From a virus: a stretch of 27,599 bases of DNA. Made by a program: the position numbers and the translations under genes. The stretch covers positions 1-27,599 of the IMG/VR virus record IMGVR_UViG_3300047494_000064, one strand, 5' to 3'. Of this stretch, positions 1-27,599 are shown one piece after another. A model generated the notes under the pieces. The model was given only the letters and a program-made list of their open reading frames with translations. It was not told the origin of the DNA and did not search any database. Positions within the stretch are counted from its first letter, which is position 1; each line of letters opens with the position of its first letter.

Positions 1-1
1 G

Positions 2-724
2 TTCGTTTCGCAACAGACCCGCGCCACCGCCGAGACGGCCAACGAGGCCGCGCTCGAGGAAGGCCTGCAGCCGCTGATGGCCTGGTTCAAGTCGGTGATG
101 GATCACATCATCCAGAAGGTGTTCGGCTACACCGACCTGGAGTGGGTCTGGCAAGACGACGATATCGAGCCCGCTGAGGTCGCCGAAATCTTCCTGCCGC
201 TGTTCGAGGCCGGCATCGTGTCGGGCGATCAGATCCTGGCCAAGCTCGGCCTGCCGCCGATCGGCCTGCGCCCGTTTATCAAGGGCGTGGGGCCGATGGG
301 CTACATGTTCGTCGATCAGATGCTCGCGGCCGCCGAGCAGGGGCTGAACATGCCGCAGGCGCAGGTGGCGCCCGGCATGCCCGGCGCACCCCTGGACCCC
401 GCCGGCAATCCGATGATCGGCCATAATGGCGGACCGCCGCTGCAATTGACCGGTCCCAGCGGTGGACCCGGCGGGCCGCCCGCCATGGCGCCGGAAACCG
501 CCGAACCACTCAGCGGCGTCAGCCCCGCACTCCTCGCCGCTGTCGGCCTGGGGCCGCACGGTCCCGCCGGCCGCACGATGCACGTCACCGCCAATGACGA
601 GTTCCAGGCCGATCCGCTCGCGGGCTCGGTGGGGCATCCGGAAGTGCTGCGCACGCTGCGCGCCGCCGAGGCATCGCAACGCGCCATGAAGAAGCGCGCG
701 CCGGTCAAGCGGGTGCGCCGGTGA
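2..724 (+). CDS. Phage portal protein, C-terminal part (5' end outside window)
   Basis: The reading frame is open from base 2, so the start lies upstream and about 240 residues are seen. The portal is the dodecameric ring at the capsid vertex through which DNA is packaged and ejected. The visible start has the helical portal C-terminal pattern (ALEEGLQPLMAW, then FGYTDLEWVW) and a run reading EPAEVAEIFLPLFEAGIVSG, the usual sequence where portal proteins leave the clip and wing region. It ends in a Pro/Gly-rich tail and a basic terminus (KKRAPVKRVRR). Order supports the call: portal, MuF protein, protease, capsid. The family call rests on pattern memory; the N-terminal core is not visible. 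It overlaps the next gene by GTGA. Confidence 0.8.
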   Translation, partial: FVSQQTRATAETANEAALEEGLQPLMAWFKSVMDHIIQKVFGYTDLEWVWQDDDIEPAEVAEIFLPLFEAGIVSGDQILAKLGLPPIGLRPFIKGVGPMGYMFVDQMLAAAEQGLNMPQAQVAPGMPGAPLDPAGNPMIGHNGGPPLQLTGPSGGPGGPPAMAPETAEPLSGVSPALLAAVGLGPHGPAGRTMHVTANDEFQADPLAGSVGHPEVLRTLRAAEASQRAMKKRAPVKRVRR

Positions 725-918
725 GCAAGCGCAAGCGCACGCGGTTCTCGGATCAGCTGATCGCGTCCACCAAGAACGGCAAGCCCAGCCCCAAGCAGGC
801 GTTCGTGCCCGGCATGACGCGCCAGAAATTCAACCCCAAGCGCCCGGCCTCACCGAAGGCCGCGCGCCGCACGGCTGAACAGGTTTTCAAAACCCCCAAC
901 GGGAAACCCGGCAAATGA
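721..918 (+). CDS. Small, very basic phage protein, unknown function
   Basis: A 65-residue protein starting at GTG, coupled to the portal stop through a GTGA overlap and to the next gene through ATGA. It is dominated by Lys and Arg (starts SKRKRTRF, contains NPKRPASPKAARR) with almost no acidic residues and no hydrophobic core, so it is probably disordered or nucleic-acid binding. No family was recognised. Its place between portal and MuF genes suggests a head-module accessory, but no function can be assigned. Confidence 0.6.
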   Translation: MSKRKRTRFSDQLIASTKNGKPSPKQAFVPGMTRQKFNPKRPASPKAARRTAEQVFKTPNGKPGK

Positions 919-1067
919 TCGACAATTTCGCAAAGTGCCACCGCATCTTGGCGGACCGTGAGGTCGCGCGCACGCGCGAGCTGCGCCACGTGGTGTGCAT
1001 CGTCCTGGGGTTGGTGGCGCTGCTCTACGCGCTGCCGTTCGTGTCGCTGCTGGGGGGCGTCCGCTAA
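915..1067 (+). CDS. 50-residue single-pass membrane protein, unknown
   Basis: The short frame ATG 915 to TAA 1067 is tightly coupled on both sides: ATGA with the upstream stop and TAATG with the downstream start. Residues 1-24 are polar and charged; residues 26-47 (VVCIVLGLVALLYALPFVSL) form one clear transmembrane segment, followed by a four-residue tail. The charged N-terminus and short C-terminal end are compatible with an inner-membrane miniprotein. Small membrane proteins inside head operons can be morons or lysis-related, but nothing here points to one function. Existence is supported mainly by the perfect stop/start overlaps. Confidence 0.55.
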   Translation: MIDNFAKCHRILADREVARTRELRHVVCIVLGLVALLYALPFVSLLGGVR

Positions 1068-2134
1068 TGGCCTTCCCGCAAGTCACCTTCGTCGAGGCCA
1101 AGCACAAGCGCGACCAGGGCGGCCGCTTCGCGGGCATGGATCACGGCAACACGCCATCGTTCAGCCCCAAGCGCATCAGCGTGCCGCCGATGCGGTCGAT
1201 GACGCGCGGCGAAAGCTGGCAGCGCACCGGCATCAAAATCGCCGAATTGCCGACGAGCTATACCGGATCGCGCGACCGCGAAATGCCGGTCGGCAGCTTC
1301 ACGCACCATTCGTGGAAACCGCAGATCCCGGCGAAGGGCAATCCGGCCGACCACGAGCGCCTGGTCAAATCGCTGGTTTCGGTGATCCAAGCCAATAAGC
1401 CCGGCACCATCAGCCGCGCGCAGGAACAGGGCCTGATCCCGGAGGGCACGCCGCGCCGCACCGTGCTGCGCGCCTTCCACCACGCCTCGCTGCTCGGCCT
1501 GCACGACTACGGCGTGGGTAAATACGATTTCAAAATGGACGATGACCTGAAAGCGGAAATGAAGCCGCTGGAGGGTTTCATGCGCTACGCGCGCCGCCGG
1601 GTGAAAAGCTCGATGCTGGGCACCGAGCGCGGCGGCTGGCGTCCCTACCGCGCGGAGTTCGGCCAGAGCTTCCCCACGCCGAAAATCGACAAGCGCCCGG
1701 ACAGCCCGACCTTCGGCCAGGAGCGCAAGCGCGTGCCGCCGAACGATGTGCTGGTGAAGGTGGCCGCCGCCATGCCGCCGGCGATGCCGCGCCCGGGTGT
1801 CATCCCGGCCAATGCGGTGGGCCCGGGCGTGTCGCGCTTCGACCGCTACCGCGCCTATCTGGCGCGCAACGAAGCCATGGGCATGCGCAGCCACGTCATG
1901 CTGACGCCGGCGCAGAAGCTGCAGCGCCTCAAAGCCGGCATCGCCGAACGCCGCAAGGTGCAGACCGGCGCGCCCAAGTTGCAGCCGGGCATGCCGGGTT
2001 CGCTGGCGGGCGACGATATCCACCGCACGCGCAATCCCGCGCTGCCGCCGTCGCAGCCGATGGCGCCGGCCGCGCCGGGCATGAAGAAGATCGCCACCGC
2101 ACTCAGCGCCGCGGCGCGCGGGGCAACGAAATGA
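1067..2134 (+). CDS. Phage head-module protein, unknown (355 aa)
   Basis: The ATG at 1067 was chosen because it overlaps the preceding TAA (TAATG), although the frame is open further upstream. The protein starts with a short segment containing KHKRDQGGRFAG, a linker-like motif (R-x-x-x-G-R-F) that recurs in other proteins of this module. The rest is basic and rich in Pro, Arg and Met, with residues 85-200 the most globular-looking (helical, containing HASLLGLHDYGVGKYDF). The C-terminal third is Pro/Ala rich and probably disordered. No enzymatic motif was recognised. It overlaps the methyltransferase gene by ATGA, so the two are likely translated together. Confidence 0.65.
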   Translation: MAFPQVTFVEAKHKRDQGGRFAGMDHGNTPSFSPKRISVPPMRSMTRGESWQRTGIKIAELPTSYTGSRDREMPVGSFTHHSWKPQIPAKGNPADHERLVKSLVSVIQANKPGTISRAQEQGLIPEGTPRRTVLRAFHHASLLGLHDYGVGKYDFKMDDDLKAEMKPLEGFMRYARRRVKSSMLGTERGGWRPYRAEFGQSFPTPKIDKRPDSPTFGQERKRVPPNDVLVKVAAAMPPAMPRPGVIPANAVGPGVSRFDRYRAYLARNEAMGMRSHVMLTPAQKLQRLKAGIAERRKVQTGAPKLQPGMPGSLAGDDIHRTRNPALPPSQPMAPAAPGMKKIATALSAAARGATK

Positions 2135-2715
2135 GCGCGCACCTGGACCGTCCCGACCTGGAGCGCAAGGCGGGCAAGAGGGTCAGCAATTACGAGCGCG
2201 CACTGAGCGATTGGTACGTCGAGGATCGCCGCTGCGTCGAGGAGCTGCTGGCCGTCGAGAGTTTCGCCGGCACGAATTGGGATCCGGCTTGCGGCGGCGG
2301 GAATATCCCGATGACGTTCCATGCGCGCGGCCTGCACTGCATCGGCACCGACCTGGTGCATCGCGGCTTCGGGCGGCAGCTGGATTTCATGTCGATGGCG
2401 GCGACGGATTTCGCGTGCGTCAACAACATCGTCTGCAATCCGCCCTTCGATATCGCCGAGGAGTGGATCGAGCTGGCGCTGGAGCGCGCCATCGCGAAGG
2501 TCGCCGTGATCCTGCCGCTGTCCTTCCTGGAGGGCAAAGGGCGCAAGGAACGGCTGTTCGCCACCGGGCGGCTGGCGCGGCTGTGGGTGAGCCCGCGCCG
2601 CATATCGATGCCGCCGGGATCGGCGAACATTCCGGCCAAGGGCGGCAAGAAGGCATACGCCTGGTTCATTTTTGAAAAAGGCCACACCGGCCCCTACGCA
2701 GGAGGGTGGCTGTAA
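2131..2715 (+). CDS. DNA methyltransferase, adenine/N-type, phage-encoded
   Basis: A 194-residue class I SAM-dependent methyltransferase. The SAM-binding motif I is DPACGGGNIP at about residues 51-60 and the catalytic motif IV is NPPF at 103-106, the combination typical of exocyclic-amino (mostly N6-adenine) DNA methyltransferases. Between them GLHCIGTDLV fits motif II with its acidic SAM-ribose contact. The length is that of a minimal catalytic domain without a separate target-recognition domain. It starts in an ATGA overlap with the upstream head gene and there is no partner restriction gene, so it is an orphan enzyme that may modify phage DNA to avoid host restriction. Substrate specificity cannot be read from sequence. 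Adenine specificity is inferred from NPPF alone. Confidence 0.8.
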   Translation: MSAHLDRPDLERKAGKRVSNYERALSDWYVEDRRCVEELLAVESFAGTNWDPACGGGNIPMTFHARGLHCIGTDLVHRGFGRQLDFMSMAATDFACVNNIVCNPPFDIAEEWIELALERAIAKVAVILPLSFLEGKGRKERLFATGRLARLWVSPRRISMPPGSANIPAKGGKKAYAWFIFEKGHTGPYAGGWL

Positions 2716-2978
2716 TGGCCGACGAATGGATGAATCCGCCGGCGTTGCATCGCTGCGTCGTGGTGCCGAGCCTGGACTATGCGCGCGCCGAGCGCGTGCG
2801 GCTGCAGGCAGTCTATCCCGGCTACACCGTGGTGGCGGCGCTGGCCGCTGTGCCGGCGCTGCGCTTCCAGCGCATCGTCTCGATCTGGCGGCCGAAGAAG
2901 GCCCGCGATTTCTCGTGGCTGGACGGCTCGGTGCTGCCACGCCTGCGCCCGGGCGGTAAGCTCGAATGGGCGCAGTAA
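2715..2978 (+). CDS. Small phage protein, unknown (87 aa)
   Basis: The start is ATG 2715, which overlaps the methyltransferase stop (TAATG) and follows a strong Shine-Dalgarno AGGAGGG at 2700-2706; an in-frame GTG at 2706 lies inside that site and was rejected. The protein contains a hydrophobic Ala/Val stretch (YTVVAALAAVPALRF) and a C-terminal Trp-containing segment, suggesting a small folded domain. No family recognised. It overlaps the next gene by 13 bases. Confidence 0.65.
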   Translation: MADEWMNPPALHRCVVVPSLDYARAERVRLQAVYPGYTVVAALAAVPALRFQRIVSIWRPKKARDFSWLDGSVLPRLRPGGKLEWAQ

Positions 2979-5107
2979 CGCTCGCCAAGCGCACCGCCGG
3001 GCAGCCGCTCAGCGACGCCGAGCGCACGCAGCGCCAGAACGCCGCCAAATCGCGCTGGGCAGCCGCCAAGGCGGTCGCCGGTGCTGCCGGTGCCGTGCTG
3101 GGTGCATCCGTGGCCCAGGGCGCCATCCAGCAGCGCCACGCGCGCGTTCTGCAGGCGATCCTGCAAGCCAGCGACGAGGCGCTGCAACCGGAGGAAACGC
3201 GCCACGCTGCCAAGGACGCGCGCATCCTGCTGAACGGCCTGCGCGCCAAGGCCAAGGTCAATGGCAGCTGGCCGGTGCCGGCGATGCGTGCGGCGCTCTA
3301 CCAGCAGAAGCGCGACGCGACGAAGGAGCTGAAAGCAGCCCAGGCCGAGATCGACCCCTACGAGGAGCATCGCCGCCTGGTGATGGAGTCGCTGCGCGAC
3401 GAACCGGCGGCGGATTTCGAAACGTCGATCGGCATCCGCCAGGATATCCGCGAGCGCAACCGCAACGCCAAACCCGAAACGATCGCCGACGCGTCGCGCC
3501 CGGCGCGCGATATCGCCGCGGTGCAGGGGCGCATCGATGAGCTGGCCGATGCGCGCAAGACCACCACCGTGCCGCGCGACGGCCGCACCTACACCCTGAC
3601 GCCGCATACCCGCCGCATCAAAGTGGGCCGCGAGCTGCGCGAGAAATATCACAACCTGATGGGTGAGGCGCGCGCGTCCGCCGAGGAGGCGGGCGAAGAA
3701 TTCCACCCGCCGAAGCATTGGTTTCGCACGACCTACAAGACCGTCGAGGTCAAGCCAAAAAACAAGACCGCCGAAACCGCCGCGCACCGCGTCCGCGTCA
3801 AGGGCACGCCGGACACCAAAAAGATTCGCTCGATCCGCGCCGAGCTGACCGGCCGCATCGAATCCTTCACCAACCTGCACCGCGAGGCCGAGGAGCTGCG
3901 CCACGCGGCCAACCTCAAATCGATCGGCGCGGAGCTGGCGCCGAAACTCTCGGCCGCGCTGCACTGGCTGCCGTCGCGCCGCTTCCGACTCGCCGCCCTT
4001 GCCGGCGGTGCCGCCGCCGGTGCCGCCGCCGGTATCGCGGCAACTCAAGCGACGCAGCAGTTGGCCAAGGCCGCTGGGGACGAAAATTCCGCTGATGCGG
4101 ACACGGCTTTTACGCCGCTACCCGATGCGCCCGCGCAATTGAATGCCGCCGTCGAAGCCGGTGAGCCCAAGCTGGCCGAGGCGCTGGCCGGCGTGTTCCG
4201 CCAGTGGAAGGACGATGCGGCGGCGAACCTGCTCACCCCGCGCGAGTCCACGCTCTACAGCACGATGCTGACCGACATGGAGCGCGCGTCGCGCCCGCTG
4301 GACACGATCCTCAAAGCGGGCGGCAACGCGCCGGTCACCGCGACCGTGCCCACCGATACCGGCGGCTCGAAAATCATCACGCTGACGATGGGCGCGCGCG
4401 GGCCCGACGTGGAGCGCTACATCGCCGACTACCGCCAGAGCCGCATCGTGGAGCTGGCGCAGGAACAGAAAGAGGCGATCCGGGATCTGCTGATCCAGGC
4501 GGCGCAGGAAGGCTCCTCGCCGCAGGAAATGGCGCGCCGCATCCGCCAGACGATCGGCCTGACGGCGACGCAGGCGCAGTCAGTGCTGAATTACCGCCGC
4601 GAGCTGGAACAGAACAAGCCAGGGGCTCTGACCCGTGCGCTGCGCGACCAGCGGTATGACGGCCTGGTGCAGCGCAACCTCGATGAGAACGGCCAGCTCA
4701 CCACCGCGCAGATCGATCGCCTGACCGATGCCTACCACCGCAAATTCCTGGCCTACCGCGCGATGACGATCGCGCGCACCGAGGGCGTGGGCGCGGCGAA
4801 TAATGGCCACATCGCCACGGTGCGCGCGACGCTGGCCAAAAGCCCGCGCTTCACGGTGATCAAGACCTGGCACGCGACGATCGACGGCCGCGAGCGCCAC
4901 GATCATCACGAGCTGAACAACACCAGCGTCATCGGCCTGGACACGCCTTTCATCTGCGCCAGCGGCGACCAGATCAAATGGCCGCACGATCCGGCTGCCG
5001 CTGCGCGCCAGGTCATCAAATGCCGCTGCTACGTCAGCCTGCATGTCGTGCCGCGCGACGTGGCAGCCAAGCAGGGCGTCAACGCGGTGAAAACCCCTCT
5101 AGCCTAG
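2966..5107 (+). CDS. MuF-type minor head protein (SPP1 gp7/Mu gpF-like), 713 aa
   Basis: The C-terminal 120 residues carry the hallmarks of the Mu F / SPP1 gp7 head-morphogenesis family: IARTEGVGAANNGH (about 602-615), the Trp/Asp/His block KTWHATIDGRERHDHHELNN (633-652), and the terminal Cys pair KCRCY (685-689). Such proteins sit inside the capsid next to the portal and a few copies may enter the cell with DNA. The 590-residue N-terminal part is mostly helical and coiled-coil-like, with a Gly/Ala stretch at about 342-372 that could be membrane-interacting. At over 700 residues it is much longer than the MuF domain alone. It follows the portal region, as expected. Confidence 0.85.
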   Translation: MGAVTLAKRTAGQPLSDAERTQRQNAAKSRWAAAKAVAGAAGAVLGASVAQGAIQQRHARVLQAILQASDEALQPEETRHAAKDARILLNGLRAKAKVNGSWPVPAMRAALYQQKRDATKELKAAQAEIDPYEEHRRLVMESLRDEPAADFETSIGIRQDIRERNRNAKPETIADASRPARDIAAVQGRIDELADARKTTTVPRDGRTYTLTPHTRRIKVGRELREKYHNLMGEARASAEEAGEEFHPPKHWFRTTYKTVEVKPKNKTAETAAHRVRVKGTPDTKKIRSIRAELTGRIESFTNLHREAEELRHAANLKSIGAELAPKLSAALHWLPSRRFRLAALAGGAAAGAAAGIAATQATQQLAKAAGDENSADADTAFTPLPDAPAQLNAAVEAGEPKLAEALAGVFRQWKDDAAANLLTPRESTLYSTMLTDMERASRPLDTILKAGGNAPVTATVPTDTGGSKIITLTMGARGPDVERYIADYRQSRIVELAQEQKEAIRDLLIQAAQEGSSPQEMARRIRQTIGLTATQAQSVLNYRRELEQNKPGALTRALRDQRYDGLVQRNLDENGQLTTAQIDRLTDAYHRKFLAYRAMTIARTEGVGAANNGHIATVRATLAKSPRFTVIKTWHATIDGRERHDHHELNNTSVIGLDTPFICASGDQIKWPHDPAAAARQVIKCRCYVSLHVVPRDVAAKQGVNAVKTPLA

Positions 5108-5115
5108 GACGAAAC

Positions 5116-5385
5116 ATGAAGACGGCGAGAAAGCCCCGCGCCACCGGCGCCGGCAAAATCAAACCGCTGACCGAGCGCGAGCGCGCCTACATCGATTGGA
5201 AAGCCAAGCAGGACCGCGAGAACGAAATGTTCCCCGGCATCCATTTGGCGCGTGAGCTGGACACCAGCACGCTGAAAAACCTGTGGGACGAAAGCGACGG
5301 CGCGGTCACGTCGCAACCGAACCTGTCGGGCCATGCGGTGCGGCAGGCGCTGACCGAACGAGGCGAGGGGACCTACTGTGCTTAA
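5116..5385 (+). CDS. Small phage protein, unknown (89 aa)
   Basis: The chosen start is ATG 5116, eight bases after the MuF stop, preceded by AGGA at 5105-5108; the longer open frame overlaps the MuF gene out of frame and looks like a shadow there. The protein has a basic N-terminus (KTARKPRATG), a helical middle (ERERAYIDWKAKQDREN) and no recognised domain. Its end overlaps the next GTG start by eight bases, implying translational coupling. Confidence 0.65.
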   Translation: MKTARKPRATGAGKIKPLTERERAYIDWKAKQDRENEMFPGIHLARELDTSTLKNLWDESDGAVTSQPNLSGHAVRQALTERGEGTYCA

Positions 5386-5695
5386 TCGCGAGCTGATCCA
5401 GCCATTGGCCAAACTTTTCGGCGACGCGGCGCGCACGCCGGCGGGGCCTGCCGGTACCGGCGTGCCGGCGGTCAGCTCGAATTATTTCCTGCACACGAGC
5501 CCGGCGATCGGCAAGTCGCCGGGCCGCAGCGGCGGCCATATCGGCAAGCCCACCGGCACGTTCAAATCGAAGCAGTTCTTCGAGCACGGCAATCTCGGCC
5601 AGCGCATCGCCAACGCCGCGCGTGCCGGAATCCAGCCCGCCCGTCCGCAGCTGCTGCCGTCGCCCGGCCAGCAGTCGGTGCCCAAACAGCCGTAA
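5378..5695 (+). CDS. Small phage protein, unknown (105 aa)
   Basis: Starts at GTG 5378 with AGGGGA at 5366-5371 as ribosome site, overlapping the preceding gene by eight bases. It has a short helical N-terminus (NRELIQPLAKLFGDAA) and then a Gly/Pro/Ser-rich low-complexity region ending in PSPGQQSVPKQP. No motif of known function. The composition suggests a flexible virion or assembly accessory protein, but that is only inference from place and composition. Confidence 0.6.
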   Translation: MLNRELIQPLAKLFGDAARTPAGPAGTGVPAVSSNYFLHTSPAIGKSPGRSGGHIGKPTGTFKSKQFFEHGNLGQRIANAARAGIQPARPQLLPSPGQQSVPKQP

Positions 5696-5754
5696 ACTTC
5701 GCGTAGCGCGGGGGACCAAGCCACCGGCCTGTCAAGCCATTGACGGGGGACCCG
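5696..5754 (+). promoter_or_regulatory. Spacer with GGGGACCAAG motif and small hairpin
   Basis: This short non-coding spacer carries GGGGACCAAG (5711-5720), a word also found in spacers at 12418 and 16581, and a perfect 5-bp hairpin GTCAA-GCCA-TTGAC (5731-5744) just before the ribosome site GGGGGA of the next gene. No convincing sigma-70 promoter was seen. A role in expression is inferred only from the repetition. Confidence 0.3.
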
Positions 5755-6459
5755 ATGGATCTGGACCTGAGCGCGATCGAGGAATTGGCCAAGGCTGCCG
5801 GCAACGGCATGAAGGCGGAATACGTGGTGCACGACCTGGTGCACCGTATCCAGCCGCTGCTGAAAAACACCGGCACGTTCCCCGCCGCCATTAACGAGCT
5901 GCAGAAATGGGCGGAAGGCGAGGACGGCCTGCGCAAGGCTGTCGCGTCGCAGTTCCTGGAGCGCATGCGCGGCGCGCTGGGTGGCATGCACGCCAGCGCC
6001 GCTGTCGCGCATTGGGGCAAGAAGGTCGGCGCGGGCGAGGCCGGTGCGGGCAGCGCCGCGCTGAAATCCCGTTTCGCGAACCGCCATCATCCGGTGGCCA
6101 GCCCGTCGGCGCATCCCGCGGCGCAGGTGCAGCATGGCGAGGCCGCGCCGCGTCTCGATCCGAACGCCAAGCCCGCGCCGAAAGTGCAGCACGGCATGGT
6201 GCCGCATCCGCGCCTGAGCGCGCCGCCGCCGCCCGCCGCCGCTGCCGCCGACAAGGCGCATGCGGGCGGCGCGAAGCTGGCCGCAATGGGCGCGCACCAC
6301 GGCTTCAAGCTGGGCCTGGCCGCAGCTGCTGCCGCCGGCGCCGCCGGTGCCGCGCACGCGCACGCGCACAAGCCGGAACACGTTGCCAAGGCGGCTGACG
6401 AGCCCAAGGGCTTCGGCGCGCTGGCCAAGCTGTACGCCGGTCGTAAGGCGGCCGCGTAA
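5755..6459 (+). CDS. Ala/Pro/His-rich phage head-module protein, unknown (234 aa)
   Basis: ATG 5755 is preferred over an in-frame TTG at 5740 because GGGGGA lies just upstream at good spacing. The first 75 residues form a compact helical region (LSAIEELAKAAG, VVHDLVHRIQPLLKN). The rest is low complexity: Ala, Pro and His with a duplicated short phrase (QVQHGEA and KVQHGMV), a poly-Pro/Ala run, and an Ala/Gly hydrophobic stretch (LGLAAAAAAGAAGAA) near residues 185-200. It ends in TAATG overlap with the protease gene. Small proteins just before a prohead protease can be decoration or scaffold-related, but no family was recognised. Confidence 0.6.
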   Translation: MDLDLSAIEELAKAAGNGMKAEYVVHDLVHRIQPLLKNTGTFPAAINELQKWAEGEDGLRKAVASQFLERMRGALGGMHASAAVAHWGKKVGAGEAGAGSAALKSRFANRHHPVASPSAHPAAQVQHGEAAPRLDPNAKPAPKVQHGMVPHPRLSAPPPPAAAAADKAHAGGAKLAAMGAHHGFKLGLAAAAAAGAAGAAHAHAHKPEHVAKAADEPKGFGALAKLYAGRKAAA

Positions 6460-7118
6460 TGCACGCCATCTTCCCCGGCGGCGCGCAGGCGATGGGCTTC
6501 ATCGTCCCGCTGACCAAGATCGATGCGGCCAACCGCCTGGTCTACGGCCGCGCCGCGCAGGAAGTCCCTGATCGCGCCAACGAGATCATGGATTACGCCA
6601 CCGCCAAGCCGGAATTCGAGGCGTGGTCGAAATCCATGGAGCTGGCCAGCGGCGGATTGTCGAAAGGCAACGTCCGCGCCATGCACCAGAAGGACAAGGC
6701 CGTCGGCAAGCTGATCGACATCAAATTCAATGATGACGAGAAAGCCATCGATATCTGCGCCAAGATTGTCGATCCGGTCGAATTCGAGAAATGCCTCGAA
6801 GGCGTCTACACCGGCTTTTCCGTCGGCGGCGCCTATGCCGGTCCGAAATGGGCTGACCCGACCAACCCGGCGCTGAAACGCTACACGCCGCGCCCGCGCG
6901 AAATGTCGCTCGTCGATCTGCCATGCATCCCCACCGCCGGCTTTGCCGAGCTGGTGAAAATGGATGGCGGCATCGAGCAGCTGCGCCTGGTCGGCCGCAT
7001 TCGCACCTTCGCGGATCTGTGGGCCGAGGAGCAGGCGGCGCAAGCCGCACAGCCCGCGACATTCGCCAAAGCCTGGGCCGGCCGTCCGAAAACCTTCGCT
7101 GAAATGTGGGGCGGTTAA
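6459..7118 (+). CDS. XkdF-like prohead maturation serine protease
   Basis: A 219-residue protein that fits the phage XkdF/S78-type protease pattern: an early VYGRAAQEVPDRANEIMDY segment, the His-containing strand GNVRAMHQ (His76), a domain that reads KAIDICAKIVDPVEFEKC, then YTGFSVGG with the probable nucleophile Ser121, and the late REMSLVDLPCIPTA strand typical of prohead proteases. These enzymes have the herpesvirus-protease fold and trim scaffold and capsid N-termini during maturation. Catalytic roles are assigned by family analogy, not shown. It sits between the MuF protein and the scaffold/capsid pair as expected, and is stop/start coupled (TAATG) to both neighbours. Confidence 0.85.
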   Translation: MHAIFPGGAQAMGFIVPLTKIDAANRLVYGRAAQEVPDRANEIMDYATAKPEFEAWSKSMELASGGLSKGNVRAMHQKDKAVGKLIDIKFNDDEKAIDICAKIVDPVEFEKCLEGVYTGFSVGGAYAGPKWADPTNPALKRYTPRPREMSLVDLPCIPTAGFAELVKMDGGIEQLRLVGRIRTFADLWAEEQAAQAAQPATFAKAWAGRPKTFAEMWGG

Positions 7119-10100
7119 TGCCGCAGGTGATGTGGACGCGCGAGATCGTCGGTACGCTTTCCGACCGGGTTCGCACGCATAACGAAAAGACCGCCGATCC
7201 GGCCGCCAAGACCAAGCTCGTGGATCTGAAAAAGGTTTATGCGCGCGGCTATCACGGCCGCGACGCCACCGCCTGCGCGGTCAACGCGCTGGCCAAGGTC
7301 GATCGCCACCTGGGCGGCCTGGAAGCGCTGGCCAAGGGCTTCGATGCGTCCAAGCATCCGCGCGGCAACAAGGGCGAATTCACGTCCGGCGGCAAGAAAG
7401 GGGGCAGCGCCGGTATCGACGCGATCCCTTTGCCCAAGACGGCACGCCAGCACGCCAAGCTGCAGGAGACGAATGCTGCCTACCGCGCGCTGACCAGCGA
7501 CGTGGTGCCTGAGCGCCGCAACGAAGTCATCGGCGATTGGGCGCGTGAGCTGGGTTCAACGGCACTCGGCGCGGGCCTGGTGCTCAGCCTGGCCCATGGC
7601 GGCAGCAAGGGCATCGCCGCGCGCATGATCCGCGACGCAGGCCGCCGCGCCGGTGGGCTGGCCTTCGGCATCCCCACGGCCGCCGTCACCTACACCGCCA
7701 CCGGCGCCAAGCGCGCGGTGACCGGCAAGATCGCGCGCAGCTTCGGCCGCACGGTGCGCGACGGCGAATACACCGCCGCGAAGCACACCACGGAAGCCGC
7801 CACCAAGGCCGGGAAATTCGCGGGCGAGAAGGCGGGCTCGGCTGTCGTGGCCGGTGCGCGCCTGCTGGTGGACAGCGCCAACAAGGCGGGCGGCGACCTG
7901 CTGCACCGCAAGGCCGCCAAGGTGGCCACGCTGGGCGGTCTGTCGATCGGCGCGGGCCAGCTCATCAACAGCCAGATCGAGGGCGGCGCCGTGGATCCAG
8001 GACGCATTGGCGCGGGCTACGACGCGTTCAGCTACCGCACGATCGAGAAGATGGCCGGCGGCGCCGACGCGCTCGATGCGCTGGCGGGCGAGTATCTGGC
8101 CAAACTGGCCAGCGGCGACGGCCAGGCGCTGGCCAAGGCCGGGTTCTACAATGCAATCGGCATGCGCGTGCTGCCGGCGCTTGCCGCCGTGGGTGGCGCT
8201 GCCGTGGCTGGGGGCACTGCCGAGGCGGTGCATGCCGTCGCCGGCAACCGCACCTATAGCCGCGACGCGCATGGCCGCTTCACGAGCAAGGCCAACGCGA
8301 TCACCGCGGGCTCTGCCCTGGCCGGTGCGCTCGCCGCCGGCGCTGGCGCCTATCTGGCGCTGCGCCACCACAACGTCCGCCAGCTGGTCAGTCACGTCGA
8401 TGCGGTGGCCGATGTGATCGGCAAGCGGCTCGAGGAAGCCGCCCACCGCGACGGTGTCGGCCACGTCGCCGACCTGATCCAGCAGGGCAAGGAAAAGCTG
8501 ACCAAGCTGCATGCTGACCGCGCCATCGCGATCAACACGCGCCTGGGCAAAGACGAGGAATACCTCGCCGAGCGCAAGCGCCTGGACAGCTTCGCCGGAT
8601 CGTCCGACGTCCACCTGAAATCGCACATCCGCCGCGAAGTAAACGGCAAGCTCGCCGAAATCCTGTCGCAGCATAACGATTTCCGGGTGCCGGGCACCGA
8701 CCGAGATCCGGCGAAGTGGAAAACCATCGGCGAAATCCGCAGCGCCGCCACGCCGCTGAAAGCCGACAAGGCGGCCTACGACTCTGTGTTCAACGCCGTG
8801 GATAGTGCCACGCCGAAAGAATTCAGCCAGGCGATCGCCAACCTCACGCCGGGCCAGCAAGAGACGGCGCTGCATTGGCTTTCCACCCGCGACCGCGCAA
8901 TCGAGGCGGTGCCGGCCGATGTGAAAGCACATGTGGATAAGATCGCGGCCGCCGAGCAGAAGGTCGCCGCCGCGACCGATGCCGCCGAGGCCAAGCGCAC
9001 CGCGATGCTGGACGCCAAGGCTGTGGTCGACCGCACCACGGACGAGGGCGAGAAGGCTACCGCGCAGGCTGCCTTCGATGCCGCCAATGCCGAGCACGAC
9101 AAGGCCGGCAAAGCCGTCGAAGCCGCCAGCAAGGCGCTGGGCAAGCTGCGCGACGCGCCGTCCGGCGTGAAGTCGCCGGTGACCGGCAAGCTGATCCCGC
9201 CCGCCACCGAGGCCGAGCTGCAGCCGCATTACCGCCAGGCGCAGCAGACCGCGTATCGCCGCGCCGAGAAGATCGTCGATCGCGACATCGACAAGGCGCA
9301 CAAGAAACACGCCGCCGATGTGGCCGAGGCGCGCGCCCAGCAGATGGCGCAGATCACGCTGCAGGGCGACCGCATGCTGGCCGCGCGTGCGGCACTCGGC
9401 CATTCGCTGGGCGTGCTGCCGGACAAGGCTGCCGCCGCCGGCATCCAGGCCGCCGCGCTGCGTCGTTTCATCAGCCGCGCCAAGGGCGAGCTGACCACCG
9501 CGCGCGCCGACCAGGCCGCTGCGGAAAAGCGCGTCGCCGATTTGAAGCTGGCGCGCAAAGGCAAAGTGCCGAGCGGCATGACGGCGGAAGACACCGCCGC
9601 GATGGTGCAGAACGTGCACGCGGTGCACGACGCGCTGACGTCGGCCAAGCTCCGCGTCAGCGCCGCCGAGGCCAAATTGAGCGCGCGCCAGTTCCTGCTG
9701 CGCAAGCACAGCGCGCGATTCCTCAGCGCGGTGCATGAACAGCCTGTGGTGGAAGGCCGTGTCGGCAAACTGCCCACGTCGGTCTACCGCAAGCTGCTGC
9801 GCGATGTGACGCGCGCCACCGAGGATCTGCACAAGCCGGTCAACCGCTTCCTGCACAGCCCATCGGCGCAGGCGTTCAAGAATTTCGCCACGGCGACGGG
9901 CGATCATATCTGGGGCGGTGCGACGGCGGCCGCGCACGCGTTCCGCGATCTCTATCGCCACACGCTGATGCGCAAGACGGGCGAGGGGCCCGACGACTGG
10001 ACCATCGATCCGGCCAAGGTGCTGATCCGTGGCGGCCTGGGTGTCGTGGCCGGCGACGTCGCGCACGATCTGTATCATTACGGTAAAGATCAGGCGACGC

Positions 10101-12232
10101 ACGCGTTGGGCATGGGCGACGGCAAGCCGTCGAAATTCCCGCGCTCGATCAAGATCGAAAAGCATGTCGATCCCTACACGGGCGGCGGCTTCGTCGGTCT
10201 TTCGGTGGCCGATCCGGACCCGGAGAACAAGGGCGACCGCGTTCTGCTGTGGGGCGAGCACTACAAGGATCACACCGGCCGCGCCGAGCAGCTGCATCCG
10301 GGCGCGCGCGTCTCCGCGCTGCGCAACCGTTTCCAGAACGGCCAGGGCGGTGGCGGCGGCAGCACGTTCGTGCCGAGCGACCGCGATATCCCGAACCTGC
10401 CCGAGCACGAGAAGGGCCAGGTCAAGGCGTCGCTGGGCAAGCTGAAAGACCGCATGCATACCGTGCGCGTCGAGGACGGCCACGAATTCAAGCTGCGCCC
10501 GAACAGCGACAGCGGCGAGGATGCAATCGCCGGCAAAGTTGTCGATCACATCAAGCGCAGTTTCCTCAACAGCGGCTCGCCGTCCACCGGCAAGCTGTAC
10601 CACGGCGCGTTGGCCGCCACGCTCGGCAGCAACCAGGGCCGTATCCTCAAACAGCGCCAGGTCTACGAACTGCTGACCGGCTTCCCGGCGCGCGGTGGCG
10701 ACAAGCTGGCAGGCCACGGGATCTTCGAAACCGGCAAGGACAGCGATTTCGGCGAGACGGATAACAAGGCCGGCGTGCTCGATGCGCTGAAAGACGAAAT
10801 GAAGCGCGCGGTGGGTGCCCACGCGCCCGCCAACGACGTCGAAAAATCCAACATGATGCGCGCCGCCGCCGTGGTCGGCCGCCAGAAGGGTCTGTCCGAC
10901 GAGGATCTGAAAAGCGTCTACGAAATCATCCGCGGCAAGCCGGAAACCACGGCACCGGCGGCGCCGCGCATGGTGCAGGCCACCGTGCCCAGCGCGCCGA
11001 GCAGCGGCAAGATCACCGCCGCGTCCGAGGTTGAGGCCGACGCCGGCGGCTGGGACCCCAAGGTGCTGCGCGAGAAATCGCTGCCGCACGCCACCGCCGT
11101 GGCGAAAAGCCTGGGCATGAACACCGAGCGCAAGATCGCCGATACCGCGACGGCGCTCGAACACTTCGCGCGCCAGGTGCATGTCACGCACGGCCTGCCG
11201 ATGCACGAATCGCTCTACGCCGCTGCCAACGCGGTGAAGAACGCCACCGGCACGAGCACGGGCGAGAAAACCATCACGCGCGACGCGCTGGCCGATGTCG
11301 ATGCCGACCATTTTGCGTCGCATCTGAGTGCGGCGGCCGACGACGAGCTGGATCGTTACGAGAAAAAGAAGAACGTCCGAAAGGTCCACGCGCTCGATGA
11401 TCTCGAAGCGCTGGTCAAGGGCGCGTTCGGCGACGCCATCGATGCTGCATCCGGCGCCTGGGAAGGCGAGACGCGCGTTCCGAGCGGGCCGGGCGGCGGT
11501 GAATTCTCCGGTGGCGGCGGCAAGTCCTTTGCGACCCGGTTCGCCCGCAAGGCCGCGCAGCGCCTGCCGCGCGAGGGTGTCGATGAATCCGTCGATCGCG
11601 GTGCCAAGGGTGCGGTCACCGAGCGCAGCGCCACCGGCTCGAATTACACGCCGACGAAGGTGGCGGGCGACATCGGCGGTCTGGCGCTGGGCGAGGCCGG
11701 TGCCTACGCCATCGGCAAGCTGTTTCCCGAGGAAGCCGCCGGCGTGAGCCTGATCGGCGCGGTGCGCCAGGCCTTCAAGTCGGATGGCGCGGGCGCGGCG
11801 GCACAGGCGGCGCTGAAACACGTCGCCGCGGCGCCGGGCCGCGTTGCGCGCTCCGTGCCCAAGCTGGCCGCCACGAGTGCTGCGGGCCTGGCCGGCTACA
11901 CCGCCGGCAGCATGGCGGGCGAGGGGGCTGCGCGGGGCATCTACGCCGCCACAGGGCGCAAGGCGCCGGAAGCGGCACCGCCGCAGCTGAGCGTGGGCGA
12001 GGGCGTCGCTGAATCGCTGGGCAGCATCGGCGGCGCGATCCTGGGCGGCACGTTCGGCGCCGGCGTGGGCTCGATCGCCACCGGTGCTGCCGGCGGCTAC
12101 GTCGGCGGCATCGTCGGCCGCAACGTCTATGACGCGGGCGCGGCGCTCGGCCATCTGTTCACCGGCTACGGCGACAAGGGTGCGCGCACGGTGGCGCATC
12201 TGCGCCGCGCCACGCAGCCGGTGCGGTCGTGA
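7118..12232 (+). CDS. Giant head-module protein, 1704 aa, unknown; candidate ejected or polyvalent protein
   Basis: Starts at ATG 7118 overlapping the protease stop (TAATG). No enzymatic domain was recognised. Visible order: helical N-terminus with the only cysteine (Cys53); linker FDASKHPRGNKGEFTSGG near 75-92; Gly/Ala-rich hydrophobic stretches at about 144-200, 351-371 and 394-415, the last two separated by linker YSRDAHGRFTSK (380-391); long coiled-coil-like region centred on 612-680 and continuing to about 900; a beta-rich, Gly-rich centre (about 1000-1130); helical region to 1440; third linker VPSGPGGGEFSGGGG (about 1455-1469); and C-terminal Gly-zipper stretches (1571-1607 and 1634-1667, GGAILGGTFGAGVGSIATG). 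One cysteine in 1704 residues and membrane-active-looking zippers would suit a protein threaded out with DNA. Large polyvalent proteins of phages are another fit. Both are inferences. Confidence 0.85.
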   Translation: MPQVMWTREIVGTLSDRVRTHNEKTADPAAKTKLVDLKKVYARGYHGRDATACAVNALAKVDRHLGGLEALAKGFDASKHPRGNKGEFTSGGKKGGSAGIDAIPLPKTARQHAKLQETNAAYRALTSDVVPERRNEVIGDWARELGSTALGAGLVLSLAHGGSKGIAARMIRDAGRRAGGLAFGIPTAAVTYTATGAKRAVTGKIARSFGRTVRDGEYTAAKHTTEAATKAGKFAGEKAGSAVVAGARLLVDSANKAGGDLLHRKAAKVATLGGLSIGAGQLINSQIEGGAVDPGRIGAGYDAFSYRTIEKMAGGADALDALAGEYLAKLASGDGQALAKAGFYNAIGMRVLPALAAVGGAAVAGGTAEAVHAVAGNRTYSRDAHGRFTSKANAITAGSALAGALAAGAGAYLALRHHNVRQLVSHVDAVADVIGKRLEEAAHRDGVGHVADLIQQGKEKLTKLHADRAIAINTRLGKDEEYLAERKRLDSFAGSSDVHLKSHIRREVNGKLAEILSQHNDFRVPGTDRDPAKWKTIGEIRSAATPLKADKAAYDSVFNAVDSATPKEFSQAIANLTPGQQETALHWLSTRDRAIEAVPADVKAHVDKIAAAEQKVAAATDAAEAKRTAMLDAKAVVDRTTDEGEKATAQAAFDAANAEHDKAGKAVEAASKALGKLRDAPSGVKSPVTGKLIPPATEAELQPHYRQAQQTAYRRAEKIVDRDIDKAHKKHAADVAEARAQQMAQITLQGDRMLAARAALGHSLGVLPDKAAAAGIQAAALRRFISRAKGELTTARADQAAAEKRVADLKLARKGKVPSGMTAEDTAAMVQNVHAVHDALTSAKLRVSAAEAKLSARQFLLRKHSARFLSAVHEQPVVEGRVGKLPTSVYRKLLRDVTRATEDLHKPVNRFLHSPSAQAFKNFATATGDHIWGGATAAAHAFRDLYRHTLMRKTGEGPDDWTIDPAKVLIRGGLGVVAGDVAHDLYHYGKDQATHALGMGDGKPSKFPRSIKIEKHVDPYTGGGFVGLSVADPDPENKGDRVLLWGEHYKDHTGRAEQLHPGARVSALRNRFQNGQGGGGGSTFVPSDRDIPNLPEHEKGQVKASLGKLKDRMHTVRVEDGHEFKLRPNSDSGEDAIAGKVVDHIKRSFLNSGSPSTGKLYHGALAATLGSNQGRILKQRQVYELLTGFPARGGDKLAGHGIFETGKDSDFGETDNKAGVLDALKDEMKRAVGAHAPANDVEKSNMMRAAAVVGRQKGLSDEDLKSVYEIIRGKPETTAPAAPRMVQATVPSAPSSGKITAASEVEADAGGWDPKVLREKSLPHATAVAKSLGMNTERKIADTATALEHFARQVHVTHGLPMHESLYAAANAVKNATGTSTGEKTITRDALADVDADHFASHLSAAADDELDRYEKKKNVRKVHALDDLEALVKGAFGDAIDAASGAWEGETRVPSGPGGGEFSGGGGKSFATRFARKAAQRLPREGVDESVDRGAKGAVTERSATGSNYTPTKVAGDIGGLALGEAGAYAIGKLFPEEAAGVSLIGAVRQAFKSDGAGAAAQAALKHVAAAPGRVARSVPKLAATSAAGLAGYTAGSMAGEGAARGIYAATGRKAPEAAPPQLSVGEGVAESLGSIGGAILGGTFGAGVGSIATGAAGGYVGGIVGRNVYDAGAALGHLFTGYGDKGARTVAHLRRATQPVRS

Positions 12233-12489
12233 CGTTCAGCACAGGCGGCGGTGGACCGTCGGGCACGTCGATGCCCGGCACCACCTTCGCGCAGCCCACG
12301 ACGCCCACGACGGGGCTGCAGCGATACGACCTGGAAGGGTCGGTCAAGAACCTCAATCCGAATTCACCGCGCACGGCACTGCTTCGTTCGCGGTTGAAGC
12401 GCCTCGCTGCTTTGCGCGGGGACCAAAGCGCACGCCACTCGGCGCGCCAGACCAGCGGTCACCAAACCGCGCTTAAAAAGGATCATCCC
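12229..12489 (+). other. Capsid N-arm-like segment in frame upstream of the scaffold
   Basis: The frame opens at GTG 12229, overlapping the giant gene by GTGA, and runs without a stop into the scaffold frame. Bases 12280-12360 encode TTFAQPTTPTTGLQRYDLE followed by GSVKNLNP, which matches capsid residues 27-53 (ATFTQPTQPTIGLQTYNLE, then APAKNLYP) at 17 of 27 positions. After about 12378 codon choice loses its G/C bias and the DNA looks like spacer, including GGGGACCAAA (12418-12427). It is either the remnant of a duplicated capsid 5' end or a real N-terminal extension giving a 555-residue scaffold isoform. No ribosome site is visible at the GTG. Confidence 0.6.
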
Positions 12490-13896
12490 ATGTCGTTGCG
12501 AGGCACCATCGAGGCGATGGTCGGCACGCTCTCGAAAAGCGTCGCTGACATCAATAGCGCAGGCGGCGATGCCGCGCTGCTGACCAAAACCTTCACGGAA
12601 TTCACCGACGGCTTGTCCGGCCTGGTGGATGCCGACCTGGCCAAGCGCGCGCCCGTCGAGGAGCCGCTTTACAAAGGCCTGGGCACCGTGGGCCGCGTGG
12701 CCAACCTGCTGGGTTGCGTCGCCGAGCGCGTGGAAGCGATCCGCGCCGGTTACGACAACAAATGGCAGATGCCGAGCGAGAACGGCCCGAGCAACAAGAT
12801 CGAGCCGAGCGACGTGCCGAGCGCCGACGTGGCCGACCTGCTCACCAACGTCGTGCATATGGCCGAGCTGGCGCTGCGCGCCGCGGTGAACGAGCACGTC
12901 ACCCTGGCCGATGACGATGAAGTCGAGAAGGGCGCGCCCGCTGGCTTCGAGCTGATCCAGGTGCCGGACGGCGACGATCCCAACACCTACGCCGTGCTGA
13001 AAACCGCGCTGCCGGAACCGCTGGCGAAATACGCCACCGATCCGAACGTGCTGCAGGACGCGATCATCGAGAATGGCCTGGCCACGATGATGGCGGCCGG
13101 CGTGCCGGAAGAAGCCCTGAGCAAGCTGTTCGATGAGGGCGGCGAGGCGCTGGCCAAGAAATTCCCGCCCAAGAAAAACCCCGACGGCAGCGATGCCGGC
13201 GACGGTGCGACGGGTGGCGATGGCACGGGTTCGGACGCCGCCATGCAGGCGACGCCGCCAGGCACTGACGGCACGACCGCTGGCGCCGGTGGCGCGGGCG
13301 ATGCGACCGACGGCACCACCGATCCGAACAGCGACGGCACCGATCCGAACGGCGACGATCCGCTGTCGATCGCGCTGCGCATCTGGGCGGCGCTCGGCGT
13401 GCAGCTGAACCACATTTCGGATCTCGTGAATGGTGGCGACACCACGAGCGACGGCACCGGCCAGTCGGCCGATCCCGGCACCGATCTTGGCCAGGGCGGC
13501 GATGCCGTGACGAAATCGGCGACCGGTGGGCGCACGCTGGATTTGGCCAAGCGTCACGTCGCGGCGCCGGATGCGGCGACGACGAATCCCGCGCTGGAAG
13601 AATTGGCCAAGCGTTTCGATGCGCTGGCGGCCGATAGCGAGAAGAAGAGCGCGGTCATCGATGAGCTGGCCAAGGGCATCGAGCTGCTGCTCGCGCAGCC
13701 GCAGGCGCCGAAGGGTGCGGTCCGCGCGGTCCCAGCCCCGAACAAACAGAACGATGCCGGCACGCTGCAAAAGAGCGCCGATCAGATCATCGCCGAGGAG
13801 AAGGAGCGACTGGAGAAAATGGCTCCGGAAGATCGCGCGATGGAGCTGATTAAAATCTCGCAGCGTAATCCGGAGCCGAACCCCCGCAACCGTTAA
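12490..13896 (+). CDS. Probable capsid scaffold protein (468 aa)
   Basis: ATG 12490 was chosen because AAAAAGGA (12475-12482) lies seven bases upstream; the frame is open back to 12229. The gene lies directly before the capsid, the usual scaffold place. The protein is acidic and largely helical: an N-terminal helical domain (SLRGTIEAMVGTLSKSVADI), a middle with EALAKKFPPKK, a long Asp/Gly/Thr linker (about 235-340) with imperfect tandem repeats of GTDPN type, and a C-terminal helical, charged tail (QIIAEEKERLEKMAPEDRA), the type of end that contacts capsid in scaffold proteins. Function is inferred from place, charge and shape; no decisive motif was seen. It is followed by a strong terminator. 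Confidence 0.65.
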   Translation: MSLRGTIEAMVGTLSKSVADINSAGGDAALLTKTFTEFTDGLSGLVDADLAKRAPVEEPLYKGLGTVGRVANLLGCVAERVEAIRAGYDNKWQMPSENGPSNKIEPSDVPSADVADLLTNVVHMAELALRAAVNEHVTLADDDEVEKGAPAGFELIQVPDGDDPNTYAVLKTALPEPLAKYATDPNVLQDAIIENGLATMMAAGVPEEALSKLFDEGGEALAKKFPPKKNPDGSDAGDGATGGDGTGSDAAMQATPPGTDGTTAGAGGAGDATDGTTDPNSDGTDPNGDDPLSIALRIWAALGVQLNHISDLVNGGDTTSDGTGQSADPGTDLGQGGDAVTKSATGGRTLDLAKRHVAAPDAATTNPALEELAKRFDALAADSEKKSAVIDELAKGIELLLAQPQAPKGAVRAVPAPNKQNDAGTLQKSADQIIAEEKERLEKMAPEDRAMELIKISQRNPEPNPRNR

Positions 13897-13945
13897 ACGG
13901 CGGCGGCAAAAAACCGCATTATTTTTTAAAATAGTGCTTGACCAG

Positions 13946-13973
13946 GGGACGAGCCGAACGGCTCGTCCCTTTT
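13946..13973 (+). terminator. Intrinsic terminator between scaffold and capsid genes
   Basis: A perfect 10-bp stem, GGGACGAGCC (13946-13955) and GGCTCGTCCC (13960-13969), with loop GAAC, followed by TTTT (13970-13973). It lies 50 bases after the scaffold stop and before the capsid leader, so capsid transcription needs readthrough, antitermination or a separate promoter. Confidence 0.85.
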
Positions 13974-13976
13974 CAG

Positions 13977-14111
13977 TTGAGCGGCAGTTTCTCGAAAACT
14001 GCTGAGCACAGCAGGGGTGTTACCCCCTGATTGCTCGTCACCCCCTGCTTGAGCCGCAGGTCCTGGCCCGTAACCGCCGATGGGCCGCGGCAGTGCTCAA
14101 GGGTGACGATT
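13977..14111 (+). promoter_or_regulatory. Structured leader of the capsid gene with mutually exclusive helices
   Basis: The 5' leader holds a 7-bp hairpin GCAGTTT/AAACTGC (13984-14002) and three competing pairings. CAGGGG (14012-14017) can pair with CCCCTG (14024-14029). GCAGGGGTG (14011-14019) can pair with CACCCCCTGC (14039-14048) with one bulge. CGTCACCC (14036-14043) pairs perfectly with GGGTGACG (14101-14108), which covers the ribosome site AAGGGTG of the capsid gene; CTTGAGC (14049-14055) with GCTCAAG (14095-14101) can stack next to it. The second and third pairings exclude each other, so the leader could switch capsid translation on and off. The pairings are seen; the regulation is inferred. 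Confidence 0.5.
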
Positions 14112-15605
14112 ATGTCGACCGATGCAACTCTGGCGCTTTTGCGTCAGGCCCTGGCCAACGCGGGTAATCCCGCTGAGCTGGCCAAGAATGCGACCTTCAC
14201 GCAGCCCACTCAGCCTACGATTGGCCTGCAGACCTATAACCTCGAAGCGCCGGCCAAGAACCTGTATCCGGTTCTGTCGCCAATTCGCAACAAAATGCCT
14301 CGTGTGAAAGCCACGGGGGGCGTTCAGGCTAACTGGAAGGCGGTCACTGGCATCAACACAGCGTTCGTCGGTGTTGGCGTTGGCGAAGGCCAGCGTGGCG
14401 GCGTTCAGTCGGTCAGCACGGCGGAATTCTTCGCTGCGTTCCGCACGATCGGTATCGAATCGAGCGTGACCGAAGAAGCCGATCTGTCGGCGGAAGGCTA
14501 CGATGACCTGCGCGCTCGCGCGGCGAATTCGAACCTGCAAGCGCTGATGATCGAGGAAGAGCGCATCATCGTTGGTGGTTTCTCGTCGGTTGGTCTTGGC
14601 ACCACCGGCACGCCGACGCTGACCACGTCCGTCACCGGCGGCGCGATTGCCGCCACCACGGTCGTGTCGGGCAACTGCGTCGCGCTGACCATGGACGGCG
14701 TGCGCAACTCCAACACGATCCAGGCGCCGAATGTCGTGCCGGCCACCATCACGCGTAACAACGCTGATGGCACCACCACGACCTATAACGCGGGCGCTGC
14801 GCAGCGTTCGGTCGCGTCGAACATCACCACGGGTGCCGGCGGCGCCAACTCGGTGACCGCCAGCGTCCCTGCCAAACAGGGTGCCGCGGGCTATGCCTGG
14901 TTCGTCGGTCCGGTGGGCGCGGAAGCGTTTTACGGCATCACCAACTACAGCCAGGTTGTGATCACGTCGATCCCGACCAACGCCTCACTGTCCACCGCGC
15001 TGACCGCTGACTACTCGAAGAACGGCACCGTGTTCGATGGCCTGATCGCCCTCAACGCGAACCCGTCCAGCAATGCCTACTGGCATGCGATGACGCCCGG
15101 CACCGGCCTGACGGCCGATGGCTACGGCGGCATCGTGGAATTCGAGAACGTCCTGCGCTGGTATTACGACACTCTGCGCGGCACGCCTTCCAAGATTTGG
15201 GTGGCGTCGCAGGAAATGCAGACGATCCGCACGAAGTTCCTGGCCGGCAACGGCTCGCAGCCTTCGCGCTTCGTCTTCCAGATCCAGCAGGGCACCATCC
15301 AGGGCGGTGGCATTCCGAAGGGCTATCTGAACATGTTCGCTGGCGCTGCCGGCGGCAATTCGGAAATCCCGCTGGAAGTCCACCCCTATCTGCCGGCCGG
15401 CACGGTCATCTTCGAAATGGAGACGATCCCCTACCCGCAGAACAACATCAACAACGTCAAGCAAATCCTTTCGCGCAAGGATTATCACCAGCGCGAATGG
15501 CCGCAGATTACGCGGTCGTATCAATACGGCGTCTACTCGGATGAGGTGCTCCAGCACTACTTCCCGGTGTCGATCGCCGTCATCAGCAACATCGCCCCGG
15601 TCTAA
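14112..15605 (+). CDS. Major capsid protein (HK97 fold), 497 aa
   Basis: ATG 14112 follows the ribosome site AAGGGTG; the frame is open back to 14031 but the upstream part is structured leader. The N-terminal arm (ATFTQPTQPTIGLQTYNLE, NLYPVLSPIRNKMPRV) and the E-loop/P-domain order (FFAAFRTIGIESSVTEEADL, RWYYDTLRGTPSKIWVASQE, then YQYGVYSDEVLQHYFPVSIA) are those of HK97-fold capsids. Residues about 159-300 look like an inserted beta-rich, Thr/Gly/Ser-rich domain (GYAWFVGPVGAEAFYG), possibly an Ig- or fibronectin-like decoration. GGT, CGT, GTT and GCT codons are more frequent than in neighbours, as in a highly expressed gene. It is bracketed by terminators on both sides. Confidence 0.9.
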   Translation: MSTDATLALLRQALANAGNPAELAKNATFTQPTQPTIGLQTYNLEAPAKNLYPVLSPIRNKMPRVKATGGVQANWKAVTGINTAFVGVGVGEGQRGGVQSVSTAEFFAAFRTIGIESSVTEEADLSAEGYDDLRARAANSNLQALMIEEERIIVGGFSSVGLGTTGTPTLTTSVTGGAIAATTVVSGNCVALTMDGVRNSNTIQAPNVVPATITRNNADGTTTTYNAGAAQRSVASNITTGAGGANSVTASVPAKQGAAGYAWFVGPVGAEAFYGITNYSQVVITSIPTNASLSTALTADYSKNGTVFDGLIALNANPSSNAYWHAMTPGTGLTADGYGGIVEFENVLRWYYDTLRGTPSKIWVASQEMQTIRTKFLAGNGSQPSRFVFQIQQGTIQGGGIPKGYLNMFAGAAGGNSEIPLEVHPYLPAGTVIFEMETIPYPQNNINNVKQILSRKDYHQREWPQITRSYQYGVYSDEVLQHYFPVSIAVISNIAPV

Positions 15606-15630
15606 CCGAGGCGGCGTCGCGAAGCGGCAG

Positions 15631-15656
15631 CGGCGGGGGTCACACCCCGCCGTTTT
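15631..15656 (+). terminator. Intrinsic terminator after capsid gene
   Basis: Stem CGGCGGGG (15631-15638) with CCCCGCCG (15645-15652), 6-base loop, then TTTT (15653-15656). It begins about 25 bases after the capsid stop and insulates the lipoprotein gene from capsid transcription. Confidence 0.85.
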
Positions 15657-15695
15657 CGTCTCCGCGCTATTCCACCCCAGCAAGGATACGCCGAC

Positions 15696-16055
15696 ATGAA
15701 CCGTTCGACCCTTTTCTTCGCTGCCCTGGCCTGCACGCTCGCGGTCAGCGCATGCGCTCCCAAGACGGCGCCGGTGACGAGCGCCCCTGTGGTCACCGCC
15801 CCGGTTGCGCCGGCGCCCGCGCCGACCACAGCGACGAAGGTGGCCACCGCTGTGAGCAAGGGCGCGGCCCTGCTGCAGACGCTGTGCACCGACGCCCAGA
15901 CGGGCGAAGTATTCATCAATATCTTCGACCCTTCGTTGATTCATGCGAATAAGGGCACGGTGAATATTGCCAACGCGTCCTGCGCGCTGGTGGGTGCTGT
16001 GGCCGCCGCGAACGCGCCGGTGACTACCGCCGCGGCGCCGCCCGCCACGCCGTAA
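15696..16055 (+). CDS. Small exported lipoprotein, phage-encoded (119 aa)
   Basis: ATG 15696 has AAGGAT 10 bases upstream. The N-terminus is a classic lipoprotein signal: Asn-Arg, hydrophobic core LFFAALACTLA, and lipobox V17-S18-A19-C20, so Cys20 would be lipidated. Residue +2 is Ala, which in Enterobacteria favours the outer membrane. A Pro/Val/Ala/Thr linker (about 22-45) tethers a small domain of about 55 residues with two cysteines (LLQTLCTDAQTGEVF, NASCALVG), then an Ala/Pro tail. It lies alone between two terminators in the structural module, typical of a moron. Phage lipoproteins such as T5 Llp and TP-J34 Ltp block superinfection; that role here is only inference. Spanin or host-like lipoprotein are alternatives. 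Confidence 0.75.
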   Translation: MNRSTLFFAALACTLAVSACAPKTAPVTSAPVVTAPVAPAPAPTTATKVATAVSKGAALLQTLCTDAQTGEVFINIFDPSLIHANKGTVNIANASCALVGAVAAANAPVTTAAAPPATP

Positions 16056-16072
16056 AAGGCTGGCGGAAGGCC

Positions 16073-16151
16073 GGGGGCTGTGCCCCTGGACACGAGGCGC
16101 TGAGCGCCAGACGAGGGGTGGACCGGCAGCGGCCCACCCCTTTCTGTTGTG
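16073..16151 (+). repeat. Intergenic terminator cassette, copy 1
   Basis: Contains a small hairpin GGGG(G)..CCCC followed by CTGGACACG (16073-16094), then a terminator and TTTCTGTTGTG. The same order (hairpin, CTGGACACG, CCGGCA-CGG-cored terminator, TTTCTGTTTGTG) recurs at 16519-16579 after the next gene, showing that the two spacers are paralogous. Confidence 0.65.
16115..16143 (+). terminator. Intrinsic terminator after lipoprotein gene
   Basis: GGGGTGG (16115-16121) pairs with CCACCCC (16134-16140) around an inner CCG-GCAG-CGG hairpin (16123-16132) with one A-C mismatch, followed by TTT at 16141-16143 and a T-rich stretch. The core design matches the terminator at 16544-16570. Confidence 0.75.
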
Positions 16152-16210
16152 TGCCGTAACGTCGATTTATTCTTGTGTCACACTGGAATGTGTGCTTGGG
16201 TGCGCGCCTT

Positions 16211-16220
16211 CATGTGATCC
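16211..16220 (+). promoter_or_regulatory. CATGTGATCC box upstream of the six-cysteine gene
   Basis: CATGTGATCC occurs 55 bases before the ATG at 16275 and again, as a tandem, at 22473-22492 in the control region of the minus-strand regulator island. A weak promoter-like pair (TTGTGT 16147-16152, TATTCT 16168-16173, spacing 15) and a short inverted repeat CACAC/GTGTG (16180-16195) lie upstream of it. It is a candidate operator; binding is inferred. Confidence 0.35.
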
Positions 16221-16274
16221 GGGCCTGTCCGTTCCTGTGCGCCCGCCGCGCCGCGCGGCCTAGGGAGACTCCAC

Positions 16275-16514
16275 ATGAAGTCGATTATCGCAACCATCCT
16301 CCTCGCGTCCGCGTGTCTCGCGGGCACCTGTGCAACTTCCGCGTTCGCGCAGAGCGGCCAGATCAAGAAGTGCATGCCGCACTGCAATGAGCCGCCGCCG
16401 GCGCCGTCGGTGGCGCTGCTGACCGTGGCCGCCATTACCCCCGTGCATAATTTCGCGGACAATGGCCCGATCAAGTGCTGCCAGTTCATTCCAAACAGCT
16501 GTAGCTGCAAGTAA
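16275..16514 (+). CDS. Secreted six-cysteine miniprotein, phage-encoded (79 aa)
   Basis: ATG 16275 follows GGGAG (16263-16267). Residues 1-25 are a Sec signal peptide (Lys2, hydrophobic SIIATILLASACLAG, cleavage likely after AFA25). The mature 54 residues hold six cysteines at 33, 37, 68, 69, 76 and 78 (C-x3-C ... CC-x6-C-x-C), an even number suited to three disulfides in the periplasm or to metal binding, with a Pro-rich and then hydrophobic centre (APSVALLTVAAITPV). No known family was recognised. It stands alone between two related terminators, like a moron. Superinfection exclusion or host-envelope effects are possible, but function is unknown. Confidence 0.65.
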   Translation: MKSIIATILLASACLAGTCATSAFAQSGQIKKCMPHCNEPPPAPSVALLTVAAITPVHNFADNGPIKCCQFIPNSCSCK

Positions 16515-16518
16515 AGTC

Positions 16519-16579
16519 AGGGGCGTTCCCCCTGGACACGGCAGGGCGGTCCGGCAACGGGCCGCCCTTTCTGTTTGTG
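16519..16579 (+). repeat. Intergenic terminator cassette, copy 2
   Basis: Second copy of the spacer cassette: hairpin GGGG..CCCC and CCCCCTGGACACG (16528-16540), then a terminator and TTTCTGTTTGTGG. Compare 16073-16151. GGGGACCAAG follows at 16581-16590. Confidence 0.65.
16544..16570 (+). terminator. Intrinsic terminator after six-cysteine gene
   Basis: GGGCGG (16544-16549) pairs with CCGCCC (16562-16567) around an inner CCG-GCAA-CGG hairpin (16551-16560), a T-G wobble joining the two, then TTT and a T-rich tail. Same core as the terminator at 16115-16143. Confidence 0.8.
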
Positions 16580-16643
16580 GGGGGACCAAGGCCGCCTAAC
16601 CGAAATGCCGCCACGTCGCGCGGCGACATTTTGGAGATTTACC

Positions 16644-17021
16644 ATGGCACAGTTGAAGCTTCCCGATGGCGTTGGCTCTGCCTCGCACGGCGCCTTTTCC
16701 TTCGTCGGCGATGACGCCGGCATCATCGACACCAAGGACGCACCCGAAGAAGTTGTGCGCCACCTGATCGCTTATGCCGGCTGCCGCGAAGCGACGGACG
16801 AGGATGTCGAAAAAGCCGACCAGGCGACGGTGTTCGCCGAGAAGGTTGTCGATGCGAAGGCCGAGAAAGCCGACCTGATCGAAAAGCTGAAAGGCTTTGG
16901 CGTCGCCGTCGATGGCCGCGCCACGCTGACCAACCTGCGCCGCATGGTGGCCGAGCACACCGCCGCCGCGCCGGCCGCCAAGCCAGCCGACGACAAGGGC
17001 AGCGACAAGCCGAAGGCGTAA
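16644..17021 (+). CDS. Small phage protein with HeH/LEM-like C-terminal motif (125 aa)
   Basis: ATG 16644 has TTGGAG (16631-16636) as ribosome site; the longer frame upstream runs into a terminator. The N-terminal half is a small domain with DGVGSASHGAFSFVGDD and CREATDEDV. Residues about 75-107 (KADLIEKLKGFGVAVDGRAT, then LTNLRRMVAEH) fit the helix-extension-helix/LEM-like pattern often found in small phage capsid-region proteins. It ends with an Ala/Lys/Asp tail. Its place right after the capsid cluster and before the connector genes suggests a head accessory protein. A DNA-binding role is possible but unproven. Confidence 0.65.
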   Translation: MAQLKLPDGVGSASHGAFSFVGDDAGIIDTKDAPEEVVRHLIAYAGCREATDEDVEKADQATVFAEKVVDAKAEKADLIEKLKGFGVAVDGRATLTNLRRMVAEHTAAAPAAKPADDKGSDKPKA

Positions 17022-17023
17022 CG

Positions 17024-17638
17024 GTGTCCGACAACCCGCCCACCTACACCGGCATCGATCCCGGTGAATCCATGTCCGTGCTTGGCCCCATCGTCACGGT
17101 GGACCAGGCCGGCGCATGGATGCAGCTGCCGAACCCGGAGGATGATGACCTGCTCGAACAGGCCGTCATCGCCGGCAACGCGGCATTTGCCAGCTGGCTG
17201 GGCTGGGACCCGCGCGCGATGCGGACGGTGGAACTGGTGGACGTCACCGGCGGCAAGTCGGTGCGCGTGCATCGCAAGAAAATCACCGCCGTCAACGCGC
17301 TGACCTTCATGCCGCCGGGCTGCGCGCCCGTGCCGCTCAACCTGAATTTCGTCTCCTGGGATCCGCGCGTGCCGCTGATCACCAACGCCTGCGGGATGCC
17401 GCGCAGCCGCAACAGCCTGCAGTGCGACTACCAGGCGGGCTACGATACGCTGCCGAACGATCTGATCCAGTGCTTCCTGTGGACGATCAAGGCGCATTAC
17501 GACGCCAGCGGCGTGGACCAGAACGCCACCGGCGAGAGTTTTTCCGGCGTGCTGTCGCAAACCTTCCACGCCGCCGGCGCGGGCTTCGTGCCGCCGGCCG
17601 CGATGAGTTCCGGCGCGCGCTACCGGCTCGAGTACTGA
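17024..17638 (+). CDS. Head-tail connector protein, HK97 gp6-like (204 aa)
   Basis: Starts at GTG 17024, two bases after the previous stop. Residues 30-60 (QAGAWMQLPNPEDDDLLEQA, VIAGNAAFASWLGWD) resemble the helical core of gp6/gp15-like adaptor proteins, whose ring docks on the portal, followed by beta strands (RTVELVDVTGGKSVRVHRKK) and C-terminal helices (DLIQCFLWTIKAHYDASGVD). The usual adaptor is about 100-200 residues, so this is full length. The following genes are the expected stopper, gp10-like and tail-terminator set. Coupled by TGATG to the next gene. Confidence 0.75.
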   Translation: MSDNPPTYTGIDPGESMSVLGPIVTVDQAGAWMQLPNPEDDDLLEQAVIAGNAAFASWLGWDPRAMRTVELVDVTGGKSVRVHRKKITAVNALTFMPPGCAPVPLNLNFVSWDPRVPLITNACGMPRSRNSLQCDYQAGYDTLPNDLIQCFLWTIKAHYDASGVDQNATGESFSGVLSQTFHAAGAGFVPPAAMSSGARYRLEY

Positions 17639-18231
17639 TGGCCCGCCACCTCGCGCAGCTGTTCGCCAACGCGCTCAAACGCCGCGGCCGCGTCATCACG
17701 CTGCGCACCGTCACCATGGGCGCAGGCGGCCCGATACCGGCGCTGCTGAGCACTCCCGTGCTGATGTCCGACCTGCTCAATGGGGCCACGGCGTTCAACC
17801 TGGCCTGCACGTCGGCCAGCGGCTCGCTGATGCCGGGCGACGTGATCGCCTTTGGGGCGGCGAAAGTGACGGTGGCGGCGCCTGTGCAGGCAACGCCGCT
17901 GTCGGCCACGTCCAGCCCCGGCTTCATCGCCGTGCAGCTCAGCGAGCCGTACAGCGGCGCCACGATCCCGGCCGGCACGGCAGCCAGCCTCACCTTCGCG
18001 GCCGACGTGCCGATCTACGCCATGGTCAACGCCTATCCGGTCAACCTGGTGGACGGCAAACTGATCGAGGCGTTCGACCTGCGCGTGGTCATCGCCGCCT
18101 GGCAGCAGGCCACGCCAGATCCCGCGACGCAAAAACTCGTCATCGACGGCCAGGTGCGCTCGATCCTGCGCGTCGATCCGACCTATGGGCCCGGCGGCGA
18201 GCTGGAGAAATGGGCGGTGCAGGCGCGATGA
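17638..18231 (+). CDS. Probable head-closure (stopper) protein (197 aa)
   Basis: ATG 17638 overlaps the connector stop (TGATG). The protein is beta-rich, with repeated Thr/Ala/Gly strands in the middle (a possible inserted beta domain, about 35-125), and ends VIDGQVRSILRVDPTYGPGG and ELEKWAVQAR, similar to the end of head-closure proteins, which finish with a strand pair and a terminal W-x-V-x-x-R. The position between connector and gp10-like gene fits. The assignment depends mainly on place. It overlaps the next gene by ATGA. Confidence 0.55.
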   Translation: MARHLAQLFANALKRRGRVITLRTVTMGAGGPIPALLSTPVLMSDLLNGATAFNLACTSASGSLMPGDVIAFGAAKVTVAAPVQATPLSATSSPGFIAVQLSEPYSGATIPAGTAASLTFAADVPIYAMVNAYPVNLVDGKLIEAFDLRVVIAAWQQATPDPATQKLVIDGQVRSILRVDPTYGPGGELEKWAVQAR

Positions 18232-18686
18232 GCGGCAGCACCAGCGGCGTCGAGCCCTTCAACATCGTGGTGGACCGCTGGGTGGACCGCGCCAAGGGCA
18301 ATCTGCAGGCGGTGTTCGCCGGCACGGTGCACGACATCGTGGCGCGGCTGAAAGAGCTGACGCCGGTACGCACCGGCTACCTGCGCGCCAATTGGATAGT
18401 CACCACGTCCGACGACGTGTCGCCGATCGAAAGCCAGAACGATGGCGCGCTGAGCTTCGCGCTGGCCGACCTGAAAATCGGCGTGCGCGCCGTCATTACG
18501 AACCCGGTCGTTTATGCGCGGCGCGTGAATTACGGCTTCGTCGGCGTCGACAAGCTGAACCGGCATTATCACCAGGAAGGCCGGCACATGGTCGAGCAGG
18601 TGATCACCGAAATTCCGAAAATCGTCCAGGGCGTCATCCAGCGCGTGCAGCAAGGCGGATCGGGCGGCAATGGAGGCGCGCCATGA
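18228..18686 (+). CDS. HK97 gp10-like neck/tail-completion protein (152 aa)
   Basis: ATG 18228 overlaps the previous stop. The signature TPVRTGYLRANWIV (about 44-57) is the classic gp10-family motif (T-P-V-x-T-G-x-L-R-x-x-W), followed by VVYARRVNYGF and the HHEGRH-like YHQEGRHMVEQVI helix. These proteins act at the head-tail junction or in tail completion. Length is typical. The C-terminus is Gly-rich (QQGGSGGNGGAP). It overlaps the next gene by ATGA. Confidence 0.85.
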   Translation: MSGSTSGVEPFNIVVDRWVDRAKGNLQAVFAGTVHDIVARLKELTPVRTGYLRANWIVTTSDDVSPIESQNDGALSFALADLKIGVRAVITNPVVYARRVNYGFVGVDKLNRHYHQEGRHMVEQVITEIPKIVQGVIQRVQQGGSGGNGGAP

Positions 18687-19105
18687 CGCGCGGGCAGATC
18701 CAGGCAGCCTTCGATGCGCTGCTGGCCACGGTCACGAATGGCGGCGATATCCGCATCCAGGACGGCACCGTCTACACGCCGCAGCAGGGGCGCCCGTTCC
18801 TGGCCGGCAAGCTGTCGGCCTATGCGCGCACGCCGCTGGGCATCGGGCCGAACACGCCGAACCGCTACGACGGCAGCTACACGGTCACGATATTCCGCCC
18901 CTCCAGCGAGGGCACCGGCAATTGCGACATCATGGGCGGCATCATCGCCAATTTGTTCGCGCGCGGCACCGAGCTTGCGACGGGGACCAACACATCCATT
19001 CAGATCCTGAGTTCCAGCGAGCAGCAGCTAGAGACTGATGCGGATTGGGTGAGTTTACCGGTGGTCGTGTCCTGGCTGGGCACAGACCCCATGCAGCAGG
19101 GGTAA
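18683..19105 (+). CDS. Tail terminator protein, DUF4128-like (140 aa)
   Basis: ATG 18683 overlaps the gp10-like stop. The fold order fits phage tail terminator proteins: an N-terminal helix (IQAAFDALLATV), strands, then a Gly-Thr-Gly loop and the helix GGIIANLFARGTELATG, ending with paired strands (SIQILSSSEQQLE, WVSLPVVVSWLG). Such proteins cap the finished tail tube and form the head-tail joint surface. The next gene is the tail tube, the normal order. The assignment rests on pattern and context. Confidence 0.75.
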   Translation: MTRGQIQAAFDALLATVTNGGDIRIQDGTVYTPQQGRPFLAGKLSAYARTPLGIGPNTPNRYDGSYTVTIFRPSSEGTGNCDIMGGIIANLFARGTELATGTNTSIQILSSSEQQLETDADWVSLPVVVSWLGTDPMQQG

Positions 19106-19109
19106 TGCC

Positions 19110-20363
19110 ATGACGACGCCAGTAATCACCAGCACGGCTTCCAATTACGCGCGCGGTGTCAACAAGACGATTTGCATCGTGCCGGAAACCTCGTACGGCA
19201 TCGCGCCGGCCGGCGGCGCCGGTGTGGGCCAGCTCCTGCGCCGCGTGACGGGCATGTTCAATCTGAACACGAACCTGATCGCCAGCCAGGAAATCACGCC
19301 GAGCCAGCAGACCGAAGATGCGCGGCAGGGTCCGCGCAGCGTGGTCGGCACGTTCTCCGGCCAGCTGTCGCCTGCCACCTACACGCTGTTCTGGGAAGCG
19401 CTGGCGCGCAACAACTTCGCCGCGGGTGTCACCACGGGTTCGCTAAGCGACGCGGTGCTGACGCTGAACAACCTGACCGGGGCGCTGGAGCTGATGAGCC
19501 CGTCGACCAATTGGCTCACGCTGGGCTTCCGCCTGGGCGATATCGTCCGCATGACGATCACCGGCACCGGCGTCGGCGACAGCCTGGTCAACCTGCGCGT
19601 GGTCTACTTCACCGGCAACAACACGATCGCCTTCGTCGCGGTGCAGGGTGTCACGCCGTTCGCGAGCACCACGACCGATACCGTCGCGGTGGCCGGCAAG
19701 AAACTGATCGTTCCGCCGTCGGGAGCGATCGTGCCGAGCTTCACGTTCGAGGAATATTACGGCGATATCGAGCAGAGCGATCTGTCGAGCGGCTGCCGCC
19801 TGACGCAGTGCAGCTTCAACTTCCCGGCGTCTGGCTTCGCCACGTTCCAGGCGAGCTTCACCGGCCGCAACCAGGTCACCGCGCAGGGCGCGGGCGTGCA
19901 GGTCTACACGGGCGCCGCAGCGGTTTCGACCACCACGGCGATGACGGCGGTAAGCGGCAACGTGATCTACAAGGGCCAGGAGGTCGCCTACATCAGCTCG
20001 GCCAACCTGCAGATCGCCAGCGCCGCGCAGGCCGATCCGATGGTGGGCAGCCAGTTCGCGCCGGACGTGTTCCTGGGCGAGCTGACGTCGCAGGGCAGCT
20101 TCTCGTGCCTGATGGCGCCGGACAGCATGACGTCGGACTTCTTGAACGAGGCTGAGGTCGATCTGTCCTTCTGCCTGACCACGAGCCCGTCGGACGCGGC
20201 GGATTTCTTCCAGATCTACCTGCCGCGCGTGAAGCTGGCGTCGAACACCAAGACGGACAGCGATCGCGCGATCAGCCGCAGCTTCAACTTCCGTGGCCTG
20301 CGCAACCGCACCAACACGCAGGCCGATCTGTCGACCTTCATCATTCAGGATAGCCTGGCCTAA
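19110..20363 (+). CDS. Major tail tube protein (417 aa)
   Basis: Starts at ATG 19110 after a short gap; GCAGGGGT (19094-19101) may be the ribosome site. The N-terminus has ICIVPETSYGIAP, a strand and loop typical of siphophage tail tubes (Phage_tail_tube_2 type), with later PSFTFEEYYGDIEQSDLSSG and RLTQCSFNFPASGFATFQAS, the paired-strand region of the tube fold. At 417 residues it is larger than the 150-250 common in tube proteins; the Thr/Ala/Val-rich parts (about 110-200 and 255-300) may be inserted beta domains. The stop codon lies in the loop of a perfect 12-bp hairpin (20348-20375). Confidence 0.8.
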   Translation: MTTPVITSTASNYARGVNKTICIVPETSYGIAPAGGAGVGQLLRRVTGMFNLNTNLIASQEITPSQQTEDARQGPRSVVGTFSGQLSPATYTLFWEALARNNFAAGVTTGSLSDAVLTLNNLTGALELMSPSTNWLTLGFRLGDIVRMTITGTGVGDSLVNLRVVYFTGNNTIAFVAVQGVTPFASTTTDTVAVAGKKLIVPPSGAIVPSFTFEEYYGDIEQSDLSSGCRLTQCSFNFPASGFATFQASFTGRNQVTAQGAGVQVYTGAAAVSTTTAMTAVSGNVIYKGQEVAYISSANLQIASAAQADPMVGSQFAPDVFLGELTSQGSFSCLMAPDSMTSDFLNEAEVDLSFCLTTSPSDAADFFQIYLPRVKLASNTKTDSDRAISRSFNFRGLRNRTNTQADLSTFIIQDSLA

Positions 20364-20375
20364 GCCAGGCTATCC
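20348..20375 (+). repeat. Perfect 12-bp hairpin over the tail tube stop codon
   Basis: GGATAGCCTGGC (20348-20359) and GCCAGGCTATCC (20364-20375) form a perfect stem with loop CTAA. No T-tract follows, so this is not a normal intrinsic terminator. The left arm plus TAA recurs exactly at 20606-20621. Confidence 0.75.
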
Positions 20376-20390
20376 CAGCAGGAGCGTTCC

Positions 20391-20621
20391 ATGACTGTCC
20401 GCGCAAAATTCAAGGTGGATTTCGTCACCGATCACGGCCCGCATCAGCAGATCAAGCTGTCGCCGGTGTTTTCGGCTGGTAACGAGGAGTGGTCGAGGCA
20501 TACGCCGTGTGGATCGATCGAATTGACGATCACCAATCCGGCCGCGTCCGCCTACTTCAAGCCGGGCAGCGAATATCTGCTGGATTTCAAGAAAGTCGAC
20601 GCACCGGATAGCCTGGCCTAA
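20391..20621 (+). CDS. Conserved-type small tail-region protein (76 aa)
   Basis: ATG 20391 has GGAGCG (20381-20386) upstream. The pattern TVRAKFKVDFVTD, LSPVFSAGNEEWSRHTPCGS, IELTITNPAASAYFKPGSEY, LLDFKK is one seen beside tail tube genes in many siphophages, a small beta-rich domain of unknown function. The final codons (D-S-L-A-stop) are identical in DNA to the end of the tail tube gene, which is odd because the two proteins are otherwise unrelated. A strong terminator follows. Confidence 0.75.
   Translation: MTVRAKFKVDFVTDHGPHQQIKLSPVFSAGNEEWSRHTPCGSIELTITNPAASAYFKPGSEYLLDFKKVDAPDSLA
20606..20621 (+). repeat. 16-bp direct repeat of tail tube 3' end
   Basis: GGATAGCCTGGCCTAA here is identical to 20348-20363. 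Both copies code the last residues D-S-L-A and the stop of their gene. An inverted copy of twelve bases lies at 20364-20375. Confidence 0.85.
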
Positions 20622-20645
20622 CGGCCCCCAGCCAAGGCCGGGCTC

Positions 20646-20685
20646 GGGCGCGCACCCTGCGGCGGGGTGCGCGCCCTTCTTTTTT
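20646..20685 (+). terminator. Strong intrinsic terminator after tail tube region
   Basis: A perfect 12-bp stem GGGCGCGCACCC (20646-20657) with GGGTGCGCGCCC (20665-20676), 7-base loop, then TTCTTTTTT (20677-20685). It separates abundant tail tube mRNA from the chaperone genes. Confidence 0.9.
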
Positions 20686-20697
20686 CCACATTCCCCT

Positions 20698-20758
20698 GTT
20701 GACGCGCCCACCAGGCGGTCAACCCTTGGCACGCGAGGCGCCGCCTCGTAACCAAGGA
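20698..20758 (+). promoter_or_regulatory. Chaperone leader with ribosome-site-hiding hairpin
   Basis: Two stacked hairpins precede the G-like gene. The first is GTTGAC-g-CGCC / GGCG-GTCAAC (20698-20723). The second has base CCTTGG (20724-20729) paired with CCAAGG (20752-20757) enclosing the palindrome CGAGGCG-C-CGCCTCG (20734-20748). The ribosome site AAGGA (20754-20758) is inside the basal stem, so folding should limit translation of the chaperone. Pairings are seen; repression is inferred. Confidence 0.5.
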
Positions 20759-20766
20759 TTTCCGCA

Positions 20767-21183
20767 ATGTTTGATCTAGCGAAGCTCGATACCCTTAAGC
20801 GTTCCGAGCAGGGTGTGGATTTCATTATCCGCCATCCGAGCACCGGTGCACCGATGCTGAAAGACGACGGCAAGACGCCGCTGTCGATCCGGCTGCTCGG
20901 CAGCGCCTCAGAAAAGGCGCGCGCCACGCAGCGTGCGCTGAACCAGCGCAACGCGGCCGCGGCGTCGCGTAACGTGCAGCTGACCGACGAGGATCTGAAA
21001 GCGCAGCGCACCGAGTATATGTCGGCGATCACGCTGGGCTGGAATATCGACAAGCTGGACGGCCAGGATTTCCCCTTCACCCCTGAGAACACGCAGGAGC
21101 TCTGGAGCAGCGTGCGCTGGGAGTGGATGGTGGTGCAGGCCTATAATTTCGTGTTCCAGGCCGGAAATTTTTTGCCCCTCTGA
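20767..21183 (+). CDS. Tail assembly chaperone, gpG-like (138 aa)
   Basis: ATG 20767 follows AAGGA at 8-base spacing. It is a small, helical protein (KLDTLKRSEQGVDFIIRH, PSTGAPMLKDDGKTPLSIRL, EKARATQRALNQRNAA, TLGWNIDKLDGQDFPFTP) lying between the tail tube and tape measure genes, where siphophages keep the chaperone pair that coats the tape measure before tube polymerisation. Near its end is the slippery heptamer A AAT TTT (21165-21171), and the next open region lies in the -1 frame. The zero-frame product ends GNFLPL at TGA 21181-21183. Confidence 0.8.
   Translation: MFDLAKLDTLKRSEQGVDFIIRHPSTGAPMLKDDGKTPLSIRLLGSASEKARATQRALNQRNAAAASRNVQLTDEDLKAQRTEYMSAITLGWNIDKLDGQDFPFTPENTQELWSSVRWEWMVVQAYNFVFQAGNFLPL
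21165..21171 (+). promoter_or_regulatory. -1 ribosomal frameshift site (A AAT TTT)
   Basis: The zero-frame codons are GGA AAT TTT TTG, so A AAT TTT is an exact X XXY YYZ heptamer with four more slip-prone bases. Slipping here moves ribosomes into the -1 frame, which is open to 21533. It lies 12 bases before the zero-frame stop, as in lambda G/GT-type systems. A stimulating downstream structure was not identified. Confidence 0.8.
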
Positions 21184-21533
21184 CGGCGCGGCTGCTGTGG
21201 TGGGCGGAACACGAGCTGCGGCTCATGCGTCCGCTCCCCAACGGCGGCGGCACTGAGCGGGACGCGCTGGCGAGCTACAAGATCAAGACGGGTAAGGATC
21301 ACCCGGACCTGACGCCGCCGATCCAGTGTCCGTCAGAGATATTTTATTTGTGGGGCTGGTTTTGGCAGATCAACCAGGGCCGCGCGGTCGCCGGCATGGG
21401 CACGATGCTGCCGATTCCACCGAGCGAGATCAACGCCTGGTGCCAGCTGCGCCGCGTGGAGCTGGAGAATTGGGAGATCGACGTGATCTGGGCGCTCGAC
21501 GTGCTGTTCAGAAAGATGATGGCGCCGGAATAG
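21171..21533 (+). CDS. gpT-like extension, expressed as G-T frameshift fusion
   Basis: The -1 frame is open from the slippery site to TAG 21531-21533. Reading on after slippage gives FAPLTARLLWWAEHELRLMR, then a Gly-rich turn, SEIFYLWGWFWQINQGRAVA and ENWEIDVIWALDVLFRKMMA, a Trp-rich helical domain of about 120 residues. The full fusion (135 + 120) would be about 255 residues. There is an ATG at 21225, but it has no ribosome site, and the coding pattern already starts before it, so frameshifting is the better explanation. The end overlaps the converging minus-strand HTH gene by 26 bases. Confidence 0.75.
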   Translation, partial: FAPLTARLLWWAEHELRLMRPLPNGGGTERDALASYKIKTGKDHPDLTPPIQCPSEIFYLWGWFWQINQGRAVAGMGTMLPIPPSEINAWCQLRRVELENWEIDVIWALDVLFRKMMAPE

Positions 21534-21768
21534 CGGGGCGCTGATCGGGCTTGTAGCGCGCCTTGGGTTTGGGCGCGCGCTTGTCCTGCGGCCCGCCAGC
21601 CCAGCCGCGGGCGTAGCGTGCGATGGCGCCCACCGAGACACCGAGCTGGCGCGCGGCCTGCGCGTAGGTCAGGCCGCCATTGAGCATGGCGTGGACGTGC
21701 TTGCGGCGCAGCGCGGCCAGGCGCGATCGCTCGCGCTGGCTGAGGCCGGCGGGCAGGTAGCCCGGCAT
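21508..21768 (-). CDS. Small helix-turn-helix protein (86 aa)
   Basis: Minus-strand gene, ATG at 21768-21766, TGA-linked seven bases behind the zinc-ribbon gene; no clear ribosome site. Residues 32-54 (GLTYAQAARQLGVSVGAIAR) are a textbook helix-turn-helix of the resolvase/sigma-70 region 4 type, preceded by an Arg-rich helix (RERSRLAALRRKHVHAML) and followed by a Lys/Arg/Pro tail (KRAPKPKARYKPDQRP) likely to contact DNA. It could control the island promoter, whose region carries repeated boxes. A recombinase fragment is less likely, as no catalytic domain is present. Its 3' end overlaps the gpT-like region. Confidence 0.65.
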   Translation of the reverse strand: MPGYLPAGLSQRERSRLAALRRKHVHAMLNGGLTYAQAARQLGVSVGAIARYARGWAGGPQDKRAPKPKARYKPDQRPAIPAPSSF

Positions 21769-21775
21769 CGGATGG

Positions 21776-22036
21776 TCAGCGGTACCAGGGCGGCCCGGAC
21801 GCGAATAATTGTATGTCGCGGTTATTCACCAGGAAAAGGTGCAGCGCCTGCGTGCAGCTGGGGCACAAGTCGATTCCGCCGTCCGTCACGACCTGTTTGA
21901 TATTTCCCGCTTGGAACGGGCCGTTCTGATGACATGCGGTGAGCTTGCTCCACGCGTTGGTCTGGCCATCGTGGACGAGTTCTTCCGATTTGCCGCAGCG
22001 GTCGCAATGCAGGCTTAAGCGGGTTTTCGTGGTCAT
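21776..22036 (-). CDS. Zinc-ribbon-like protein (86 aa)
   Basis: Minus-strand ATG at 22036-22034, overlapping the upstream gene's stop (TAATG). Cysteine pairs C11-x2-C14 (HCDRCGKSEE) and C58-x2-C61 (DLCPSCTQAL) form a zinc-ribbon knuckle arrangement; Cys35 is extra. The region between has a Trp (NAWSKLTACHQNGPF). Zinc ribbons of this size usually bind nucleic acid or protein. It forms an operon with the HTH gene, so a regulatory partnership is plausible. No exact family recognised. Confidence 0.65.
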   Translation of the reverse strand: MTTKTRLSLHCDRCGKSEELVHDGQTNAWSKLTACHQNGPFQAGNIKQVVTDGGIDLCPSCTQALHLFLVNNRDIQLFASGPPWYR

Positions 22037-22443
22037 TAGAGCGACCTGTAAATTTCGTAGTCGTAGGCGTGCATTTCGAAGGACCCTATATTTACCGCGT
22101 CAGTGTCGGAGACGCCGAACCAGGCAGGGAACTGGCCTGTGCGGAGGAACGCGCCGGCAGGCCAACACGGCCGGCGCGCAAAAAGCCCCCAGCCTGTCGC
22201 CGTGAAAGCGTCCCAATAGCCACAGTCTTTTACGATCGGCTTGCCGTGCGCATTCAGCGCGGCAACGATGACCGCGCCGATGGCGGGCGCATCCTTGCCG
22301 TAAATCTGGATCTTGCTGTAGTGGTTGGGATCTGTGACGTGCCCTGGGTGGTCGCCGTCATCGTCCCAGCGGTGATCCAGCCGCTGGGTGGGAAAGTCGG
22401 CCCCATCGTCGGTGTCAAACTGCGCCAGCTTCCAGGTTTTCAT
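22036..22443 (-). CDS. Unknown protein, first gene of minus-strand island (135 aa)
   Basis: The start is ATG 22443-22441 with GAAGGGA about seven bases upstream on the minus strand; a GTG eight codons earlier (22467) would put that ribosome site inside the gene. The protein is rich in Asp, Trp, Gly and aromatic residues (FDTDDGADFPTQRLDHRWDD, VKDCGYWDAFTATGWGLFAR, FPAWFGVSDTDAVNIGSFEM) and looks globular. No family was recognised. It heads a three-gene operon with the zinc-ribbon and HTH genes. Confidence 0.6.
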   Translation of the reverse strand: MKTWKLAQFDTDDGADFPTQRLDHRWDDDGDHPGHVTDPNHYSKIQIYGKDAPAIGAVIVAALNAHGKPIVKDCGYWDAFTATGWGLFARRPCWPAGAFLRTGQFPAWFGVSDTDAVNIGSFEMHAYDYEIYRSL

Positions 22444-22472
22444 ATCGCCCGTCCCTTCTGAAACCACAGTAG

Positions 22473-22492
22473 CATGTGATCCTATGTGATCC
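22473..22492. promoter_or_regulatory. Tandem operator-like boxes CATGTGATCC/TATGTGATCC
   Basis: Two 10-bp boxes, differing only in the first base, lie head to tail. They cover the -10 element of the proposed minus-strand promoter. A further inverted ATCACAT (22529-22535) and ATGTG (22540-22544) lie at the plus-strand promoter. CATGTGATCC also occurs at 16211-16220. A regulator, perhaps the local HTH protein, is a likely binder by inference. Confidence 0.5.
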
Positions 22493-22507
22493 CGGAATAG
22501 GCCGCAA
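22479..22507 (-). promoter_or_regulatory. Promoter-like pair for minus-strand island
   Basis: On the minus strand TTGCGG (22507-22502), 17 bases, then TAGGAT (22484-22479), 36 bases before the ATG at 22443. The -10 element lies across the junction of the tandem boxes. Confidence 0.4.
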
Positions 22508-22522
22508 GCCCCCAGAACCGGC

Positions 22523-22551
22523 TTGACATCACATCCTCATGTGTTTCAGAT
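22523..22551 (+). promoter_or_regulatory. Promoter-like pair toward tail genes
   Basis: A perfect -35 consensus TTGACA (22523-22528), 17 bases, then TCAGAT (22546-22551), a poor -10. The downstream gene starts at 22584. It overlaps the inverted ATCACAT box. Confidence 0.35.
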
Positions 22552-22583
22552 GCCCGCATTCAGTGGGAAGGGATGAGGTTTCG

Positions 22584-23513
22584 ATGGTCGACAAGGCGGA
22601 AGCTCGCACCCGCGCGATGGCGCGGGACAGCTACAAAACGCACATAATGCGGGAAGCGCCGACCCGGTCATTTCGGTTCACTCAGCCCGACGGCAGCTCA
22701 AACTACCATTTCACCCTGACCTGGACGCCTGGGATGCTGGCGCTGTCCGGCGACGTGGGCGAGCTGACGCTGGTGCATTACCACGCCATGCCGACCTTCG
22801 AGAAAGCGATCGGCTGGGTGTGCGGCGCGCAGTACGACTACCTGATGGGCAAGTCGAACGTGCGCGAGGAATATTACGCGCCGGGCACGGCGGAGTGGAT
22901 CGTTCAATGGGCCAACGAGGAGCCTCTGGACCGGCTGCTGGGGCGCAAGCGATACGACAACAAGGATCAGGCCATGTGGGGTAAGCGTCGCGGCGACGGG
23001 TTCCTGCGGCAATGGCGCAAACTCCGCAATGATCTAGTGCCTGACGTGAATTCCTTTGATTGGGACTTTGACGAAAACCCCTTCATAATGGGCCTCATTC
23101 CCGGTTCGTGGCCAAGGCCTAAGCGCGGTCTCCGGGAATGGGAAGATTGGTGGACGTACGATGATTGCTGGCTGAATTGGTTGCGAATCTGGCGCGCCAC
23201 GCGTGGTCAATTCTATTACCCGGACAGCACTAAGGATCTCCCGACCATGGTGCTGAGTGCGGCCGGTCGCCGCAAGTTGAAAAAGGATATCCAGGACGCC
23301 GTCTGCGATGCGCACAGCGCCTACCAATTTTGCCAGGAGATCGGCCTCGAAGATTTCTACGGCGACCGGCGATATCCGGATCAGACGATCTGGCAGATCG
23401 AAGCGATCAAGCACGGCTGCGCGCTGATCCAGGCGACTTTCCCGCCTGTGCCGCCCGCGCAGGAGCGCATCGGCGGCGGCGCGGTGGCAGCGGCCGTGGC
23501 GGGGCTGGTCTGA
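22584..23513 (+). CDS. Phage protein of unknown function (309 aa)
   Basis: ATG 22584 has GGGATGAGG (22570-22578) upstream; an in-frame ATG at 22539 lies inside the promoter-like region and was rejected. The N-terminus (SYKTHIMREAPTRSFRFTQP, DGSSNYHFTLTWTPGMLALS) with GDVGELTLVHYHAM looks like a compact beta-rich domain, followed by a long Trp/Asp/Arg-rich helical region and a C-terminal Ala/Gly/Val hydrophobic tail (GGGAVAAAVAGLV). The text recalls conserved hypothetical proteins of siphophages, but no function is known to me. Codon use is less G/C-biased than in neighbours, which may mark later acquisition with the adjacent island. Confidence 0.7.
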   Translation: MVDKAEARTRAMARDSYKTHIMREAPTRSFRFTQPDGSSNYHFTLTWTPGMLALSGDVGELTLVHYHAMPTFEKAIGWVCGAQYDYLMGKSNVREEYYAPGTAEWIVQWANEEPLDRLLGRKRYDNKDQAMWGKRRGDGFLRQWRKLRNDLVPDVNSFDWDFDENPFIMGLIPGSWPRPKRGLREWEDWWTYDDCWLNWLRIWRATRGQFYYPDSTKDLPTMVLSAAGRRKLKKDIQDAVCDAHSAYQFCQEIGLEDFYGDRRYPDQTIWQIEAIKHGCALIQATFPPVPPAQERIGGGAVAAAVAGLV

Positions 23514-23740
23514 TGGCCCACGATCCGCTGCATGTCTTCCGCAACCGGCTGCGCATTCTCAACAGCATCGACAGCTTCGAGCTGCCGGGCATGCCGGACG
23601 AAAAGGTCAGGGCGTTCCTGCGCGATCCGGTGCGATTCCTGATCCGCGCCGACGAGCCCACGGCGCAATTGATTTGGGCCGCGCTGGAGCGGCGCGAGCG
23701 CCCGGCGCCAGCAAAGGAGGCAATCGATGCAGCCGCGTGA
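23513..23740 (+). CDS. Small phage protein, unknown (75 aa)
   Basis: ATG 23513 overlaps the preceding TGA (TGATG); the longer open frame upstream is a shadow inside the 309-residue gene. The protein is helical: DPLHVFRNRLRILNSIDSFE, then DEKVRAFLRDPVRFLIRADE and a C-terminal Arg-rich helix. No family recognised. Its last bases hold the AAGGAGG ribosome site (23715-23721) of the following gene. Confidence 0.6.
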   Translation: MAHDPLHVFRNRLRILNSIDSFELPGMPDEKVRAFLRDPVRFLIRADEPTAQLIWAALERRERPAPAKEAIDAAA

Positions 23741-24113
23741 CGTACTGATGCTCCCCATGAAGGAGAATGACGCCGGTGCCATCACCGTCGGCGGCTACCT
23801 GCAGGCTCTCCTGCGCGAGCTGTGGGAAAAGGAGGAAGCGTTCAGCGGCAAGCGGCCGTTCGGCAACAGTGGTTGGACGGATGAACTTTATTTCGCCGTC
23901 ATCGCCGGCGGCGCTGTCGAAGGGGGCGAGCTCGATGGCGAAGGCTACGTCGAGAGGACGGGAAACGCCGATCAGGTGATTTCCGACGCCATCGACGCGC
24001 TATTTCCCGAAGCCTTTGCGGTGCGGGAGGCAAACCGCATCGCGGCGCTCGCGCTGATCAAAGCGGCCAACGAGATCGGGGAATTTACAGACCTTAGTGA
24101 ATTTACGGCATGA
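23727..24113 (+). CDS. Small phage protein, unknown (128 aa)
   Basis: ATG 23727 has a perfect AAGGAGG at 23715-23721, and overlaps the previous gene by 14 bases. The protein is mostly helical (YLQALLRELWEKEEAFSGKR, ADQVISDAIDALFPEAFAVR, ALALIKAANEIGEFT). No known motif. It overlaps the next gene by ATGA. Confidence 0.65.
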   Translation: MQPRDVLMLPMKENDAGAITVGGYLQALLRELWEKEEAFSGKRPFGNSGWTDELYFAVIAGGAVEGGELDGEGYVERTGNADQVISDAIDALFPEAFAVREANRIAALALIKAANEIGEFTDLSEFTA

Positions 24114-24268
24114 CTTACACTTTTGTCGTTTTGAAACTGTCGCAGGCGGCCTTCCAGGAAGTCCGCGACAAGATGGTTGCCGCCGGATACGAGCACGCGC
24201 TCGACCGCAATGGCGACGGCGAGCTGGTGGATATGCACGGCATCGCGGTGCAAGCCGAGACGCCGTGA
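24110..24268 (+). CDS. 52-residue protein with EF-hand-like loop
   Basis: This short frame, ATG 24110 to TGA 24268, is coupled by ATGA to the gene before and by GTGA to the gene after. Residues 32-41 read DRNGDGELVD, matching the Asp-x-Asn-x-Asp-Gly start of a calcium-binding loop, though the usual Glu at position 12 is His. It begins with a strand-helix (TYTFVVLKLSQAAFQEVRDK). Metal binding is a guess from the loop alone. Confidence 0.6.
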   Translation: MTYTFVVLKLSQAAFQEVRDKMVAAGYEHALDRNGDGELVDMHGIAVQAETP

Positions 24269-24507
24269 AAGAACCCAGCTCACCTGGCCGTACGATCAAG
24301 CTGCGGGTGCTCTGGTGGGCGATGCGCGGCACGCCCGTGGCTCCGCTGTTCCTGCGCACCAAAACCGGGCGGCTTTACCTGGTCGTGAAGGTGAGGAAAT
24401 GCCGCCCTGGATCGAAGGCGCGGTACAGCTTCGATGCTTGCCGCATCCAGCAAGATGAAGTGCCGAAAGGCGTGAAAATCCATTCATGGGCGTGGGGGAA
24501 GCGGTGA
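24265..24507 (+). CDS. Small basic phage protein, unknown (80 aa)
   Basis: Starts at GTG 24265 (GTGA overlap) and ends at 24507 with another GTGA. The translation contains a beta-rich core (IKLRVLWWAMRGTPVAPLFL, GRLYLVVKVRKCRPG) and ends in HSWAWGKR. The high Lys/Arg content and strands suggest a small binding domain. No family recognised. The longer open frame before 24265 overlaps other genes and was not used. Confidence 0.6.
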   Translation: MKEPSSPGRTIKLRVLWWAMRGTPVAPLFLRTKTGRLYLVVKVRKCRPGSKARYSFDACRIQQDEVPKGVKIHSWAWGKR

Positions 24508-24620
24508 TCGAGGACAATGATTCGAGCCGGCATCTGGGCGATGGGATAGCCTATGCGATCTATCGCGGCTGGGATTGCGCGCGGTCCGAAGCAAAGCCGC
24601 GCAAGCCGCTGGCGCCGGTT
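24504..24620 (+). other. Out-of-frame 5' head for the gpL-like gene
   Basis: Starting at GTG 24504 (GTGA overlap with the previous stop), this frame reads IEDNDSSRHLGDGIAYAIYR then GWDCARSEAKPRKPLAP with normal G/C third bases, then turns into shadow-like Arg/Pro/Ala text. At a run of five T (24619-24623) loss of one T would join it smoothly to the downstream frame as APVFRKLFYRRRVPPLG. This is a candidate frameshift, sequencing error or slippage site. Confidence 0.5.
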
Positions 24621-24912
24621 TTTCAGAAAGCTGTTCTACCGCCGCCGCGTCCCGCCGCTGGGGACGTACAGCTACGGCGTCGCGGCGGTGGAGACGCTGC
24701 CGCAGACGGCGCTCTGCGCCCGGCAGTATCGCGTGTGGAAGGCGCCCGAATTCGTCTACGGCGATTGCCCCTACCGTGGCCCGCGCATGTTCAACGACCA
24801 GGGCTGGCCGATCAGCCACCCCGCGTCCGATGTGTGCGGCAAGACGCCGTTCGATTGCAGCAAGCGCGGCTGCCTCAGCAGCTTTTTGGGTTTTCCGGAG
24901 GTATCGACATGA
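24553..24912 (+). CDS. Stand-alone gpL-type cysteine domain (putative Fe-S minor tail protein)
   Basis: Residues from about 64 on read EFVYGDCPYRG, FNDQGWPISHPASDVCGK, FDCSKRGC and end SSFLGFPEVST. This matches the C-terminal domain of lambda gpL-type minor tail proteins (C-P-Y-x-G, D-V-C-G-K, C-K, C, then a ...GFP end), where four cysteines hold an iron-sulfur cluster in the tail tip. Here Cys of CPY, VCGK, DCSK and RGC would be the ligands. gpL is about 230 residues; this is 119, or 135 if joined to the frame starting at 24504. It lies before the tape measure, whereas lambda L lies after it. Identity is inferred from the motif order. Confidence 0.6.
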   Translation: MRSIAAGIARGPKQSRASRWRRFFRKLFYRRRVPPLGTYSYGVAAVETLPQTALCARQYRVWKAPEFVYGDCPYRGPRMFNDQGWPISHPASDVCGKTPFDCSKRGCLSSFLGFPEVST

Positions 24913-25211
24913 TTTCAAAAAACACCGCGATGGACATCGCGCTCGCCTACCGCGAGATCGAGGTGGCAGAAAAGCTGCTGGCCGAAGTGACTGAGGCGCT
25001 GCGGCGCAATGAGAATCCTGATGTGCGTGATGCGTTCGGCCGCTTGCAGACTGGCTTGCGGCTGGGTGTGCCATCGGGCGAAAACAGCCACCAGATGTTC
25101 AATGTGCCCTGGACGCTCGCCAAGCCGGTGATCCAGGCGCACATCGCAGAGCAGCGCAGTATCCTGGCCGCGCTGAACGCCAAGGCCACGATTGAGGTAG
25201 CTGCGCCATGA
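24909..25211 (+). CDS. Conserved-type small phage protein (100 aa)
   Basis: ATG 24909 overlaps the previous TGA (ATGA); GGAGG (24897-24901) serves as ribosome site. The frame is open far upstream but that part is out of frame with the gpL-like gene. The sequence (AMDIALAYREIEVAEKLLAE, RDAFGRLQTGLRLGVPSGEN, MFNVPWTLAKPVIQAHIAEQ, LAALNAKA) is helical and of a type I recall from many phages without known role. It overlaps the next short frame by ATGA. Confidence 0.7.
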   Translation: MISKNTAMDIALAYREIEVAEKLLAEVTEALRRNENPDVRDAFGRLQTGLRLGVPSGENSHQMFNVPWTLAKPVIQAHIAEQRSILAALNAKATIEVAAP

Positions 25212-25261
25212 CCTACAAGAACCGCACTGAAATCGCCGATGCCGTGATAAGTGGCGATTAA
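25208..25261 (+). CDS. 17-codon frame before the tape measure
   Basis: ATG 25208 (ATGA overlap) to TAA 25261 codes MTYKNRTEIADAVISGD. It is in the same frame as the tape measure, separated by one stop and 14 codons. It could be a leader peptide that keeps ribosomes near the tape measure start, or chance. Confidence 0.3.
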   Translation: MTYKNRTEIADAVISGD

Positions 25262-25262
25262 C

Positions 25263-25309
25263 CCCCGCTTGCCGCGGGGACCAGCGGACACGCGCCTGCG
25301 CGCATGTCC
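25263..25309 (+). promoter_or_regulatory. Hairpins over the tape measure start codon
   Basis: CCCCGC (25263-25268) pairs with GCGGGG (25274-25279), which ends in GGGGACCAGC. Then GGACA-c-GCGC (25286-25295) pairs with GCGC-a-TGTCC (25300-25309), enclosing the ATG at 25304. No Shine-Dalgarno is visible, so initiation may rely on ribosomes arriving from upstream. Structures are seen, function is inferred. Confidence 0.4.
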
Positions 25310-27599
25310 GGTGCACAATCCAGCGGTAATAGCAACGACGTAGCGTCGCTCGGCTTCGCCGTCGACAGCCAGCCCGTCGTCGCGGCGACCACCAACCTCG
25401 ACGCGCTGCGCGCCTCGGCCGACAAGCTGGCCGAAAGCCACGACCAGCTCACCCAGCGCACCCAGCGGTTCTTGGCCATCGCGCAGGACATGGGCGAGTC
25501 CACCGCCCAGATGCGCCGCCAGTTCCAGGACGCCAGCCAGTCGCTGGACGGCCTGATCCAGACGCTCGACAGCGCCCGCCAGCGCATCGACGGCACCACC
25601 GCCAGCTTCACCGCGCTGGCGGCCGCCCAGGGCCAGGTGGCGGCCCTGGGGCAGTCGTTTGGCGTCACCAGCGCGGGCATCGAGGATTTCACGCGCCAGG
25701 CGCAGGTGCTCGGCCTCTCGGCGGGCCAGACCACGCTCGCCTTGCAGCGCATCACCGAAGCGCTGAACAACCAGACGCTGGCCGGTCAGCAGGTGCGCGA
25801 GCAGATCCGCGGCCTGGGCGTGGATTTGGCCGGGCTAACCGCCAACGACGCCGGCGGCGTGCTGGCCAGCGTGGTTGCCCGCCTGCGCCAGACGCAGGAC
25901 GGCCTGGGCAAATACCAGACCGAAAGCGGCATCCTCGGCATCACCGATCCCGGCACGCTGTACGGGCTGAACACGCCGGGCTACATCACTACGGCGCAGC
26001 GCCGCGATCTCGGCTACCAGCAGGCCGCGCGCCGCCAGATCAGCCAGACGACGCAGCTCGTCTCGACGGGCGAACGCCAGCTCGGCCTGGATAATTCCGA
26101 ATACGACGATCTGAACGGCCAGTATAACGTCGATCGCAATATCTTCTCGCGCCAGAGCAACGTTTTCAGCGGGCTCAGCGCCGCGCAGGCGTCGCAGCTC
26201 GCCGCCGCCGTCGGCCTGCCATCCGACGATACGTTCAGCAGCCAGGACTCGCGCCTGGCCGTGCTGCGCTACCTCGCCGCGAACCCCAACAGCGACCTGG
26301 CCAATTCCGCGCGCCGCCCGCTGGCCTCGCTCGATCGCAGCTTCGACCAGAGCTACCTCGGCGGTGCGTATCGCCACCTGACCGACGGCACGTACTCGAG
26401 CAACGAAAGCGACATCCAGTATCAGTTCGATCAGGATGCGGCGCGCTCGCCGTTCGGCCGCGCCGGCGCCTTCTTCTCGGCGCAGGGCCGCGAGATCGCC
26501 AACGCGTTCAACCTCTACACGCCCGAGCAATCCACCGGCGATAACCGCCCGCAGGACGCCGACACGACGATCCGGCAGGACAATGCCGCCGGCGACCGGC
26601 TGAGCAATTACGGCGATCGCACGCTGTCCAACTACCAGGCGATCGGCGGCTCGATCCGCACGCTGCAGGACCCGGCCGCGCTGGCCGACTACACGCGCCT
26701 CTACGGCACGCAGGAAGGGCAGGCGCGCTACTACAACACCCTGGCCGGCTTGAAGCGCAGCCAGGCCACGTCGCTCGTCACCGGCGGCGAGCAGATCCAG
26801 GATGCCCAGCAGCAGGGCTATGTGCTCGGCCAGCCGCTGGCGGACCGCCCCGAGCTGCAATCGCTGCTGCAGTTCATGGGCACGCTGTCCGACCAGAAGG
26901 ACAATATCCCGGCGCTGTTCACCGGCAGCAAGCCGATGTCGATTTCCGACATCCTCAACCCCAACGGCACGTCCGGGGGTCCAGGGGTGCTCACGCAGCA
27001 GGAAACCCAGGCGTTCCAGAAGCTGTATGCGCAGCAGCAGGCCAACCGCCAGACCGAGAACGATCAGCAGTTCGGCATCCGCATCGGCGACGCGCAGCAG
27101 ATCACCGCCGCGTCCGGCGAGGGCGGCCGTGCCGTCGAGGACGCCACCGCGCGCATCCAGGCCTACAACAAAGCCATCGCCGACGGTCTGAATACGACCA
27201 CGGCGGTGGCGCAGGCCGAAGCCGAGCTGACCGAGAAGCGCAAGGCATCGGACGCCGCGCTCCAGGAAAGCCAGCGCATCGCCAGTGCGCAGGCGACCGC
27301 GCTCCTGGCCGCGACGGCGGCGGCCGGCAGCAACCCGGTGCTGCGCCAGACGGCGGCGCTGAACCAGGGCCTGTCGAACGATTACGAGACGGCCTATCTC
27401 GCCGGCAAAACCAATCTGTCCTTTGGCCAGTATTCGGCCGGGCAGCGCCGCGCCTATGGCAACCAGGCGCTGCAATTCGGTTCCGACCAGGTGGCGTCCG
27501 CGCAGGAAAACCTGCTGCACGCCGGCGACGGTTTCGGCGCCAACGCCGAAGAACAGCAGCGCAGCGCGCAGGTGTTCAAGGATTTCAGCGAGGCGCTGG
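25304..27599 (+). CDS. Tail tape measure protein, N-terminal part (runs off window)
   Basis: The frame is open from the first in-frame start after TAA 25261 (ATG 25304) to the window end, at least 765 residues. The N-terminus has the tape-measure look: FAVDSQPVVAATTNLDALRA followed by long coiled coil (KLAESHDQLTQRTQRFLAI, MRRQFQDASQSLDGLIQTL) and AGQTTLALQRITEALNNQTL. The rest is Gln/Ala/Asp/Ser-rich, helical, without cysteine, with a second coiled-coil part near residues 610-670. It sets tail length and is often ejected before DNA. It follows the chaperone pair and intervening genes. A hydrophobic or lytic domain, if any, lies outside the window. Confidence 0.85.
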   Translation, partial: MSGAQSSGNSNDVASLGFAVDSQPVVAATTNLDALRASADKLAESHDQLTQRTQRFLAIAQDMGESTAQMRRQFQDASQSLDGLIQTLDSARQRIDGTTASFTALAAAQGQVAALGQSFGVTSAGIEDFTRQAQVLGLSAGQTTLALQRITEALNNQTLAGQQVREQIRGLGVDLAGLTANDAGGVLASVVARLRQTQDGLGKYQTESGILGITDPGTLYGLNTPGYITTAQRRDLGYQQAARRQISQTTQLVSTGERQLGLDNSEYDDLNGQYNVDRNIFSRQSNVFSGLSAAQASQLAAAVGLPSDDTFSSQDSRLAVLRYLAANPNSDLANSARRPLASLDRSFDQSYLGGAYRHLTDGTYSSNESDIQYQFDQDAARSPFGRAGAFFSAQGREIANAFNLYTPEQSTGDNRPQDADTTIRQDNAAGDRLSNYGDRTLSNYQAIGGSIRTLQDPAALADYTRLYGTQEGQARYYNTLAGLKRSQATSLVTGGEQIQDAQQQGYVLGQPLADRPELQSLLQFMGTLSDQKDNIPALFTGSKPMSISDILNPNGTSGGPGVLTQQETQAFQKLYAQQQANRQTENDQQFGIRIGDAQQITAASGEGGRAVEDATARIQAYNKAIADGLNTTTAVAQAEAELTEKRKASDAALQESQRIASAQATALLAATAAAGSNPVLRQTAALNQGLSNDYETAYLAGKTNLSFGQYSAGQRRAYGNQALQFGSDQVASAQENLLHAGDGFGANAEEQQRSAQVFKDFSEAL

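Follow-up and report, generated by a model that had tools for sequence, protein, structure and literature searches.

The window analysed here, 27,599 nucleotides of viral DNA that form a fragment record of IMG/VR, carries in its head module a gene for a giant protein of 1,704 amino acid residues (7118-12232, + strand). The giant family is new, while its kind, internal head cargo, is already known. The best explanation, to which a probability of about one half is given, is that the giant is an internal head protein that is loaded with the scaffold, divided into modules by a recurrent peptide tag and ejected through the tail of a siphophage; the Gly-zipper module at its C-terminus may insert into the membrane of the host. 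To our knowledge, phage proteins that enter the cell with the DNA are known for only a few model phages. The tag is a broader undescribed element that extends beyond the giant family. If it truly marks head cargo, ejected proteins, including unknown giants, would be predictable from sequence alone, and should it act as a site of processing or docking, it could serve to load chosen proteins in laboratory phages. With one gene in one clade at a fixed place, the giant family is a clear test case.

The giant frame runs over 1,704 open codons from an ATG at 7118 to a TGA at 12230-12232, with an in-frame GTG at 7106 as a possible alternative start. Its G+C content by codon position (0.71/0.51/0.85) is as in the adjoining + strand genes. 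Opposite the giant lies an antisense ORF of 1,547 aa (7556-12199). That this ORF is the real gene, or that the giant is a chance frame, is virtually impossible, since the + frame is conserved at 20-45 % protein identity; the antisense frame is broken in most homologues (0-14 stops, open runs of 311 to 1,666 codons). The giant ORF is a real gene and the antisense ORF a by-product of high G+C.

Both ends of the giant gene overlap its neighbours. The stop codon of the head maturation protease gene (6459-7118, + strand; phrog_9427, E 4.8e-10) overlaps the giant ATG (TAATG), and the giant stop overlaps the GTG start of a gene (12229-13896, + strand) for a scaffold-like protein, which was assigned by its position, its homologues in giant-clade loci and the GTGA junction. 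Because these start and stop codons overlap, the giant is probably made in step with protease and scaffold. The major capsid protein follows (14103-15605, + strand; phrog_13692, E 1.9e-112) and matches the annotated major capsid protein in named phages. Pfam and PHROG searches further identified a portal C-terminus, a methyltransferase, a MuF protein encoded separately from the giant (2966-5107, domain search), a head-tail adaptor, a tail tube (19110-20363) and tail chaperones, among them a tail assembly chaperone at 20767-21183; a probable tape-measure ORF lies at 25304. The adaptor, tail tube and tail chaperone genes indicate a long-tailed phage, most likely with a non-contractile tail. A second tagged protein (1067-2134, + strand) carries FVEAKHKRDQGGRF close to its N-terminus, lacks cysteine and has no PHROG match.

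The giant was found to have a family, which the original prediction had missed along with its recurrent linker motifs. Ten full-length homologues of 1,259-1,942 aa, all in the same slot, and additional fragments were recovered. The family was reached first through relatives of the capsid protein (L006, L008, L009, L012 and L013) and then by scans with alignments, which added L136, L137, L143, L144/L145 and L156. Acetobacteraceae genomes yielded giant fragments in L086 (an Acidocella MAG) and in G155, the latter with its own protease upstream; one more member, L213, has a frame of 1,778 aa. An HMM of the N-terminal domain (residues 1-75) recovers all members as well as L213. Pairwise identity is mostly 20-30 %, with 45 % between the window copy and L006. 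A tblastn search with the giant against 50,697 phage records gave no match, nor did a scan of viral contigs with the giant as single-sequence query.

Wherever the homologue loci are readable, the gene order is protease, giant, scaffold, capsid protein. The original prediction that this slot usually lacks a large gene holds, as in 100 giant-less relatives the protease and capsid starts are 0.7-4.2 kb apart, compared to 6.8-12.5 kb in the 10 loci with giant and protease. In a capsid-protein tree of 125 rows, all 11 giant-bearing rows present fall in one clade of 14 rows (SH-aLRT 98). That the three other rows (L010, L007 and L014) lack the giant is no sign of its loss, because their contigs begin just upstream of the capsid gene (0.5-1.7 kb). 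A single gain of the giant gene at the base of this clade is the simplest reading. The carriers form a clade of siphophages, and their likely hosts, judged from the genome matches at hand, are Acetobacteraceae and related alphaproteobacteria. Protease and scaffold are fused into one gene in several giant-less relatives, for example in Brevundimonas phage Polewnik.

The giant contains 1 Cys, 195 Gly and 303 Ala residues, and the 11 members together hold 4 cysteines in 18,753 residues versus 0.67 % in the other ORFs of the window. The noted near absence of cysteine is thus a family trait and is beyond chance. The repeated Gly zippers are borne out by the homologues, 8 of 10 having triplet counts reached in at most 3 of 300 block shuffles, but not by the window copy alone, whose 29 triplets do not stand above its shuffled copies (23.5 +/- 4.7; 46 of 300 reach 29). 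Hydrophobic Gly/Ala stretches lie at residues 345-371, 394-415 and 1636-1666.

The anatomy of the giant was derived from AF2 models of its two halves and an alignment of 11 rows. Structure prediction by segments, which had been suggested as a check, gave a confident N-terminal domain, a rod and two globular domains, and a poorly predicted C-terminus. The N-terminal helical domain (residues 1-75, about 8-72 in the model; 7118-7342) has a block pLDDT of 77-92 at residues 1-70. It is followed by tag copy 1, FDASKHPRGNKGEF (residues 75-88; 7340-7381), present here in all 11 members, within a linker (75-102) of pLDDT <50. A Gly/Ala-rich helical module (about residues 134-300; 7517-8017) was modelled as low-confidence helices that reach to residue 290, with block pLDDT mostly 45-68. 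Within a stretch disordered in the model (residues 300-420), tag copy 2, TYSRDAHGRF (residues 379-388; 8252-8281), is flanked by the first two hydrophobic Gly/Ala stretches; it occurs in all 11 members, and D383, G386, F388 and S390 in this region are invariant. The coiled coils of the original prediction are supported by a long alpha-helical rod (about residues 425-860; 8390-9697) with block pLDDT mostly 75-93. A conserved strand-rich stretch, DPYTGGGFVGLSVADP...RVLLWGEHY (about residues 1010-1090; 10145-10387), has modest pLDDT; P1008, P1033, R1041 and G1046 are invariant among 10 members. Two helical globular domains (about residues 1090-1275 and 1310-1420; 10385-11377) follow, with block pLDDT mostly 73-93 and no fold match in the PDB. 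A degenerate tag copy 3, ETRVPSGPGGGEF (11468-11506), occupies the place of FxxxxHPR...GGGEF in L136 and L137 and precedes the C-terminal Gly-zipper module (residues 1510-1704; 11645-12229), in which G1597, G1635, G1639, G1651, G1659 and G1663 are at least 90 % conserved across the family. All these features are on the + strand.

Linkers of the HPR-x3-G-x-F type recur throughout the giant family, with two in each of the 11 members and a third in seven, counting the split gene of L013. Every member has one of the type FDxxxHPRxxxGxF near residue 75 and one of the type GNPY[RH]DxxGRF near residues 380-460. These two types are tied together by L213, whose second copy reads FFEAKHPRDKQGRF. The third linker (HPR...GGGEF or degenerate) stands before the C-terminal module in the window copy, L006, L012, L136, L137, L144 and L013; in L013 this module is a separate 215-aa gene starting with the tag. 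The protease of L009 itself contains two modules of tag plus Gly zipper. The giant of L009 has a tag at its very C-terminus, where a cut would free almost nothing, which argues for a docking role at least in this member.

The tag was also found in other viruses, as [FWY]xxxxHPRDxxG[KRQ]F or in the fuller form [FWY][DNE][EP]xxHPRDxxG[KRQ]F. A DNA-pattern search for HPRDxxG[KRQ]F yielded more than 120 stretches in viral contigs, and 81 of the 83 places read lie inside ORFs of at least 150 aa. Two positions outside the search pattern are also conserved: the fifth before the H is aromatic in 63 of 70 distinct cases (background 5.8 %), and the third before it is E, P or A, likewise in 63 of 70. The segments on either side differ in kind. 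N-side segments matched portal families (13), MuF (2) and DUF2213 (2), the last being, presumably, a prohead protease; C-side segments matched ADP-ribosyltransferase (5, plus 1 ART), Zeta toxin (5), NUDIX (3), topoisomerase and others. Among the sampled segments, portal matches were confined to the N side, and ADP-ribosyltransferase and Zeta matches to the C side. Cysteine makes up 0.58 % of residues on the N side and 0.12 % on the C side, where it is about nine-fold scarcer than in the other ORFs of the same loci (1.06 %). Among the capsid-protein relatives, portal fusions to CdiA_C and DUF6883/DUF4926 cassettes also use the tag. Named viruses with the tag include Gilgamesh, HHTV-1, Gordonia phage Forza, Pseudomonas phage Orimi01 and Xanthomonas phage PhiXhv-5, in all five of which it lies in the terminase/portal/head gene region.

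One of four searched protease families (S78, XkdF-like, DUF2213 and ClpP) was found in 34 of 49 tagged records and none of them in the other 15. Counted on tagged records only, this co-occurrence fits processing and is not specific to it. A cleavage site of one protease type is unsupported, as several families co-occur with the tag and some records have none detected, and no cleavage consensus was recognisable at the tag. A search of the open-access literature retrieved no paper on the literal tag. It is tentatively proposed, with the odds somewhat against it, that tailed viruses of bacteria and archaea use the tag as a general code, one not recognised before. It would mark where an anchor residing in the capsid (portal, MuF, protease or small N-domain) meets a cargo; this cargo would be taken into the head, be released or processed inside it and then be ejected, and the giant would be the three-tag version of the design.

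The original prediction likened the giant to head-module proteins that are packaged and ejected. Support for this comes from the coupling to protease and scaffold, the near-zero cysteine content and the tag shared with portal/MuF-cargo fusions. Packaging, processing, ejection and membrane insertion themselves are inferred. The N-terminal helical domain probably docks the giant in the procapsid, and the HPR-x3-G-x-F linkers would part this docking piece from the cargo modules; these linkers are candidate cleavage sites of the co-encoded protease or candidate docking peptides. In P22, E-proteins enter procapsids together with the scaffold, and very large ejected proteins have been argued to pass partly unfolded (PMC8402733). 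In phage P1, the prohead protease cuts about 75-90 N-terminal residues off DarA (PMC12810830). The giant, as a mostly helical chain poor in cysteine, would leave via the tail, at least partly unfolded, and the C-terminal Gly-zipper module may insert in the host membrane. As AF2 confidence is low for the Gly-zipper modules, the proposed insertion rests on sequence. It speaks against this reading that siphophages usually pierce the envelope by their tape-measure protein, so that a second conduit is not obviously needed.

Database and fold searches bear on what else the giant could be. The statement that no known domain is present holds at sequence level: Pfam and PHROG contain no family that explains the protein. 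When six members were scanned with Pfam at E <= 1, the matches were all weak and unrelated, without an enzymatic, polyvalent (LPD) or toxin domain, and a PHROG scan of the family gave one low-significance match of unknown function. Sensitive profile searches against solved structures, another suggested check, returned for the C-terminal module the tape-measure protein 9ki1 (E 5e-4) and a borderline SlyB; beyond this weak Gly-zipper match no solved-structure family explains the giant, and known E-proteins gave no PDB profile match to it. Fold matches of the AF2 models were discarded for BFVD (best E 3e-3, TM about 0.1), for PDB Foldseek (best E 0.65) and for VIA (best Z 4.8 for the C half and 10.9 for the N half). 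The VIA matches of the N half, including the rod, were generic long-helix structures and helical bundles such as F-BAR and SMC coils, and one weak Foldseek row concerned a cyanophage pre-ejectosome chain (E 3.5). Absent fold matches in the C half mean little, because its mean pLDDT is 53.6. To call the giant the best candidate for an undescribed system in the window was fair as regards its family.

The helix-rich rod and the place of the gene, immediately after the protease gene and before the scaffold gene, to whose start it is coupled, would also suit an assembly-only core or auxiliary scaffold. Such a protein would occupy the inside of the procapsid, contribute to setting head size, and be broken down or taken out by the protease ahead of DNA packaging. 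P1 DarA has been proposed to play both roles (PMC12810830). This alternative is considered unlikely, as it needs neither a family-wide loss of cysteine nor conserved hydrophobic Gly zippers, and the linkers of the giant match those of effector cargo. Such cargo raises another alternative, because the same tag carries enzymes in other phages: the giant could be a counter-defence or host-take-over protein that acts in the cytoplasm, like P1 Dar or polyvalent proteins, its conserved globular parts (about residues 1010-1420) hitting a host target. The two confident helical domains without known fold would fit this, but rod and Gly zipper make up most of the length and the scanned members lack enzymatic and LPD domains, which renders it quite improbable.

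It is very unlikely that the giant belongs to the neck or tail, as a pilot protein or second tape measure whose gene stands in the head operon by chance. The match of its C-terminal module to 9ki1 and weak, low-confidence structural matches to tape measures speak for it; the gene, however, sits in the head module, with the adaptor, tube and chaperone genes and the probable tape-measure ORF elsewhere. A tape-measure gene follows tube and chaperones, whereas the giant gene precedes the capsid gene; the Gly-zipper membrane region is the trait that is shared.

As proposed internal head cargo, the giant can be compared with several known systems. In its proposed role it resembles the P22/T7-type E proteins and ejectosomes, large internal head proteins that are recruited with the scaffold and exit through the portal, probably partly unfolded (PMC8402733). 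Those are three proteins of podophages, with short tails and without a tape measure; the giant is a single chain without sequence match to them, in a phage with adaptor, tail tube and chaperone genes. It is also likened to the head-packaged accessory proteins DarA, Hdf and DdrB of P1. The N-terminal part lost by DarA (PMC12810830) is of much the same length as the 75-aa domain that precedes tag copy 1; the Dar proteins act in anti-restriction and head size and have no sequence match to the giant. Polyvalent proteins are likewise very large and encoded next to virion genes, and their packaging and injection have been predicted (Iyer et al. 2017, PMC5512222). Since profile searches found none of their defining LPD/effector domains in the giant family, this comparison is by analogy only. 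MuF polymorphic toxins follow the same logic of head protein plus cargo (Jamet et al. 2017, PMC5576092), and in the sampled phages toxin-like domains are attached to MuF or portal through this same tag; the giant has neither a MuF nor a toxin domain. Although no sequence relation to the giant was found outside the tag, gp48 of Streptomyces phage Gilgamesh and gp13 of Haloarcula virus HHTV-1 are likewise giant or large, are encoded beside portal/MuF genes, carry the tag near the N-terminus and have zero cysteines. The giant itself shows both traits of the tagged head-cargo class as defined in the present analysis, an aromatic-x4-HPR[DG]-xx-G-[KRE]-F linker followed by Cys-depleted sequence.

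The scaffold-like protein has an N-terminus, TFAQPTTPTTGLQRYDLE (window 12229-12340), similar to that of the major capsid protein, TFTQPTQPTIGLQTYNLE (window 14140-14260), and reciprocal tblastn matches connect the two. The resemblance is likewise found in L086, L136, L137, L143 and L156, loci carrying homologues or fragments of the giant head-module protein. The scaffold-like N-terminus is possibly a mimic of the capsid N-arm. By eye, a second short motif, LSxAExxxRxxAAxxRW, was seen before Gly-zipper hairpins in head-module proteins (window 2966-3100; L006 1379-2512; L013 594-3272). The contig of L006, the closest relative (IMGVR_UViG_3300042090_001979), and the window both measure exactly 27,599 bases while their giants are only about 45% identical; the equal size is apparently a coincidence.

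The [FWY]xxxxHPRDxxG[KRQ]F-type linker (tag) also occurs outside the giants. Tandem portal genes, full and partial, of three further loci (L048 2-5636, L024 754-4434 and L052 5191-6603) end with the tag and a varying domain (CdiA_C, CdiA_C_tRNase-like or DUF6883), and DUF4926 accompanies one of them. These tagged genes have the appearance of cassettes for polymorphic toxins carried on the portal protein. The window harbours a second tagged, cysteine-free protein, unassigned in function, between portal and methyltransferase (1067-2134). Streptomyces phage Gilgamesh encodes, close to a portal-MuF fusion gene, the 4,624-residue gp48 (L278 14908-28782), which has no cysteine and carries the tag at residue 37.

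The N-terminal domain of the giant was also found in a 291-residue ORF on the reverse strand of L288 (G153:C4); this ORF and its neighbours lie at about 3.8-8 kb, counted from the reversed end. Since the neighbours, judged by eye, resemble F-type conjugation genes (TraF/TraH/TraG), this domain may be common to phages and conjugative elements.

Follow-up and report, generated by a model that had tools for sequence, protein, structure and literature searches.

In RNA phages of the MS2 type, the capsid protein controls translation through an RNA hairpin, the coat operator. Pseudoknotted leaders near the ribosome site are common among riboswitches, and the SAM-II and preQ1 riboswitches possess strongly conserved bases in their ligand pockets. 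Phages must produce capsid protein abundantly and in the correct proportion to scaffold; to our knowledge, few RNA-level controls of capsid protein in tailed phages have been well studied. In PMC3014915, two leader pseudoknots are described as translational operators: that of T4 gene 32, which acts autogenously and is kept in some related phages, and that of rpsO, the gene for ribosomal protein S15.

The window analyzed here is the whole of a 27,599-base virus record, IMGVR_UViG_3300047494_000064. By homology, 14112-15605 is a capsid gene: the distant homologs of its product are annotated as major capsid or major head proteins in Arthrobacter and Alicyclobacillus phages. An AlphaFold2 model of the capsid fold (mean pLDDT 54) was too poor for use, and no solved structure related to the window capsid protein was found. 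The leader of this gene contains, at 14033-14091, a new and vertically inherited leader RNA. The best reading of this RNA is a cis-acting translational operator that doses capsid synthesis in a tailed-phage lineage, a reading to which we give about even odds. The features of the locus are as follows.

13938..13973, + strand: TTGAC-led, terminator-like hairpin (z -6.0; short U tract)
14004..14036, + strand: upstream hairpin (14012-14017 with 14024-14029), from folding; the window sequence is not conserved
14033..14091, + strand: conserved core RNA element (A, arm, P1, A', P2, C, C'), from a covariance model and 20 contigs
14033..14036, + strand: A, the GCUC strand, pairs with A' at 14051-14054 (80/80 cells, 20 members)
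14037..14043, + strand: arm between A and P1, complements the Shine-Dalgarno region in the window and some relatives
14044..14060, + strand: P1 hairpin of 4 bp (14044-14047 with 14057-14060; 80/80 cells pair)
14065..14086, + strand: P2 hairpin of 5 bp (14065-14069 with 14082-14086; 99/100 cells pair)
14088..14091, + strand: C', CGGC, pairs with C in the P2 loop (80/80 cells)
14095..14100, + strand: A2, GCUCAA, alternative partner of 14049-14054 (the A' region), from listed pairs and a swap test
14099..14109, + strand: Shine-Dalgarno region AAGGGUGACGA, 3' partner of the arm (14101-14107/14037-14043 at 0.90-1.00)
14112..15605, + strand: capsid gene by homology (497 aa; phrog_13692 match)

The leaders that were read share a common layout of GCUC, a variable arm and a 4-bp hairpin with a GAGC loop, followed by a 4-5-bp hairpin with a GCCG loop and then CGGC. 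In the window, the P1 loop carries A' (GAGC, 14051-14054) and the P2 loop carries C (GCCG, 14076-14079). The A:A' variants are GCGC/GCGC in L008 and L156, GCUC/GGGC in L013 and GCUU/GAGC in L479, and C:C' reads CCGC/GCGG in L300 and L472. Inserts of up to about 85 bases lie between the modules in L011, L013, L238, L472 and L479. An earlier note on this stretch, made from the letters alone, had missed the conserved parts 14033-14036/14051-14054, 14044-14047/14057-14060, 14065-14069/14082-14086 and 14076-14079/14088-14091, and what it had proposed is not the conserved architecture, in which each of two hairpin modules can pair its loop with flanking sequence. As true pseudoknots, the A:A' and C:C' loop pairings are putative. 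The linkers before C' measure 0-2 bases, which is short for a classic pseudoknot, and therefore loop pairings and hairpins may be alternatives that do not coexist. A further P2/C-like module stands directly 5' of the start codon in L239, L255, L246 and L242, with a compensatory change in its C:C' pairing in the L239 group (GCCGC/GCGGC versus ACCGC/GCGGU).

Pairing was scored in a 20-member alignment built manually with knowledge of the pairing, and in MAFFT alignments made from sequence alone, which are less biased and whose rows were cut by hand. Among 8 MAFFT rows, 98.5% of cells pair, compared to 30.8-44.5% when the partners are slid by 1-3 columns; the corresponding numbers for 14 rows are 93.5% and 26.6-44.7%. 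In the hand alignment (n = 20), P1 pairs in 80/80 cells against a swapped mean of 68.4, and P2 in 99/100 cells against 78.4, with 0/20,000 swaps as high in both cases. The results for A:A' (80/80 cells, p 0.004) and C:C' (80/80 cells, p 0.007) in the same alignment are weaker. On the capsid tree, the minimum number of both-sided changes is 1 for A, 8 for P1, 11 for P2 and 6 for C. P1 and P2 evolve by compensatory substitution, with at least 8 and at least 11 both-sided changes, respectively; the 6 changes in C are two register shifts (one-base, two members), and the A:A' support is one both-sided event. The earlier note had suggested that a structured regulatory leader precedes the capsid gene and had named covariation among related phages as a check; the covariation found here supports this.

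The symmetry of these strands could also belong to a DNA-level site for packaging, recombination or regulator binding that merely resembles RNA structure. A fixed position before a late gene would suit such a site, but the substitutions preserve pairing and not sequence, with G-U pairs included, and the loop-flank pairings would seem to have no obvious DNA counterpart; we consider this reading very improbable. Unpaired positions mostly carry 0.1-0.9 bits, except for the base before GAGC (1.53 bits). This low conservation is more in keeping with structure or protein binding than with a pocket for a small molecule.

Altogether, 20 distinct phage contigs carry the element before a homologous capsid gene: the window, L007, L008, L009, L010, L011, L013, L014, L015, L113, L143, L156, L158, L238, L239, L246, L255, L300, L472 and L479. 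The near-identical copies L121, L249 and L154 were left out of this count. Relatives were collected through the capsid protein as the nearest 80 of 542, 80 of 282, 80 of 517 and 80 of at least 578 matches, so that the carrier frequency describes nearest relatives and is no census. Capsid identity among the carriers goes down to about 42%. On a capsid tree of 94 rows, reduced from 139 distinct ones, a single branch separates the 20 carriers and L242 from the 73 other rows. An ordered two-module descriptor matches 18/20 carriers (it misses L158 and L246) and 0/73 others, while single-module descriptors are less specific, matching 3/73 and 14/73 other rows. L242 is a variant with a P1-like hairpin and the near-start P2/C-like module, and fails the ordered descriptor. 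The element is co-inherited with the capsid gene; given its single-branch distribution and the specificity of the descriptor, it was probably gained once and kept with this gene as capsid identity fell to about 42%.

In leaders of capsid homologs without the element (e.g., L164, L204, L297 and L004), a different small hairpin, CCGGRGACGG, recurs. It was found in 24/109 distinct loci and in 0 of the element carriers, at 0.97 per kb in leaders (+ strand) versus 0.007 per kb elsewhere. Rfam gave no match in the L164 and L297 leaders and only a chance-level snoRNA in L204.

Since the capsid protein was the route to most members, their position before its gene is partly built in. Less biased checks of position were provided by a DNA pattern scan and a whole-record model search. 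The pattern scan yielded 53 stretches, of which L113, L121, L127, L133, L140 and L143 were real by eye, and all six precede a capsid gene; L127, L133 and L140 add no new contig to the set, and the L121 leader is the same as that of L010. In a second pattern scan, 80 of at least 120 stretches were scanned with the model, with a best E of 0.014. Twelve stretches have a ribosome-site arm, and four of their loci are among the model-search sources. The covariance model, trained on 8 rows, scores 79.2 bits on the window, itself a training row. It matched the leaders of 8/12 non-training carriers at E <= 0.05 (L300, L156, L238, L008, L255, L239, L014 and L011), whereas L246, L479, L472 and L013 were missed or weakly scored. 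The matches in L238, L008 and L011 overlap the element without aligning end to end because of inserts. Other locus matches at E <= 0.05 were L331, L396 and L398, all pattern-selected loci. The whole-record search covered 21 records, 20 of them from viruses, and its additional matches were the tail-tube leader of L014 (0.011), a second match in L011 adjoining the first (0.020), and a site at 27054 of the L300 record that overlaps open frames (0.001). In the L014 phage, one P2/C-like module (L319:988-1014), with a terminator-like hairpin after it, stands upstream of a tail tube gene.

Another candidate reading is a riboswitch that senses a small molecule and acts through a translational expression platform. 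That L239, L255, L246 and L242 have second modules would agree with it, as would the frequency of pseudoknotted leaders near ribosome sites in that class. Against it, the unpaired positions are little conserved, and in the sample studied the element occurs only before phage structural genes. Bacterial genomes of the host-like phylum gave matches in 3/398 cases at E <= 0.01, all weak, with two mispaired positions in L527 and one each in L526 and L528, and with a 47-base loop in L526; no capsid motif was found in the 3 kb examined near these three matches. Rfam 15 (4227 families) returned 0 matches on the window at the gathering threshold, the single signal near the leader being mir-298 at 18.4 of 80 bits and on the opposite strand, and two matches at E <= 1 on eight relatives, both far below the gathering score. 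A riboswitch is thus rather improbable. No account of the element was found in the literature searched, which took in few subscription journals.

The leader is more stable than shuffled sequences both at 13976-14130 (z = -3.98, 0/200 as stable) and at 14033-14111 (z = -4.76, 0/200 as stable). The earlier note had viewed it as a three-way switch, in which 14036-14043 pairs with 14101-14108 to hide the ribosome site, 14039-14048 pairs instead with 14011-14019 to free it, and 14012-14017 pairs with 14024-14029. The hiding helix was confirmed in the computed fold: 14036-14043 (CGTCACCC) and 14101-14108 (GGGTGACG) are perfectly complementary, the helix can be extended by one pair (14035/14109), and seven of its eight pairs (14037-14043/14101-14107) have probabilities of 0.90-1.00 in the nested partition function of 14004-14111. 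The remaining pair, 14036/14108, reaches just 0.16, as 14036 is preferentially engaged by the upstream hairpin. The nested fold of the window is therefore in a closed state, with the ribosome site occupied by the arm. P1 in this fold has a probability of 0.001 and the A and C pairings 0.0, values to be read with the exclusion of pseudoknots from the nested model. For the freeing helix, the complementarity exists, with one bulged C, but its probability is 0.0 at all nine pairs in the nested fold of 14004-14111, and forced together with P2 it reaches -23.0 versus an MFE of -56.4 kcal/mol. The short pairing does form (0.93-0.97) but coexists with the Shine-Dalgarno helix and does not compete with it. 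No equivalents of either alternative helix were seen upstream in the relatives read, where other sequences stand at the place of the upstream hairpin (14004-14036). The long helix was accordingly rejected as a conserved switch, the three-way scheme is not supported, and we give next to no credence to the release of the ribosome site by 14039-14048/14011-14019.

The same note had placed a strong terminator ahead of the leader. A strong hairpin is indeed present (13938-13980, -24.9 kcal/mol, z = -6.0), but the 13946-13974 hairpin is followed by just UUUU and is not among the terminators listed by a scan of the window. TTGAC or TGACAGGG occurs upstream of the element in 13/20 carriers (L255 doubtful). 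This TTGAC (TGACAGGG in L014) lies 32-98 bases 5' of the element and usually opens a hairpin. No promoters were found in 10000-18000 of the window, including at TTGAC.

Further upstream, at window 12250-12429, the protein encoded 5' of the capsid gene opens with a duplicate of the N-terminal segment of the capsid protein. The shared motif is TFxQPxxPTTGLQxYDLE, and the window copy has 48% identity over 50 aa. Such copies are present in six carriers (the window, L007, L009, L013, L113 and L143) and were not seen in the 9-10 kb around L156, L238 and L239. In L010, a tRNA-Met gene on the opposite strand (L010:2720-2796) lies directly 5' of the leader, at a place taken by a protein gene in the window and several other carriers.

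The A' strand of the window can alternatively pair with GCUCAA just 5' of its ribosome site. Comparison of own with swapped duplex energies in 12 members showed a modest excess of complementarity over the swapped controls for arm:SD (p 0.015-0.03) and for A':A2 (p 0.012). Over 13 members, leader occlusion of the ribosome site has a mean z of -0.5, and family-wide occlusion is not supported. Shuffles as low in this test number 6/100 for the window, 3/100 each for L156 and L472, and 100/100 for L158; in L158, L113, L300 and L013, most shuffles occlude the ribosome site more. A conserved tail hairpin enclosing the ribosome site (CACA-SD-UGUG), which occurs in several members and is absent in the window, was also rejected (mean z -1.1 over 13).

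The main rival to the operator is a 5' mRNA stability or processing element, whose compact structure would guard the capsid message against decay or flag it for processing, while the ribosome site would not be switched. Among 13 members, the distance from the end of the core to the start is 19-36 bases, and on average the ribosome site is not occluded, both as expected of such an element, and the lack of conservation at unpaired bases also agrees with it. However, a stabilizer would have no need of near-invariant GCUC/GAGC and GCCG/CGGC strands, and the window and some relatives do pair their ribosome site. We regard this rival as possible, though on the unlikely side.

For the translational operator, we propose two modules, each of which would combine a short hairpin with a loop-to-flank pairing: P1 with A:A', and P2 with C:C'. 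With the modules folded, or kept so by a bound protein, the downstream ribosome site would be open. Once the modules come apart, the region of the ribosome site could be closed through pairing with the 5' arm and with the A' strand. We infer both this direction of regulation and a protein signal, which may be capsid, scaffold or a host protein. A compact leader RNA kept across capsids of about 42% identity would offer a test of cis control over capsid dosage that can be mutated arm by arm, and the element would add a family to RNA catalogues.

Compared to the described systems, the T4 gene 32 leader pseudoknot is the nearest in kind (PMC3014915). Both would be pseudoknot-type structures in a tailed-phage mRNA leader, 5' of the start codon. 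In contrast to the single module before a gene for an ssDNA-binding protein in T4, two modules precede a capsid gene here, and no A+U-rich repeats were seen in the capsid leader. The gene product here is, by homology, a capsid protein and not a single-strand nucleic-acid-binding protein. The rpsO operator belongs to a bacterial ribosomal protein gene, and the capsid leader has no match to any Rfam family. The SAM-II and preQ1 riboswitches are likewise short pseudoknots near the ribosome site, with the loop-flank pairings of the capsid leader putative; unlike theirs, its loops vary, and again Rfam holds no match. The more specific proposal of a double-pseudoknot operator, a new RNA class for autoregulation of tailed-phage major capsid with capsid or scaffold protein as the signal, seems unlikely to us. 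If true, it would represent a tailed-phage counterpart of the coat-operator control of RNA phages, kept since the ancestor of the capsid clade. Were the capsid protein to bind its leader, the logic would be the same as in the MS2-type operator, realized in a different virus class, at a different gene position and with a different RNA.
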